In this document: positions 1-54,281 of the stretch, in pieces | How the letters are laid out: each line of letters starts with the position of its first letter | How positions within the stretch are numbered: the stretch's first letter is position 1 | NCBI GenBank assembly: GCA_017501695.1 | Contig: JAFVWL010000138.1 | Coordinates: forward strand, 1-54,281 | Direction: 5' to 3' | Length of the DNA stretch: 54,281 nucleotides | From: Oscillospiraceae bacterium | Lineage (GTDB): Bacteria > Bacillota > Clostridia > Oscillospirales > Oscillospiraceae | Made by a program: the position numbers and the translations under genes | The notes under the pieces: model-generated | What the model was told of the DNA's origin: nothing | Seen by the model: the letters and a program-made list of their open reading frames with translations, nothing else | Database searches by the model: none

Positions 1-1
1 C

Positions 2-94
2 TATATTGATTACTATAACAACCGGCGTATCAAGGCAAGACTAAAGGGCTTGCCGCCTGCATTACACAGACAGCAAGCCCTCTCGGCAGCTTAA
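2..94 (+). pseudogene. IS3-family transposase, C-terminal end (cut by window edge)
   Basis: Reading from base 2 gives a 30-residue open frame with YIDYYNNRRIKARLKGLPP near its start and a TAA at 92-94. The YIDYYNNRRI..KLKGL..P pattern is the familiar C-terminus of the integrase-core (rve) OrfB transposase of IS3-family elements. An IS-like terminal repeat follows at 118-140. The gene body lies outside the window, so it cannot be judged whether the element is intact. Its right end falls 23 bp downstream of the stop of the leftward GH4 gene. Confidence 0.75.
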
Positions 95-102
95 ACAATT
101 TG

Positions 103-140
103 AGTTAGAAATATTTGTCTAACTTTTTGGGGTCACTTCA
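103..140 (+). mobile_element. right end of IS3-family element
   Basis: The terminal sequence reads AGTTAGA, an 8-base spacer, then TCTAACTTTTTGGGGTCAC and TTCA. It lies 9 bp after the transposase stop. The same 38 bases recur at 40669-40706, where the palindrome is extended to a second full inverted end. The AAGTTAGA/TCTAACTT mini-palindrome just inside the end is part of the element. Confidence 0.75.
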
Positions 141-163
141 CGGGTTCGAGGGGCGGTGATTTT

Positions 164-1555
164 TTACAGCCGGGACAGGTCGAAGTAAGGCTCCAGGTAT
201 TCCCGGGTGTTGCGGCACATTTGCCGGAACAGCTCCTCCGCCTGGGCCAGAGTCAGGCTGCCGCAGAGGGGCTGGTCCGCGAAGGCCTGGAAAATGACCC
301 CCAGGTCCCGGTCCTTGATGCCCGCGTAGGCGGTTTCGATGGCCATGGCGTTCCGGTGGACCAGGCTGGCCACAGCCCCCGGCAGGGGCCGGGCGGTGAC
401 AGGCCGGACCTGACCGTTGGAGAAAACGCAGTTGGTCTCCACAACGGTCCCCAGGGGAAGCTGACCCATCTGGCCCCGGTTGGGAAGGTTCACATTGGAA
501 ACCACGGTGGAGAAGCCAAGGATGGCCTTCATCAGGTCCGCCGCTTCCTCGGCGGAACGCTGGATTACGAAGGGTTTCCGGCCCTCCGCCATTTCCACGG
601 TTTCCGCGATCCGCTCCGCCTGCTGTGCCTCCCGGAAATCCACGGTGGTCAGATTGAACTGCCAGTCCTTTACGGTCTGGGGATCCTTCAGGTACCAGGA
701 CCCCGGCAGGAACTCCGCCAGGTGCCGGTCTCCCGCGGCAGCCAGGGCGCCGTAGCGACGATACAGGTCCAGCTTCAGCTTGTTGCCGTAGGCGAAGGGG
801 TCCTCCCGGAAAGCGAACCGTCCCCCGGGGCCTTCATAATAGCCCTCCTCATAGAACCGGTCCATGAACTCCGGCAGCAGGGCCAGCAGGTCCAGGTCAC
901 CATACCGGGCTTCCGTGATCCAGGTGAAGTGGTTGATGCCGCTGGCATCGGTATAAATATCCTTCCGTTGGACATCGATTCCCTTGATCTCCTTCAGCAC
1001 CCGGGTCAGGAAGGTCTGGGCGTGGAACACCTCATGGCAGCAGCCAAAGGCCTTGATCTCCGGGAACACATCGTACAGGGTTTTCACCAGGATGCTCATG
1101 GGATTGGTCAGGTTCAGCACCCAGGCATCGGGGCAGACGGCTTTGATCCGGGCGGCGAAATGCTCATAGATGGGCACGGTCCGCATGGCCCGCAGAATGC
1201 CGCCGGGTCCCACGGTGTCGCCCACGGACTGCCAGATTCCGTAGGCTTCCGGGGTGTGGACATCGCTGCGCATCTCCCGGAAGGTGCCGGGCAGAATGGA
1301 GATGATGACAAAATCCGCCCCGGCCAGGGCCTGGTCCAGGGTATCACTGACGGTATACTGAAAAACAGACCGGGTGTCAGGGTCCCGGGCGATCCGCTGA
1401 CCGATCTTCCGGTTCCGGCAGGCTGCCTCCCGGTCGATATCGTAGAGGGCGATCTCACCGGAAAGCCCCTCCGTTGCCGCCAGATCCGACATGAAGACCC
1501 GGGCCCACTGCTTGGAGCCGCCGCCGATATACGCGATCTTGATGTGCTTTTCCAT
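164..1555 (-). CDS. lplD: GH4 alpha-galacturonidase (LplD-like)
   Basis: Glycoside hydrolase family 4 enzyme of 463 aa, full length for the family. GH4 enzymes use NAD+ and a divalent metal in an oxidation/elimination mechanism. The N-terminus carries the Rossmann motif (IAYIGGGSKQW, about residues 7-17); the metal-site motif is CHEV at residues 173-176, followed by SGINHF about residue 205. CHEV is the published signature of the alpha-galacturonidase subgroup (B. subtilis LplD), distinct from CHSV galactosidases and CHGF glucosidases. No signal peptide, so it should act in the cytosol, releasing galacturonate from imported oligomers. It is transcribed divergently from the esterase/AraC operon and has a good ribosome site (GGGAGGGACC). 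Substrate assignment is inferred from motif and pectin context. Confidence 0.88.
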   Translation of the reverse strand: MEKHIKIAYIGGGSKQWARVFMSDLAATEGLSGEIALYDIDREAACRNRKIGQRIARDPDTRSVFQYTVSDTLDQALAGADFVIISILPGTFREMRSDVHTPEAYGIWQSVGDTVGPGGILRAMRTVPIYEHFAARIKAVCPDAWVLNLTNPMSILVKTLYDVFPEIKAFGCCHEVFHAQTFLTRVLKEIKGIDVQRKDIYTDASGINHFTWITEARYGDLDLLALLPEFMDRFYEEGYYEGPGGRFAFREDPFAYGNKLKLDLYRRYGALAAAGDRHLAEFLPGSWYLKDPQTVKDWQFNLTTVDFREAQQAERIAETVEMAEGRKPFVIQRSAEEAADLMKAILGFSTVVSNVNLPNRGQMGQLPLGTVVETNCVFSNGQVRPVTARPLPGAVASLVHRNAMAIETAYAGIKDRDLGVIFQAFADQPLCGSLTLAQAEELFRQMCRNTREYLEPYFDLSRL

Positions 1556-1582
1556 TTTGGTCCCTCCCTGGAAAGAAAAGTG

Positions 1583-1611
1583 TTGACGGGATTATTATTT
1601 TGGATTATCAT
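1583..1611 (+). promoter_or_regulatory. promoter of the esterase-AraC operon
   Basis: TTGACG at 1583-1588, 17-bp spacer, TATCAT at 1606-1611. It lies in the 124-bp divergent region between the GH4 gene and the esterase, so the AraC protein encoded downstream could act on both directions (inference). Confidence 0.55.
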
Positions 1612-1679
1612 AAGAATATAAATGGATTATTCGCTGAAAGACATGGACAAAACGGATGTCGGGCGATGGAGGGGATATC

Positions 1680-2528
1680 ATGCTGGTGCTGCAGACCGAT
1701 CTTTATGAATATCACGGCCAAACCCGGGCACCGGGAGCCGCGGGAAAGCTGACCTGCTATGTGCCCCGGACTCCGGAAAAGGTGAGCGTGAGCCGCCGCC
1801 GGCCCGGTGTGCTGATCCTGCCCGGCGGTGCTTACCGCTGGGTATCCGGGCGGGAAGGAGAGCCGGTGGCGCTGCGGTTCGCCGCCCGGGGCTGGGCGGC
1901 CTTTGTGCTGGAGTATTCCTGCGCGCCCTTTGGGTTCCCCACCTCCCTTCGGGAGGCGGCTATGGCCATGGGCTATATCCGGGACAAGGCGGCGGAATTC
2001 GGCGTGGATCCCCATATGGTGGCGGCGGTGGGCTTTTCCGCCGGGGGCCATCTGTGCGGCACTCTGGGAACCATGTATGATTGCCCGGAGCTGGCGGATC
2101 TGGGGGTGGATCCCCGGCCTGACGCCCTGTGCCTGTGCTATCCCGTGGCGGTGAGCTGGGGCCGGACCCATGAAGAGAGCTTCGAAAACATCTCCCGGGG
2201 AGACCCGGATCTGCGCCGGCGGCTGTCCCTGGACCGGCTGGTCCGGCCGGATATGCCCCCGGTGTTTCTGTGGCATACCCGGGATGACCAGTCCGTGCCC
2301 TGCCGGAACAGCCTGGTGCTGGCATCCGCCCTGGAAGAACAGGGCGTGGACTTTGAAATGCGGATCCACCGCCATGGACAGCATGGCCTGTCCACCGGGG
2401 ATGAGATGGTATATCCTGCGGGAAATGTTCCGGAAATAAGCCGGGATATACAAAATTGGCCGGAATATGCTATGGAATTCTTCCGGGATAAGGGCCTGCG
2501 GATCCGGGATGAGGAGGGGGCTTTATGA
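1680..2528 (+). CDS. alpha/beta hydrolase, carbohydrate acetylesterase-like (BD-FAE type)
   Basis: 282-aa alpha/beta-hydrolase of the esterase/lipase type often found in polysaccharide loci. An oxyanion-hole-like LPGGAY lies at residues 46-51, the nucleophile elbow GFSAGG at 118-123 (Ser120), an Asp in HTRDDQSVP around 211, and a terminal His in HRHGQHG. No signal peptide. The start at 1680 is preferred over an in-frame ATG at 1656 because GGAGGGG stands 6-7 bases before it. The stop overlaps the ATG of the AraC gene (TTATGA). In a pectin locus the likely job is removal of acetyl groups from galacturonides; feruloyl or other esters cannot be excluded. Confidence 0.8.
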   Translation: MLVLQTDLYEYHGQTRAPGAAGKLTCYVPRTPEKVSVSRRRPGVLILPGGAYRWVSGREGEPVALRFAARGWAAFVLEYSCAPFGFPTSLREAAMAMGYIRDKAAEFGVDPHMVAAVGFSAGGHLCGTLGTMYDCPELADLGVDPRPDALCLCYPVAVSWGRTHEESFENISRGDPDLRRRLSLDRLVRPDMPPVFLWHTRDDQSVPCRNSLVLASALEEQGVDFEMRIHRHGQHGLSTGDEMVYPAGNVPEISRDIQNWPEYAMEFFRDKGLRIRDEEGAL

Positions 2529-3301
2529 ATACGATCTTATATGTGGGCGAGCACAGCCGGACCTATGATGTCCAGTGGCACGAGCATGCGGAGTGGGAGC
2601 TGGTCTACTGCACCGGCGGTGAAGGGACCTTCCAGTTCGAAAACGGCACCACCATGAACTACAAGGCCGGAGAGGCCGTAGCCATTCCGCCCCGGGAGCG
2701 CCACTGCAATTTCAGCAGCGAGGGCTTTACCAACATCTATCTGCGCATGGCAGAGCCGTCCATGCCCTACCGGTCCGCCTTCCGGGTGTCCGATGACGGT
2801 GCGGAGCATCTGCGCAGCGCCTTCGCGGAAGCGAGATTCTATTTCCTGGCGGACGTTCGGAAACGGGAGCTGGTGCTGGCTGCCCTGGGTGAGCTGATCA
2901 CCAGCTACATGATCGTCTACCGCAGCAACAGCGAGTTCTCCAAGCCCGTGGAACAGATCCGGGCCATGATCATCAACAACTATGCCCAGTGCGATTTCGC
3001 CCTGGATGAGGCCATCCGGCAGATGCCCTTCCATTACGATTACCTGCGGAAGCTGTTCAAGAAGGAAATGGGTATCACACCCCTGGAGTACATGACCGGA
3101 CTGCGGATGAAGAAGGCGGAGACCATGCTGACCGCCATGTGGGGCAGCGATTATTCCGTGGCGGAGATCGGGACCCTCTGCGGTTATGACGACGCGCTGT
3201 ACTTTTCCCGGGTGTTCAAAAAGCACTTCGGGTGCTCACCGTCGGCCTTCGCAAAAAATCGTGAAAAAAACGGAACGAAAACTACGCAGGAGGAAATCTG
3301 A
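2525..3301 (+). CDS. AraC-family transcriptional regulator with cupin sensor
   Basis: 258 aa. Residues about 10-75 form a cupin-type effector domain (HEHAEWELVYC, then AGEAVAIPPRERH), and the last 100 residues form the double helix-turn-helix of AraC/XylS proteins, ending CGYDDALYFSRVFKKHFG followed by SPSAF. Translationally coupled to the esterase by an ATGA overlap. The position between the divergent GH4 gene and the long rightward pectin cluster makes it the likely local activator; the inducer (a galacturonide or ketodeoxyuronate) is inference. Confidence 0.9.
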   Translation: MNTILYVGEHSRTYDVQWHEHAEWELVYCTGGEGTFQFENGTTMNYKAGEAVAIPPRERHCNFSSEGFTNIYLRMAEPSMPYRSAFRVSDDGAEHLRSAFAEARFYFLADVRKRELVLAALGELITSYMIVYRSNSEFSKPVEQIRAMIINNYAQCDFALDEAIRQMPFHYDYLRKLFKKEMGITPLEYMTGLRMKKAETMLTAMWGSDYSVAEIGTLCGYDDALYFSRVFKKHFGCSPSAFAKNREKNGTKTTQEEI

Positions 3302-3377
3302 CCTTTTTGTCCTTCAAAATTTTCTTTTTCCCCTGTGTTAACAGAAAAACCATAACATTCCAATGTAGAAATCCTGT

Positions 3378-3405
3378 CACCCACCTGCCCTTTGGCAGGT
3401 GGGTG
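3378..3405 (+). terminator. 12-bp hairpin after the AraC gene
   Basis: CACCCACCTGCC, loop CTTT, GGCAGGTGGGTG: a perfect 12-bp stem 77 bp after the AraC stop. The following bases are ATATCCGTTTTG, so the U-tract is displaced; termination is likely but not typical. Confidence 0.5.
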
Positions 3406-3465
3406 ATATCCGTTTTGTGAATATTCGGTGTGGAAAAAGTTATGGAATTAAACAAAGTGCTCATG

Positions 3466-3471
3466 TATAAT
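3466..3471 (+). promoter_or_regulatory. -10 box upstream of the pectin transport/catabolism cluster
   Basis: A consensus TATAAT stands 41 bp before the isomerase start in an AT-rich 100-bp stretch. No convincing -35 hexamer is seen 16-18 bp upstream, as expected for an activator-dependent promoter; that interpretation is inference. Confidence 0.4.
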
Positions 3472-3511
3472 TTTTGTAAATAATGAAAATTGTGTACTTT
3501 GCCGAAAAGGG

Positions 3512-4360
3512 GTGGCGGAATTGAAACTGTGTATTCGGGCCCACGATCTGGGTGTCCAGGGAACCGAGGCCATCCTGGCCCGGCTGGCGGAGCTGGATAT
3601 CGACGGTGTGCAGATGGTCTGCTACAAGGCCTACGATGACATTCCCTATGCCCCCGGTGCCATTACGCCGGATAAGGCCGCGGCTATCGGCCAGGCCTTT
3701 GCCCAGCGGGGGGCCATGATCCCTCTGGTGGGTGCCTATTTTAACCCGGTCCATTCCAACCGGGAAAAGGCGGAGCGGTGCTTCAATATTTTCGGCGAGT
3801 ATCTTACCCGGTGCCGGGCCATGGGCTGTGACTATGTGGGCTCGGAGACCGGCTCCTACAGCGATGATCCCTGGGTCTATCACCCCCTGAACCGCAGGGA
3901 GGAGGCCTTGGAGGCAGTGGCGCAGACCTTCTCCCGGCTGTGTGATATCGCCGAGGTCCACGGCTCCACGGTGGCCATGGAGGGCGCCGCGGGCCATGTG
4001 TGCTGGAATGTCCAGGCCCTGGCCAAGGTCCGGAAGATGATCGGTAAGAAGACCGCCGTGATCTTCGACCTCTACAATTATCTTGACGAAACCAACCAGC
4101 GGGATTACCTGAAAATCCTGGACGAGGGTCTGGATACCTTCGCCGGTGAGATCCTGCTGTTCCATATGAAGGACTGCCGGTTTTTGGAGGGCGGCGCGCC
4201 CAGGCAGGTGCCCTTGGGCACCGGCGACATGGATATGGAAGCCATCCTGCGGCGGATCAAGGCCTACGACGAAAACGCGGTGCTGACCCTGGAGGGTACC
4301 ACCGGCGACCATATTGCCCGTGCGGTGGCCACCATCCGGGGCATCTGGGACCGGATCTGA
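3512..4360 (+). CDS. sugar phosphate isomerase/epimerase-like TIM-barrel protein
   Basis: 282-aa member of the xylose-isomerase-like TIM-barrel superfamily (AP endonuclease 2 fold). Metal-ligand type positions are visible: VAMEGAAGH near residue 153, IFDLYNYLD near 188, HMKDCRF near 218 and a late Glu in LTLEGTTG near 263. The start is not ATG: GTG at 3512 or TTG at 3521, the latter being better spaced from GGGGTGG. First gene after a new promoter, one base before the pectinesterase ATG. Exact substrate unknown; in this setting it is a candidate for a missing uronate or ketodeoxyuronate isomerase step (inference). Confidence 0.75.
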   Translation: MAELKLCIRAHDLGVQGTEAILARLAELDIDGVQMVCYKAYDDIPYAPGAITPDKAAAIGQAFAQRGAMIPLVGAYFNPVHSNREKAERCFNIFGEYLTRCRAMGCDYVGSETGSYSDDPWVYHPLNRREEALEAVAQTFSRLCDIAEVHGSTVAMEGAAGHVCWNVQALAKVRKMIGKKTAVIFDLYNYLDETNQRDYLKILDEGLDTFAGEILLFHMKDCRFLEGGAPRQVPLGTGDMDMEAILRRIKAYDENAVLTLEGTTGDHIARAVATIRGIWDRI

Positions 4361-4361
4361 C

Positions 4362-5222
4362 ATGAAGACCATCCATGTGACTGCGGAAGAGGACCTGCAG
4401 AAGGTTCTGGATTCTGCTCCCGCGGACGCGACGGTCCGGCTGGCACCCGGGATCTACCGGGCCAAGACCGTGATCCGAACCCCGGGACTGACGCTGATTG
4501 GCGCCGGGGCAGGGGAGACGGTGATCGTCTGGGACGATCACGCCAGAAAACCCCACCCCATCGGATATGAATACAATACCTTCCGGACCTGGACTCTGGC
4601 GGTCTGCGCGGACCGGGTGACGATCCGGGACCTGACCGTGGCCAACGATGCCGGGGATCCCCGGACCAAGGGCCAGCAGGTGGCCTTGAGCGTTTGCGGA
4701 ACGGATTTCTCCATGGAAAACTGTACCCTGACCTCCACCCAGGATACCCTGTTTCTGGGGCCTCTGCCGTCGGATCTCATCGGCCGGTACGAAGGCTTCC
4801 TGACGGACGACCTGCGGGCCGGATATCCCATGACCCAGCGGTTTGAAAACTGCCGGATCCAGGGCACCGTGGATTTCATCTTCGGCTGCGGCGAAGCGGA
4901 TTTTATCCGCTGTGAAATCCGCTCCCTGCACGACGGACGGGACACAGGCTATGTGGCGGCGCCTTCCCATGAGGCCCGGCGCGGCCGGGGCTTCCGGTTT
5001 CGGGAATGTGCGTTTACCTGCGGGGCGGAAGTGGCTCCGGAAAGCGTTTATCTGGCCCGGCCCTGGCGGGATTACGGCATGGCGGTTTTTGAGAATTGCC
5101 GGTACGGATCCCACATCGCCCCGGCGGGCTTTGATCCCTGGAGCGGTACCCGGCGGGACCGCACCGCCCGGTTTTACGAAACCCCGCCGGTCCCCGGCCG
5201 TGTGGACTGGGTGAAAGCGTAA
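4362..5222 (+). CDS. pectinesterase (CE8 pectin methylesterase)
   Basis: 286-aa carbohydrate esterase family 8 enzyme with the right-handed beta-helix signatures of pectin methylesterases: QQVALSV (105-111), QDTL (127-130), DFIFG (171-175, catalytic Asp171) and LARPW (231-235, substrate-binding Arg233). It hydrolyses methyl esters of galacturonic acid. The ATG at 4362 lies one base after the isomerase stop; an upstream in-frame ATG at 4314 lies inside the isomerase gene and is rejected. There is no signal peptide, whereas most bacterial pectinesterases are secreted; a cytosolic or periplasm-free oligosaccharide esterase such as E. coli-type PemB relatives would fit imported methylated oligogalacturonides. 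Confidence 0.92.
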   Translation: MKTIHVTAEEDLQKVLDSAPADATVRLAPGIYRAKTVIRTPGLTLIGAGAGETVIVWDDHARKPHPIGYEYNTFRTWTLAVCADRVTIRDLTVANDAGDPRTKGQQVALSVCGTDFSMENCTLTSTQDTLFLGPLPSDLIGRYEGFLTDDLRAGYPMTQRFENCRIQGTVDFIFGCGEADFIRCEIRSLHDGRDTGYVAAPSHEARRGRGFRFRECAFTCGAEVAPESVYLARPWRDYGMAVFENCRYGSHIAPAGFDPWSGTRRDRTARFYETPPVPGRVDWVKA

Positions 5223-5234
5223 GGAACGGTGCCT

Positions 5235-5819
5235 ATGAAGCAAATGACATTATCCCAATACCGGACCATCGATCTGGGGATCCTGCTGGGGGTGCTGGCG
5301 GTGAGCCAGTTCTTCATCAGTGTGGCTACTTACCAATGGTTTCCGGACCAGCTCTATGTGGTGTCTCCGGCGGCGGCGATCACGGCCCTGGTGATGATGC
5401 GCTGGGGCGGCTGGGCAGCCATTCACGCGGCCTCCGCGGGCTTGCTGTTTTCCTGTCTGTCCGGCGGCGGCTGGCAGCAGTTCCTGATCTACGGCGCGGG
5501 CAACCTGGCGGCTCTGGCAGCCCTGCCGGTGCTGCGGAAGCTGGGCAAGGAGCGGGTCCGGAAGGATGTCCTCCTGTCCCTGGGCTTCGGGCTCGGTGTC
5601 CAGGTGCTGATGCAGCTGGGTCGGGGAGTCCTGGCTATGATCCTGGGCTTCGGCTGGGAAGCGGCCCTGGGATTTATCACCACCGATTCGCTGTCGGTGA
5701 TCTTTACCTTGTTTATCACTTGGATCGTTCGTCAGGCCGACGGGCTGTTCGAGGATCAAAAACATTATCTGCTCCGCCTGCAAAGCGAGCACCAGAATGA
5801 AGGGAGAGAACAGTTTTGA
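5235..5819 (+). CDS. S-component-like integral membrane protein of unknown function
   Basis: 194 aa, very hydrophobic, five to six predicted membrane segments (about residues 12-32, 38-55, 58-76, 80-96, 108-135, 145-165) and a charged C-terminal tail. Size and helix pattern resemble substrate-binding S components of ECF transporters, but no diagnostic motif is seen and no EcfA/T genes are nearby. The ATG at 5235 has AAGGA 9 bases upstream; GTG at 5229 is less likely. The stop codon overlaps the TTG start of the first permease, so the gene is translationally coupled to the sugar ABC transporter. Confidence 0.6.
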   Translation: MKQMTLSQYRTIDLGILLGVLAVSQFFISVATYQWFPDQLYVVSPAAAITALVMMRWGGWAAIHAASAGLLFSCLSGGGWQQFLIYGAGNLAALAALPVLRKLGKERVRKDVLLSLGFGLGVQVLMQLGRGVLAMILGFGWEAALGFITTDSLSVIFTLFITWIVRQADGLFEDQKHYLLRLQSEHQNEGREQF

Positions 5820-6883
5820 AAAAACCAATGGCTGGAGATTTCCTCGTTTATGACAAGCACTCGAACACATACCGCGTGGACCCGGAGCAGGCCGTGCGGG
5901 ATGATGTGGAGAAGCACTACTGGCTCAATGTGGGGCGCACGGTTCTGAAGGACTGGCGTCTGTACGTGATGCTGGTGCCCATGATCCTGGTGTTCCTGTT
6001 CTGGCGGTACTTCCCCATGTACGAGCTGCTGCGCTGCTTCAAGGTGGCGGATCAGGTCAAGCCTGTTTCCGAGCAGTTCTTCTCGGGCTTCTCCTATTTC
6101 AAGCGGCTGCTGGTTGGCGGCGACAGTATGTCCACCGATTTCTGGCGGGCGCTGCGCAATACCTTCCTGCTGAGCTTCTACGGTCTGTGCTTCGGCTTCC
6201 CGGTGCCCGTGATCCTGGCCCTGTTCTTCAACGAGATCAAGTCCAACGGTCTGCGCAGCGTCTACCAGGTGCTGACCTACCTGCCCAAGTTCATTTCCAC
6301 CGTCGTCATGACCTCCCTGGTGACCATGCTGGTCAAGCAGGGCTCCCTGACCACCGGCATGGGCATCCTGTCCCAGGCGTTGTCCTCGTTGGGTGTCATA
6401 TCGGAGGAGGTGGCCTACGCGGGCCTTCTGAAGAACCCGGACTTCTTCCGGGCCATCTACCAGATCAGCGGCATCTGGGAGACCGCGGGCTACGATTCCA
6501 TCGTGTTCTTCGCCGCCATCATCGCCATCTCTCCCACCAGCTATGAGGCTGCCCAGATCGACGGCGCGGGCAAGATGGCCCAGATGCGCTATGTGGTTCT
6601 GCCCAGCATCCTGTCCACCCTGGTCATCATGCTGATCACCCGGATCGGCTCCCTGCTGAGCGTGGGCTACGAAAAGGTCCTGCTGCTGTACGATCCCAGC
6701 ACCTACATGACCGCCGATGTGGTTTCCACCTTCGCCCAGCGCTACGGCATGGGCAGCGCGTCGGCAGCGTCCAACCAGGGTATCGCCTCCGCCGCGGAAA
6801 TGATGAGTAACGTGATCAGTATGCTGCTGGTCATCGGTGCCAATACCATATCCCGCAAGGCGTCGGATGTATCGCTTTACTAA
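5816..6883 (+). CDS. CUT1 sugar ABC transporter permease (LplB/YteP-like)
   Basis: 355-aa binding-protein-dependent permease. A 40-residue cytosolic N-terminus precedes about six membrane helices; the EAA coupling motif that contacts the ATPase is SYEAAQIDGAGKMAQMRYVV at about residues 242-261. The LplB/YteP group works with LplC-type partners on oligogalacturonides and rhamnogalacturonan fragments in Bacillus. The start codon is TTG with AGGGAGAG before it and overlaps the previous stop. Followed after 12 bp by the partner permease. Confidence 0.92.
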   Translation: MKKPMAGDFLVYDKHSNTYRVDPEQAVRDDVEKHYWLNVGRTVLKDWRLYVMLVPMILVFLFWRYFPMYELLRCFKVADQVKPVSEQFFSGFSYFKRLLVGGDSMSTDFWRALRNTFLLSFYGLCFGFPVPVILALFFNEIKSNGLRSVYQVLTYLPKFISTVVMTSLVTMLVKQGSLTTGMGILSQALSSLGVISEEVAYAGLLKNPDFFRAIYQISGIWETAGYDSIVFFAAIIAISPTSYEAAQIDGAGKMAQMRYVVLPSILSTLVIMLITRIGSLLSVGYEKVLLLYDPSTYMTADVVSTFAQRYGMGSASAASNQGIASAAEMMSNVISMLLVIGANTISRKASDVSLY

Positions 6884-6895
6884 GGGGGGCTTCCG

Positions 6896-7786
6896 GTGAA
6901 AAGAAAACTTGAAATTTCCGAACTGATCTTTAAGATCATCAGCTACACTCTGCTGACCATGTTCGCCCTGTGCTGCCTGTATCCCTTTGTCTACGCCGTC
7001 AGCGCCGCCATCAGCGGCCAGCATGCCGTGGACTACGGCGAGGTCATCCTGTTCCCCAAGGACATCCAGTTCGAGGCCTTTGCCCGGATGTTCAACGACA
7101 ATATGTTCTGGAACGCTTACGCCAATACCTTGTTTCTGACAGTGTACGGCACCCTGTGGGCCATGCTGGTGGCCATCCTGGGCGCCTATGCCCTGTCCAA
7201 GAAGCGGCTGCTGTTCCGGACCTTCTTCAACTTCTTCCTGGTGTTCACCATGTGGTTCTCCGCGGGCATCGTGCCTCAGTACCTGAACTATCTGGATACC
7301 AAGGAAGTGTTCAACGCCATTGGCATCATGGATGACAAATGGCTGGTGGTCATCGCCATGGGTATGGCGGCCATGAACATCATCCTCCTGCGTAACGCCT
7401 TCGAGGGTGTCCCCTCTGATATTGAGGAAGCCGCCATCGTGGACGGTGCCACGGAATTCCAGGTGCTGACCAAGGTGTACATCCCCATGTCCAAGTCCAC
7501 CATCGCCACTGTGGCCCTGTTCTTTGCCATTTCCCGCTGGAACGGCTACTTCTGGGCCCGGCAGATGATCTCCAACGCCAACGAGCATCCCCTGCAGGTC
7601 TTCATCCGGCTGAAGCTGGAGGAGTTCACGGATCCCGAGTTTATGGCCGGCTGGAATGAGATCTATTCCTCCGACTCCGTGATCTATGCCCTGATCGTCT
7701 GTTCCATCGTGCCCATCCTCGTCATTTATCCCTTCATCCAGAAGTACTTCGCCAAGGGCGTCAACGTCGGCGGCGTGAAGGAGTAA
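6896..7786 (+). CDS. CUT1 sugar ABC transporter permease (LplC/YtcP-like)
   Basis: 296-aa inner-membrane permease with six predicted helices and an EAA coupling loop, DIEEAAIVDGATEFQVLTKV, at about residues 176-195. GTG start with AAGGGGGG upstream. It forms the heterodimeric pore with the preceding LplB-like protein; the solute-binding lipoprotein follows 101 bp later. Typical length for the family. Confidence 0.92.
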   Translation: MKRKLEISELIFKIISYTLLTMFALCCLYPFVYAVSAAISGQHAVDYGEVILFPKDIQFEAFARMFNDNMFWNAYANTLFLTVYGTLWAMLVAILGAYALSKKRLLFRTFFNFFLVFTMWFSAGIVPQYLNYLDTKEVFNAIGIMDDKWLVVIAMGMAAMNIILLRNAFEGVPSDIEEAAIVDGATEFQVLTKVYIPMSKSTIATVALFFAISRWNGYFWARQMISNANEHPLQVFIRLKLEEFTDPEFMAGWNEIYSSDSVIYALIVCSIVPILVIYPFIQKYFAKGVNVGGVKE

Positions 7787-7887
7787 CCCCGTATAATTAC
7801 CGGACCAACAACCCGGCCAATTATAGGCTGCCGCAGGCGGATCCGCCAGAACAGCCAAAAATCAAAAAGGAAAAGGAGAAAACCAAC

Positions 7888-10086
7888 ATGAAGAAGACGT
7901 TAGCCCTCATTCTGGCGCTGATCATGTGCCTGGGCCTGCTGGCCGGCTGCATGAGCGTCGACACTCCCACCGATCCTCCCACGAATCCCCCCACCAATCC
8001 TCCTACCAATCCTCCCACGACCCCCGGCGGTGACAAGCCCACCGATCCCCCTCCCACCGATCCTCCCGTGACCGATCCTCTGGCTTTTGCTGCCGGCACC
8101 GTCCTGCGCATGGCCACCGGTTACAACAGCGCCAAGACCGGCCTGTTCTTCGATCCCGAGACTGCCGGTGAGGGCATCACCCTGGCCGACGGCAAGACCT
8201 ACCACAACGGCGAACTGAAGCCCACCTGGGTTGAGGTTCAGAACCGCCTGGGCATGGTCTTCGAGAACCACTACCAGGGCAACTCCGCTCAGAACGAGTT
8301 CAAGTACTGGCAGGACCGCCTGGGCGAAGTCGACATGGTCAGCGGCACCGCTTCCCAGCTTTCCGAGTTCGGCGTGGCCGGCTCCATCGTCAACATCGCT
8401 GAGCATCTGGACAAGATGCCCAACTTCAAGGCTTACCTGGAGGCCAACCCCATCGTCCGCCTGTCCATCACCGGCGACACCTCCACCGGCGCCATCTACT
8501 TCTCCCCCTACTTCGACGGTGTCAACGACATCGAGCGTATGCCCCTGATGCGTGTTGACTGGGTCGTCAAGCTGCTGGACGGCGAAGGCGAGTTCACCGC
8601 CGACGCTTCCCACAACCTGGCCGCCGCTGTCTACACTCCCTACATGCCCACCTCCGGCAAGGTCACCGTTGATGTGGTCAACCTGGAAGGCACTGCTGTC
8701 GAGCAGGTCACCAAGGACTATGACGCTGCCGGCAACATCGTTAAGGTCATGAACGACGCCCTGGCTTCCGGTACTGTGACCGGTGTGCAGGCTGTCAATA
8801 TGCTCCGCGACTACATCGATACCGCCTACAACGGCTACTACGGCACCGCCCGTTCCAACCTGTTCGTCGGTCAGAACGCTGCCTGGGATGCTGACGAGCT
8901 GGTCGCCCTGCTGCGCTGCGTCGTTGCCAACCCCCAGACTCTGAACGGCACCGACAACGTGGAAGGCCTGTTCTCCCGTGAGGACGCCAACAACCAGCGC
9001 CGTGTTGATATGTTCCGCTTTGCCGGCACCCTGTTCGGCGTCCGCGGTCTGGAGTCCCGTCAGGATTACCTGTATGTGGGCAGCGACGGCATGCTGCACG
9101 ATGCCCGTCAGGAAGCTGACACCTACGAGGCTCTGGCCAGAATGAACGCCATGGCTCAGGAAGGCCTGATCTCCCAGTCCTACATCGACGAGTCCGATGA
9201 GAACACCTCCAAGATGCTGGAGAACGACAACGGCTTCATGCACTATGACTACAACCAGACTCAGACCGTCTACAACGAGACCAAGCTGGACGACGGCGAG
9301 AAGTACATGGCTGTCATGGTTCCCGTGGCCCACTGGTTCGACGGCACTGAGGGCGGCGTCTACATGCGCTTTACCGAGTCCTGGCGTTCCGTCAAGACCG
9401 ACGGCTGGGGCATCTCCATTGCCGGTATCAACGGCGACGAGAACAAGCTGAATGCCTGCCTGAAGCTCATCGACTACGCTTACTCCCCCGAGGGTCAGAT
9501 CCTCATGTCCTACGGTCCCGATGCCTTCATCAAGACCAATGAGGACGGCTCCTACGTCACCTTCAACTTCAACGGCACCGAGATGCCCGTGATCGCCGAC
9601 GCCACCTACGACGAGCTGTGGGCGAAGGCTTCCGGCAACTACACCAACTATGCCCGTATGTACCTGGGCTCCACCCTGTCCTTCGCTAAGAGCCAGGCCT
9701 TCGAGTATCAGTGCACCCACGTGGTCGGCAAGGAAGGCGCCGGTCACATCTCCACCGCCATCGGCCTGGGCGTCATCAAGCATCCCGAGCTGGCCCTGAC
9801 CGAGAACCCCTGGTACACCTCCGTTCCCACCGTCCTGCCCACCACCGCTCAGGAGAACACCATGATCGGCGAGATGACCGAACTGAAGACCCAGTTCAGC
9901 TCCTCCAAGAAGGAATTCAACCTGATGTGCGCCATGATCGCCGGCACTCTGGAGCTCGAGGGCTTCGACTCCGCCGAGCAGGCTGTTGAGACTGTTGCCC
10001 AGACCTGGAGAGGCGCTCAGTACCTGGCTCTGAAGCAGGATGCTTACAACCGTCTGGTCGCTTACTACGAGACCCTGAACGGCTGA
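7888..10086 (+). CDS. extracellular solute-binding lipoprotein (LplA-like, large)
   Basis: 732-aa substrate receptor of the sugar ABC transporter. The signal peptide ends in a lipobox LLAGC (Cys21), so it should be anchored to the outer face of the membrane. Residues about 25-65 are a Pro/Thr/Asp-rich repeated linker (PTNPPTNPPTNPPT), probably a wall-spanning spacer. The remainder is a type-1 sugar-binding fold, longer than the usual 450-560 aa. Codon use (GCC/GCT, GGC/GGT, CGT, almost no rare codons) differs from neighbouring permeases and suggests very high expression. Ribosome site AAAGGAGAA. A long hairpin follows the gene. Ligand most likely oligogalacturonide (inference from context). 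Confidence 0.92.
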   Translation: MKKTLALILALIMCLGLLAGCMSVDTPTDPPTNPPTNPPTNPPTTPGGDKPTDPPPTDPPVTDPLAFAAGTVLRMATGYNSAKTGLFFDPETAGEGITLADGKTYHNGELKPTWVEVQNRLGMVFENHYQGNSAQNEFKYWQDRLGEVDMVSGTASQLSEFGVAGSIVNIAEHLDKMPNFKAYLEANPIVRLSITGDTSTGAIYFSPYFDGVNDIERMPLMRVDWVVKLLDGEGEFTADASHNLAAAVYTPYMPTSGKVTVDVVNLEGTAVEQVTKDYDAAGNIVKVMNDALASGTVTGVQAVNMLRDYIDTAYNGYYGTARSNLFVGQNAAWDADELVALLRCVVANPQTLNGTDNVEGLFSREDANNQRRVDMFRFAGTLFGVRGLESRQDYLYVGSDGMLHDARQEADTYEALARMNAMAQEGLISQSYIDESDENTSKMLENDNGFMHYDYNQTQTVYNETKLDDGEKYMAVMVPVAHWFDGTEGGVYMRFTESWRSVKTDGWGISIAGINGDENKLNACLKLIDYAYSPEGQILMSYGPDAFIKTNEDGSYVTFNFNGTEMPVIADATYDELWAKASGNYTNYARMYLGSTLSFAKSQAFEYQCTHVVGKEGAGHISTAIGLGVIKHPELALTENPWYTSVPTVLPTTAQENTMIGEMTELKTQFSSSKKEFNLMCAMIAGTLELEGFDSAEQAVETVAQTWRGAQYLALKQDAYNRLVAYYETLNG

Positions 10087-10155
10087 TCTTAACCATTTCG
10101 CGGCGGCTGTGACCGCAGCCGTCATCCGGAACCTTTTCCACATTAGTTGATCCAA

Positions 10156-10195
10156 GGATCCTCCGGGGGATGGAAACATCCCCCGGACAGGATCC
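10156..10195 (+). promoter_or_regulatory. very stable intergenic stem-loop after the solute-binding gene
   Basis: GGATCCT then CCGGGGGATG, tetraloop GAAA, CATCCCCCGG, a 2-base bulge AC, AGGATCC: 17 paired bases. A second smaller hairpin (CGGCTG/CAGCCG) lies just upstream near 10103-10120. No U-run follows. Such structures commonly stabilise the upstream mRNA and lower downstream expression, which would suit an abundant binding protein followed by low-level membrane subunits (inference). Confidence 0.6.
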
Positions 10196-10216
10196 GGCTT
10201 CAACGGGGAGGTCATT

Positions 10217-10810
10217 ATGTATAAAAAACAGTTGAATTTCCAAAAATTCGTGTGCCTGCTGGCTGTGATCGCCGCGGCGGTGGTCTTCGTCTATTCTCTG
10301 GGCATGATCACGGACATCTATGATGCCCTGTACTCCACCATGAGAAACCCCAACGACCTGACCCAGACCTCTGTGCCCGGCTCCATCATCTACTATGACA
10401 TGCAGGATTTCAACACCATGTACACCTATGTGGGCATCGGTCTGATCCTGCTGGCCTGCGGACTGTTCCTTACCAACACCCATGTGCGCAGACGCTACTA
10501 CATCGGCAACTATGTGGCAACTCTGGTGTACAGCGTGGCGATGGTTGTGGCTACGGTGTGGTCCCATCTGGAGATCTCTGCCTTTGCCCACCAGTTTATG
10601 ACCACGGTGGATTTTGAGGCCCTGCGCAAGTATGCCGACCTGTGGAAGACGCCCTATCTGGACAATACCTTCCTGCTGGATCTGCATTACGCGGTGGCAG
10701 CCCTGTCCCTTGTGGCGGTGGCGGCCCTCATCGGCAACATGATCTGGAAGATCCTGCTGATGCGTGGGGAGAAGAAGCTGACGGAAAGCGGAAAGGAGGC
10801 TGCCGTATGA
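10217..10810 (+). CDS. 4-TM membrane protein of unknown function (A), sugar ABC operon
   Basis: 197 aa with predicted membrane segments at about 11-32, 68-87, 95-116 and 154-180, a 35-residue outside loop between segments 1 and 2, and a short Lys-rich tail. I do not recognise a family. It lies directly after the solute-binding lipoprotein hairpin, has its own ribosome site (ACGGGGAGGTC), and its stop overlaps the start of protein B (ATGA). No EAA loop is visible, so it is not an ordinary CUT1 permease. Confidence 0.75.
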   Translation: MYKKQLNFQKFVCLLAVIAAAVVFVYSLGMITDIYDALYSTMRNPNDLTQTSVPGSIIYYDMQDFNTMYTYVGIGLILLACGLFLTNTHVRRRYYIGNYVATLVYSVAMVVATVWSHLEISAFAHQFMTTVDFEALRKYADLWKTPYLDNTFLLDLHYAVAALSLVAVAALIGNMIWKILLMRGEKKLTESGKEAAV

Positions 10811-11298
10811 CCCGGGAAGATCAGATTCTGAAGAAGGACCGGATGCTTTATACCAAGGATACCCTGTCCGCCAATCTGGTGCTGGCGGCCATTGTGCTGG
10901 ACGCGCTGTACTTTGTGAGCATCTACAATTCCGATGTGGGTACTTATTACTACAATTGGGTGATCGGTGCCTCCATTATTTACAACCTGCTGTTCATGCT
11001 GGGCGCGTTCCTGGCCTCCGAGGGCGTGAAGAACCGGAAAAACGGTTATTCCGTCATGCTGATTCTCCTCGGCCTGATGCAGATCGGCCGTGTGTTCTAT
11101 CTGCCCACCATGGCTCACGAAGCTGTGGTTACGGTGAAGAAGGAGGAACTGGTGGTCATGGGTGACGAGCAGTTCTACTTCGTGGTTGCCTGCCTGGTGA
11201 TCTCCGGCATCTGCTGCTGCGCCGCTGCGGTGACCAGCTACATCAACAACAAGACCCTGGCTGATTACGTCCGTTCCAACGAAAAACAATCCGCATGA
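10807..11298 (+). CDS. 4-TM membrane protein of unknown function (B), sugar ABC operon
   Basis: 163 aa, predicted segments at about 20-40, 50-70, 81-99 and 122-146; unusual CCCAAA stretch in the last helix (Cys136-138). Start ATG at 10807 overlaps the previous stop and has AAAGGAGG upstream. Ends 13 bp before the first ATPase gene. Family not recognised; co-translation with protein A argues that A and B work together. Confidence 0.75.
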   Translation: MTREDQILKKDRMLYTKDTLSANLVLAAIVLDALYFVSIYNSDVGTYYYNWVIGASIIYNLLFMLGAFLASEGVKNRKNGYSVMLILLGLMQIGRVFYLPTMAHEAVVTVKKEELVVMGDEQFYFVVACLVISGICCCAAAVTSYINNKTLADYVRSNEKQSA

Positions 11299-11311
11299 GA
11301 GGTAGAAGATT

Positions 11312-12397
11312 ATGGCAGAACTGAGCTTACAGCATTTGGAAAAAGTCTATGACAATAACGTTCAGGCCGTATTTGACTTTAATCTCGACGTGAAGGACGG
11401 CGAGCTCATCGTCCTAGTCGGTCCCTCCGGCTGCGGAAAGTCCACCACGCTGAGAATGGTCGCCGGCCTGGAAGATATTACCAGCGGCAAAATGCTGCTC
11501 AACGGCAAGGACGTGACCAATGCCCCCGCCAAGGACCGGGACATCGCCATGGTCTTCCAGAGCTATGCCCTGTACGGCCATATGACGGTGTACGAGAATA
11601 TGGCCTTCTCCATGACCCTCCGGAAGGAGAACCCCAATGTGATCCATAAGAAAGTACTGGCTGCGGCAGAGGTCCTGGGCCTCACGGAGCAGTTGAACAA
11701 AAAGCCCTCCCAGCTCTCCGGCGGTCAGCGCCAGCGTGTGGCTATGGGACGGGCCATCGTCCGCAATCCCCAGCTTTTCCTGTTTGACGAACCCCTCTCC
11801 AACCTGGACGCCAAGCTGCGCAGCGCCACCAGAAGAGAGATCCTGCTGCTGCACAAGCGGCTCAACGCCACCATGCTCTATGTTACCCACGACCAGACCG
11901 AGGCACTGACCCTGGCGGACCGGATCGTGTGTATGTCCATGGGCCATGTCCAGCAGATCGGCACCCCCCTGGAGCTTTACGATTCCCCGGCCAACCTGTT
12001 TGTGGCCAGCTTCATCGGTCTGCCGCCTATGAATTTTGTGGATGTCAGAGTGAATCAGGGAACTCTGGTCCATGAGCACTTTACCATGCCCCTGACCCAG
12101 GCCGAGCAGAAGGCCCTGGCCCCTTACGAGGGCAAGACCGTTGTCCTGGGCATCCGTCCCGAAAACACCCGGGTGGGTGACGAATTCAAACTGAAAGTCC
12201 TATCCAATGAGAATTTGGGTATGAATACACTGGTCCACGGCCATATCGGCCCCAACGGCGAAGGTGAACGGATCACCTGCAAGCTGGCGGGCTGGTGCGA
12301 TTACAAGCCGGGTGATGTGGTCTCCATCACCTGCACCAGAAAGCATTTCTTCGACAAAGAGACCACCAACGCCATCCCTGTGGAGGTGGAAGCATGA
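11312..12397 (+). CDS. ugpC: sugar ABC transporter ATPase 1 (MalK/MsmX/UgpC type)
   Basis: 361 aa: ATPase domain (about 1-235) with Walker A GPSGCGKST (37-45), Q-loop VFQSYALYGHM, signature LSGGQRQR, Walker B LFLFDEPLSNLDAK and switch His in VTHDQTEA, then a C-terminal TOBE/OB regulatory region as in MalK. All catalytic residues are present. It energises CUT1 sugar importers; LplBC here is the obvious client. The stop overlaps the start of membrane protein C (GCATGAGC). A second complete ATPase of the same class is encoded 1.25 kb downstream. Confidence 0.93.
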   Translation: MAELSLQHLEKVYDNNVQAVFDFNLDVKDGELIVLVGPSGCGKSTTLRMVAGLEDITSGKMLLNGKDVTNAPAKDRDIAMVFQSYALYGHMTVYENMAFSMTLRKENPNVIHKKVLAAAEVLGLTEQLNKKPSQLSGGQRQRVAMGRAIVRNPQLFLFDEPLSNLDAKLRSATRREILLLHKRLNATMLYVTHDQTEALTLADRIVCMSMGHVQQIGTPLELYDSPANLFVASFIGLPPMNFVDVRVNQGTLVHEHFTMPLTQAEQKALAPYEGKTVVLGIRPENTRVGDEFKLKVLSNENLGMNTLVHGHIGPNGEGERITCKLAGWCDYKPGDVVSITCTRKHFFDKETTNAIPVEVEA

Positions 12398-12972
12398 GCG
12401 AACTGAAGAATAAGAAAAAGCCCGGTATCGCTGCCGGTGTGCGGGAGACCATCCGCAAGGCCCTGGTTTCCCTGAAGCGGAATCCCCAGGTGATCCCTAT
12501 GACCATGCTGGTCATTTCCTTCGTGCTGTATTCCTTCAACCTGACGGCCATGTCCGATACCACCGCCAAGATCCAGGGCCCCGGTATGGGCCTGTGCCAG
12601 TTCTGCATCATGCTGTTCTCTCTGCTGTCCTTTATCTGCCTGATGAACAGCTTCCCCCGGCGCAAGCCCGTGAATGTGCCCATGGTGGTCCTGCTGTTCA
12701 TCATGTTCGGCATTATGATCTACTGCGACATCCATTACATCGGCGCCATCAATGCCGCCATTACCCGTGCCGAAAGCCCCATTAAGATCGAAAAGGCTAC
12801 GGAGTACATTGTGACTGCCAATAATATGCTCATTGTCTTCGGCGCGCTGATCGGCGTTACCGCCGCCCTGGTCGCCACCCTTCCCTTCTACAGCAAGCTG
12901 CTGAAGAAGATCAACACCACCGTGGAGGTGGAGGACAACGGCGAAATGGGTGCCATCGAGCTGAACGACTGA
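12394..12972 (+). CDS. 4-TM membrane protein of unknown function (C), sugar ABC operon
   Basis: 192 aa. Basic N-terminal 30 residues (KNKKKP, RKALVSLKRN), predicted segments at about 33-51, 65-87, 95-117 and 141-165, and an acidic tail (VEVEDNGEMGAIELND). Translationally coupled to ATPase 1 by an ATGA overlap, which suggests physical partnership. No family recognised and no EAA loop. Confidence 0.75.
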   Translation: MSELKNKKKPGIAAGVRETIRKALVSLKRNPQVIPMTMLVISFVLYSFNLTAMSDTTAKIQGPGMGLCQFCIMLFSLLSFICLMNSFPRRKPVNVPMVVLLFIMFGIMIYCDIHYIGAINAAITRAESPIKIEKATEYIVTANNMLIVFGALIGVTAALVATLPFYSKLLKKINTTVEVEDNGEMGAIELND

Positions 12973-13006
12973 TCTGTCCCCAATCTTCCGAAGGAATGGA
13001 AAACCC

Positions 13007-13612
13007 ATGAGTAAAAGCAAAAAATCCAAAAATTATGACCTGAAAAGCAAAGCGGTGGAGAACCTGACGGATTCCGGGGAACAGACACCGGAATACTCCG
13101 AGGAGGAGCTGAACAAGTACCGGTCCAAGGGCAAATTCAAGATACCGGAGCTTGCCAAGGTCCTGTTTGCCAAGGCCTGGTTCGCCGGCGCGGTGTGCTA
13201 CTTCATCTTCTGGGGACTGGGAATGTACCTGGTCAGCATCATTGATCTGCTTTTTGTTCTGGGCGTGGCCCAGGGCATGGTGACGGACCTGCTGCTAAAC
13301 AATGTGATCCGCTTTATTGAGAAGCAGCCCGGTGCCAACGACAAGTGGCTCATGGTCACCCGGAAGGGGAGCCTGGGCCTGGTGCTGAATGTGCTCTACG
13401 GCCTGGTCCAGATCATCTGTGTGTATATGCTGTACAATGTGATCAACCTGGCTATCATCAGTGTCACCGGTGCGGTGGATACGGTGCCTTTGGGTGTGGA
13501 GCCCATCCTCTTCGGTGTGTTCACCATGGGCATTGACCTGCTGTTCATCGGCATGAAACGGATGCTGAGCGGCATGGTCAGCGATGCCAAAACCAAGGCC
13601 CGTGGCCTTTGA
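13007..13612 (+). CDS. 4-TM membrane protein of unknown function (D), sugar ABC operon
   Basis: 201 aa. A highly charged 50-residue N-terminus (Lys/Ser-rich, then EYSEEELNKY) precedes predicted segments at about 57-76, 77-96, 122-145 and 163-184. Ribosome site CGAAGGAATGG. It lies between protein C and ATPase 2, so each ATPase is preceded by a pair of 4-TM proteins. Not recognisable as a known transporter subunit. Confidence 0.75.
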   Translation: MSKSKKSKNYDLKSKAVENLTDSGEQTPEYSEEELNKYRSKGKFKIPELAKVLFAKAWFAGAVCYFIFWGLGMYLVSIIDLLFVLGVAQGMVTDLLLNNVIRFIEKQPGANDKWLMVTRKGSLGLVLNVLYGLVQIICVYMLYNVINLAIISVTGAVDTVPLGVEPILFGVFTMGIDLLFIGMKRMLSGMVSDAKTKARGL

Positions 13613-13649
13613 TCCTGATTTTTCCATATGAGATAAGGAGTGTCGGTAT

Positions 13650-14753
13650 ATGGCTTATTTGACCCTGAAAGGACTTAATAAGATCTATCCCAACGGCTTT
13701 CACGCGGTCCATGATTTCAACCTGGAGATCGAGAAGGGCGAGTTCATCGTCTTTGTCGGTTCCTCCGGCTGCGGTAAGTCCACCACCCTGCGGATGATCG
13801 CGGGTCTGGAAAACATCAGCAGCGGCGAACTCCAGATCAATGGCGTCCGGGCCAATGAGATGGGTCCCCGGGAGCGGGAGGTGGCCATGGTCTTCCAGAG
13901 CTACGCCCTGTACCCGCAGATGTCCGTGTATGACAATCTGGCCTTCGGCCTGACGCTCCAGGGCGTGGACGAGGATATTATTGACGAGAAGGTCAAAAAT
14001 GTGGCCCGGATCCTGGGCCTGACGGATTACCTGGACCGGATGCCCCGTGCCCTGTCCGGCGGTCAGCGTCAGCGTGTGGCCGTGGGCCGCGCCATCATCC
14101 GCAAGGTGGGTGTGTTCCTGATGGACGAGCCCCTGAGTAACCTGGATGCCAAGCAGCGTGTGACCATGCGGGCAGAAATCGCCCAGATCCACCGCCAGAC
14201 CGGCGCTACCACCATCTACGTTACCCACGACCAGATCGAGGCGATGACCCTGGCTGATCGGATCGTCATTATGAAGGACGGATATATCCAGCAGGTGGGC
14301 ACTCCCTACGAGCTGTATTTCAAGCCTGTGAACCTGTTCGTGGCGGGCTTCATCGGCGAGCCTCCCATGAACTTTATCCGTGCCACGGTTCAGGACGGCT
14401 GTATCGACATCGCGGGCCAAAAGCTGAATATCAAAGCCAATCTGGGCCACCACGCCAAGGCTTACGAGGGCAAGGATATCTATTTCGGCTTCCGTCCCGA
14501 AGCCACGGTGCTGGGTGAGCAGGAGAATTCCCATGTGCTGGAAGCCCGTGTGGAGCTGACGGAGATGCTGGGTGACAACACCAACGTCTATGTGAACATC
14601 GGTCCCCACAACGCCATCCTGAAAGTGACTCCTTATGAGACTCCCGAGATGGATACGGACATCGTTTTCTCCATTCCCATGGAGCGCACCTATCTCTTTG
14701 ACGCGGAGACCGAGCGGGTCATCTCCCTGGAGGACCAGGCGGCTCCGGTCTGA
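13650..14753 (+). CDS. ugpC: sugar ABC transporter ATPase 2 (MalK/MsmX/UgpC type)
   Basis: 367 aa with all ATPase motifs: Walker A GSSGCGKST, Q-loop VFQSYALYPQM, signature LSGGQRQR, Walker B VFLMDEPLSNLDAK, switch VTHDQIEA, plus a C-terminal TOBE region with FGFRPEA. Clearly paralogous to ATPase 1 but substantially diverged in the regulatory half, so it is not a recent duplication. Two intact MsmX-type ATPases in one operon are unusual because one normally serves several importers. Last transport gene before the hydrolases. Confidence 0.93.
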   Translation: MAYLTLKGLNKIYPNGFHAVHDFNLEIEKGEFIVFVGSSGCGKSTTLRMIAGLENISSGELQINGVRANEMGPREREVAMVFQSYALYPQMSVYDNLAFGLTLQGVDEDIIDEKVKNVARILGLTDYLDRMPRALSGGQRQRVAVGRAIIRKVGVFLMDEPLSNLDAKQRVTMRAEIAQIHRQTGATTIYVTHDQIEAMTLADRIVIMKDGYIQQVGTPYELYFKPVNLFVAGFIGEPPMNFIRATVQDGCIDIAGQKLNIKANLGHHAKAYEGKDIYFGFRPEATVLGEQENSHVLEARVELTEMLGDNTNVYVNIGPHNAILKVTPYETPEMDTDIVFSIPMERTYLFDAETERVISLEDQAAPV

Positions 14754-14776
14754 ACATCTAATTGCGAGGAACAAAT

Positions 14777-16318
14777 ATGAGATTTCATTGCTTGTATGTT
14801 TCCTCCGTTTCCGCCTGCTTCGAACTGGAAAACACATCCCCGTATTATGCGGAAGAAGCCTTTGACGTAACAGTGAATGGTGCGCCCGCCCTGGAGGGCG
14901 TGCGCACCAATGTTTTTTCCCTGTTCGACCTGAAGCCGGAAACGGAGTATACGGTGGCCGTGGGCGGCGAAGCCCTGTCCATCCACACAAAACCTGAAAC
15001 CGGATGCGTCAGCGTCCGGGATTTTGGCGCAGTGGGTGACGGTGTTACGGATGATACCGTTGCCATCCAGAACGCCATCCACGCCTGTCCCCGGAACGGC
15101 CGGGTCCAGGTGAGCCCGGGCACCTACGCGGTCCGGCCCCTGGTTCTGAAGTCCCACATGACCCTGGAGCTTCAGTCGGGAGCGGTGCTTCTGGGAGACA
15201 CCTGTGAGGAACATTACCCTCTGATGCCCGGCGAGGTTCCCTGCGGACCTGACGGGCAGGACCTGCAGATCAGCTCCTGGGAGGGCAATCCCATGCCCTG
15301 CCGCCAGAGCTTTATCAGCGCTTTCCATGCCCATGATATTACCGTCGTGGGCCGGGGCATCATCGACGGAAACGCCCCCAATTCCACCTGGTGGGAGAAT
15401 GTGAAGACCCGGTCCATCGGCCGTCCCCGGCTGGTGTTCCTGAACCGGTGCCAGAAGGTCCGGTTCCATGGCATCCTGGGCCGCAATTCCGCTTCCTGGA
15501 ACTTCCATCCCTATTTCTGCCAGGATCTGGGCTTCTACGACATGGCGGTGGAGGCACCTAAGGACAGCCCCAATACCGACGGCACGGACCCGGAGTCCTG
15601 CGACGATGTGCGCTATGTGGGCGTCCGGTTCTCTGTAGGTGACGATGCCATCGCCATCAAGTCCGGCAAGATGTATATGGGTATGCGGTACAAGACTCCG
15701 GCTACCCGCCATGTGGTCCGCAACTGCCTGATGGAATACGCCCACGGGGCCATGGTCCTGGGCAGTGAGATGTCCGGAGGCATCAAGGACCTGACGGTGA
15801 GCCAGTGCTATTTCAAGCACACGGACCGGGGCCTGCGGATCAAAACCCGCCGGGGCCGGGGCAAATACGCGGTCATCGACGGTGTGGAGTTTTCCAATAT
15901 CCGCATGGACAACGTCATGGCTCCTTTGGTTATGAATATGTATTATTTCTGCGATCCGGACGGTCACGAAGAGATCGTTTGGAGCAAGGAATACCATCCT
16001 GTGGACGATACTACCCCCTATCTGGGCTCCTTCCGGTTCCGGGATATGGACTGCACCGACTGCGAGTGGGCCGCGGGCTACTTCTACGGCCTGACGGAAC
16101 AGCCCATCGGCAGTGTGACCATTGAGAATGTGCGCTTTACCTTTAAGGAGGATGCCCAGTCCGGCCGGCCCGCCATGATGGACTACATTGACAACGAATG
16201 CAAGCGTGGCCTGTATTTCAACGGTGTCCATAAGGTGATTCTGAAGAATGTGACGATGGAAGGCCAGGTCGGCGAACGGATCACGGCGATCCGTGTGGAT
16301 GAGGTGATCGACGAATGA
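14777..16318 (+). CDS. GH28 polygalacturonase family protein
   Basis: 513 aa. Residues about 1-80 form a small beta-rich domain like the FnIII-type cap of exo-polygalacturonases; the rest is a GH28 right-handed beta-helix. Catalytic signatures are NTDGTD, GDDAIAIKSG, YAHGAMVLGSEMSGG and RIKTRRGRG. Reaction: hydrolysis of alpha-1,4-galacturonosyl bonds. No signal peptide, pointing to an intracellular exo-acting enzyme on imported oligomers. ATG at 14777 follows GAGGA by 7 bases and is preferred to TTG at 14762. The stop overlaps the GH105 start (GAATGA). Confidence 0.92.
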   Translation: MRFHCLYVSSVSACFELENTSPYYAEEAFDVTVNGAPALEGVRTNVFSLFDLKPETEYTVAVGGEALSIHTKPETGCVSVRDFGAVGDGVTDDTVAIQNAIHACPRNGRVQVSPGTYAVRPLVLKSHMTLELQSGAVLLGDTCEEHYPLMPGEVPCGPDGQDLQISSWEGNPMPCRQSFISAFHAHDITVVGRGIIDGNAPNSTWWENVKTRSIGRPRLVFLNRCQKVRFHGILGRNSASWNFHPYFCQDLGFYDMAVEAPKDSPNTDGTDPESCDDVRYVGVRFSVGDDAIAIKSGKMYMGMRYKTPATRHVVRNCLMEYAHGAMVLGSEMSGGIKDLTVSQCYFKHTDRGLRIKTRRGRGKYAVIDGVEFSNIRMDNVMAPLVMNMYYFCDPDGHEEIVWSKEYHPVDDTTPYLGSFRFRDMDCTDCEWAAGYFYGLTEQPIGSVTIENVRFTFKEDAQSGRPAMMDYIDNECKRGLYFNGVHKVILKNVTMEGQVGERITAIRVDEVIDE

Positions 16319-17451
16319 AACGGATAGAAAGTTATGTAAACCGCCTTCTGGCGGAATCCACCCCGGACCGGCCCCTGTGGAACATTGAGAAGATCCGGGA
16401 GGGCAAGATCAACGGCTGGAACTACATCGACGGCTGCATGATGACTGCCCTGCTGAACCTGTACGAGATCACGGGTCAGCGTCGTTACTATGAATTCGCG
16501 GAGCAGTTCCTGGATTACTATGTGTTCGAGGACGGTTCCCTCCGGGGCTTCCGGGAGGAAGACTATAATCTGGACAATATCTGCGAGGGCCGGGTGCTCT
16601 TTGAGGTTTACCGGCTCAGCGGCAAGGAAAAGTACCGCAAGGCCATGGATACCCTCTACGGCCAGATCCGGCGGCAGCCCCGGACCCATGAGGGCAGCTT
16701 CTGGCACAAGGCCATTTATCCCAACCAGGTTTGGCTGGACGGCCTGTACATGGGCCAGGTGTTCTACGCCCGCTATACCACCCAGTTTGAGGACTGTGCC
16801 CATTACGAGGATATCCGCAACCAGTTCCGCACGGTCCGCCGGCGGATGTTCGACCCGGAAACCGGCCTGTACCGCCATGGCTACGATGCCAGCGGCGCGG
16901 CATTCTGGGCAGGGGAGAATGGCTGTTCCCAAAATCCCTGGCTCCGGAGCCTGGGCTGGTTCAGTGCCGCCCTCATCGATGTGACCGCGGAAATTGCTGA
17001 CGGCCATGAGGATTTCAAGGCGGAGATGACCGGCATCGCCCGGGAATTGGCGGCCAATCTGCTGCCCTACATCGACCGGGAATCCGGTATGCTCTGGCAG
17101 GTGCCCAATCAGGTCGGTCGGGAGGGCAACTACCCCGAGACCTCCGGCTCCGCCATGGTGGCATATTTCTACATGAAGGGTGCCCGGCTGGGGATCCTGG
17201 AGGAAAGCTATGCTTCTGTGGGCGCTGACATTTTCCAAAGCATTTGCCGCCGCTACCTGACCGAGGTGGACGGCAGGCTGAATCTGGGTGGTATCTGTCT
17301 GGTGGCGGGCCTGGGTCCTGAAAACAACCGCCGCCGGGACGGAAGCTATGAATATTATATCTCCGAACCCATCGTGGAAAATGACGCCAAGGGCTTGGCT
17401 CCTTTCCTGATGTGCTATACGGAACGGTTACAATTGGAAGAAAAACAATAA
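16315..17451 (+). CDS. GH105 unsaturated galacturonyl/rhamnogalacturonyl hydrolase
   Basis: 378-aa (alpha/alpha)6-barrel enzyme of the YteR/YesR type that removes the 4,5-unsaturated galacturonate from lyase-generated oligosaccharides, giving a product that rearranges to 5-keto-4-deoxyuronate. The general acid/base Asp is in VWLDGLYMG (Asp142; Asp143 in YteR). The family GW motif appears as PWLRSLGWF, and the C-terminal YYISEPIVENDAKGLAPF block is typical. Coupled to GH28 by a 4-base overlap. Cytosolic. Confidence 0.92.
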   Translation: MKRIESYVNRLLAESTPDRPLWNIEKIREGKINGWNYIDGCMMTALLNLYEITGQRRYYEFAEQFLDYYVFEDGSLRGFREEDYNLDNICEGRVLFEVYRLSGKEKYRKAMDTLYGQIRRQPRTHEGSFWHKAIYPNQVWLDGLYMGQVFYARYTTQFEDCAHYEDIRNQFRTVRRRMFDPETGLYRHGYDASGAAFWAGENGCSQNPWLRSLGWFSAALIDVTAEIADGHEDFKAEMTGIARELAANLLPYIDRESGMLWQVPNQVGREGNYPETSGSAMVAYFYMKGARLGILEESYASVGADIFQSICRRYLTEVDGRLNLGGICLVAGLGPENNRRRDGSYEYYISEPIVENDAKGLAPFLMCYTERLQLEEKQ

Positions 17452-17469
17452 TTTTAGGAGGATTTTGTT

Positions 17470-18261
17470 ATGAATAAGTTTGATTTGACCGGTAAGGTCG
17501 CTCTGGTCACCGGCGGCAGCTACGGCATCGGTTTTGCCATCGCCAGCGGTCTGGCGGAGGCCGGCGCTACCATCGTTTTCAATGACCTGCGTCAGGACCT
17601 GGTGGACAAGGGTCTGGCCGCCTACGCCGAAAAGGGCATCCGGGCCCACGGCTATGTCTGCAACGTCTGCGACGAGGAAGCCGTTCAGGCCATGGTCGCC
17701 AAGATCAAGGAGGATGTGGGCGTCATCGACATCCTGGTCAACAACGCCGGCATCATCAAGCGCATCCCCATGCTGGAAATGTCCGCCGCGGACTTCCGCC
17801 AGGTCATCGATGTGGACCTGAACGCCCCCTTCATCGTGGCTAAGGCCTGCATCCCCGGCATGATCGAAAAGGGCCATGGCAAGATCATCAACATCTGCTC
17901 CATGATGAGCGAGCTGGGCCGTGAGACTGTTTCCGCCTACGCCGCTGCCAAGGGCGGCCTGAAGATGCTGACCAAGAACATCTGCTCCGAGTACGGCATG
18001 TACAACATCCAGTGCAACGGCATCGGCCCCGGCTACATCGAGACTCCTCAGACCGCCCCCCTGCGGGAGCGTCAGGCCGACGGCAGCCGCCATCCCTTCG
18101 ACCAGTTCATCATCTCCAAGACCCCCGCGGAGCGCTGGGGCAAGCCCGAGGACCTGGCCGGTCCCGCCGTGTTCCTGGCTTCCGAGGCTTCCGACTTTGT
18201 CAACGGCCACATCCTGTACGTGGACGGCGGCATCCTGGCCTATATCGGTAAGCAGCCCTGA
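17470..18261 (+). CDS. kduD: SDR oxidoreductase, KduD / gluconate 5-dehydrogenase type
   Basis: 263-aa short-chain dehydrogenase: NAD(P) motif TGGSYGIG (14-21), NNAG (about 92-95), catalytic Ser in NICSMM and YAAAK, C-terminal YVDGGILAYIGKQP characteristic of the gluconate 5-dehydrogenase/KduD group. In a pectin locus with GH105 the expected reaction is reduction of 2,5-diketo-3-deoxygluconate to 2-keto-3-deoxygluconate. Strong AGGAGG site and codon use like a highly expressed gene. Next gene uxaB starts 17 bp later. Confidence 0.85.
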   Translation: MNKFDLTGKVALVTGGSYGIGFAIASGLAEAGATIVFNDLRQDLVDKGLAAYAEKGIRAHGYVCNVCDEEAVQAMVAKIKEDVGVIDILVNNAGIIKRIPMLEMSAADFRQVIDVDLNAPFIVAKACIPGMIEKGHGKIINICSMMSELGRETVSAYAAAKGGLKMLTKNICSEYGMYNIQCNGIGPGYIETPQTAPLRERQADGSRHPFDQFIISKTPAERWGKPEDLAGPAVFLASEASDFVNGHILYVDGGILAYIGKQP

Positions 18262-18278
18262 TTTCGGGAGGATCTGAC

Positions 18279-19778
18279 ATGGAAAAGCTGAATTATGCCG
18301 TACTGAAGCAGTCCGGTTATGACGGCTACATTCTGGAATCCGCGCCGGAAAAGGTCCTGCAGTTCGGCGAGGGCAATTTCCTCCGGGCATTTGTGGACTA
18401 TTGGTTCGACCTGGCCAATGAGCGGGCCGGCTGGAATGGCAAGTGCTGCCTGGTCCAGCCCATTGCCCCCGGTCTGGCCAACATGATCAACGAGCAGGAA
18501 GGCCTGTACACCCTGTACCTCCGGGGCAGCGAAAAGGGACGGAAGGTGGACGACAAGCGGGTCATCTCCTCGGTTTCCCGCTGCCTGAATCCCTACGAGT
18601 CCGAAGGCTTTGAGGAAATGATGAAGGTAGCCGTGTCCGATGACCTGGAGATCATCGTTTCCAATACCACCGAGGCCGGTATCGTTTACGATCCCGCCTG
18701 TGCGCTGAACGACAGACCCTGTTCTTCCTTCCCCGGTAAGCTGACCCAGGTGCTTTACAAGCGCTGGCAGGCAGGCAAGAAGGGCATCATCATGCTGGCC
18801 TGTGAGCTCATCGACAACAACGGCAAGGAACTGCTGAAGTGTGTCAATCAGTACATCGACCAGTGGGGCCTGGAAGAAGACTTCCGAAATTATGTAAACC
18901 AGGACTGCACCTTCTGCGGTTCCCTGGTGGACCGTATTGTGCCCGGTCGGATCCGGGATGCCGCTGAGGTGGCGTCGCTGGAAGAAAAGCACGGCTACGC
19001 CGATCCTCTGCTGGATGTGGGCGAGGTCTTCGGCCTGTGGGTCATCGAGGGTGATCCCAAGCTCAACGATGTGCTGCCCTTCCACAAGGCCGGTCTGGAT
19101 GCCAATGTTTTCGTGGCTCCCGACATGACTCCCTACAAGAAGCGGAAGGTCCGCATCCTCAACGGTGCCCACACGGGCTTCGTTCTGGGCGCTTATCTGG
19201 GCGGCCATGACATCGTCCGCAAGTGCATGGAGGACGAAACCGTTCTGGGCTTCATGAACAAGATGCTGCTGGAGGAGATCGTGCCCATCCTGCCTCTGGA
19301 CCAGGAGGACTGCCGGAACTTCGCCGCCGCGGTTCAGGACCGGTTCAACAACCCCTTCGTCAACCACGAGCTTATGAGCATCTCCCTGAACTCCACGTCC
19401 AAGTGGCGGGCCAGAAATATGCCCTCCTTCCTGGAGTATATTGAGGCCAAGGGTTCCCTGCCCAAGTGCCTGACCATGAGCTTCGCCGCATACATCGCCT
19501 TCTTCTCCAATGATATTCAGGAGCTGACTCCTGCGGGCCTGGTGTGCCGCCGTCCCGCGGGCAATACCTACACCTGTTCCGACGACCGCTGGGCACTGGA
19601 GTTCTACTGGGACCATCGGAACGATTCCGTGGAGGAGCTGGTCCACGCGGTGATGACCAATACGCAGATGTGGGGCCAGGACCTGACCCGGATCCCCGGC
19701 TTCGAGGAAACCACCGTGGCAAACCTGAAGCGGATCCGCACCGAGGGTGCCATCGCCGCTTACGCAAGCTGTCTGTAA
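18279..19778 (+). CDS. uxaB: tagaturonate reductase (altronate oxidoreductase)
   Basis: 499-aa mannitol-dehydrogenase-superfamily enzyme. N-terminal nucleotide-binding half with LQFGEGNFLRAFVDYW (27-42) and SNTTEAG, C-terminal helical half with the conserved KKRKVRILNGAHTG Lys/Asn/His set. Reduces D-tagaturonate to D-altronate with NADH in the galacturonate isomerase pathway. Followed by a 99-bp palindromic repeat and then uxaA, the next pathway step. Confidence 0.93.
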   Translation: MEKLNYAVLKQSGYDGYILESAPEKVLQFGEGNFLRAFVDYWFDLANERAGWNGKCCLVQPIAPGLANMINEQEGLYTLYLRGSEKGRKVDDKRVISSVSRCLNPYESEGFEEMMKVAVSDDLEIIVSNTTEAGIVYDPACALNDRPCSSFPGKLTQVLYKRWQAGKKGIIMLACELIDNNGKELLKCVNQYIDQWGLEEDFRNYVNQDCTFCGSLVDRIVPGRIRDAAEVASLEEKHGYADPLLDVGEVFGLWVIEGDPKLNDVLPFHKAGLDANVFVAPDMTPYKKRKVRILNGAHTGFVLGAYLGGHDIVRKCMEDETVLGFMNKMLLEEIVPILPLDQEDCRNFAAAVQDRFNNPFVNHELMSISLNSTSKWRARNMPSFLEYIEAKGSLPKCLTMSFAAYIAFFSNDIQELTPAGLVCRRPAGNTYTCSDDRWALEFYWDHRNDSVEELVHAVMTNTQMWGQDLTRIPGFEETTVANLKRIRTEGAIAAYASCL

Positions 19779-19785
19779 ATCTTAA

Positions 19786-19884
19786 CGTCATTGCGAACCA
19801 GTGCGCACACTGGTGTGGCAATCCCGTATGGTTTCCGCAAGGTCTACGGGATTGCCACGTCGCCTGCGACTCCTCGCAATGACG
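19786..19884. repeat. palindromic CGTCATTGCGA repeat, copy 1
   Basis: A 99-bp element bounded by CGTCATTGCGA and TCGCAATGACG. Inside, nested inverted segments GTGGCAATCCCGTA and TACGGGATTGCCAC flank a short loop (TGGTTTCCGCAAGGTC). It sits in the 136-bp uxaB-uxaA gap, so it would be transcribed and could fold into a long hairpin within the operon. Other copies: 22855-22961, 26038-26071, 51531-51709. Confidence 0.85.
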
Positions 19885-19914
19885 GTTTTTTATTTTTGGA
19901 AGGAGGGCAAAGCT

Positions 19915-21387
19915 ATGCCTGATTTTATCCACATCCATCCCTTGGACAATGTGGCGGTGGCCCTGCATGCTGTTCCCGCCGGAACGGTGTTTGAGGGTGT
20001 CACTGCCGCCGCGGATATTCCCCAGGGTCACAAAATGGCTCTGAAGCCCCTGAACGAAGGGGACCAGGTCATGAAGTACGGTTTCTCCATCGGCCACGCC
20101 ACCCAGGGGATCCTGCCCGGTCAGTGGGTCCATACCCACAACATGAAGACGAACCTCTCCGGCGAGATGGAATATACCTACGATCCCAAGCTCATGCACC
20201 CCGCCCCCCGGCAGCCGGAAACCTTCCGGGGCTTCCGCCGGAAGGACGGCAAGGTGGGTATCCGCAATGAGATCTGGATCATCCCCACCGTGGGCTGCGT
20301 CAATGATGTGGCCAAGGCCCTGGTCCGGGAGAACCAGGACCTGGTTGCCGGCACCGTGGACGGCCTGTATACCTTTACCCATCCCTTTGGCTGTTCCCAG
20401 ACCGGGGCGGACCATGCCCAAACCCGGAAGCTTCTGGCTGCCCTGGTCCGGCATCCCAACGCTGCCGGTGTGCTGGTGCTGAGCCTGGGCTGTGAAAATC
20501 TGACCCATGAGCAGTTCCTGGCGGAGCTGGGGGATTTCGACCCCAACCGGGTCAAGTTCCTGACCTGCCAGAATTCCACCGATGAGATGGCCGACTGCCG
20601 GCTGCTGCTGGAGGAGCTGGCGGACTATGCCGGAACCTTCCGCCGGGAGGAAATTCCCGCTTCCGAGCTGATCATCGGCATGAAGTGCGGCGGCTCCGAC
20701 GGCCTGTCCGGCATCACAGCCAACCCCGTGGTGGGCCGGTTCAGCGATATGCTGGTGGCCATGGGCGGTTCCACGGTGCTCACCGAGGTGCCGGAGATGT
20801 TCGGTGCCGAGGGCTTCCTTATGGACCGGTGCATCGATGAAACCGTGTTCCGCAAGGCGGTGGATATGATTAACGGCTTCAAGGCCTATTTCCTGCGGCA
20901 CAATGAGGTGGTTTATGAGAATCCCAGCCCCGGCAACAAGGCCGGCGGCATCACCACCCTGGAGGATAAGTCCTGCGGCTGTGTCCAGAAGGGCGGCACT
21001 GCCCCCATTATGGATGTCATCGGCTATGGCGATGCCGTGACCACCAAGGGCCTGAATATGCTCTACGGTCCCGGTAACGATCTGGTGTCCGCCACGGCTC
21101 TGACCGCTGCCGGTGCCCACATGGTCCTGTTCACCACAGGCCGGGGCACTCCCTTCGGTGCGCCGGCTCCCACCATGAAGATCGCCACCAATACCCCCCT
21201 GGCCACCAAGAAGGCCGGCTGGATCGATTTTAACGCCGGTGTGGTGGCGGACGGTACCCGGACCCTGGATGAAGCCGGGGAGGACCTGATGAAGCTGGTG
21301 CTGGAGGTGGCCTCCGGCAAGCAGACCCGGACCGAGGAAAAGGGCTACCGGGAGATCTCCATCTTCAAGGACGGCGTGGTCCTGTAA
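19915..21387 (+). CDS. uxaA: altronate dehydratase
   Basis: 490 aa, two-domain UxaA: N-terminal SAF domain (about 1-95) and a C-terminal iron-dependent dehydratase region with HPFGCSQTGAD, KCGGSDGLSGITANPVVG and EVPEMFGAEG. Converts D-altronate to 2-keto-3-deoxygluconate. ATG at 19915 has GGAAGGAGGGC upstream; an earlier in-frame ATG at 19801 lies in the palindromic repeat and is rejected. Full length for the family. Confidence 0.94.
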   Translation: MPDFIHIHPLDNVAVALHAVPAGTVFEGVTAAADIPQGHKMALKPLNEGDQVMKYGFSIGHATQGILPGQWVHTHNMKTNLSGEMEYTYDPKLMHPAPRQPETFRGFRRKDGKVGIRNEIWIIPTVGCVNDVAKALVRENQDLVAGTVDGLYTFTHPFGCSQTGADHAQTRKLLAALVRHPNAAGVLVLSLGCENLTHEQFLAELGDFDPNRVKFLTCQNSTDEMADCRLLLEELADYAGTFRREEIPASELIIGMKCGGSDGLSGITANPVVGRFSDMLVAMGGSTVLTEVPEMFGAEGFLMDRCIDETVFRKAVDMINGFKAYFLRHNEVVYENPSPGNKAGGITTLEDKSCGCVQKGGTAPIMDVIGYGDAVTTKGLNMLYGPGNDLVSATALTAAGAHMVLFTTGRGTPFGAPAPTMKIATNTPLATKKAGWIDFNAGVVADGTRTLDEAGEDLMKLVLEVASGKQTRTEEKGYREISIFKDGVVL

Positions 21388-21410
21388 CCCCGGCAAAAAG
21401 GAGCGAAATT

Positions 21411-22817
21411 ATGGCATCCCGCGTTTCACAAAAAGATGAATCCTTCCGCCAGTACGCCCTGAATGGGCCGGTGCTGGGGGTGCTGCTCAGTTCCTGTGTG
21501 CCCCTGGCCCTGTTCCAGGCGCTGCAGTCCGTGTTCAAAATTCTCGATGCTCTGATGGCATCCCATATCGGCTCCGGCGCGGTGTCCGCCGTAGCGGCAC
21601 TGAGTCAGATTACGTTGATGATCACGGCTCTGGGCAGTGGTCTGGCGGTGGGCGGCAGCATCCGCATATCCGCGGCCTACGGACGGGGGGACTACGAGGA
21701 GGTCCGCCGCCTGGTGGCTACGGTCTATGCTCTGGCTGTGGCGGTGAGCCTGGCGGTGGCGGCGGTGCTGGTACCCTTCGCGGAGCCGTTTCTGCGGCTG
21801 CTGGGCACCCCCGAGGAGCTGATCGCCACCGGAAGCGGCTATTTCCGGGTGGAGATCCTGACGCTGACGGTGAACTTCTTCAACACCGTCTATATCGCCA
21901 TCGAGCGCAGCCGGGGTCATGCCAAAAAGATTCTGGCCATGAATATGGTGGTGGTCCTGGTGAAGCTGAGCCTGACAGCCTTCTTCGTCTATGTGATGGA
22001 GGGGGATCTGGTGATGATCGCGGGAGCGACCCTGATCGGCCAGATTCTGATGCTGGGTTGGGCGGTGATCTCCATGCGCCGGGACGACGGTGCCTTCCGG
22101 TTCTCACCCCAAAATATTCGGCTGGACAAGCAGACCCTTCTGCCTATGCTGAACCTGTCCTATCCCGTGTCCGCGGAGAAGATGCTCTTCGCCGGGGGCA
22201 AGGTGGTGGTCAACTCCATGTCCGGCAGGTACGGGGAGCTGACCGTGGGTGCCCTGGGCATTTCCAACAACATCGGCGGCCTGACCACCTCCTGGCACAT
22301 GGGCATGACCGACGGCGCCGCACCGCTGATCAGTCAGAACCGGGGCGCGGGAAAGCACCGGCGGACCTTAGCGCTGTATGGCTGGCTGCTTGCGGTGAAT
22401 GTGGGCATTGGCCTGGTGGGTCTGCTGATCGTTTCCAACACCCTGCCCTGGCTGGCCCAGGTATTCGCCCAGTCCAAGAATAACTATGACGCGGAGTTCT
22501 CCGCTATGATCGCGGACATCCACCGGTGGGAGATGCTGGGCTATGTGACCCTGGGCATCAACTCCGCCACGGTGGCGCTGCTGCTGGGCTACGGCTATAC
22601 CAAGCTGACCCTGTTTTTGAATGTGGCCCGGGTATTTGCCTACCGGGTTCCGGTGCTGTGGGTCCTGCAGAATTTCACGGACCTGGGGCCGGAGGCCGTG
22701 GGCATCACCATGATGGTCAGCAACATCTGCGTGGGTGTAACAGCCATCATCATCGCCATCCCGGTAGTGCGGAAGATCCTCCGCCTGGCCCGGGAAGAAG
22801 AAAATACCAACGCCTGA
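21411..22817 (+). CDS. MATE-family efflux transporter
   Basis: 468 aa with about 12 predicted helices in the two-bundle MATE (MOP) arrangement; conserved N-terminal pattern GSGAVSAVAALSQITLM and a matching second repeat from about residue 250. Member of the NorM/DinF-like group, drug or metabolite/cation antiport. It ends the pectin cluster with AAAAAGGAGCG as ribosome site and its stop lies inside a terminator hairpin. Substrate unknown; export of uronate-derived or plant phenolic compounds is speculation. Confidence 0.88.
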   Translation: MASRVSQKDESFRQYALNGPVLGVLLSSCVPLALFQALQSVFKILDALMASHIGSGAVSAVAALSQITLMITALGSGLAVGGSIRISAAYGRGDYEEVRRLVATVYALAVAVSLAVAAVLVPFAEPFLRLLGTPEELIATGSGYFRVEILTLTVNFFNTVYIAIERSRGHAKKILAMNMVVVLVKLSLTAFFVYVMEGDLVMIAGATLIGQILMLGWAVISMRRDDGAFRFSPQNIRLDKQTLLPMLNLSYPVSAEKMLFAGGKVVVNSMSGRYGELTVGALGISNNIGGLTTSWHMGMTDGAAPLISQNRGAGKHRRTLALYGWLLAVNVGIGLVGLLIVSNTLPWLAQVFAQSKNNYDAEFSAMIADIHRWEMLGYVTLGINSATVALLLGYGYTKLTLFLNVARVFAYRVPVLWVLQNFTDLGPEAVGITMMVSNICVGVTAIIIAIPVVRKILRLAREEENTNA

Positions 22818-22836
22818 CCGGTTCGGTCAGGCGTTT
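22811..22836 (+). terminator. terminator of the pectin operon
   Basis: CGCCTGACC, loop GGTTC, GGTCAGGCG, then TTT. Nine perfect pairs; the MATE stop codon (22815-22817) is within the stem. Confidence 0.7.
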
Positions 22837-22854
22837 CAGTCTGTCGAAAAACCA

Positions 22855-22961
22855 CGTCATTCCGAGCCAGTGCGCACCCTGGCGTGGGAATCCCGTATGG
22901 TTTCCGCAAGGTCTACGGGATTGCCACGTCGCCGCCTTTTGGGCGGCTCCTCGCAATGACA
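22855..22961. repeat. palindromic CGTCATTGCGA repeat, copy 2
   Basis: Begins CGTCATTCCGAGCCAGTGCG and ends CTCGCAATGACA. The interior (TGGTTTCCGCAAGGTC loop, GGGATTGCCACGTCG) is nearly identical to copy 1, and the right arm carries an extra GCCGCC-TTTT-GGGCGGC hairpin. Same orientation as copy 1, in the gap between the MATE gene and the leftward membrane-protein gene. Confidence 0.85.
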
Positions 22962-22992
22962 TTCTTGTTTCGATGCTTTTTTGACACGCTGA

Positions 22993-23020
22993 CCGCCCGC
23001 GGATTATTCCGTGGGCGGTT
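22993..23020. terminator. 10-bp hairpin between convergent genes
   Basis: ACCGCCCGCGG, ATTATT, CCGTGGGCGGT with one G-T pair, followed on the plus strand by TTCGC only. It separates the convergent MATE and membrane-protein genes, so it may serve the leftward gene; weak U-tract on both strands. Confidence 0.4.
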
Positions 23021-23028
23021 TCGCTGCA

Positions 23029-23754
23029 TTATTGGATCCGGGCGGGGCGGAGCAGGGGATGCCGGTCCCGGTCCGCCAACTGCCATACCGTCACTGCCGC
23101 GGCACCCAGAGTTTCCACCAGCACATCGTGCATGGTGTCGATGAGGCCGATGTCCAGATACCCCGCTTTGGGCAGGGCTGTGCCGTTGACCAGGGTTTCC
23201 CGGATGTCCGGAATATTGTACAGGACTCCGGGCCGGTCGCTGAGGATATAGGAATGGATGCTGTGGATCAGGGTGTCCCCCTGCATATCCATGGCGAAGA
23301 AGGTGTCCATGGCGTATTCAAACAGCTCCCACACCGCCGACAGGGCGATGGAGAAGCACAGGCCGAACACCGCCCGCAGCGCCGGGGAAACGCTCTGGTT
23401 TCCGTTCAGCCCTCCTGCCAGGCAGAAGCCCACCACGGCGAACACCACGCCGCCGCTGGTGTGCAGCAGCTTATCCCACCAGTTGGTCAGGTAATACAGC
23501 TTGTAGGCCTTGCCCAGCATGGGCCCCATGGCATAGACCATGCAGAACAGGAAGAATCCTGTGTGCATCCGCAGCCCGAAGAACCGCTCCACCGCCACCG
23601 GTATGGATACCAGGATCACCGTGCCCAGACATACCAGCGACGCGGTCACGTCGCCTTCCATCAGGAACACCGCCGCGGACACCAGACAGAACCCGGCACA
23701 GGTCAGCCAGACCCCAAACCGCAGCTTTCCGTCGTTTTCGTACAGCTTTTTCAT
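23029..23754 (-). CDS. YjdF/DUF2238-like integral membrane protein
   Basis: 241 aa with about six predicted helices. The segment NWWDKLLHTSGGVVFAVVGF followed by SAVWELFEYAMDTFF and a late IDTMHDVLVETLGA resembles the YjdF/DUF2238 family of bacterial membrane proteins, whose biochemical role is unknown. Conserved His (LLHTSGG), Glu-Glu (WELFEY) and Asp-His (DTMHD) residues could form a site within the membrane. Single gene, convergent with the pectin operon; ribosome site GGGGTG. Confidence 0.7.
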   Translation of the reverse strand: MKKLYENDGKLRFGVWLTCAGFCLVSAAVFLMEGDVTASLVCLGTVILVSIPVAVERFFGLRMHTGFFLFCMVYAMGPMLGKAYKLYYLTNWWDKLLHTSGGVVFAVVGFCLAGGLNGNQSVSPALRAVFGLCFSIALSAVWELFEYAMDTFFAMDMQGDTLIHSIHSYILSDRPGVLYNIPDIRETLVNGTALPKAGYLDIGLIDTMHDVLVETLGAAAVTVWQLADRDRHPLLRPARIQ

Positions 23755-23870
23755 GTTAACACCCCATTTTCCGACGCATCTTTATAGTATGCACCTTATG
23801 GAAAAAAGGATACCCGGAAATGAAAAACTGAAACGAAACTGGTTGTGTCGGTTTTGTGAACATTCCGCCG

Positions 23871-23901
23871 AAAAAACACGCCATGGCAGATGCCATGGCG
23901 T
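23871..23901 (-). terminator. terminator of the aldehyde dehydrogenase gene
   Basis: On the minus strand ACGCCATGGCA, TC, TGCCATGGCGT is followed directly by GTTTTTT: a classic intrinsic terminator 8 bp after the gene. Confidence 0.85.
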
Positions 23902-23908
23902 GACGTGG

Positions 23909-25288
23909 TTATTTGAGGAACAGGCGGATTATTTTGTCGCAGATGGCCTGATAGGGCCGGTAGCGCATGGGCAGGTCCAGCCAGGTCTTCTTGTCTACAA
24001 TGCTCTTGTAGTGAGTGAAGGTATCGAAGCCGGTCTTTCCGTGGTAGGAACCCATGCCGCTTTCCCCCACACCGCCGAAGCCCATTTCCTCCGTGGCCAG
24101 GTGGATGACGCAGTCGTTGACACAGCCGCCGCCATAGCTGCACCGGCCGGTGACGGTCCGGATCAAGTCCTTGTCTTCCGTGAACAGGTACAGGGCCAGG
24201 GGCCTGTCGTGGCTGTTGACGGTGTCGATCACTTCCTCCACCGTTTCAAAGGTCAGGACGGGCAGCACCGGGCCGAAGATCTCCTCCTGCATCACCGGGT
24301 CCTCCCAGGTGACATTGTCCAGGACCGTGGGCTCGATCCGCAGGACGTTTTCGTCCCACTTGCCGCCCAATGCCACTTTGGCGGGATCGATCAGTCCGGT
24401 GACCCGGTTGAAATGCTTCCGGGAGATGATCTTTCCGTAGGCCGGGTCGGACAGGGGTTCGGCACCGTACTGCCGACGGATCTCCTGCTTCAGCAGCTCC
24501 AGAAACCGGTCTTTGACGCTGCTGTGGCAGAGAATATAGTCCGGGGCAACACAGGTCTGGCCGCAGTTGAGATATTTGCCGAAGGCGATCCGCCGGGCCG
24601 CGATTTCCAGATTGGCGGATTCGTGGACGATGCATGGGCTTTTTCCGCCCAGCTCCAGGGTCACCGGGGTCAGATGGGCCGCGGCCTTTTCCAGAACCAG
24701 CCGGCCCACATCCTTGCTGCCTGTAAAGAAAATACAGTCGAATTTTTCCTCCAGCAGATGGCCGTTTTCCGTTCTGCCGCCGTTGACCACCGCCACATAT
24801 TCCGGCGGGAAGACGGATTCCAGCAGCTCCGTCAGCAGGGCACTGGTGGCGGCGGAGTAGGCGCTGGGCTTGACCACCGCCGTGTTGCCCGCGGCAATGG
24901 CATCCACCAGGGGGTCCAGGGTCAGCAGCAGGGGATAGTTCCAGGGACTCATGATCAGGCTCACGCCGTAGGGGCAGGGCTTTACATAGCTGTGGGCCGG
25001 AAACTGGGCCAGCGGTGTGGGGACGGTCCGCTCCCGGCTGTAGTGCCGGATGTGCTTGAGCATATGGCGGATCTCGCTGAGGACCATGCCGGTTTCACAC
25101 ATATAGCTTTCCGTAGGCGCTTTGCCCAGGTCCGCGGCCATGGCATCGGCAATGGCCTGTTCCCGGTCCAGAATGGCCTGGCGGAGCTTTTTCAGGGCGT
25201 TGATCCGGAAATCCACATCCAGGGTGGCGCCGGTGGCGAAGAACCGGCGCTGGGCCGCCACAATGGCGGAAATCTGTTCCTTGGTCAT
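23909..25288 (-). CDS. aldehyde dehydrogenase family protein
   Basis: 459 aa, class-3-like (YwdH/fatty-aldehyde type) NAD(P)-dependent aldehyde dehydrogenase. Visible are the substrate/cofactor motif SPWNYP, the glutamate motif LELGGKSPC, the catalytic Cys in NCGQTCVAPDY, and EEIFGPVLPV. No signal peptide. The start at 25288 is chosen because GGAGGC stands before it; an upstream in-frame ATG at 25372 lies above the promoter. Monocistronic with its own promoter and terminator. Substrate not predictable. Confidence 0.92.
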   Translation of the reverse strand: MTKEQISAIVAAQRRFFATGATLDVDFRINALKKLRQAILDREQAIADAMAADLGKAPTESYMCETGMVLSEIRHMLKHIRHYSRERTVPTPLAQFPAHSYVKPCPYGVSLIMSPWNYPLLLTLDPLVDAIAAGNTAVVKPSAYSAATSALLTELLESVFPPEYVAVVNGGRTENGHLLEEKFDCIFFTGSKDVGRLVLEKAAAHLTPVTLELGGKSPCIVHESANLEIAARRIAFGKYLNCGQTCVAPDYILCHSSVKDRFLELLKQEIRRQYGAEPLSDPAYGKIISRKHFNRVTGLIDPAKVALGGKWDENVLRIEPTVLDNVTWEDPVMQEEIFGPVLPVLTFETVEEVIDTVNSHDRPLALYLFTEDKDLIRTVTGRCSYGGGCVNDCVIHLATEEMGFGGVGESGMGSYHGKTGFDTFTHYKSIVDKKTWLDLPMRYRPYQAICDKIIRLFLK

Positions 25289-25315
25289 AATAAGCCTCCA
25301 ATTGTGTTTGTTAAG

Positions 25316-25345
25316 ATTGTAACACCCGGGGAAGAACTGTGTCAA
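25316..25345 (-). promoter_or_regulatory. promoter of the aldehyde dehydrogenase gene
   Basis: Minus strand: TTGACA (25345-25340), 18-bp spacer, TACAAT (25321-25316), 28 bp before the ATG. Confidence 0.75.
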
Positions 25346-25474
25346 CCCGGAGAAAAATTTCAAAATTAACATTTCTCAAACAATTCCCAAGCATTTCGGA
25401 AATTTGACCGTACTAGAATAAGGCCATCAATCAGGGCGGCTGGGAACAGACCGCTGACAACAAAAAAGGAGCGT

Positions 25475-25852
25475 ATGAATATGAACAACGATCAGGAATA
25501 TCTGGTGCAGAAAATCCGCACCCAGTACACCGAAAAGCAGCATACGGAGCTGGATGAGCTGAAGGCTCTGGATGCCAAAGTCAAGCGGCCTGCCAATATT
25601 TTCGCTTACATCTTTGGCACTCTGGGTGCCATCGTCATGGGCGCCGGCATGAGCCTGGTAATGACCGACATCGGTGCCGTTCTGGGTCTGGCCAACACCA
25701 TGGTCCCCGGTATTATCGTGGGCGTTGTGGGCCTGGTGATGGTCTGCTGCAACTACAGCATCTACAACGCCATTCTGAATTCCAGAAAGAAGAAGTACGG
25801 CTCCCAGATCCTGGAGCTGAGCCAGAAGCTCATGGACCAGGCGGAAAACTGA
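25475..25852 (+). CDS. small membrane protein of unknown function, paralogue of the one at 28779
   Basis: 125 aa. N-terminal 45 residues are polar and helical (QKIRTQYTEKQHTELDELKA), then two membrane segments (about 47-65, 73-93) joined by MTDIGAVLGL, then a basic C-terminal helix. The core GAIVMGAGMSLVMTDIGAVL matches GALILGTGMSLIMTELGAIL of the protein at 28779. Ribosome site AAAAAGGAGCG. The TGA stop forms the target duplication of the adjoining MITE. Function unknown. Confidence 0.75.
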   Translation: MNMNNDQEYLVQKIRTQYTEKQHTELDELKALDAKVKRPANIFAYIFGTLGAIVMGAGMSLVMTDIGAVLGLANTMVPGIIVGVVGLVMVCCNYSIYNAILNSRKKKYGSQILELSQKLMDQAEN

Positions 25853-25853
25853 A

Positions 25854-26016
25854 GGGCACCTCTAGAAACTCCCCTTTTGCGATTTGACCGGGTCTTTGCA
25901 CCCAACTTTTCATTTTGAAAAGTCCGCAATACACAAAGTATTCCGAACTTTCCAAAACTTAATTTGGGCACAAACCCCTCGCCCAAATCATCAAAAAAGA
26001 GTTTTTAGAGGTTGCC
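25854..26016. mobile_element. 163-bp MITE, copy 1
   Basis: Ends are GGGCACCTCTAGAAACTC on the left and the complement of GGCAACCTCTAAAAACTC on the right (15 of 18 matching). The element is flanked by TGAA at 25850-25853 and 26017-26020, a 4-bp target duplication. Copy 2 at 43565-43727 has the same length and only two base differences. Internal inverted repeat ATTTGGGC/GCCCAAAT. No coding capacity of note, so it must be mobilised in trans. Confidence 0.9.
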
Positions 26017-26037
26017 TGAAAAAATACACCGAACGCA

Positions 26038-26077
26038 CGTCATCGCGAGGGCTTTGCCCCTCGCAATGGCGTATTTT
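26038..26077. repeat. short CGTCATnGCGA palindrome (copy 3), terminator-like
   Basis: CGTCATCGCGAGGG, CTTTG, CCCCTCGCAATGGCG followed by TATTTTTT. It keeps only the outer arms of the repeat family seen at 19786, and the T-run makes it a plausible intrinsic terminator before the response-regulator promoter. Confidence 0.65.
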
Positions 26078-26105
26078 TTAAGGACTGCGAAACGCAAACA
26101 AAACT

Positions 26106-26133
26106 TTAACATTTCTGTGTTATGCTGTATAAT
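26106..26133 (+). promoter_or_regulatory. promoter of the two-component operon
   Basis: TTAACA (26106-26111), 16-bp spacer, TATAAT (26128-26133), 28 bp before the response-regulator ATG. Confidence 0.7.
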
Positions 26134-26161
26134 AAGAGAACCAAGAACGGGAGGACCCAAA

Positions 26162-26833
26162 ATGTTTCAGATATTGGTAGTAGAGGATGACAAGGACCTG
26201 AACCGGTCCATGTGCGCGTTTCTCAATGCCAGCGGCTACCGGGCCACGGGCTGCCTGGATGCGGACCAGGCATTTGAGGCTATGTATGAAACGGTGTTCG
26301 ATCTGATTGTGTCCGATATCATGCTGCCCGGCATCGACGGCTTTGAATTCGTCAGCGCGGTCCGGCGGCTCAATGAGAATATCCCCATCCTGTTTGTTAC
26401 GGCCCGGGACGATTTTGCTGCCAAGCAGCGGGGCTACCGGGTGGGGGTGGATGACTATATGGTCAAGCCCATTAACATGGACGAGCTGTTCCTGCGGATC
26501 GGCGCCCTGCTGCGGCGGGCCAAGATCGCTTCTTCCCGGCGGCTGACAGTGGGGGATTTTGTCATGGACGCGGACGAGCGGACCGCGTTCCTGGGCGATG
26601 AAGAAATCAGCCTGACCCACCGGGAATTCAACATTCTCTATAAGCTCCTGTCCTATCCCCGGAAAACCTTCACCCGTCAGCAGCTTCTGGATGAATTCTG
26701 GGACGCGGATACGGATACCTCTCCCCGGGCGGTGGATGTGTACATGACCAAGCTTCGGGGCAAGCTGAGCGACTGCGGCGCGTTTGAAATCCGGACCGTT
26801 CACGGTCTGGGCTATAAGGTGGTGCTGAAATGA
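26162..26833 (+). CDS. OmpR/PhoB-family response regulator
   Basis: 223 aa: receiver domain (1-118) with acidic pair Glu8/Asp9/Asp10, phospho-acceptor Asp52 in SDIMLPG, Thr in LFVTARD and Lys in MVKPIN, then a winged-helix DNA-binding domain ending VDVYMTKLRGKL..VHGLGYKV. The ATG at 26162 follows GGGAGGACC; the longer reading from 26012 begins inside the MITE and is rejected. The stop overlaps the kinase start (AAATGA). Confidence 0.94.
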   Translation: MFQILVVEDDKDLNRSMCAFLNASGYRATGCLDADQAFEAMYETVFDLIVSDIMLPGIDGFEFVSAVRRLNENIPILFVTARDDFAAKQRGYRVGVDDYMVKPINMDELFLRIGALLRRAKIASSRRLTVGDFVMDADERTAFLGDEEISLTHREFNILYKLLSYPRKTFTRQQLLDEFWDADTDTSPRAVDVYMTKLRGKLSDCGAFEIRTVHGLGYKVVLK

Positions 26834-27897
26834 AAAAGCCTTCCTTCCGGGGCTTTCTCCGGACGGTCCATGATTTTGTGGTGTTCTTTCTGCTGGTGGC
26901 TTTTGTGGTCACCTGCTGCATGATGCTGTTTGTGACGACTCTGGCGGATACCACGGGCCTGGAATTTACGCCGGAGAATGTGGCGGCGGCAGCCAAGCTG
27001 ACCTTCGGCAATGTGGTGCTGATCGCGCTGCTGATCACCGCGGTGGACAGCGTTCGTCGACGGCTTATGCTGGACCGGCCCGTGCGGCGTATCACACAGG
27101 CTACGGAACGGATCATGCGGGGGGATTTCTCTGTCCGGATTGAGCCCCTGCGGGGTGCCGGAATGGAAATCTTTAACCGGATCATCGACGCCCTTAATCA
27201 AATGGCGGCGGAGCTGGCGGGCACGGAAACCCTGCGGACGGATTTTATTGCCAATGTGTCCCACGAACTGAAGACCCCCCTGGCGGTTATGAGCAATAAC
27301 GCCGCCCTGCTCCGGCAGCCGGGAATCTCCGGGGAGGAGAAGGAAAGCTGCGCCCGGGCCATTGAGGAAAACGCCCACCGGCTGTCGTCCCTGATTACCA
27401 ACGTGCTGAAGCTGAACAAGCTGGAAAATCAACAGATTTTTCCCCAATGGGAGGAACTGGACCTGACAGAGCAGCTCCGGCTGTGCCTGCTGGGCTTTGA
27501 GGATGCCTGGGAGCGCAAGGACCTGGAGATCCGGGCGGAACTGGAGGAGGACCTGCGTGTCCGCTCCGACGGGGAGCTGCTGAGCCTGGTCTGGAACAAC
27601 CTGATCTCCAACGCGGTGAAGTTTACTGCCCCGGGAGGGACCGTCACGCTCCGGGCCTGGTCCGAAGGGGACTGGGCCGTGGTGGCTGTGACAGACACGG
27701 GAGTGGGAATCCCGCCGGAGGTGGGCCGTCATATTTTCGAGAAATTTTACCAGGGCGATCCCTCCCACGCCACCCAGGGGAACGGACTGGGGCTGGCGTT
27801 GGTGAAGCGGGTTGTGGACATTCTGGGGGCGGAAATCGGCGTCCAGAGTGTTCCTGGCCAGGGAAGCACCTTCACGGTGCGGCTGCGGAGGAAATGA
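26830..27897 (+). CDS. sensor histidine kinase
   Basis: 355 aa. Two membrane helices (about 15-38 and 55-75) with only a short extracellular loop, HAMP-like linker with PVRRITQATERIMRGDFSV, H-box FIANVSHELKTPL, N-box NNLISNAVKF, G1 DTGVGIPP and G2 GNGLGLALV. The tiny sensor loop suggests an intramembrane-sensing kinase or detection of a partner membrane protein, and three membrane-protein genes do surround it. Pairs with the preceding regulator. Confidence 0.94.
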   Translation: MKKPSFRGFLRTVHDFVVFFLLVAFVVTCCMMLFVTTLADTTGLEFTPENVAAAAKLTFGNVVLIALLITAVDSVRRRLMLDRPVRRITQATERIMRGDFSVRIEPLRGAGMEIFNRIIDALNQMAAELAGTETLRTDFIANVSHELKTPLAVMSNNAALLRQPGISGEEKESCARAIEENAHRLSSLITNVLKLNKLENQQIFPQWEELDLTEQLRLCLLGFEDAWERKDLEIRAELEEDLRVRSDGELLSLVWNNLISNAVKFTAPGGTVTLRAWSEGDWAVVAVTDTGVGIPPEVGRHIFEKFYQGDPSHATQGNGLGLALVKRVVDILGAEIGVQSVPGQGSTFTVRLRRK

Positions 27898-27898
27898 G

Positions 27899-28792
27899 AT
27901 GGATTGGAAGCGAATCGGAAAAGCCCTGCTGTTCCCGCCGGTGTGGGTCCTGGTAGTGCTGACGGGTGTCAGTGCCTGGTCCCTGACGGCTATTTTCCTC
28001 AATGGCTGGGAGGAAACGGTCCCGGCCTGTTTCGCCTATGCGTTAGCCGCGTATACGCTGGTGGCGGATACGGTGTTTCTCGTACGGGTACTGCCCGGAC
28101 GGTACCGGCAGATCCGCCAGACTATTTACGACAATCCCCTGGGCAACCGGTATATGACGGACCGGGCCTTCCGGTCCCGGGTGTCCCTGTACCTGTCCCT
28201 AGCTATCAATCTGCTGTATGTGGCGCTGCAGGGGGTCCAGTGGTACCTCCAGCGAAGCTGGTGGTTTGTGGTCCTGGGGGCTTACTATGCCATCCTGTCC
28301 GTCATGCGTCTGCTGCTGGTCCGGTATGTCGTCAAAAGCAAAACGCAGATCAGTGTGATCCGGGAATGGCAGATCAGCCGGGTCTGTTCGTATATCCTGC
28401 TGCTGCTGAACCTGTTTCTCAGCGGCGCGGTGCTGATGATCCTGTACCAGAACCGGGGCTTCCACTATGACGGGGTCCTGATCTATGTGATGGCCCTGTA
28501 CACCTTCTACTCCGTGATCCACGCGGTGGTGGAGCTGGTCCGCTGGCGGAAGGCGGGGAGTCCGGTGCTGTCCACCGCCAAGGTGGTCAGCCTGTGCGCC
28601 GCAGTGGTGTCCTTGCTGAACCTGGAAACCGCCATGTTCAGCCAGTTTGGGGCGGATATGGCCCCGGAGCATCAGCGGCTGATGATCATTCTTACCGGCG
28701 CCGGTATCAGCGCAACGGTGATCACCCTGTCGGTCTTGCGGATCCGGAAGGCCGGAAAAGAAATAAGGAGCATGAAAAATGGAACAAAATGA
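27899..28792 (+). CDS. multi-TM membrane protein of unknown function in the two-component operon
   Basis: 297 aa, about eight predicted helices with a central basic cytosolic loop (RYVVKSKTQISVIREWQISR). No family recognised. The ATG at 27899 lies one base after the kinase stop; earlier in-frame starts fall within the kinase gene. Its end overlaps the next small gene by 14 bp. Probable partner or target of the two-component system. Confidence 0.7.
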   Translation: MDWKRIGKALLFPPVWVLVVLTGVSAWSLTAIFLNGWEETVPACFAYALAAYTLVADTVFLVRVLPGRYRQIRQTIYDNPLGNRYMTDRAFRSRVSLYLSLAINLLYVALQGVQWYLQRSWWFVVLGAYYAILSVMRLLLVRYVVKSKTQISVIREWQISRVCSYILLLLNLFLSGAVLMILYQNRGFHYDGVLIYVMALYTFYSVIHAVVELVRWRKAGSPVLSTAKVVSLCAAVVSLLNLETAMFSQFGADMAPEHQRLMIILTGAGISATVITLSVLRIRKAGKEIRSMKNGTK

Positions 28793-29177
28793 CAATTCCT
28801 TTCAGTTTACCTACTCCGCTGTCCAGCGGACGGAGGTGGAGCGGATCCGCAGCAAGTATATGCCCCAGGAGACCGACAAGCTGGAGCAGCTCCGCCGGCT
28901 GGACCGGGGCGTGACCCGAAAGGCCCAGAACTGGGCCATTGCCCTGGGAATTCTCGGCGCTCTGATCCTGGGTACGGGCATGAGCCTGATTATGACGGAA
29001 CTGGGGGCCATTCTGGGCATGAGCGTGGAGCTGTCCATGGCCGTCGGCGTTCCGGTGGGTCTGGTTGGCCTGGTGCTGGTGGCGCTGGCGTATCCGGTGT
29101 ATGACCGGGTCCTGAAAAAGGAACGCCGGCGGATCGCCCCGGAGATCCTCCGGCTGAGTGAAGAATTGATGCAGTAA
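28779..29177 (+). CDS. small membrane protein, paralogue of the one at 25475
   Basis: 132 aa. Polar N-terminus (about 1-50), two membrane segments (51-70, 78-100), basic C-terminus. Shares GALILGTGMSLIMTELGAIL with the 25475 protein and the same length and layout. Start overlaps the preceding gene; followed by a terminator, so it closes the two-component operon. Confidence 0.75.
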   Translation: MEQNDNSFQFTYSAVQRTEVERIRSKYMPQETDKLEQLRRLDRGVTRKAQNWAIALGILGALILGTGMSLIMTELGAILGMSVELSMAVGVPVGLVGLVLVALAYPVYDRVLKKERRRIAPEILRLSEELMQ

Positions 29178-29186
29178 TACCCAGCA

Positions 29187-29215
29187 GGGCACCGGTGATC
29201 CGGTGCCCTGTTTTT
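29187..29215 (+). terminator. terminator of the two-component operon
   Basis: GGGCACCGG, TGAT, CCGGTGCCC followed by TGTTTTT. Confidence 0.88.
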
Positions 29216-29217
29216 GG

Positions 29218-29246
29218 TTGCGGAATCGGAGCAAGGGTGCTATAAT
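29218..29246 (+). promoter_or_regulatory. promoter of the MoxR operon
   Basis: TTGCGG (29218-29223), 17-bp spacer, extended -10 TGCTATAAT ending at 29246. Same -35 and extended -10 layout as the promoter at 40017-40045. Confidence 0.7.
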
Positions 29247-29278
29247 GGAAAACAAATCAAAAATAAGGAGTTATTTCC

Positions 29279-30229
29279 ATGAAACCGGAACTGTTTCAGT
29301 CTTATACCGAAAAGATCATCAACAATTGCCGCAAGGTCATCGTGGGCAAGGACGAGGTGATCCGCCAGGTGGTGGTCAGCTTCCTCTGCGGGGGCCATGT
29401 GCTGCTGGAGGATGTGCCCGGCACGGGCAAAACCATGCTCCTGCGGTCCTTTGCCCGGACCGTGGGCGGGGATTTCCGCCGGATCCAATTCACCCCGGAC
29501 CTGCTGCCTTCGGACCTGACCGGCATCAATTTCTATAACCAGAAGACCGGCGAATTTGAATTCCGCAAGGGACCTCTGTTTGCCAGCATGATCCTGGCTG
29601 ATGAGATCAACCGGGCCACACCCCGGACCCAGGCTGCCCTGTTGGAGAGCATGGAGGAGCGGCAGATCACCGTGGACGGCTGCTCCTATCCCATGGCGGA
29701 GCCCTTCATGGTCATGGCCACCCAGAACCCCATTGAGTCCTACGGCACCTTCCCCCTGCCGGAAGCCCAGGTGGACCGGTTCTTTATGCGCCTGTCTATG
29801 GGCTATATGGACCGGGAGCAGGAGCTGCAGGTCATTTCCCGGCCCTCCACCCTGACCCTGGTGGAATCCCTGGAGCAGGTGGTGACGGCGGAGGAAACCG
29901 CCGCCCTGCGGCAAAGCCTCCATGAGGTGGCTGTCAGCGACGAGGTGGCCGGCTACATCATGGATATCGTCATGGCTACCCGCCATGCCCGGGAGCTGGT
30001 CAGCGGTGTATCCACCCGCGGTGCCATCGCCCTGTACAAGGCCGCCCAGGTCACCGCGGCCATGGAGGGCCGCAGCTATGTGATCCCGGAGGATGTGGTT
30101 CGGGAGGCGGTGCCGGTGCTGGCGCACCGGGTCAGTGCCGCTTCCGGCAGCCGTGAGGACGCGGAGCAGTACCTTCTGAGCCGCCTGTCCACGGCTACGG
30201 TGCCCCTGGAGAAGCTGGACCGCTTATGA
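29279..30229 (+). CDS. MoxR-family AAA+ ATPase
   Basis: 316 aa. Walker A EDVPGTGKT, Walker B ILADEINRATP, and the typical ATQNPIESYGTFPLPEAQVDRFF stretch (split here as ATQNPIE..GTFPLPEAQ..DRF). MoxR ATPases act as chaperones for VWA/DUF58-type partners, often in envelope biogenesis. AAGGAG site 9 bases before ATG; stop overlaps the DUF58 start. Confidence 0.93.
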   Translation: MKPELFQSYTEKIINNCRKVIVGKDEVIRQVVVSFLCGGHVLLEDVPGTGKTMLLRSFARTVGGDFRRIQFTPDLLPSDLTGINFYNQKTGEFEFRKGPLFASMILADEINRATPRTQAALLESMEERQITVDGCSYPMAEPFMVMATQNPIESYGTFPLPEAQVDRFFMRLSMGYMDREQELQVISRPSTLTLVESLEQVVTAEETAALRQSLHEVAVSDEVAGYIMDIVMATRHARELVSGVSTRGAIALYKAAQVTAAMEGRSYVIPEDVVREAVPVLAHRVSAASGSREDAEQYLLSRLSTATVPLEKLDRL

Positions 30230-31299
30230 TCGTGGCGGTGATCCTGCTGGCGGCGTTGCTGCTGGCGTACTTAGAGAAAAACTGGGCAAAATGGTCCAGC
30301 CGGGCACTCCGGTTCCGGGGCAGCTCCCACAAGCTGCTGGCGGAGCCCGGGGAAGTGGTGACCTGGCGGGCTGCGGTGGAGAATAAAAGCCGGATGCCCA
30401 TTCTGTTTGCCCGGCTATGGCAGAATTTTCCGGCCCAGGTCCGGTTCCACGGGGAAAAGGCCTGGGTGGACGGCCATGTGCGGGAGAGCTTCCAGCAGTG
30501 GCACGTGGAGGAACGGATGTCCCTGATGCCCCTGCAAAAGTGTACCCGGACGGTGGATATTTCCTTCGACCGCCGGGGTGCTTATCAGATCGGTGCCTGG
30601 CGGCTGGCTGCCGGCGACCTGCTGGGCATTTCGGAATACGCGGTCACCGGCCCGGCCCAGGAGCTGGTGATCATGCCGGAGCGGGCAAAGAATGTCCGGT
30701 CCCTGGAAGCGCTGGGCGGCTTCCTGGGAGATGTATCTGTCCGGCGGTTCATTCTGGAGGACCCGGTGCTGACCGTGGGCTTCCGGGATTATACGGGCCG
30801 GGAGCCCATGAAGGCCATTTCCTGGACCCGGACGGCAGTGACCGGCTCCCTGCAGGTGCGGCAGTATGACCACACGGCGGAGCGGGTGGTGGCGGTGCTG
30901 CTGAATGTGGAGGGGGCTTCCCCGGCGGCGCTGGAGGAATGCTTCCGGCTGACCCGGTCCGCCTGCGAGCTGCTGGAGCGGAAGAAGATCCCCTATGTAT
31001 TCCGGACCAACGGCAACCTGCCCGGCCCTGTGGGTAAGGTATTCTATCTGGGCGAGGGCCTGGGCGGGACCCACCTGTCCACCATCCTCTTTGGCCTGGG
31101 CAAGGCCGACGGTACCTGCTTCCACTCCCTGCGGTATCTGGTCCGGCAGACCCTGGACCGCCGCCGGGGCAACGAGGCCTACATCCTCATTACGCCGGAG
31201 CTGGACCTGGTGGGAAAGCGGGCGGTGGCTATGCTGGAGGAAGCGGCAGGGGGCAGCGTGTGCGTCCTGACGGCGCTGGAGGAGGCGGACCATGAGTGA
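30226..31299 (+). CDS. DUF58 domain-containing protein
   Basis: 357 aa. One N-terminal membrane helix (2-14, short), a beta-rich region, then the DUF58 signature DVSVRRFILEDP..FRDYTGREPMKAISW with RQYDHT and a VWA-like C-terminus. Usual MoxR partner; overlaps MoxR by 4 bp and the next gene by 8 bp. Role probably in envelope/peptidoglycan homeostasis. Confidence 0.9.
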   Translation: MIVAVILLAALLLAYLEKNWAKWSSRALRFRGSSHKLLAEPGEVVTWRAAVENKSRMPILFARLWQNFPAQVRFHGEKAWVDGHVRESFQQWHVEERMSLMPLQKCTRTVDISFDRRGAYQIGAWRLAAGDLLGISEYAVTGPAQELVIMPERAKNVRSLEALGGFLGDVSVRRFILEDPVLTVGFRDYTGREPMKAISWTRTAVTGSLQVRQYDHTAERVVAVLLNVEGASPAALEECFRLTRSACELLERKKIPYVFRTNGNLPGPVGKVFYLGEGLGGTHLSTILFGLGKADGTCFHSLRYLVRQTLDRRRGNEAYILITPELDLVGKRAVAMLEEAAGGSVCVLTALEEADHE

Positions 31300-32509
31300 G
31301 CTGATTTTTCTGCGGGCCTTTGGCGATTTGTGTGTTTGCTTCGCCATCATCGCGGGCTTTCCCAAACTCTTTGTCCGGGATGTGCTGCTGCTGATTCCCG
31401 CCCTGCTGTGCGCGGCGGGTGCGGCACTGGGTCCCTGGCTGGAAAAGCGGAAGCTGAAATACGCGGCCCTGATCCTGCCCCTGGCATCTCTGCTGCTGGC
31501 GGATTCCGCCATGGAATATTTGATCCTGGTCCCGGCCATCGTCTATACGGCGCTTCTGATCCACTGGGGTGCCTTTGGAATGGAGTATTACAACAGCCGG
31601 GATCAGTTCAAAAAGGTGGGGCTTGCCCTGGGCGTCTTTGTGGGGCTGCTGTTCCCCCTGGGCTATTTTGACGGGATGTACAGCCAGTATTGGGATACCT
31701 ACGATTTCCCCACAGCGTTGTTCTATGGCCTGCTGTATGCCTTTACCCAGGTGTTTTTGCTGCGGCAGCTACGGCTGGGGGTGGATAGCCGGCCCCAGGA
31801 CCGTCTGCGGAATAATGTGGAAATGGTGGTGGTGATGGTTCTGATCATCGGTGCCACCGTGGGTATTCTGGCTCTGGAGGGCCTGCTTCGCCAGAGCGTC
31901 GTGGACCTGCTTACCCTTGTGATGATGGCGGTGGGCTTTGTGCCCATGCTGATCCTGGAAATTATCAACCGGTTCCTGAACGATGAGGACGGACAAGCCT
32001 ATGTGGAAACCATGGAATCTCTGCAGGAGACCTGGATCCGGGGTGAAGAGGTGGTTCCGGATCTGGAGGGAATGCCGGTGCAGCCTGAGGAGCCGGGGTT
32101 CCCCTGGCTGGCGGCGGTGCTGATCCTGGTCCTTCTGTGCCTGGGCGCGGCGTATTTGCTGCGGAATCTGGGAAAGAATACCGCCGGACGGGGCAGCGGT
32201 GACATGCTGGAAGCCGTGGAAGCGGAGAAGCCGGGTGCCAGGGAAAGCTGGAGCTCCAACCGGAGCAAGGTACGGCGGATCTACCGGAGCTATCTGAAAT
32301 TCCTCCGGCGGAAGGGTCAGCGGCTGCGCCACGATCAGACCTCCCTGGATATCCTCCGGGAAGCCAAGGGGCCGGCGGACCCGGCAGGGGAGCTGCGGCG
32401 GATCTATGTCCGGGCCCGGTATGATTTGGACGAACCGGTGACGGACCTGGATGTGGAGGATGCCCGGAATGTCCTGAAGCAAATTCAAAACAATGCCGGA
32501 CGCGCGTAA
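31292..32509 (+). CDS. membrane protein with C-terminal DUF4129-like region
   Basis: 405 aa: about eight membrane helices in the first 230 residues, a further helix near 272-292, and a cytosolic C-terminal region (VRRIYRSYLKFLRRKG, then LREAKG and YVRARYDLDE) resembling DUF4129. In the common MoxR-DUF58-TgpA arrangement this position holds a membrane transglutaminase; here no transglutaminase Cys-His-Asp domain is present between the membrane parts. Terminator overlaps its stop. Confidence 0.75.
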   Translation: MSELIFLRAFGDLCVCFAIIAGFPKLFVRDVLLLIPALLCAAGAALGPWLEKRKLKYAALILPLASLLLADSAMEYLILVPAIVYTALLIHWGAFGMEYYNSRDQFKKVGLALGVFVGLLFPLGYFDGMYSQYWDTYDFPTALFYGLLYAFTQVFLLRQLRLGVDSRPQDRLRNNVEMVVVMVLIIGATVGILALEGLLRQSVVDLLTLVMMAVGFVPMLILEIINRFLNDEDGQAYVETMESLQETWIRGEEVVPDLEGMPVQPEEPGFPWLAAVLILVLLCLGAAYLLRNLGKNTAGRGSGDMLEAVEAEKPGARESWSSNRSKVRRIYRSYLKFLRRKGQRLRHDQTSLDILREAKGPADPAGELRRIYVRARYDLDEPVTDLDVEDARNVLKQIQNNAGRA

Positions 32510-32524
32510 GCACGTCCGGTTTTT
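32496..32524 (+). terminator. terminator of the MoxR operon
   Basis: CCGGACG, 10-base loop, CGTCCGG, TTTTT. The stop codon at 32507-32509 is in the loop. Confidence 0.82.
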
Positions 32525-32562
32525 GCTGCCTGCATCGTCTGCGGACAGGTGTGTTTTGAGGG

Positions 32563-32591
32563 TTGACAGATGTGTCTATTTGTGATAGACT
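32563..32591 (+). promoter_or_regulatory. promoter of the BlaI-M56-ABC operon
   Basis: TTGACA (32563-32568), 17-bp spacer, TAGACT (32586-32591). Operator 1 fills the spacer and covers the -10. Confidence 0.7.
32574..32590. promoter_or_regulatory. BlaI-type operator 1
   Basis: Perfect inverted repeat GTCTAT-TTGTG-ATAGAC within the promoter. Similar in size to Bla/Mec dyads but with a different half-site. Confidence 0.75.
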
Positions 32592-32600
32592 AGCCGCATA

Positions 32601-32617
32601 GTCGATAGGCAATAGAC
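32601..32617. promoter_or_regulatory. BlaI-type operator 2
   Basis: GTCGAT-AGGCA-ATAGAC, one half identical to operator 1, the other with one change. Centre is 27 bp from that of operator 1 and 17 bp before the repressor ATG. Confidence 0.65.
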
Positions 32618-32633
32618 AAACGGAGGATGAACT

Positions 32634-32993
32634 ATGGAAATGACAAAGCTGGGACCCATTGAATCCCGTTTCGCGGATATCATATGGGCGGAGGCACCCA
32701 TGACTACGGCGGAGCTGGTGAAGCGCTGTGAGGAAGCCCTCCAGTGGAAGCGGACCACCACCTATACGGTGCTGAAAAAACTCAGCGACCGGGGGCTGTT
32801 CCGTAACGATGGCGGCGTGGTGACGGTCCGGATCAGCCGGGAGGAATACTACGCCATGCAGAGCCAGCGGTTTGTGGAGGAGACCTTTGCCGGGTCCCTG
32901 CCCGCGTTCCTGACGGCCTTTACCACCCGGAAAAAGCTGACGGATGGGGAAATCGCCCAGCTTCAGCGGCTCATTGACGAGAGCAGGGGGTGA
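32634..32993 (+). CDS. BlaI/MecI/CopY-family transcriptional repressor
   Basis: 119-aa winged-helix repressor. Helix-turn-helix region LVKRCEEALQWKRTTTYTVL (residues 27-46) and KKLSDRGLF match the BlaI pattern; the C-terminal helices from 80 on serve dimerisation. These repressors are inactivated by cleavage or effector binding, typically through the M56 protease encoded next, whose ATG lies 5 bp downstream. It very likely binds the two dyads before its own gene. Confidence 0.92.
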   Translation: MEMTKLGPIESRFADIIWAEAPMTTAELVKRCEEALQWKRTTTYTVLKKLSDRGLFRNDGGVVTVRISREEYYAMQSQRFVEETFAGSLPAFLTAFTTRKKLTDGEIAQLQRLIDESRG

Positions 32994-32997
32994 GGGG

Positions 32998-34461
32998 ATG
33001 ACCGGGATTTTTGAACAGGTCCTGACCATGAGTCTGGCAGGCAGCCTGGTGATCCTGCTGCTGCTTCCCCTGCGGATGGTGCTGAAAAAAGCGCCCCGGA
33101 TCTGCGCCTATGTGCTGTGGCTGGCGGCACTGGTCCGGCTGCTGTGTCCCGTGACCCTGACGGCTCCGGTGTCCATGGTGCCCCGGTCCTTTGATTCCGA
33201 AGCCCTGGTCCGTTCCTGGGTCCAGGAGCTGGACGTGCCGGAAGCGATCCCGGAAACCGGGACCGATGCGCTCCCGTCGATGGACCCGGTTCCGGCTCCG
33301 GAGGCCTGGGATTGGATGCCGGTGCTGTCCGGCCTGTGGCTGGCGGGGGCGGTGCTGCTGAGTTTGGGGAGCCTGGTGCCCTATGGGCGGCTCCGGCGGG
33401 AACTGGATGGGGCTGTGGCTCAGGCTGATGGCTACTATCTGGCGGACCATATTCCCACACCTTTTGTGCTGGGAGTCCTGCGGCCCCGGATCTATCTTCC
33501 CTCGGACCTGCCGGAGGATCGGCGGGAGTATATCCTGGCCCATGAGCGGCAGCATATCCGGCGGCTGGACCATGTGGTGAAGCTGCTGGCCTTTGGGGCG
33601 GTCTGCGTCCACTGGTTCAATCCTCTGGTGTGGCTCATGTTCCGGCTGCTGGTGCGGGATATGGAAATGAGCTGTGACGAGGCGGTACTGAAGCGGCTGG
33701 GGCCGGATGCCCGGGCGGATTATTCTCAGCTTCTGCTGAATCTGACGGTAAGCCGGGGGCCTATGACCTGGACCCCTCTGGCCTTCGGTGAAAACGACAT
33801 TTCCGGGCGGATCCGGAACGTGCTGTCCTGGCGGCGGCCTGCCGCGGCGGTGACGGTGCTTTCGCTGATCCTGGCCTGGGCCGTGACGGTGTCCGCCGCG
33901 GTGGATCCGGTGCCCATGGCGGAAGCTCCGGCACCGCAGATCTCCGGTATTACCGGCGGCACCATTGTGCGCCGGCACGATCCGGAGGAACCCCAGCCCC
34001 TGACGGACCGGAAGACGGAGCTTCTGGAAAAGGCCCTGGAACAGGCGGCGCTTCTGGAACGCCAGACCCAGGAAATGCAGCTTCAGTTTACGCTGCTGCT
34101 GATGACGGAGAACGGGGAATGTCAGCTTTCCTGCGGCGTTGCCGGCGGGGACGCGGTGATCTATCTGCGGCAAGGAAACGACCTGTGGAAGGTGGAGGAC
34201 GAGACAGCCTGCTGGCTGGCCCAGCATATCTATACCTGTACCGACGGGGCACCTCTGACCCCTGAGATGCGGGAAAACGGGACCCTGTCCCACAGCCAGC
34301 ACCACCGGGAAAACGGCCACGGTGGTCTGGATACTTACGGCTACTACTGCGACATCTGCGGCCGGAGCGGCACTGTCGTGGTCTCCGGTTCCTGCAATTG
34401 CCTTGCCTGCAGGCAGGCGCTGGACGAGGTGGAGCGCAAACATCTTGCGCTGCTGGGTTGA
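32998..34461 (+). CDS. M56 family (BlaR1-like) membrane metalloprotease with novel sensor tail
   Basis: 487 aa. Membrane helices at about 10-28, 36-54, 103-125 and 280-300; zinc-protease motif HERQH at 182-186 with CDEAVL near 226-231. In BlaR1 the extracellular tail is a penicillin-binding domain; here residues 305-487 contain none of SxxK/SxN/KTG. Instead the tail has a helical stretch (ERQTQEMQLQFTLLL) and a Cys/His-rich end (HSQHHRENGH, YYCDIC, CNCLAC), suggesting metal or redox sensing. Start ATG 32998 follows GGGGTGAGGGG. Likely turns off the BlaI repressor and thereby induces the ABC exporter downstream. Confidence 0.85.
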   Translation: MTGIFEQVLTMSLAGSLVILLLLPLRMVLKKAPRICAYVLWLAALVRLLCPVTLTAPVSMVPRSFDSEALVRSWVQELDVPEAIPETGTDALPSMDPVPAPEAWDWMPVLSGLWLAGAVLLSLGSLVPYGRLRRELDGAVAQADGYYLADHIPTPFVLGVLRPRIYLPSDLPEDRREYILAHERQHIRRLDHVVKLLAFGAVCVHWFNPLVWLMFRLLVRDMEMSCDEAVLKRLGPDARADYSQLLLNLTVSRGPMTWTPLAFGENDISGRIRNVLSWRRPAAAVTVLSLILAWAVTVSAAVDPVPMAEAPAPQISGITGGTIVRRHDPEEPQPLTDRKTELLEKALEQAALLERQTQEMQLQFTLLLMTENGECQLSCGVAGGDAVIYLRQGNDLWKVEDETACWLAQHIYTCTDGAPLTPEMRENGTLSHSQHHRENGHGGLDTYGYYCDICGRSGTVVVSGSCNCLACRQALDEVERKHLALLG

Positions 34462-34496
34462 CCGCCGGCAGCCTTGAGAACAGGAGGTAAGAACCT

Positions 34497-36515
34497 ATGA
34501 AATCCATACGTCAATTGCTGCGGCAGCCCCTGCGGAGCCTGCTGGGAATGCTGCTGGTAGCCCTGGCGGTGGCGGTGCTGTGTGTCAGCTTCAGCCAGAC
34601 TCTGGCGGCGGACCAGACCGCGGCCAAATTGAAAGAGACATTTGCCACGGTGGCCCTGACCATGAACATGACTGACGAGGAAGCCCAGTGGGTGGCATCC
34701 TTTGCGGCGGAGCACCCGGACATCGTCCGGTCTGATCTGTCCCACGGTCTGGCCTCGGCCTGGATCCCGGAGCTGACCCAGGATAACGAGACCACCCACC
34801 TGACCCAGGTGGCCCAGATGAACGACCATTATTTAAGCCAGCCCAAGAGTCCGGTGTATGCCAACGCCATGCTGGAGGTGACCCTGACCGATGTACGGGA
34901 TGAAGAGGGCGTGGAGAACTACTACCGACCCACTGCCGATGCCACCGGGCCCTATCCCGAGGGCTATACCGTGACCCTGCTGGGCACCGTGGACCGGGTC
35001 CTGGGTCTGGAATCGGGCTATCACGACCCTACGGGCTATACGGTCCGCATCTATCTGCGGCTGCCCGACCGGGAAGCCTACGAAAACCTGAATCTGCAGG
35101 CGGGCGGACGGTACCTGATCTACACCCAGGACTATGTGGATGTGGATTTCCTTCTGCGGAACTGGTATATGGACGCGGGTAAGATCTTTTTCTGGGACCG
35201 GACCTACGAGGTTCCCTACTGGAACATGGACAGCCTGACCGTGACGGAAAAGCGGGTAATCGACTGGACGGCTTATGGAGCTGCGGGACCCGGGGCAAGT
35301 CCGGAGGATTTCTATGTAACGGAATATTCCTACCGCTGCACCCTGGGCGATATGATCACCAACATCAAGGGCAATGTGGCCAAAATGTTCCGCACCGCGG
35401 AGGTGATCCTGGAGAGCAAAGGGGCCGATGGCCGGTATGAAAACCCCACCATCGCTGCCCTGGAGGGCACTGCCGAGGAATTCCTGGAAAGCCAGGCCGG
35501 TTCCCTCTGGGCCCGGGCCCTGGAGGACCTGAAGATCAACATGGATGCCTATCCGGTCATCGCCGTGGACAGCCTCCGGGGTTATGCGGATTTTGCCGGA
35601 GGCAAGGCCAACGTGACCGTGGGCCGGGAGTTTACGGAGGAGGAGCAGACCTCCGGCGCGCCGGTGTGCATCCTTTCCAAAACCATGGCGGAGCGCTGCG
35701 GTCTGGCTGTGGGCGACACCCTGACCCTGAATTACTTTACTTACGACTACGACAACCCCTACCAGGAATTCATCCGGGACGGAAAGGGCCTGGTGAATCC
35801 CACGGCCTACCGGTATCGGTCCGAAACCATGAACATGACCGATGCCCTGACCTACACCATCGTGGGCCTGTATGAGCATCAGACCCCCTGGGGTCCCGTG
35901 GATAACAATTTCTTCCAGTTCACCCCCAACACGGTGTTCGTGCCCAGCGCTTCCGTGACCGGAGATCTGGACACCAGCAATTCCGGTATGTTCCGGACCC
36001 TGGCGCTGGATGGGGACCGGATGCGGGATATGCAGCTTCTGACCGTGGAAGCGGATATGGACCACCTGTTCTTCTACTATGACAACGGCTATACGGAAAT
36101 GGCCGCGTCCCTCCGGGGCTTTCAGGAGGCGGCATGGCAGGTGCTTCCCCTGGGCCTCATCGTTTACGGCGTGTTGATGCTGCTGTTTCTGTTCCTGTTC
36201 CCGGGCCGTCAGGGCCGGGAGCTGGCCACCATGGATTCCCTGGGGGCCGGAACGCCCCGGAAGGTGGGCCATGTGCTGCGCAGCACTTTGGGCATTCTGA
36301 TCCCCGGCTCCGCCATCGGCGGCGGAGTGGGCCTGGCTCTGTGGGATTATGTGGGCCGGGCGCTGGCGGATTACATGGGTACCGAAGTGGATCTGGTTCT
36401 GGAGCCTGCCAGCCTGTGGCTGGTGGATGGGGTCCAGATGGCTGCCGTGGCTGTGGTCACCATCCTGGGTGCCCTGGTATTGGCCGGGCGCATGGACCTG
36501 ATGAAGCGCAGATAA
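34497..36515 (+). CDS. FtsX-like ABC transporter permease (large)
   Basis: 672 aa. N-terminal membrane helix (about 13-33), a 520-residue extracytoplasmic region, then three C-terminal helices (about 548-568, 600-622, 640-662) in FtsX/MacB layout. Forms a mechanotransmission-type exporter or lipoprotein/peptide ABC system with the next two genes. AGGAGG site. Induction by the BlaI/M56 pair suggests a role in antimicrobial or envelope stress defence (inference). Confidence 0.85.
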   Translation: MKSIRQLLRQPLRSLLGMLLVALAVAVLCVSFSQTLAADQTAAKLKETFATVALTMNMTDEEAQWVASFAAEHPDIVRSDLSHGLASAWIPELTQDNETTHLTQVAQMNDHYLSQPKSPVYANAMLEVTLTDVRDEEGVENYYRPTADATGPYPEGYTVTLLGTVDRVLGLESGYHDPTGYTVRIYLRLPDREAYENLNLQAGGRYLIYTQDYVDVDFLLRNWYMDAGKIFFWDRTYEVPYWNMDSLTVTEKRVIDWTAYGAAGPGASPEDFYVTEYSYRCTLGDMITNIKGNVAKMFRTAEVILESKGADGRYENPTIAALEGTAEEFLESQAGSLWARALEDLKINMDAYPVIAVDSLRGYADFAGGKANVTVGREFTEEEQTSGAPVCILSKTMAERCGLAVGDTLTLNYFTYDYDNPYQEFIRDGKGLVNPTAYRYRSETMNMTDALTYTIVGLYEHQTPWGPVDNNFFQFTPNTVFVPSASVTGDLDTSNSGMFRTLALDGDRMRDMQLLTVEADMDHLFFYYDNGYTEMAASLRGFQEAAWQVLPLGLIVYGVLMLLFLFLFPGRQGRELATMDSLGAGTPRKVGHVLRSTLGILIPGSAIGGGVGLALWDYVGRALADYMGTEVDLVLEPASLWLVDGVQMAAVAVVTILGALVLAGRMDLMKRR

Positions 36516-36527
36516 GGAGGTGCGGCT

Positions 36528-37739
36528 ATGATCTTATCGATAATCAAACGGTTTTTCCGGGCACCGCTGCAGGCACTGGCAGTGGTGGTGCTGGCGGCGG
36601 TGCTGTCCGCCTCCCTCTGCGGTCTTCATGCCGCCAACGAGGATGCCCGGGCCCGGTATGAGCTGACCTGCCAGACGGTGCCGGTGACCCTGCGGGTGAC
36701 CAATCTCTCCGGCACCCGGACCGACGGCCTGGAGGCACCCACCTGGGTCCTCCGGGTGTTCAACAGCAAGAATGTGAAAAACAGCCTGAAGGAATATGTG
36801 AAGGACCTGCAGATCAAGGACCTGCTGCCCATCAATGAGATCCAACTGCAGGCGAACCTTGAGAAGGAACTGACTTTGGTGGGTCTGACGGGACTGGAAA
36901 TCTCCGGAGAACTGGCCCAGGAGAGTTTGGTGACCTGGTTTGCGGGTTACGACGAAAGCGTCCTGGCCGGGAAGGAACCGGTGTGCCTGCTACCCAAGTC
37001 CCTGCTGCCGGAGGGCTATACCCCCGGAGAACCGCTGACGGTTCCCATCCATTTCCGGTACGCGGATTTCAACCAGGCATTCCATGGTACTGCCTCTGAA
37101 TACGATGTGGAATTGACGGTGGCAGGAACCCACGCCGGTGACAGCGGCATGATCTACTGTCCCTACGAGGTGGTAAAAAAGGCTAAGTCATACCTGGGAC
37201 GGCCCAGCGAGGTGGATGCCGTTCAGGCGACCCTCATCGACAACAGCACCCAGGCGGAGGTCCGGGAAATCGCCAACAACTGGTTCGCCATTCCCAATCC
37301 CACGGGTGAGCAGACCCCCTGGCGGTACACTTTTTATTTCTACTATCCCTACGCCCTGGTCATTGACGATGCCCTGCTGGTAAGCGCGGAGCGGACATTG
37401 AAAATCAGTGTCCTGATCAACGAGCTGTGCGCGGTGCTGGTGTTTGCCCTGTCGGCGGGAGCCAGCTTCTTCGTGGGCTTCCTGATGATCCGGTCCCGGA
37501 AGCGGGAGATCTCCCTTATGCGGACCCTGGGAACCCGGACGGCCTCGGTATTCTTCCGGTTTGCCCTGGAACAGCTTCTGTGCCTGGGGGCTGGCGTGGC
37601 CCTGGGCGGCTGGTTCTTTGGATACCAGCCGGGGGACCGGCTGGGAGCCTTTGCCGCGGTCTATTTTGTGGGCCTTTGTCTGGCGCTGGTGGTATTCCTG
37701 CGTCAAAATCTGCTGACAACGCTCAAGGAGGACGAATGA
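36528..37739 (+). CDS. FtsX-like ABC transporter permease
   Basis: 403 aa with an N-terminal helix (about 10-30), an extracytoplasmic domain and three C-terminal helices (about 290-315, 338-360, 370-392); includes RSRKREISLMRTLGTRT, the typical FtsX cytosolic loop. AAGGAGGTGCGG upstream, 12 bp after the first permease. Heterodimer partner of the 34497 product. Confidence 0.87.
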   Translation: MILSIIKRFFRAPLQALAVVVLAAVLSASLCGLHAANEDARARYELTCQTVPVTLRVTNLSGTRTDGLEAPTWVLRVFNSKNVKNSLKEYVKDLQIKDLLPINEIQLQANLEKELTLVGLTGLEISGELAQESLVTWFAGYDESVLAGKEPVCLLPKSLLPEGYTPGEPLTVPIHFRYADFNQAFHGTASEYDVELTVAGTHAGDSGMIYCPYEVVKKAKSYLGRPSEVDAVQATLIDNSTQAEVREIANNWFAIPNPTGEQTPWRYTFYFYYPYALVIDDALLVSAERTLKISVLINELCAVLVFALSAGASFFVGFLMIRSRKREISLMRTLGTRTASVFFRFALEQLLCLGAGVALGGWFFGYQPGDRLGAFAAVYFVGLCLALVVFLRQNLLTTLKEDE

Positions 37740-37740
37740 T

Positions 37741-38403
37741 ATGAGCATCACCTTAAAAAACGTATCCTACAGCTACCGGGGCAAGTATCAGACCGTCCGG
37801 GCGGTGGCGGGGGTATCCTATGACTTTGAACCGGGCCGGATGTATGCCATCGTGGGAAAGTCTGGCTCCGGAAAGACCACCCTCATGTCCCTGATGGCAG
37901 GCTTGGACCTGCCCACGGAGGGAGAGATCCTGGTGGACGGCAAGTCCACCGCCAAATGGGACCGGAGCCTGCTGCGCCGGGACGCGGTGTCCGTGATCTA
38001 TCAGAACTACAACCTGTTCCCTCTGCTGACGGTGGCGGAGAATATCCGCTACCCCCTGACCCTGAAGCGGGTGCCGGGAAAGCAGGCCCGGGAGGTTGCC
38101 CGGAAAATGCGGGAGCGGGTGGAGCTGCCCCAGACCTATGACAACCGGCTGCCGGCCCACCTGTCCGGCGGTGAGCAGCAGCGGGTGGCCATCGCCCGGA
38201 GTCTGGCCCAGGGCTGTAAAATCATCCTGGCCGACGAGCCTACGGGCAATCTGGACACCGCCAACACCGCCAACATCGTGTCCATCCTGCGGAGCCTGGC
38301 CCATGAGGAGGGCTGCACCGTCATCATCGTCACCCACGATATGGGCGTGGCGGAGCAGGCGGATGTGGTTCTGCGAATGAAGGACGGCACCTGGACCGAG
38401 TGA
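37741..38403 (+). CDS. ABC transporter ATPase (MacB/LolD type)
   Basis: 220 aa. Walker A GKSGSGKTTL, Q-loop YQNYNLFPLLT, signature LSGGEQQRVAIAR, Walker B IILADEPTGNLDT, switch His IVTHD. The small single-domain ATPase class that pairs with FtsX-type permeases. Begins one base after the preceding stop region (AATGATATG); last gene of the operon. Confidence 0.93.
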   Translation: MSITLKNVSYSYRGKYQTVRAVAGVSYDFEPGRMYAIVGKSGSGKTTLMSLMAGLDLPTEGEILVDGKSTAKWDRSLLRRDAVSVIYQNYNLFPLLTVAENIRYPLTLKRVPGKQAREVARKMRERVELPQTYDNRLPAHLSGGEQQRVAIARSLAQGCKIILADEPTGNLDTANTANIVSILRSLAHEEGCTVIIVTHDMGVAEQADVVLRMKDGTWTE

Positions 38404-38468
38404 CCGAGCGTTTCAACGGGAGGCGCGCGGGGCGCTCCTCCCGTCAAATGACATAAAGGAAACGCGAA

Positions 38469-38497
38469 GCACCCGCCGGTTTCGGCGGGTGCGTTTT
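38469..38497 (+). terminator. terminator of the BlaI-ABC operon
   Basis: GCACCCGCCG, GTTT, CGGCGGGTGC then GTTTTG. A second GC-rich hairpin (ACGGGAGG/CCTCCCGT) lies just before it at about 38419-38443. Confidence 0.75.
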
Positions 38498-38555
38498 GCG
38501 GCGGTGTAGATAAAAAATTACCCATTTTCAGGGAAACATTTGGTAGGTTTTGCGC

Positions 38556-38584
38556 TTGAATCTTCTGTGGCATGGTGCTAGAAT
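38556..38584 (+). promoter_or_regulatory. promoter of the CPA2 antiporter gene
   Basis: TTGAAT (38556-38561), 17-bp spacer, TAGAAT (38579-38584). It rules out the in-frame ATG at 38572 as start. Confidence 0.7.
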
Positions 38585-38658
38585 ACGGGACGAAAATGAC
38601 CGAAAGAGGACGACCTCATCGAGTCAAAAAGGTTTGGAAAAGAAGGTTTTTATTCAAC

Positions 38659-39930
38659 ATGGAAATGTATCTCGTATGTCTGGCCGCCGCGCTGGTCGGC
38701 GGCTTGATGCTCTCCCGGCTGACGAAGCTGTTCCATCTGCCCGCGGTTACGGCCTATCTGGTGGCGGGCCTGATTCTGGGACCCTTCTGTCTGGGTGCCC
38801 TGGGGATGCCCGGCCTGGGCTTCAATTCCCTGGCTCAGGTGGAGGGCCTGAGCATCGTCACCCAGACGGCCCTGGGCTTTATCGCCTTTACCATTGGCAA
38901 CGAGTTCCGGCTTTGCCAGTTGAAGGCCATGGGCAGCGCTGCCATCATCATTGGCATTCTTCAGGCGGTGATCACCACCGTGGTGGTGGATGTGGTGCTC
39001 ATCGGTCTGCATCTGCTGTTCCCCACGGTGATTTCCATCCCCTGCGCCATCACCCTGGGCGCCATCGCTTCCGCAACGGCCCCTGCCGCAACCCTGATGG
39101 TGATCCGGCAGTACAAGGCCGACGGCCCCCTGACCAAGCTGCTGATGCTGGTGGTGGCCATTGATGACGCGGTGGGCCTGCTGCTGTTTTCCGTGTCCTT
39201 TGGTGTGGCCACGGCCCTGTCCCACGGGCAGATCAGTGTGCTGGCAGTGGTCGTGGAGCCGATCCTGGAGATCCTGCTGTCCCTTGTGCTGGGCGGTGCC
39301 ATGGGCTGGCTGCTGAACTGGGTGGAGCAGTTTTTCCACTCCCGCAGTAAGCGTATGACCATTTCCGTGGCCTTCGTGCTGTTGACCGTGGGCCTGTCCA
39401 TGCTGGAGTTCCACATTGGGCCGGTGCACTGCTGCTTCTCACTGCTGCTGGTGTGCATGATGACCGGCACGGTGTTCTGCAACATCTGCGACACCTCTGA
39501 GGAGTTGATGGACCGGGTGGACGGCTGGACCATGCCGCTGAACATCCTGTTTTTTGTAATCTCCGGCGCAGAGCTGGACCTGCAGGTCCTGGCCCATCCG
39601 GTGACGATCCTGGTGGGTGTGCTGTATATTCTGGCCCGGTCCGCGGGTAAGTATTACGGCGCCATGGCTAGCTGCGGACTGACGAAGCAGAGCAAGCCCA
39701 TCACGGATAACCTGGGCATCACCCTGCTGCCCCAGGCCGGCGTGGCCCTGGGTATGGCGTTGACGGCGGCAACTCTGCCGGACGGTGCCCTGGCACGGAA
39801 CGTGGTGCTGTTTGCGGTGCTGGTCTATGAGCTGGTGGGCCCCGCTCTGACCAAGCGGTCCCTGCTGGCTGTGGGTGAAATCAAGCCCGAGGGCCGCACC
39901 AGTGCCCGGAAGCTGAACGAGGGCGCGTAA
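38659..39930 (+). CDS. CPA2-family cation:proton antiporter
   Basis: 423 aa, about 12 helices, with the Na+/H+ exchanger fold signature HLPAVTAYLVAGLILGPF near the N-terminus and VVAIDDAVGLLLFS (ion-binding Asp pair region) around residue 175. No C-terminal RCK/TrkA domain. Start is uncertain: ATG 38659 begins the first membrane helix, ATG 38596 would add 21 basic residues. Single gene with its own promoter and terminator; probably pH or cation homeostasis. Confidence 0.85.
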   Translation: MEMYLVCLAAALVGGLMLSRLTKLFHLPAVTAYLVAGLILGPFCLGALGMPGLGFNSLAQVEGLSIVTQTALGFIAFTIGNEFRLCQLKAMGSAAIIIGILQAVITTVVVDVVLIGLHLLFPTVISIPCAITLGAIASATAPAATLMVIRQYKADGPLTKLLMLVVAIDDAVGLLLFSVSFGVATALSHGQISVLAVVVEPILEILLSLVLGGAMGWLLNWVEQFFHSRSKRMTISVAFVLLTVGLSMLEFHIGPVHCCFSLLLVCMMTGTVFCNICDTSEELMDRVDGWTMPLNILFFVISGAELDLQVLAHPVTILVGVLYILARSAGKYYGAMASCGLTKQSKPITDNLGITLLPQAGVALGMALTAATLPDGALARNVVLFAVLVYELVGPALTKRSLLAVGEIKPEGRTSARKLNEGA

Positions 39931-39938
39931 TCCCGCAT

Positions 39939-39974
39939 AAAAGAGCATGAACGGCAGTTCGTGCTCTTTTTTTG
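39939..39974 (+). terminator. terminator of the antiporter gene
   Basis: AAAAGAGCATGAAC, GGCA, GTTCGTGCTCTTTT followed by further T residues: strong intrinsic terminator. Confidence 0.88.
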
Positions 39975-40016
39975 CGGATGGGAAATTTGTCAGAAAAATA
40001 CATCCCCCCACTGGGC

Positions 40017-40045
40017 TTGCGGGAGAGGGGACGCTTTGCTATACT
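40017..40045 (+). promoter_or_regulatory. promoter of the ECF S-component gene
   Basis: TTGCGG (40017-40022), 17-bp spacer, extended -10 TGCTATACT ending at 40045. Confidence 0.7.
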
Positions 40046-40074
40046 GGGATTCACAGAAAAGCTGCGAATCCCAG
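40044..40074. promoter_or_regulatory. 9-bp inverted repeat over the transcription start
   Basis: CTGGGATTC, 13 bases, GAATCCCAG. It begins at the -10 and ends just before the ribosome site (AAAGAGG), so it would cover the start site like a repressor operator; as RNA it would be only partly transcribed. Confidence 0.55.
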
Positions 40075-40091
40075 TGAAAAGAGGTATTTCC

Positions 40092-40622
40092 ATGAAACAG
40101 ACAAACGTAAGAAAGATGGTTCTGGCGGCCTTGTTTTTGGCTCTGGCCCAGGTGCTGCCCTTCCTGACCGGACAGATCCCGGAGATTGGTTCCATGCTCT
40201 GTCCTATGCACATTCCTGCCCTGCTGTGCGGCTTCTTTTGCGGCTGGCCCTGGGGTCTGGCTGTGGGCCTGGTTGCCCCGGTACTGCGGTCATTGATCTT
40301 CGGTATGCCGCCCATGTTCCCGGCGGCGGTGTGCATGGCGGTGGAGCTGGCGGTTTACGGTGCCGTGTCCGGCCTGCTGTACAGCAAGCTGCCCCGGAAG
40401 AAGATATCCGTTTACATCGCCCTGCTGGGTGCTATGGTCAGTGGACGGCTGGCCTGGGGCCTGGCCCGGTTCCTGTGCGCGGGCTTGGATGTGACGGCCT
40501 TTGGCCTGTCTGCCTTCTGGGCCGGAGCGGTGACCACAGCGATTCCCGGAATCCTGGTGCAGTTGGTGCTGATCCCGGTGCTGGTTCTGACGCTGGAACG
40601 GCGGAACCCGGTCAATGCATAA
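40092..40622 (+). CDS. ECF transporter S component
   Basis: 176 aa, six predicted helices. The start KMVLAALFLALAQVLPFL followed by MLCPMHIPALLCGFFCGWP and GLVAPVLRSLIFGMPP is the pattern of ECF-type substrate-binding S components for vitamins or similar small molecules. The ATG at 40092 is set by AGAGG and by the promoter; an upstream ATG at 39972 lies in the preceding terminator. No EcfAAT genes here, so it would share a genome-wide energising module. Substrate unknown. Its terminator seems to have been split by an insertion. Confidence 0.8.
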   Translation: MKQTNVRKMVLAALFLALAQVLPFLTGQIPEIGSMLCPMHIPALLCGFFCGWPWGLAVGLVAPVLRSLIFGMPPMFPAAVCMAVELAVYGAVSGLLYSKLPRKKISVYIALLGAMVSGRLAWGLARFLCAGLDVTAFGLSAFWAGAVTTAIPGILVQLVLIPVLVLTLERRNPVNA

Positions 40623-40635
40623 GAAGACGCAAAGC

Positions 40636-40652
40636 ACAGCCGCCTCCGGACC
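40636..40652 (+). repeat. left copy of 17-bp direct repeat (half a terminator)
   Basis: ACAGCCGCCTCCGGACC, repeated exactly at 41981-41997, where it is followed by the complementary arm and TTTT. Here the arm is cut off by the IS3-derived palindrome that starts at the next base. Confidence 0.8.
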
Positions 40653-40706
40653 TGAAGTGACCCCAAAAAGTTAGAAATATTTGTCTAACTTTTTGGGGTC
40701 ACTTCA
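40653..40706. mobile_element. 54-bp palindrome made of two IS3-type ends
   Basis: TGAAGTGACCCC plus AAAAAGTTAGA, spacer AATATTTG, then the exact complement. Bases 40669-40706 equal the right end of the IS3 element at 103-140; the left half supplies a second full end. Best read as an IS3 element whose interior was deleted between the short AGTTAGA repeat in the left end and the one next to the right end. Confidence 0.8.
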
Positions 40707-40728
40707 AATTTTGACAGCGGTGCTTATA

Positions 40729-41229
40729 TTATTCTATGGGAAAAGGGCCATTTTCTTGGTAGCATACAATATGCTCGTCGTTTTTAAAATCTATGAGCCG
40801 CCACTCTTCATCTTTTCTGGTGGCGGGCATAAATTGCTCTAAAATCACACCATTTGAAAAGACAATAATCAGATCGTTCACAGGAGAGAGTCTGCATTCT
40901 GTTACCACAGCACCCTGCATTTTGGCTTCGAGTGCCTTTGACTGCACATCAAAAACACTGCTCAATTCGTCGGGTCGTCCAATCAAATCATATTGCCAAT
41001 CAGCGGGAACATCTTCACAGTAAGGCTCATAAACATCCCTTGATGCCAAAAGAACAGTGTTATCCTGCCGGAAACGCCATTGTGTTTGAAAGTGAATCGC
41101 GTACTCCGCAGCTTTTTGACACTTTCCTCGATGATTGGTAATTATATAATCTTCACCCAGGAGCAAGCAAAGCATATCTACTACACGACTGATACGATTA
41201 AATTGCTTTCCAATGATTCTCGAGACCAT
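40729..41229 (-). CDS. hypothetical protein, second gene of a small foreign operon
   Basis: 166 aa, soluble, no signal peptide. Central WRFRQDNTVLLASRDVYEPY and a C-terminal beta-rich part ending WRLIDFKNDEHIVCYQ. I do not recognise a family; size and composition recall immunity-type or SUKH-like small proteins but no signature is present. ATG at 41229 is chosen for GGGAGG 4-10 bases upstream. The start lies 19 bp beyond the previous stop, so it is co-transcribed with the Cys-rich protein. AT-richer than the flanking chromosome. Confidence 0.65.
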   Translation of the reverse strand: MVSRIIGKQFNRISRVVDMLCLLLGEDYIITNHRGKCQKAAEYAIHFQTQWRFRQDNTVLLASRDVYEPYCEDVPADWQYDLIGRPDELSSVFDVQSKALEAKMQGAVVTECRLSPVNDLIIVFSNGVILEQFMPATRKDEEWRLIDFKNDEHIVCYQENGPFPIE

Positions 41230-41248
41230 AGCATAACCTCCCGATTGA

Positions 41249-41614
41249 TTAGCGGAACAAATCTTCTGCGGATTTCGCCTGCCACCCAAACTTTTCTCTA
41301 AAGTCAATAAAACATTCTTCGCATATCCAGTGGCACATATCTTCGGTGCAATAGAATGTGCATGCTTTGTCGGTCAATGCCTTCTCCCAACAGAACTCGC
41401 AATGCTCATGCCAGAAGTGCTGAATTTTCTCTCCTACTAGAAATTCATGCCCACGATTTGTGGCTTCAATATGCCTTTTTGCATATTGCTCGATTTTTTG
41501 GAAAAAGGCGTTTTTGTCTTTGTACGCAACCTCCCAGAATGCTGGGAATATGATCTTATATAAAGTTTTGTTTGACAGATATTCTTCCTGTCCATTCAGT
41601 CGCCAGTCAGACAT
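41249..41614 (-). CDS. small Cys/His-rich hypothetical protein
   Basis: 121 aa. The second half carries HFWHEHCEFCWEKALTD, then CTFYCTEDMCHWICEECF: eight Cys/His ligands arranged like two zinc-binding knuckles. N-terminal half is helical and charged. ATG at 41614 follows AAAGGAGG and is downstream of a good promoter. Function unknown; a nucleic-acid-binding or structural zinc role is inference. Confidence 0.7.
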   Translation of the reverse strand: MSDWRLNGQEEYLSNKTLYKIIFPAFWEVAYKDKNAFFQKIEQYAKRHIEATNRGHEFLVGEKIQHFWHEHCEFCWEKALTDKACTFYCTEDMCHWICEECFIDFREKFGWQAKSAEDLFR

Positions 41615-41645
41615 GGGGAAACCTCCTTTGAAGTCCTTAAATAAA

Positions 41646-41674
41646 ATTATAGCTTGATAGTGGAGAGAAATCAA
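41646..41674 (-). promoter_or_regulatory. promoter of the Cys-rich two-gene operon
   Basis: Minus strand TTGATT (41674-41669), 17-bp spacer, TATAAT (41651-41646), 31 bp before the ATG. Confidence 0.7.
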
Positions 41675-41780
41675 TTATTATTGCATCTGTCCTGAATTGC
41701 CGCTGTCCGTCATACCTGTAAAAGCAGCGTTTTTGACTTTGATGGCAGATACGAACCTCTTGCCGAGCGGTGGGCGGGTA

Positions 41781-41846
41781 TGGTATAATCTCCCTAAGAA
41801 AGCGAGGTTTTGAGAACAATCAAAATACTGTTTGTCTGCCACGGCA
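41781..41846 (+). pseudogene. 5-prime fragment of a low-MW tyrosine phosphatase gene (1)
   Basis: The piece holds a TATAAT box, TAAGAAAGCGAGGTTTTG leader and then codons for (x)IKILFVCHG, the start of an LMW-PTP, but with ACA in place of the ATG and unrelated sequence after CACGGCA. It aligns with 43789-43855 over about 65 bp and ends at the same base. The remaining 41847-41980 stretch shows no recognisable gene. Confidence 0.7.
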
Positions 41847-41980
41847 GGATTTAGACCGAGGAGAACAGACCAAGCTACACCAACTTATGCCACAGATTGT
41901 AAGGCATTTCCTCTTTTCGTACTACCAGCATACTACTTATGACAGAAATCACATTTTGCCCCCAACATGACGATATAAGT

Positions 41981-42013
41981 ACAGCCGCCTCCGGACCGGA
42001 GGCGGCTGTTTTC
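41981..42013 (+). terminator. intact copy of the split terminator
   Basis: ACAGCCGCCTCC, GGACC, GGAGGCGGCTGT, TTTT. No plus-strand gene lies upstream within 1.3 kb, whereas half of it adjoins the ECF S-component gene at 40636. Confidence 0.8.
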
Positions 42014-42049
42014 ATCTGTTCGGTCAATCAGGATTGGATACCATCGAGA

Positions 42050-43231
42050 TTACACACCGCTTTCACAAACCTGCATGATTTTATCCGCAGCTCCCTTTGC
42101 GCCAGAGCAACGCTGAAAGCTTTCAGAAATTACGGCGGCATTCTGCGCATAGCTGCTGTCTGTAAATATTCTGTTTATGGCACCAAGAATGGAATTTGCA
42201 TCTGACTTGCCGAGTTTTATACCTGCGCCAAGCTGCAAAACTCGCTCAGCAACACCACCTTGTTCTGTTGTCTGAGGCAGCATAACAAGAGGAACTCCGA
42301 AATATAAACTTTCGCTAACACTATTCATTCCACAGTGGGAGACAAAAACATCCGCCTGTTGAAGGACGGCAATTTGGTCAACGTGCGTGAATACCGATAT
42401 ATTCTCTGGTAACACTCCGAATTCCTCGATAGATACCAGATTGCCGACAGACATAATCACTTGGTAATCTGTATCAGCCAAAGCAGCCAGGCACCTTTTA
42501 TACAAAGCCATCATGTTGTTATTGACAGTTCCCATTGATATATAAATCAGCTTGTCCCTCTTTTTCTCAACTTTATTCGTTGCTGGCCGAATTGAGGGCC
42601 CGACAAAAGCATATTTATCAGAAAAAGTCTCTGAACAGGGCTGAAATTCGGGAGAAGTATATACAATTGTATGCGTGATATCATCATTCTGAATGATATC
42701 AAGGATGTTTTTGACAGGATATCCTTTGTCCTGAAGCCGCTTGATTTGCTTGGTGATTTTCGGCATTGAAAACACCATCTTAAACAATTCCCAGATGCTT
42801 TGCTTCATAATCTTTGCTGAGTGCTGATTAAAGGCAAAGGTTGTGGTGGAAGAAACAAACGGAATACCTAGTTTCATGGCGACTGCCTTACCCCATACAG
42901 CCATGGAATCCGCAACAATGCAATCGGGTTTTAGCTGCTCCATATCGGCGCAAACCTTGTCGTCAAGTGCCAGGGTGGTATCCACCAGAATCTTTGTGGA
43001 GAAGGCCAAGTCCTTTCCCACACGAACAGAATCTTTCGGTGTGAGTTTCTGCTCCATATCATAATCATCGCATGAAACAAAAGTTGCTCCTGCCGACTCG
43101 ATTTTCTCACGCATGGTATTATAGGAATAGTACCATACTTGGTGACCACGAGCAACTAGTTCCCGGACAACGCCCAAAGTTGGGTTTGTATGTCCGTGTG
43201 CAGGAATGCAGAAGAAAACGATTTTACGCAT
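42050..43231 (-). CDS. MGT-family (GT1) glycosyltransferase
   Basis: 393 aa, macrolide-glycosyltransferase/UGT type. N-terminal acceptor domain starting KIVFFCIPAHGHTNPTLG; C-terminal UDP-sugar domain with FVSHCGMNSVSESLYFGVPL and PQTTEQGGVAERV. Such enzymes glycosylate macrolides, flavonoids or sterol-like aglycones; self-resistance or xenobiotic modification are possible roles. AT-rich codon use differs from the chromosome. Follows the AbrB gene by 16 bp in an operon; AGGTGAT ribosome site. Confidence 0.88.
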   Translation of the reverse strand: MRKIVFFCIPAHGHTNPTLGVVRELVARGHQVWYYSYNTMREKIESAGATFVSCDDYDMEQKLTPKDSVRVGKDLAFSTKILVDTTLALDDKVCADMEQLKPDCIVADSMAVWGKAVAMKLGIPFVSSTTTFAFNQHSAKIMKQSIWELFKMVFSMPKITKQIKRLQDKGYPVKNILDIIQNDDITHTIVYTSPEFQPCSETFSDKYAFVGPSIRPATNKVEKKRDKLIYISMGTVNNNMMALYKRCLAALADTDYQVIMSVGNLVSIEEFGVLPENISVFTHVDQIAVLQQADVFVSHCGMNSVSESLYFGVPLVMLPQTTEQGGVAERVLQLGAGIKLGKSDANSILGAINRIFTDSSYAQNAAVISESFQRCSGAKGAADKIMQVCESGV

Positions 43232-43247
43232 ATCGGATCACCTGCTT

Positions 43248-43457
43248 TTATTCATCTATTTCAGAAAAAATCCGTGCGATATATTCCTGCTGCATTTCTT
43301 TGGGAAGAATCGCAAGACCTCTGTTTATATCACCGAGAACCAGAATCTCATTTCCGGGCTGAAGGTCAAACAAATCTCTTGCCTCTTTAGGGATAACAAA
43401 CTGTCCCTTTTCCCCGACTTTAACCATCCAAGCATATTTTCCGTTTTGCACATTCAT
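43248..43457 (-). CDS. AbrB/SpoVT-family DNA-binding regulator
   Basis: 69 aa. Swapped-hairpin AbrB fold: VKVGEKGQFVIPKEARDLF then PGNEILVLGD. AAGGAG site. First gene of an operon with the MGT glycosyltransferase and preceded by a palindrome on its own -10, so autoregulation is likely. Could also be classed with MazE-like antitoxins, but no toxin gene is adjacent. Confidence 0.87.
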   Translation of the reverse strand: MNVQNGKYAWMVKVGEKGQFVIPKEARDLFDLQPGNEILVLGDINRGLAILPKEMQQEYIARIFSEIDE

Positions 43458-43482
43458 ATTCTTGTCTCCTTCTAGTATGATT

Positions 43483-43521
43483 GGTATGAATAATCATACC
43501 ATAAGGAGATGCTGTTGTCAA
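43483..43521 (-). promoter_or_regulatory. promoter and operator of the AbrB-MGT operon
   Basis: Minus strand TTGACA (43521-43516), 17-bp spacer, TATGAT (43498-43493). The palindrome GGTATGA-ATAA-TCATACC at 43483-43500 covers the -10; a further AGTATGATT half-site lies at 43475-43483. Confidence 0.78.
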
Positions 43522-43564
43522 TACGTTTAGAGCATTTTTGGAGCAGGTGTCTCAGCAATATTTG

Positions 43565-43727
43565 GGGCACCTCTAGAAACTCCCCTTTTGCGATTTGACC
43601 GGGTCTTTGTACCCAACTTTTCATTTTGAAAAGTCCGCAATACACAAAGTATTCCGAACTTTCCAAAACTAAATTTGGGCACAAACCCCTCGCCCAAATC
43701 ATCAAAAAAGAGTTTTTAGAGGTTGCC
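43565..43727. mobile_element. 163-bp MITE, copy 2
   Basis: Same ends, length and orientation as copy 1, two substitutions. Flanked by TTTG at 43561-43564 and 43728-43731. The upstream and downstream bases are otherwise unrelated to those at copy 1, confirming independent insertion. Confidence 0.9.
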
Positions 43728-43788
43728 TTTGCGTTTCCGAATGGCTAGGGTGTGGGATTTTTCTCGGTTTGCAATCCGCAATGTTTCG

Positions 43789-43855
43789 TGATATAATAAT
43801 TCGTAAGAAAGCGGGGTTTTGCGAATGATCAAAATACTTTTTGTCTGCCACGGCA
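43789..43855 (+). pseudogene. 5-prime fragment of a low-MW tyrosine phosphatase gene (2)
   Basis: TGATATAAT promoter box, GC-rich leader, ATG at 43825 and codons for MIKILFVCHG, then the sequence departs and the frame stops after about 23 codons. Following it are repeated ACTACA motifs (43856, 43919, 43930), like arm sites of tyrosine integrases. The rest of the gap to the GH31 terminator shows no gene. Confidence 0.72.
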
Positions 43856-43965
43856 CTACACGAATCAGCCCCGAAATACCCCCTAAAACCACATAAAACC
43901 ACGATTTTTCCGCATTTTACTACAAATTTACTACATTTTTGAGTTCCGATATGACCTAAAAATAT

Positions 43966-44016
43966 CAAAAACAGTCCCGTGGAGGCACCAGATTCGCCTC
44001 TTTTGGGACTGCTTTT
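43966..44016 (-). terminator. terminator of the GH31 gene (bidirectional)
   Basis: CAGTCCC..GGGACTG outer stem with inner GAGGC/GCCTC; T-runs on both sides (CTTTTT on plus, GTTTTT on minus). Confidence 0.75.
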
Positions 44017-44023
44017 TGATGTG

Positions 44024-46060
44024 TTAAGATAGGATCTGTACCCGGGATACCTTTAGGGCGAAGGCCGGGTTGCCTTCTATGGTGGTGTTGAGTTGCCGTG
44101 TTGCATCGTCCCAGGAAAGGTGGATCACGCAGGCTTTCCCCTGCTCATAGTCATAGGATATGCCATCATCGCAGTATATCCGGGCGGCACCATCCGCACC
44201 GGGGAACACCTGCAAGGTTACACTGCCCCAATCATCTAATGTGGATTGCAGTGGCTGATCACACAGGGGTAAAAGGCTGCCGGCTTTGACGAACACCGGG
44301 ATCTTGTCCAGGGGCGCGTCCGCCATGATCCACTGGCCGCCTGCGTAGCGCTCGTGGGTTTCAAAATCGTACCAATCCGTACCGGAAGGCAGATAGACCC
44401 GGCGGCTACAGGCATTGGCCTCCAATACCGGGCAAACCAGCAGGGCGGGGCCGAACATATATTGATCCTCGATTCCCTCGCAATCCTTGCCGAATTCCAT
44501 CACCAGCGGCCGCATCATGGGAATGCCGTCACAAGCCGTTTCATAGGCAGCAGAATAAATGTAGGGCAGCAGGCGGTAGCGCAGTTTCAAGAATTTGCCC
44601 ATCATACTCTCTGCATCAGGGCCAAAGCTCCACAGCTCATTTTCGCCTCGGGAGCGGCCTACGATCAGATCCTCAAAACAAACCACACCCCGGCTGCCGT
44701 GGACCCGCAGTATGGGGCAGAAAGCGCCATACTGGAACCAGCGCACATACAATTGCCGGTAATCTTCGTTGTTGGGATCTCCGCCGGTAAAACCGCCGAT
44801 ATCTGTGGTCCAGAAAGGAAGACCGCTCATAGCGGCAGAGAGACCTGCGGTGATCTGTTTGCGAAGGGCCTCATAATCATAGCCAATATCGCCGGACCAC
44901 ACGGTTACACCGTAGCGTTGGCAGCCACTGAAGGCGCTGCGGGCCAGGGTCAGCACTCTGCGCCGGGGAAAATCCGCACGCTGGCCTTCATATACACCCC
45001 GGCAGTGCTCCAGGGCATAGGCGTTGATCCGTTTGTCCAGCGGCCCGTGGGCGGTGTTGATGCCTGTTCCTTTGAAATCATCGATATTTAGACCGTCGTC
45101 CGGCTCGCAGGAATCCATCCAACCGATGGTGGCGCCCTGGTCAAAATAACCCTTGGCCTGCTGCCAGTACAGATTTCTCGCCTCGGGGCGGAACGGATCG
45201 TAAAGGCCAGCCTTGTCGCCGTTGAAAATGGTGAAATGGATGGTTTTTCCGTCATCCTGACGCACAAAGGCAGCTGCTGCATCAAAGCCCGCAAAATTAC
45301 GGCTGTCTTCCACCACATAGGGCCACATGGACACCATGCACTGCACATCCAGCTGCTTCAATTGGGCAAACATCTCTTCCGGTGCGGGCCAGCAGGCCGG
45401 ATCGAATTGGAAATCGCCCATTTTCGTCCAGTGGTAGAAATCCACCACGATAATGTCCAGCGGATACCCTTTTTCCCGGTATTTCTTTGCCACATCCAGC
45501 AGCTCCTGCTGAGTGGTGTAACGCATTTTGCTCTGCCAGAAACCGAAGGTGTATTTAGGCAGCAGCACTGTCGGACCGGTCAAATGCCAGTAAAGGGACA
45601 GCTGCTCTTTGATAGTTTCCGCTTTCAAAATATAAAAGTCCGCCAGGTTACCTTCCGCATTGCGCAGAGTAAAGGACGAATGATCTGTAAAGTCCGCTTC
45701 GGTGGTGCCCGGATTGTCCCAGAAAATGCCGAAACCGGATTCGGTCAGCACCAGGGGCATGGCAATGGTGGTGTTGGTGTGCTTCAGCTTCAGCTTTTTG
45801 CCACGGTAGTCAAAGGTGCCTTCTTGCTGCTGCCCCAGGCCGTAATAATGGGAATCCGGCCCAGTTTGAAAGGTAATTCCCCGGCCATCCGGCGATAATT
45901 GCATACGAATTCCGGCAATTTCTTTTGCCCCATTGGGGCAGACTTTCCAGGGAAGCTGCAGTTTTTCCGGCAGTACCGTATAGCTTTGCGCCTGAGGGGC
46001 GTTTTCTGCTGCGGCGATGTGAAAGATCTGATCGGAGATGCTTTGAATGTAGAAGTCCAT
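44024..46060 (-). CDS. GH31 family glycosidase (alpha-xylosidase/alpha-glucosidase type)
   Basis: 678 aa. N-terminal beta-sandwich (1-150), then the GH31 barrel: FWQSKMRYTTQQELL, DIIVVDFYHWTKMGDFQFD, nucleophile Asp in GWMDSCEPDDG, acid/base Asp in TVWSGDIGYDYE, and GLPFWTTDIGGF; C-terminal beta domains. The motif set resembles bacterial alpha-xylosidases and related intracellular GH31 enzymes. No signal peptide. ATG at 46060 has AAAGGAGAA upstream and is preferred to 46093. GC content is intermediate, placing it in the island. Single gene; exact substrate not predictable. Confidence 0.88.
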   Translation of the reverse strand: MDFYIQSISDQIFHIAAAENAPQAQSYTVLPEKLQLPWKVCPNGAKEIAGIRMQLSPDGRGITFQTGPDSHYYGLGQQQEGTFDYRGKKLKLKHTNTTIAMPLVLTESGFGIFWDNPGTTEADFTDHSSFTLRNAEGNLADFYILKAETIKEQLSLYWHLTGPTVLLPKYTFGFWQSKMRYTTQQELLDVAKKYREKGYPLDIIVVDFYHWTKMGDFQFDPACWPAPEEMFAQLKQLDVQCMVSMWPYVVEDSRNFAGFDAAAAFVRQDDGKTIHFTIFNGDKAGLYDPFRPEARNLYWQQAKGYFDQGATIGWMDSCEPDDGLNIDDFKGTGINTAHGPLDKRINAYALEHCRGVYEGQRADFPRRRVLTLARSAFSGCQRYGVTVWSGDIGYDYEALRKQITAGLSAAMSGLPFWTTDIGGFTGGDPNNEDYRQLYVRWFQYGAFCPILRVHGSRGVVCFEDLIVGRSRGENELWSFGPDAESMMGKFLKLRYRLLPYIYSAAYETACDGIPMMRPLVMEFGKDCEGIEDQYMFGPALLVCPVLEANACSRRVYLPSGTDWYDFETHERYAGGQWIMADAPLDKIPVFVKAGSLLPLCDQPLQSTLDDWGSVTLQVFPGADGAARIYCDDGISYDYEQGKACVIHLSWDDATRQLNTTIEGNPAFALKVSRVQILS

Positions 46061-46195
46061 TTTCAGTTTCTCCTTTGTGAAATATATATTCATTCTATAT
46101 CACAATTTTACCAAAATCAAGTTTTTCCCTGCATCGCCTGCTTATCGAATGAATGGCTTTTTCCAAAATGAACGATGGATTAATTCGTGAAGGCA

Positions 46196-46204
46196 TGATA
46201 TAAT
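46196..46204 (+). promoter_or_regulatory. extended -10 of the phosphatase operon
   Basis: TGATATAAT, no clear -35. The same nine bases start the promoter of the truncated copy at 43789. Confidence 0.55.
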
Positions 46205-46228
46205 GGAAAAAACGTAAAGGAGTATGTT

Positions 46229-46663
46229 ATGGTCAAGATCCTGTTTTTGTGCCACGGGAATATTTGCCGCAGTCCCATGGGGGAGTTCGTTTTGAAGGAC
46301 ATGGTGAAGAAGGCGGGGATGGCGGATCGGTTTGAGATCGCTTCCGCGGCGGTGAGCCGGGAAGAAATCGGCAATCCTGTGTATCCGCCTGCCCGGCGGG
46401 AGCTGGCCCGTCATGGCATCTCCTGCACCGGTCATACGGCCCGGCAGATCACCCGCCGGGACCTGGATTATTACGACGGCATCTATTACATGGATGCCAG
46501 CAACGCCCGGTATCTGCGGCGGCTCTTCGGAGATGACGCGGCAAAATGCAAGCCCTTGCTTTCCCGGGATGTGGCGGATCCCTGGTACACCGGGGATTTC
46601 TCTCAGACCTGGGAAGATGTATGCGAAGGGTGCCGGAAGATTATGGAGGAATACGGATGCTGA
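46229..46663 (+). CDS. low-molecular-weight protein tyrosine phosphatase
   Basis: 144 aa. P-loop CHGNICRS at 8-15 (Cys8, Arg14) near the N-terminus and the general-acid loop DVADPWYTGDF near 115: complete LMW-PTP. Dephosphorylates tyrosine (or arginine) residues, often in capsule control. AAAGGAG site. Its stop overlaps the following DUF2284 gene (ATGCTGA). Two truncated relatives lie 2.4 and 4.4 kb upstream. Confidence 0.92.
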   Translation: MVKILFLCHGNICRSPMGEFVLKDMVKKAGMADRFEIASAAVSREEIGNPVYPPARRELARHGISCTGHTARQITRRDLDYYDGIYYMDASNARYLRRLFGDDAAKCKPLLSRDVADPWYTGDFSQTWEDVCEGCRKIMEEYGC

Positions 46664-47199
46664 ATCGGGAGATTTTGGAGGAGCGGCTGGCGGAGCTGCC
46701 GTTATATGTGTACCATTTTATCGACCCCAAGGCTCTGGAATTCGCCTGGCGGATCCGTTGGATCTGTGAGCATGAGTGCCCCATGCATGGCACGACCTGG
46801 GCCTGTCCTCCCGGCGTGGGGAGCCTGGAGCATTGCCGGAAGAAATGCGAAAGTTATGTAAACTGCCTGATGATTTCCACCATTGTGGAGGTGGAGGATA
46901 TTTCGGATTTGGAGGAGACTTTGGCCACCCGGGCTGGTCATGAGGATGTGACCAATCAGGTCCGGGATCTGCTGCGGCAGCAGGGGATTGAGCCCTATGT
47001 GCTGTCCACCGAGGCCTGCGCCGTTTGTGACCGCTGTGCCTATCTGGACGGTCAGCCCTGCCGCCATCCCGACCGGATGCACCCCTGCGTGGAAAGCCAC
47101 GGCATCAACATCCTGCCCCTGCTGGAAAGCTACGGCCTGGAATTCCAGTACGGCGAGAATGTGGTCACCTGGTTCTCCCTGCTGTTTTTCAACGAATAA
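46657..47199 (+). CDS. DUF2284 predicted metal-binding protein
   Basis: 180 aa with Cys clusters CEHECPMHGTTWACPPG, CRKKCESYVNC, ACAVCDRCAYLDGQPC and HPCVESHGI, the DUF2284 layout (predicted Fe-S or metal-binding). Start at 46657 overlaps the phosphatase stop by 7 bp; an earlier in-frame ATG lies inside the phosphatase gene. Function of the family is not established. Confidence 0.85.
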   Translation: MLNREILEERLAELPLYVYHFIDPKALEFAWRIRWICEHECPMHGTTWACPPGVGSLEHCRKKCESYVNCLMISTIVEVEDISDLEETLATRAGHEDVTNQVRDLLRQQGIEPYVLSTEACAVCDRCAYLDGQPCRHPDRMHPCVESHGINILPLLESYGLEFQYGENVVTWFSLLFFNE

Positions 47200-47214
47200 T
47201 TTTTAGAGGTGCCC
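47200..47214. repeat. solitary MITE end
   Basis: TTTTTAGAGGTGCCC is the complement of the MITE left end (GGGCACCTCTAgAAA) and starts directly after the DUF2284 stop. No second end or interior is present. Confidence 0.55.
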
Positions 47215-47225
47215 TTTAAAAAGGC

Positions 47226-47251
47226 TGTAACATTTTTCCTGGAAATACGTC
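47226..47251 (+). promoter_or_regulatory. ECF-type promoter of the sigma/anti-sigma operon
   Basis: TGTAAC, 16 bp, CGTC: the spacing and boxes of SigW/SigX-like promoters (TGAAAC-N16-CGTA). Points to autoregulation by the ECF sigma factor encoded next. Confidence 0.75.
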
Positions 47252-47269
47252 CTTATAGCAGAGAGGCAG

Positions 47270-47782
47270 GTGAGGTCCGTGGATACGGTGGAATACTTAT
47301 ATGAGACATACCGGTCGGATGTGTACCGGTATCTGCTGGGTATGACCCGGGACCCGGACCTGGCAGAGGACTTGCTCAGCGATACCTTCTGCACGGCGCT
47401 GGTGTCGCTGGAGGGGTTCCGGGAGGATGGGTCCGTGAAGAACTGGCTCCTGACCATCGCCCGGAACAAATGGCTGGACTATCTGCGAAAACGCAGGCCG
47501 GTGGAGGATGTGGACCTGACGGAGCTGTACATAGCGGACACGGCGCCGGGCCCTGAACAGCGGGCCATCGCCCGGGAAGCGGCCCGGCGGGTTCTGGAGC
47601 TGCTGGAACAGGAGGACAAGCGGACCCGGACTGTGGTAAAAATGCGAATTGACGGATACTCGTTCTATGAGATCGCCCAGAAGCTGGGAATCCGGGAGGG
47701 TTCTGCCCGGGTCATCGACTTCCGGGCCCGGAAGAAATTGCGGGACCAACTGAGCAAGGAGGGATATCATGCAAGCGTTTGA
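47270..47782 (+). CDS. ECF-subfamily RNA polymerase sigma factor
   Basis: 170 aa. Region 2 with YRYLLGMTRDPDLAEDLLSD..FCTAL and region 4 with FYEIAQKLGIREGSARVIDF. Start GTG at 47270 or 47279 (the second has GAGGT before it). Overlaps the anti-sigma gene by 14 bp. Probably responds to envelope stress. Confidence 0.92.
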   Translation: MRSVDTVEYLYETYRSDVYRYLLGMTRDPDLAEDLLSDTFCTALVSLEGFREDGSVKNWLLTIARNKWLDYLRKRRPVEDVDLTELYIADTAPGPEQRAIAREAARRVLELLEQEDKRTRTVVKMRIDGYSFYEIAQKLGIREGSARVIDFRARKKLRDQLSKEGYHASV

Positions 47783-48572
47783 CTGTGACCTGTATATGGA
47801 CCTGATGCCCCTGGTGAAGGACGGAGCTGCCAGCGAAGCCAGCCGGGCAGCTCTGGAGGCCCACATGAAGGAATGTGAAATGTGCCGGGAACTCTACGAC
47901 ACCATCCCGGAGACAGCGGTGGAGCCTGACGAGAGCCGGGTCAAAAAGACTATGGAGAAGATCCGGGAGCGGTATCACCACTCGCTGCTGGCGCTGGGTG
48001 TGCTGGGCGTTCTGCTGGGTGTTCTGCTGACCATGACCCGGAACATGGCCCTGACCGTGGCCATCTTCCCCATGGTGGGCCTGGGCGCCTATTTCCTCTG
48101 GCGTTCCCGGTCCTTGTTTATTCCGCTGCTGGTTTTCTCCGCAAGCTGGCTGCTGCTGTCCCTCCGGGACGGCAATACGGCGGAGGCCGTGGGCTGGTCC
48201 TTCAACTATGCTTACGCCTGTCTGGTGGGTGTTCTGGCCGGCGGTGTTCTGGCGTTCATTTTCGACAAGATCGAAATGAAGTCCCGGCTGCTGCGGACCG
48301 CGGCGGTGGGACTGGTGCTGATCCCGGTGGTCTACGGCATGGTGGTCGTGGACATCAACATCGGCGGCAACCCCATGTTCCGGGAGTCCGTGGAGATCCG
48401 GACCCGGGAATATATGTCCGGAGAGTATTCCGGTCAGAGCTATGAGATTACCGAGATCCGCAGCAATACACCCCTGATCTACGACTACACCGCTGTGGTG
48501 ACGCTGGCTGACGGAGAAGTGTTGGAATTGCACTTCGACGGCATCTGGCCGGAACCTGTGATTGGAGAATAA
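47769..48572 (+). CDS. membrane-bound zinc-finger anti-sigma factor
   Basis: 267 aa. N-terminal zf-HC2 with HMKECEMCRELYD (His32, Cys36, Cys39), then about five to six membrane helices (76-92, 97-113, 117-133, 143-168, 178-198) and a 65-residue outside domain with YDYTAVVTLADGEVLELHFD. It should hold the sigma factor at the membrane until a signal at the outer domain. Confidence 0.87.
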   Translation: MQAFDCDLYMDLMPLVKDGAASEASRAALEAHMKECEMCRELYDTIPETAVEPDESRVKKTMEKIRERYHHSLLALGVLGVLLGVLLTMTRNMALTVAIFPMVGLGAYFLWRSRSLFIPLLVFSASWLLLSLRDGNTAEAVGWSFNYAYACLVGVLAGGVLAFIFDKIEMKSRLLRTAAVGLVLIPVVYGMVVVDINIGGNPMFRESVEIRTREYMSGEYSGQSYEITEIRSNTPLIYDYTAVVTLADGEVLELHFDGIWPEPVIGE

Positions 48573-48575
48573 GTA

Positions 48576-48613
48576 ATCATCCCCAAACGAGCAACTCGTT
48601 TGGGGATGATGTT
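48576..48613 (+). terminator. 16-bp hairpin after the anti-sigma gene
   Basis: ATCATCCCCAAACGAG, CAA, CTCGTTTGGGGATGAT, GTTTC. Perfect stem, short U-tract. Confidence 0.7.
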
Positions 48614-48675
48614 TCTATAGCAATATTGCATTGTGGAGAGTTTTGTGATAAATTTAGGTTATAGGGGGTAAACAT

Positions 48676-50577
48676 ATGCATCTAATTGTAAAAAAGCTTT
48701 TCTCTAGAATATGGAAAAATCCAATTATAACGAGGGTGTATCTGTGGGTTGCATCGAGTTGCATGGTGTGCATGATTGGGCTGTCAATCATGCCTATTCA
48801 GGCAAAAATTGTGATGGGGATTGTTTGCCTGGTAATGGCCATATACTTGATGGCCTTTTGGGTTGATAAAGGTGTAGGAATAAATATTAAGGAGAATGCC
48901 GGAGAGGCCCTCTTGATAGAGAGTGCGGTGTTGCTACATTATGCTCATAATGTTTTGCATGGAAATACTCCTCAGATTGTTCTAAAATTACTGGGTATTT
49001 TGCCTGGTAATCAGATGGTCGACACGAAAATTGCTTTAATTTTGTTGGGTATACTTGGATGCTGGTTTAGCTTCCCAGCGGTATGTGTTTTTTCAAAATG
49101 GTTTGTGAACAGGGTGTCTGTGTTTAAGGAAATATTCTGTCGCTATTGGAAACATCTTGTCCTGCTTGCCGGGTTATATGGAATCTGTCTGTTTGCTATC
49201 GTTCAGGCGGATTTCTACTATATTGATGATATGGGGCGGGCAATGGAAGGATATAATCTGACCGGTGCTTTTTCCAGATATGCCGCGTCTTTTGTGGCGG
49301 AAATACTGCATGGGAATTCATGGCTGGCGGATATTTCTCCTCTGCCACAGTTGGTAGCGATTGTGATCATGGTTCTTGCTGGAGGAATTCTTCTCTATAC
49401 CTTATCTGAAGATAAAACGATGCCTGTATGGAGTGTAATCGCCTTGATCCCATTTGGCTTGTCGCCGTATTTTTTAGAGTGTTTGTCGTACAAATATGAT
49501 GCACCGTACATGGCGTTGTCTGTACTGGTCAGTATTGCTCCGATTGTATACCGTAAAAATAATCCAGTAAAATATATGTTAGCGGTGTTTGTGGGAACGC
49601 TGCTTATGTGCACCACATATCAAGTGTCATCAGGAGTGTTTCCAATGCTGGTATGTGTGATAGCACTGACGATGTGGACAAAGGCGGAACAACTGCAAAC
49701 AATTGGTAAATTCATTGTATGGTCGGCCGGTGGTTATTTGGCGGGGTTGCTTGTTTTTAGATTCTTGATTATGACCCCGATTGAGTCTGGGGAGTCCTAT
49801 GTGGATGTAGGAATTTCTGTTTCCAATATTCTTCCCAATATGACGGAATATATCTGTCACATCAATCAGGATTTTCCGCTGATTTGGAAGGCTCTGGGAA
49901 TTCTAATTGTTGTGCTGTTTTTTGGAAAAATGGTACGGGAAACAAAACAGAATCGATTTTTAACGGCAATCGTAACCGTAATTGCTGCAATGGTAATGTT
50001 CGCTCTTGCTTTTGGTGTGTATGTTGTATTTAATGACCCACTCACGGGTCCTCGTGGAATGTACGGAATAGGAGTGCTTCTGTCCCTGTATAGCATATAT
50101 ATACTCCAAGAAGAGAAATGTTTTTTTGAGAGAGCAGTAGTTGCTTGCCTGGGTTGGTTTCTGATTACATTTTCGTTTGTTTATGGAAATGCATTGGATT
50201 TACAAAAGCAATATACGGATTTTAGAATTGAGCAAGTGGTAAACAACTTAAATACGGCAGGATTGCTTAATGAAGATAAGCCTTTACAGTACCGTATTGT
50301 TGGAAGGATTGGTTATCATCCAGCGGTTCAGAATACAGCGGAAGAGTATCCGATTCTTGAAAGGTTGGTCCCGTTGCAATTTCGAGATTCGTCATGGACG
50401 TGGGGTGGATACCAATTTGAGCATTACTATGGCCTGTATGCGGAGGTTGCAAAGGAAGGTGAGTACCTACTGTTGGAAGAAAACCTCGTTAGCGAAACAT
50501 ACTATTACTCTATGTATCGGTATGATGATGTTATTGTCATAAGCTTGAATGATGTTACTTCGTCTCCAAAAAACTAG
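48676..50577 (+). CDS. Gtr-type glucosyltransferase-domain membrane protein
   Basis: 633 aa, about 12 predicted helices, with DFYYIDDMGRAMEGY (acidic motif, about residues 180-194) after the fourth helix and a soluble C-terminus of about 100 residues. The arrangement matches GtrC-like O-antigen/teichoic-type glucosyltransferases that use lipid-linked glucose. GC content is far below that of both neighbours, indicating recent acquisition. AGGGGG site; isolated gene between two terminators. Confidence 0.75.
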   Translation: MHLIVKKLFSRIWKNPIITRVYLWVASSCMVCMIGLSIMPIQAKIVMGIVCLVMAIYLMAFWVDKGVGINIKENAGEALLIESAVLLHYAHNVLHGNTPQIVLKLLGILPGNQMVDTKIALILLGILGCWFSFPAVCVFSKWFVNRVSVFKEIFCRYWKHLVLLAGLYGICLFAIVQADFYYIDDMGRAMEGYNLTGAFSRYAASFVAEILHGNSWLADISPLPQLVAIVIMVLAGGILLYTLSEDKTMPVWSVIALIPFGLSPYFLECLSYKYDAPYMALSVLVSIAPIVYRKNNPVKYMLAVFVGTLLMCTTYQVSSGVFPMLVCVIALTMWTKAEQLQTIGKFIVWSAGGYLAGLLVFRFLIMTPIESGESYVDVGISVSNILPNMTEYICHINQDFPLIWKALGILIVVLFFGKMVRETKQNRFLTAIVTVIAAMVMFALAFGVYVVFNDPLTGPRGMYGIGVLLSLYSIYILQEEKCFFERAVVACLGWFLITFSFVYGNALDLQKQYTDFRIEQVVNNLNTAGLLNEDKPLQYRIVGRIGYHPAVQNTAEEYPILERLVPLQFRDSSWTWGGYQFEHYYGLYAEVAKEGEYLLLEENLVSETYYYSMYRYDDVIVISLNDVTSSPKN

Positions 50578-50589
50578 ATGCTCATCAAA

Positions 50590-50617
50590 AACGCCGCCCG
50601 GGAGGGCGGCGTTGTTT
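50590..50617. terminator. bidirectional terminator between gtr-like gene and rsmA
   Basis: AACGCCGCCC, GGGA, GGGCGGCGTT with GTTTT on plus and TTTTTG on minus. Confidence 0.88.
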
Positions 50618-51480
50618 TATCCTCTTCTGCGGAGAATTTGGTTGGCGATGGCGGCGAACTGGGGGATGCTCATAGTCTCGCCCCGGATGTTGGCGTCAAA
50701 GCCGCAGGCGGCGATGACTTCCGCGGCACCGGCTTTTCCCAGCTCCGGGAAGCCGGAGGCCAGGCCGTTGGCCAATTTCTTCCGCCGCATGGCGAAGCTG
50801 GCCCGGACCACCCGGAAGAACAGCTCCCGGTCGTGAATGTCCCAAGGCAGGGCCTTGCGGGTTTTCAGGTGGATCACGGCGGAGGTCACCTTGGGGGCGG
50901 GCAGGAAGCACCCGGCGGGCACATCAAACAGCAGCTCCGGCTCCGCGTAGAACTGGCAGAACACAGTGAAGGCACTGTAATCCGGGGATCCGGGCTTGGC
51001 GGCGATCCGCTGGGCAACCTCCTTCTGGACCATGACGGTGACGGAATCGAAGCACTCCGCCTCCAGCAGGGCCGTAAGAATGGGGGAGGTGATATAGTAG
51101 GGCAGATTGGCGCAGGCCATGGGTCGCAGGCCGGGGAATTTCTCCGTCACCAGAGCGGGGATATCCTGCTGCAGCACGTCGCCCCAGAGGATCTCCAGGT
51201 TGTCAAATTCCCCCACGGTTTTGGCCAGGATGGGCTCCAGTCGGGTGTCCACCTCTACAGCGCAGACCTTTCCGGCCCGCAAGGCGAGCTGCTGGGTCAG
51301 GGGACCGATGCCGGGACCGATTTCCAGAACACCCGCGGAAGGATCCACCCCCGCGTCCTCGGCGATCCGCTGGGGGACCCAGGAGGCAATGAGGAAATTC
51401 TGGCCCTTGGCCTTGGAAAAATGGAACCCGTGCTCCGCCAGCAGGGGCTTCATTACATGAATGTCACATACATTGATCAT
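50617..51480 (-). CDS. rsmA: 16S rRNA (adenine1518/1519-N6)-dimethyltransferase
   Basis: 287-aa KsgA/RsmA. SAM motif VLEIGPGIGPLTQQL (53-67), catalytic NLPYYITSP (122-130), and the N-terminal KAKGQNFL. Dimethylates two adjacent adenines of 16S rRNA helix 45. Upstream of it, in the same orientation, is the rpfB/yabE gene, a neighbourhood conserved in Bacillus and relatives. Ribosome site GGTGG is modest. Confidence 0.96.
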   Translation of the reverse strand: MINVCDIHVMKPLLAEHGFHFSKAKGQNFLIASWVPQRIAEDAGVDPSAGVLEIGPGIGPLTQQLALRAGKVCAVEVDTRLEPILAKTVGEFDNLEILWGDVLQQDIPALVTEKFPGLRPMACANLPYYITSPILTALLEAECFDSVTVMVQKEVAQRIAAKPGSPDYSAFTVFCQFYAEPELLFDVPAGCFLPAPKVTSAVIHLKTRKALPWDIHDRELFFRVVRASFAMRRKKLANGLASGFPELGKAGAAEVIAACGFDANIRGETMSIPQFAAIANQILRRRG

Positions 51481-51530
51481 AAGATACCACCTTGTTGAAG
51501 GCTGCGGAAATTGTAGTTTATAGGTTTATA

Positions 51531-51709
51531 CGTCATTGCGAGGAGCCGCCCAAAGGCGGCGACGTGGCAATCCCGTGTGGCGACGCAGCACCTATCGTTG
51601 TTGAAAATATAGCGTAGTTCCAGAAAAAAGAACGGATTTCTTCTGGCGAAAGATTCCGGAAACCTGAAGGGGATTGCCACGCCAGTGTGCGCACTGGCTC
51701 GCAATGACG
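51531..51709. repeat. palindromic CGTCATTGCGA repeat, copy 4 (inverted, enlarged)
   Basis: Ends CGTCATTGCGAGGAGC and GGCTCGCAATGACG; orientation opposite to copies 1 and 2. The usual loop is replaced by about 90 bp of other sequence. The unit is itself enclosed by AAATTGTAGTTT (51508-51519) and AAACTACAATTT (51738-51749). No gene in the 51481-51809 gap. Confidence 0.8.
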
Positions 51710-51761
51710 TGGTTCTTTTTGGTGCGGCAATTACGCCAAACTACAATTTATCCTGTCAAAC

Positions 51762-51796
51762 AAAAACTTCCTGCCGGTATTATACCAGCAGGAAGT
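51762..51796 (-). terminator. terminator of the rpfB-like gene
   Basis: Minus strand ACTTCCTGC, loop, GCAGGAAGT, TTTTTG; ends 14 bp after the stop. Confidence 0.8.
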
Positions 51797-51809
51797 CTGT
51801 TTTTCAATA

Positions 51810-52865
51810 TCAGCCCAGGAAATAAATGGTGGCATCCCGGCGGCCGAATTCCCAGCATTCCGCGTCGGTGGGGAAGTACAGGTCGATCCGGTAGTTTTTG
51901 ATGGCGCTGCCGCAGTCCTCGGCGGTGGCGATGCCGTAGATGTAGGCACCGTCCTTAGTGACGATGAACATCCGGGTGCCATAGGGGATCAGTCTGGGGT
52001 CCACGGCCACGGTACCCACCCGGACGGTGGTGCCGGTGGCGGTGGTGAAGTCACAGCCCTCGTCGGTGTGGGTGTAGGCGGTGGCCAGCACATCCATGGT
52101 GTCGGTGTAGGTCAGGACCTGGCCGTCCTCTGTAATGATGATGCCGTCGCCGATGATCAGGCCGCACTGGGCTGCCGGGTCCTGCTCCGCGCCGGTGCCC
52201 ACGGCCACCACACCGTTGACGGGCTGCTGGGCCACGGTCTGGCTCAGGACAGTGCGGGAGGTTTCCAGACCGCTTTCATAGACCACGCTGGCGGTGCAGA
52301 GCATCTGGCCATCCCGGCCCTGGACCAGCACGGCTTCTACGCCGGCGGGCAGGGAGGGGTCTTCGTAATATGTAACCTCATGGGGAATCACAGCGGTGTA
52401 GGTCTCGGTGACCCGAACGATCCGGTCCACGGTGACGGTCATGCCGCTTTGGACCTGCTGGTCCGGGTTATGGGACAGGCGGGTATCGCCGTCCAGGACA
52501 ATGCCCAGCCGGGTCAGAAGCTGGCCCACGGTTTCGTCCACACTTTCGGTGTGGAGCAGGGTGCCGCCGTGATTAACGGCGACCGTTTGACTGCGGCGGA
52601 CGGTGATCTCGTAGACACCGTCTTCCAGGGCGGTGGTGTAGGTGTCATCCTCGCCCAGGGCAACGCCGGCCTCATCCAGCACAGCGGCAGGGTCGGACGC
52701 GAAGGTGATGTGGGTCTTGACCTGGTTGCCGTCAGTGATCACATAGGTGTTGGCCAGGGCAGTCTGGGACAGCAGGGTCAGGGCGCACACCAAGGTCAGC
52801 ACCAGGGCGGCGGTGCGGACCATGCCCCAGAGGCTGGGTTTCTTGGTTCTGCTGCGAGCTCGCAT
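51810..52865 (-). CDS. YabE/RpfB-like protein: ubiquitin-like DUF348, G5 and 3D domains
   Basis: 351 aa. Signal peptide (about 1-38, hydrophobic core LVLTLVCALTLLSQTALA cut at ALA), two DUF348 repeats (about 40-145), G5 region (about 148-225, YTAVIPHEVTYYED), and a C-terminal 3D (double-psi barrel, lytic-transglycosylase-like) domain ATAYTHTDEG..VAVDPRLIPYGT..AEDCGSAIKNYRIDLYFP with the three Asp residues. Secreted peptidoglycan-active enzyme of the resuscitation/YabE group. ATG 52865 has AGGAG; the ATG at 52925 lacks a site. Confidence 0.88.
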   Translation of the reverse strand: MRARSRTKKPSLWGMVRTAALVLTLVCALTLLSQTALANTYVITDGNQVKTHITFASDPAAVLDEAGVALGEDDTYTTALEDGVYEITVRRSQTVAVNHGGTLLHTESVDETVGQLLTRLGIVLDGDTRLSHNPDQQVQSGMTVTVDRIVRVTETYTAVIPHEVTYYEDPSLPAGVEAVLVQGRDGQMLCTASVVYESGLETSRTVLSQTVAQQPVNGVVAVGTGAEQDPAAQCGLIIGDGIIITEDGQVLTYTDTMDVLATAYTHTDEGCDFTTATGTTVRVGTVAVDPRLIPYGTRMFIVTKDGAYIYGIATAEDCGSAIKNYRIDLYFPTDAECWEFGRRDATIYFLG

Positions 52866-52964
52866 GGAATCGGTTCTCCTCTCGTCAGAATGGGGATCCG
52901 TGGGGAAATCCACGGGAAGTAACAAAAAGTAACAAACTCGGTTTATGAATACGAATTTGCATAC

Positions 52965-52992
52965 ATTATAACAAATTTGACCAAAAAGTCAA
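52965..52992 (-). promoter_or_regulatory. promoter of the rpfB-like gene
   Basis: Minus strand TTGACT (52992-52987), 16-bp spacer, TATAAT (52970-52965). Confidence 0.75.
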
Positions 52993-53034
52993 GCTTTTTA
53001 TGATTTCTGACAGTTTTCCACAACTTTTTAACAG

Positions 53035-53153
53035 ATTATGTCAATCGCATTATGTCAACTTCTCGTTCAAAATATACGCATTTTTACAAAAAATGACCAC
53101 CACATCTTGTGCAAAAGGTTACACTTGTTTACATAATTGAGTAGATTATGTAA
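53035..53153. promoter_or_regulatory. cluster of ATTATGT(C/A)A motifs
   Basis: ATTATGTCAA at 53035 and 53049 (direct, 14-bp period), and a palindrome TTACATAAT-TGAGTAG-ATTATGTAA at 53129-53153. No gene fits this AT-rich part of the 52866-53545 gap; it looks like a regulator-binding region. Confidence 0.45.
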
Positions 53154-53229
53154 CCTAACGAAACTGGCGGCGTTTTCGGTATTATGGTGACCGGATTTCC
53201 GCCGCCGGGCGGTATTTCCCGGAAAAGCA

Positions 53230-53258
53230 TTGACATTTGGGCAGATTTGTGCTAAATT
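53230..53258 (+). promoter_or_regulatory. promoter of the thrS T-box transcript
   Basis: TTGACA (53230-53235), 17-bp spacer, TAAATT (53253-53258). Confidence 0.75.
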
Positions 53259-53264
53259 TTTATC

Positions 53265-53510
53265 AGTTACAGGCTGTGACGAAGACCCGGTACGAAAATA
53301 TATGCCCAGAGAGGTGCCCGTATGCTGGAAGGGTACTGCATCCCTGTTTCGTCCCACACCGCTTCCGAGCCGTCCGGCGGAAATGCCGGACCGGGTGCGC
53401 CCGTTAAAGCGTCAATGAGTGACGGCGTACTTCGCCGTAACCAGGGTGGAACCGTGGAATACTGATGTATCCCACCCCTGATTCCGTTCAGGGGGTGGGT
53501 ATTTTTTATA
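53265..53510 (+). ncRNA. T-box riboswitch, threonine
   Basis: Leader with stem I closed by GACGAA (about 53278) and TTCGTC (about 53348), the AGAGAGG and GCTGGAAGG stem-I elements, the T-box AGGGTGGAACCG (53443-53454), and a terminator CCCACCCCTGA/TCAGGGGGTGGG followed by TATTTTTT. Uncharged tRNA-Thr should pair with the specifier and T-box to favour antitermination. Candidate specifier ACT at 53335-53337; not folded by computation. Confidence 0.9.
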
Positions 53511-53545
53511 CCTTTCTCCCGAATCAAAAAAGGAGGAAAACCAAA

Positions 53546-54281
53546 ATGGAAAACGAAAACCTGTACACCTTTGAAAACCCTGAGTATCGCAAGACCTACT
53601 GGCATACCTGTTCCCACATCATGGCCCAGGCTGTGAAGCGGCTGTGGCCCGAGGTCCAGCTTGCCATTGGCCCCGCCATTGACGAAGGCTGGTACTACGA
53701 CTTTGACGCGCCCTTCTCCTTCACTCCCGAGCATCTGACCAAGATCGAGGCCGAGATGAAGAAGATCTGCAAGGAGCGTGTCCGTCTGGAGCGGTCCGAG
53801 AAGCCCCGGGCCGAGGCCATTGCCTACATGGAGTCTATGAACGAGCCCTACAAGGTAGAACTGATCCAGGATCTGCCCGAGGATGCGGTCATCTCCTTCT
53901 ACACCCAGGGGGACTTCACCGACCTGTGCGCCGGTCCTCACCTGGATCACACCGGCCGTGTCCGTCATAACGGCTTTAAGCTGACCAAGTCCTGCGGCGC
54001 TTACTGGCGGGGCGACAGCAACCGCAAGATGCTGCAGCGGATCTACGGCATCGGCTTCCCCAGCAAGGACGAGCTGGATGCCTACCTGAAGGCCCAGGAA
54101 GAAGCCCTGAAGCGGGACCACAACAAGCTGGGCCGGGAACTAGAATTCTTCACCACCGTGGAAGAGATCGGCCAGGGCCTGCCCATTCTGCTGCCCAAGG
54201 GCGCCCGGGTCATCCAGACCCTCCAGCGCTGGGTGGAGGACGAGGAGCAGAAGCGGGGTTACCTGCTGACCAAGACCCCCC
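53546..54281 (+). CDS. thrS: threonyl-tRNA synthetase, N-terminal part (runs off window)
   Basis: 245 residues in the window. Begins at the editing (SAD) domain: HTCSHIMAQAVKRLWP and DLCAGPHLDHTG supply the HxxxH and CxxxH editing-site ligands, followed by FFTTVEEIGQGLPILLPKG of the catalytic-domain start. The usual 60-residue TGS domain is absent; the ATG at 53546 with AAGGAGG directly follows the T-box terminator, so the shorter start is real. Confidence 0.95.
   Translation, partial: MENENLYTFENPEYRKTYWHTCSHIMAQAVKRLWPEVQLAIGPAIDEGWYYDFDAPFSFTPEHLTKIEAEMKKICKERVRLERSEKPRAEAIAYMESMNEPYKVELIQDLPEDAVISFYTQGDFTDLCAGPHLDHTGRVRHNGFKLTKSCGAYWRGDSNRKMLQRIYGIGFPSKDELDAYLKAQEEALKRDHNKLGRELEFFTTVEEIGQGLPILLPKGARVIQTLQRWVEDEEQKRGYLLTKTP

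Follow-up and report, generated by a model that had tools for sequence, protein, structure and literature searches.

Why should a pectin operon that already appears to encode a complete sugar importer of the CUT1 type, a five-part machine whose Gram-positive representatives are known to share one ATPase, also carry small membrane proteins interleaved with two ATPase genes? The question is raised by a 54,281-nucleotide stretch of DNA (hereafter the window; assembly GCA_017501695.1, contig JAFVWL010000138.1) from an Oscillospiraceae bacterium. An earlier, sequence-only reading had proposed that four unrelated membrane proteins (A to D) form an accessory membrane complex energised or regulated by dedicated MsmX-type ATPases (AT1 and AT2), and had put them forward as a candidate transport system.

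All six open reading frames from A to AT2 were found where that reading had placed them, and the ATGA overlaps that it reported for A–B and AT1–C are present in the window (Table 1). In 23 relatives' loci (the set used for the overlap and AT2-distance counts, with the window left out, L019 included and L129 excluded), a start codon allowing a 4-base overlap is available for A–B in 20 and for AT1–C in 9. The orphan membrane proteins number five, not four: X had been missed and belongs to the block, which forms a compact unit of ~9.5 kb. An X–PermB gene fusion, suggested by extension of the open reading frame in L025–L027, was discarded, as a stop codon separates the two genes in L025 and L026, the two of these three loci that were read. 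Scans of the DNA returned 6 promoter-like sites (3.9 +/- 2.1 expected) and 12 terminator-like sites (7.5 +/- 2.2 expected). Pectinesterase, GH28, GH88 and uronate genes surround the block, with esterase-family genes near by, and the setting is a pectin operon, as had been claimed.

Table 1. Genes of the block and its immediate neighbours in the window
Feature	Position	Strand	Profile match or remark
Pectinesterase-family protein	4359..5222	+	Pfam Pectinesterase, E 1.6e-31; upstream
X, orphan multi-TM protein, 196 aa	5229..5819	+	First gene of conserved block
PermB, permease with EAA loop, AlgM1-like	5816..6883	+	BPD_transp_1
PermC, permease with EAA loop, AlgM2-like	6896..7786	+	BPD_transp_1
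SBP, 732-aa lipoprotein-like solute-binding protein, Pro/Thr-rich linker	7888..10086	+	
A, orphan 4-TM protein, 197 aa	10217..10810	+	
B, orphan 4-TM protein, 163 aa, ATGA overlap with A	10807..11298	+	
AT1, MalK-type ATPase with OB domain, between B and C	11312..12397	+	ABC_tran + OB_MalK
C, orphan 4-TM protein, 192 aa, ATGA overlap with AT1	12394..12972	+	
D, orphan 4-TM protein, 201 aa, polar N-terminal tail	13007..13612	+	
AT2, MalK-type ATPase, specialised lineage	13650..14753	+	ABC_tran + OB_MalK + TOBE_2
Hydrolases, GH28 and GH88 families	14777..17451	+	Pfam Glyco_hydro_28, Glyco_hydro_88; downstream

The core of the block is, judged from its proteins, of a known kind. The EAA loops ascribed to PermB and PermC are there: both permeases fit the 7-position pattern at 7/7, with 0/500 shuffles as good. 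In the PDB, AlgM1 is the only match of PermB at E<=1e-3 (E 2e-62) and AlgM2 the best match of PermC (E 3e-80). SBP has no Pfam or NCBIfam family match; its 10-row profile, however, finds AlgQ1 (E 1.5e-23) and AlgQ2 (E 8.5e-22) in the PDB, and also other solute-binding proteins, 5gub and 5xs8 at about 1e-14. These two entries, like 5gx6, which is matched as well, we take to be Smon0123. Cys21 of SBP is invariant in the 10-row alignment, and we read its surroundings as a putative lipobox. With two EAA permeases, MalK-type ATPases and a predicted lipoprotein SBP, what lies beside A–D is by these features a complete CUT1-type ABC sugar importer, as the sequence-only reading had held, with a core of the alginate type.

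A–D are of another nature. Family-averaged hydropathy gives four transmembrane stretches in A, B and C; the four-helix plan probably holds for D too, which shows three runs, of which one spans 40 residues and is for that reason probably two helices. In the same analysis lysines and arginines lie at the ends of A–D and in the TM2–TM3 loop, though they are just as numerous in the long third loop of A; in A, conserved polar motifs occur in loops that our topology reading places outside. As had been noted, A–D lack an EAA loop, and so does X (at most 4/7 positions, 300–500 of 500 shuffles as good). The absence of mutual similarity among A–D was borne out by hhalign, which also finds no relation to PermB or PermC; common ancestry of A–D was rejected, probabilities reaching at most 1.8% with first and enlarged alignments alike. 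Neither A–D and X of the window nor any of the rows of A, D and X had a family match over cut-off (Pfam and NCBIfam for the window proteins), and the match of A–D to known unrelated families that would have spoken against the earlier proposal did not appear. The same sets were free of ECF S or T component families over cut-off, a weak ECF_trnsprt match (E 0.014) occurring in 1 of 17 A rows. X, suspected from its look to be an ECF S component, gave nothing significant in Pfam and PDB profile searches; its best PDB chain, EMC subunit 4, stands at a non-significant E 0.033.

Proteins without known families could be chance neighbours or phage genes whose function is not linked to the importer. Yet PHROG gave no match below E 0.03 for A–D, C (the sole member searched there) had none in phage or plasmid records, and A–D are under purifying selection, with dN/dS across four genome pairs of 0.16–0.39 for A, 0.13–0.30 for B, 0.04–0.50 for C and 0.06–0.39 for D. 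Furthermore, the order X-PermB-PermC-SBP-A-B-AT1-C-D is kept in all 23 fetched loci that span it. This conserved synteny already refutes the chance or phage origin, to which we give practically no credence.

The block is not confined to this strain; had it been, that would have counted against the earlier proposal. It was found in three families of Clostridia, in loci that adjoin pectin or uronate genes. Of 394 genomes drawn from the order, 11 carry D, and the same 11 carry a close PermC ortholog (at least 65% identity); in a phylum-wide draw the C profile was found in 1 of 398 genomes, the window's own only. PermC proteins with the cassette form one clade (26 rows, as against 16 without it; support 100/100), and no cassette was seen at 14 more distant permease loci, one of which is cut. 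AT2 was found in 25/25 block genomes searched. X, A–D, AT1 and AT2 thus travel with PermB, PermC and SBP as a unit. In G600, the gene for SBP follows GH28 instead of preceding A. Since none of the genomes examined showed A–D in the absence of the close PermB/PermC lineage, they do not appear to form a system of their own, and on this point the earlier proposal needs correction.

The two ATPases belong to separate lineages. AT1 and AT2 each form a long-stemmed clade of their own (support 100/99 and 100/100, respectively). Both keep all catalytic motifs (intact in 23/23 rows for AT1); AT1 reaches OB_MalK and misses the TOBE_2 cut-off. Among 60 AT2 relatives, identity is at least 76% in the 7 block genomes and at most 58% elsewhere among the matches listed. 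The multitask function of MsmX has been linked to charged D77, R104, E110 and K154 and to interface residues K74 and N84 (MsmX numbering; excerpts of PMC7658222). AT2 has almost none of these (K74, D77 and N84 each 0/26, R104 0/27, E110 1/27, K154 0/27), whereas AT1 keeps most (K74 24/24, D77 24/24, N84 18/24, R104 23/24, E110 2/24, K154 17/24), as do other relatives (of 24: K74 23, D77 21, N84 24, R104 19, E110 20, K154 21). The label 'MsmX-type' therefore holds in so far as AT1 and AT2 both score above the cut-off of the UgpC family, and fails for AT2 at nearly all residues tied to multitasking. Because these residues are absent AT2 looks dedicated, and AT1 and AT2 both appear by sequence to be dedicated rather than shared; against this argument for AT2, the authors of PMC7658222 themselves state that no single residue decides whether an ATPase multitasks. 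AT1-specific changes were not convincingly concentrated in the permease-facing subdomain (8/52 positions vs 28/309 elsewhere).

Two ATPases might mean two transporters, AT1 energising A–D as a separate one (for a released sugar, an ester group or an ion, for example) and AT2 energising PermB–PermC. In its favour, AT1 lies between B and C in every locus where both of these neighbours can be seen, whereas AT2 is movable (13 of the 23 relatives' loci have it no more than 90 bases from D, 8 have it 1.6–5 kb away and the remaining 2 at a distance of about 10 kb), and the two ATPases carry different residues at or close to the permease interface. We nonetheless consider this division improbable: A–D have no EAA loop and show no relation to PermB or PermC, the cassette was not seen without these permeases, and it is AT1, not AT2, that retains most MsmX-like residues. 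AT1 and AT2, which co-occur, may instead form a heterodimer for one permease pair, an option that the sequence-only reading had not raised; the intact motifs of both give no sequence sign of the asymmetry that some heterodimers show.

A diverged paralogous copy of the block (L106) adjoins heparinase/alginate-lyase-like genes. A (E 3.4e-5), B (3.3e-4) and D (1.3e-11) are retained there, together with an ATPase and a small C-like protein without a profile match, the latter assigned by position and size only; there is no X match and a single ATPase within the fetched 20 kb. A clade of AT1 with the L106 ATPase was neither rejected (p-AU 0.39) nor established. L106 bears on the idea that A–D work as a processing complex in the membrane, one that for instance shuttles esterified oligogalacturonides or modifies them, and are merely co-expressed with the importer. 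The polar motifs of A and the neighbouring esterase-family genes would suit such a complex; but the cassette persists in L106 beside different enzymes and no known catalytic family was found over cut-off, so that we hold this idea to be very improbable.

The reading that we favour, with a probability of about one half, is that all the genes of the block serve a single importer of oligogalacturonides, acidic fragments of pectin, in which X and A–D are accessory membrane subunits. SBP would capture an acidic oligosaccharide and pass it to PermB–PermC, driven by AT1 and AT2, possibly as a heterodimer; X and A–D would lie around this core or hold it in place, and might serve to dock the oversized SBP or to gate and assemble the complex; and the imported sugar acids would then be broken down by enzymes that the operon itself encodes, its hydrolases and its uronate enzymes. 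The single ATPase and missing X of L106 and the displaced SBP gene of G600 weigh against it, as does the dN of A–D, which exceeds that of both permeases and both ATPases in 3/4 genome pairs. A bolder version, which we advance only tentatively, is a ten-component importer in which the CUT1 pair works with an obligate AT1–AT2 heterodimer and a stoichiometric collar of X and A–D docks the oversized SBP lipoprotein; it would have arisen a single time, in Clostridia, to take up polyuronates, and copies of an X-less form would serve one or more further substrates.

The higher dN is what peripheral or regulatory proteins might show, and A–D (and X) could be membrane proteins of the pectin operon that serve in assembly, quality control or regulation and stay outside the final transporter. 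That they are many, small and separate agrees with this, and a parallel may be seen in DUF624/YesL, small membrane proteins found beside CUT1 operons, whose role, itself unproven, would be comparable; a DUF624 protein adjoins another CUT1 operon of the same genome (L092). The likeness does not extend to sequence, as DUF624 (PF04854) matched none of A–D in the window nor any A or D row. The fixed order around AT1 and the strict co-occurrence with one permease lineage point instead to a stoichiometric part of the importer, and we regard a role outside it as rather unlikely.

No such cassette is described in the literature searched, judged by titles and abstract starts, or in the profile libraries searched. 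What is new would be the accessory membrane cassette, whose function we infer, and its apparently dedicated ATPases, on a known alginate-type core; this suggests that some Clostridia have a larger kind of sugar-import machine, one that these sources do not describe. If so, one permease pair accompanied by a conserved set of five orphan families and two private ATPases would make a new type I importer architecture, and would offer a first functional handle on five unannotated protein families in bacteria with pectin-degradation genes. The compactness of the unit makes the hypothesis directly testable.

Among known systems, ECF transporters also combine two paralogous ATPases with small membrane proteins (S, T, A and A' components); unlike them, the block has an SBP, two EAA permeases, a MalK OB domain on its ATPases and no ECF family over cut-off. 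The nearest solved permeases belong to the AlgQ1/AlgQ2–AlgM1-AlgM2/AlgS-AlgS importer of Sphingomonas sp. A1 (PDB 4TQU), which takes acidic uronate oligosaccharides, as the block would, and whose AlgQ1 and AlgQ2 are matched by the SBP profile. That importer pairs AlgM1–AlgM2 with an AlgS homodimer (excerpts of PMC5717064); compared at the gene level, the block differs in its pair of diverged ATPases, in the size of its SBP (732 aa) and in having five additional membrane proteins. The Smon0123/Smon0121-Smon0122/Smon0120 glycosaminoglycan importer of Streptobacillus moniliformis, of the same permease and SBP kind, takes uronate-containing disaccharides, and liposome assays of its transporter, which has an ATPase homodimer, used no additional subunits. 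In the same excerpts of PMC5717064 both are four-subunit transporters plus SBP, which counts against our favoured reading. Finally, the CUT1 systems YtcQP-YteP and YesOPQ of Bacillus subtilis, held in the excerpts of PMC5730181 to import galacturonate oligomers and/or rhamnose-galacturonate disaccharides, are served by the orphan ATPase MsmX, whereas here the ATPases are encoded in the operon and AT2 is without the residues linked to multitasking.

The sequence-only reading had described A-D as four mutually unrelated membrane proteins without an EAA loop, and both points hold: hhalign gave at most 1.8% among A, B, C and D and at most 3.8% between them and X, PermB or PermC (PermB versus PermC, 97.8%), and by pattern scoring the EAA loop is complete in PermB and PermC while A-D and X score at shuffle level. 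The ORF positions of the block genes were likewise confirmed (see table); X is a block gene that this reading had overlooked. Averaged over 17-19 rows, hydropathy revealed four transmembrane stretches per protein for A, B and C; D shows three hydrophobic runs, of which one spans 40 residues. Lysines and arginines are present at the N-terminus, in the TM2-TM3 loop and at the C-terminus, as for a predicted four-helix protein with both termini inside; A has a further mean of 3.5 K+R in its long third loop.

Positions of the block genes and of related features (L, fetched loci; G, genomes; C plus number, contigs)
Feature	Location	Strand	Length	Remark
X	window 5229-5819			orphan membrane protein
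PermB	window 5816-6883			permease
PermC	window 6896-7786			permease
SBP	window 7888-10086			solute-binding protein
Repeat linker	window 7960-8080			Pro/Thr/Asn (PTNPP repeats), downstream of the lipobox-like Cys of SBP
A	window 10217-10810	+	197 aa	
B	window 10807-11298	+	163 aa	
AT1	window 11312-12397	+		MalK-type ATPase
C	window 12394-12972	+	192 aa	
D	window 13007-13612	+	201 aa	
AT2	window 13650-14753	+		MalK-type ATPase
MatE-family transporter	window 21411-22817			in the uronate part of the operon
MatE-family transporter, two relatives	L110:16379-17794; L111:6939-8339			directly adjoins AT2
C of G632	L054:8406-9356			apparent additional hydrophobic N-terminal part (~130 residues); may be a wrong start
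SBP of G1048	L129:7771-10665		964 aa	
Paralogous block	L106:8810-17941 (G762:C4)			PermB-PermC-SBP-A-B-ATPase-C-D
Related permease pair	L107:8340-16526			glycosaminoglycan-type operon (GH88, sulfatase, heparinase families), no cassette
Different CUT1 operon, same genome	L092 (G000:C94:1-12000)			with DUF624 protein

Searches for known relatives of A-D were negative. Pfam, NCBIfam and PHROGs yielded nothing that passed a cut-off or fell under about E 0.002, PADLOC gave no match, and the four profiles matched no PDB chain at E <=1. A row-by-row scan of the A and D alignments returned scattered weak matches alone (best E 0.003); one relative of A matches TgpA_N at E 0.00085, short of the family cut-off.

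The block is conserved as a unit: every locus fetched over the full length of the core, 23 in all, keeps the order X-PermB-PermC-SBP-A-B-AT1-C-D. These are a first group of 15 (L018, L020, L021, L023-L033, L035), seven (L051-L057) that come partly from further genera of the family and partly from a second family of the order, and a single one from outside the order (L129). Contig ends leave partial views of L019, L022, L034, G549 (L047/L109) and G600 (L058/L108); G600 deviates from the block order, with its SBP gene behind a GH28 gene and AT2 ahead of PermB. Counting L019 and leaving out L129, a start codon suitable for an ATGA-type overlap is found in 20/23 loci at the A-B junction and in 9/23 at the AT1-C junction, where our script detected no C start in three. 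Pairwise dN/dS spans 0.04-0.50 for A-D and 0.03-0.18 for the ATPases (four pairs each), 0.03-0.19 for the permeases (three pairs), 0.14-0.57 for SBP and 0.13-0.35 for X; where dS exceeds 1, as it does several times, the values are rough. A C search found the gene in 16 of 149 genomes (relatives including the window's own), every one in the window's genus, so that its distribution is patchy even inside the genus; in 398 genomes of the phylum the C profile found none beyond the window's own. Searching D in the GTDB contig collection brought up five loci, L018-L022, all in MAGs of Clostridia; two of these are named Lachnospiraceae and one Oscillospiraceae.

The cassette (the small membrane proteins A, B, C and D around AT1) is tied to one permease lineage. 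Within the order, D is present in 11/394 genomes and PermC orthologs of at least 65% identity in the same 11 (both searches covered equal numbers of genomes, and the handles agree wherever they are listed), D and PermC lying on separate contigs in G549 and G600. Two weaker PermC matches remained, in G762 (locus L106, 55% identity) and G791 (L107, 38%), the latter without cassette. A class-wide search with the L106 PermC gave matches in 12/291 genomes and 13 more permease loci in which the cassette is not visible. Of these, L134 is cut by its contig end just past the SBP gene, L132 extends only 0.6 kb past that gene, and in L133 the SBP is absent from this place. Searched without overlap filter, these 13 loci and L107 gave nothing below E 0.004 and no clustering, weak matches being scattered; a long ORF in L138 had matched at E 0.0008 when enlarged profiles were used. 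In the PermC tree (42 rows), a branch supported at 100/100 separates the 26 cassette-labelled rows from the rest (G600 was counted as cassette-bearing via its other contig, cut loci as without), which suggests a single gain of the cassette as the most likely history, a tree with long outgroup branches being no proof.

L106 holds a second, paralogous and strongly diverged block, whose A, B, C and D share 17, 21, 14 and 27% identity with the window's. Profiles built without L106 recovered its A at E 3.4e-5, its B at 3.3e-4 and its D at 1.3e-11, each where expected, with E-values scaled to the 147 frames of this locus; C had no profile match and was assigned from position and size. Neither X nor a second ATPase was seen in the fetched stretch. 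Downstream lie DUF4962 and heparinase/alginate-lyase-like genes (heparinase II/III), and the block is likely an importer for another polyuronate. The locus also holds an IclR-type regulator.

AT1 and AT2 share about 50% identity and form separate clades of their own (support 100/99 and 100/100) on long stems, apart from 24 other relatives, in trees of 70 and then 76 rows; because the tree program warns of long branches meeting, we do not propose a sister relationship. Walker A/B, the Q-loop glutamine, the signature and the H-loop are intact in 23/23 rows of each. An AT2 ortholog (65-87% identity) occurs in 25/25 genomes chosen for holding the block, at partial length in G023, G063 and G600. 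Among 60 relatives, AT2 matches reach 76-87% in seven block genomes (the window's own, 100%) and at most 58% among the matches listed elsewhere, with no match at E 1e-90 in 10. Leisico et al. (PMC7658222) link D77, R104, E110 and K154 to multitask MsmX-like ATPases, add K74 and N84 in discussion, and hold single residues not to be decisive. In our alignment, AT1 retains most of the six, E110 excepted (N84 and K154 too are missing from the window's copy), other relatives retain nearly all, and AT2 has almost none and therefore looks dedicated; the label MsmX-type, previously given to both, is only partly apt. The MalK OB family has three matches in the window's genome (87% complete): AT1, AT2 and one adjoining another permease gene on contig C150.

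The best solved-structure matches of PermB and PermC are AlgM1 and AlgM2. For SBP, the profile search picks out AlgQ1/AlgQ2 and, with weaker scores, further solute-binding proteins (Smon0123). In the loci examined, full-length cassette-linked SBPs measure 702-964 aa; SBP-like ORFs of cassette-free relatives mostly measure 504-536 aa, with one of 604. Around the block in the window lie GH4, BD-FAE-type esterase, AraC-type regulator, TIM-barrel, pectinesterase, GH28, GH88, SDR, mannitol-dehydrogenase-type and altronate/galactarate-dehydratase families, and, judging from the look of the sequences, comparable genes recur in relatives. Because of the AlgM/AlgQ-type kinship and these pectin and uronate genes, the block would take up oligogalacturonides, an assignment we consider well supported.

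Composition, order, co-occurrence, selection and core family membership of the block are established. We prefer to see X and A-D as accessory subunits of one importer, since the cassette stays with its permease lineage across speciation, in a paralogous copy and amid changed neighbouring enzymes, and since related permeases manage without it. AT1 may pair with AT2; the position of AT1 is fixed and that of AT2 movable, which is compatible with either ATPase making a given contact. Cargo direction and size we infer. No description of the accessory cassette or of the apparently dedicated ATPase pair was found in the family libraries searched or among the open-licence papers listed. The importer core is already known. 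Importers of the AlgM/Smon type, according to PMC5717064, carry alginate or uronate-containing GAG disaccharides.
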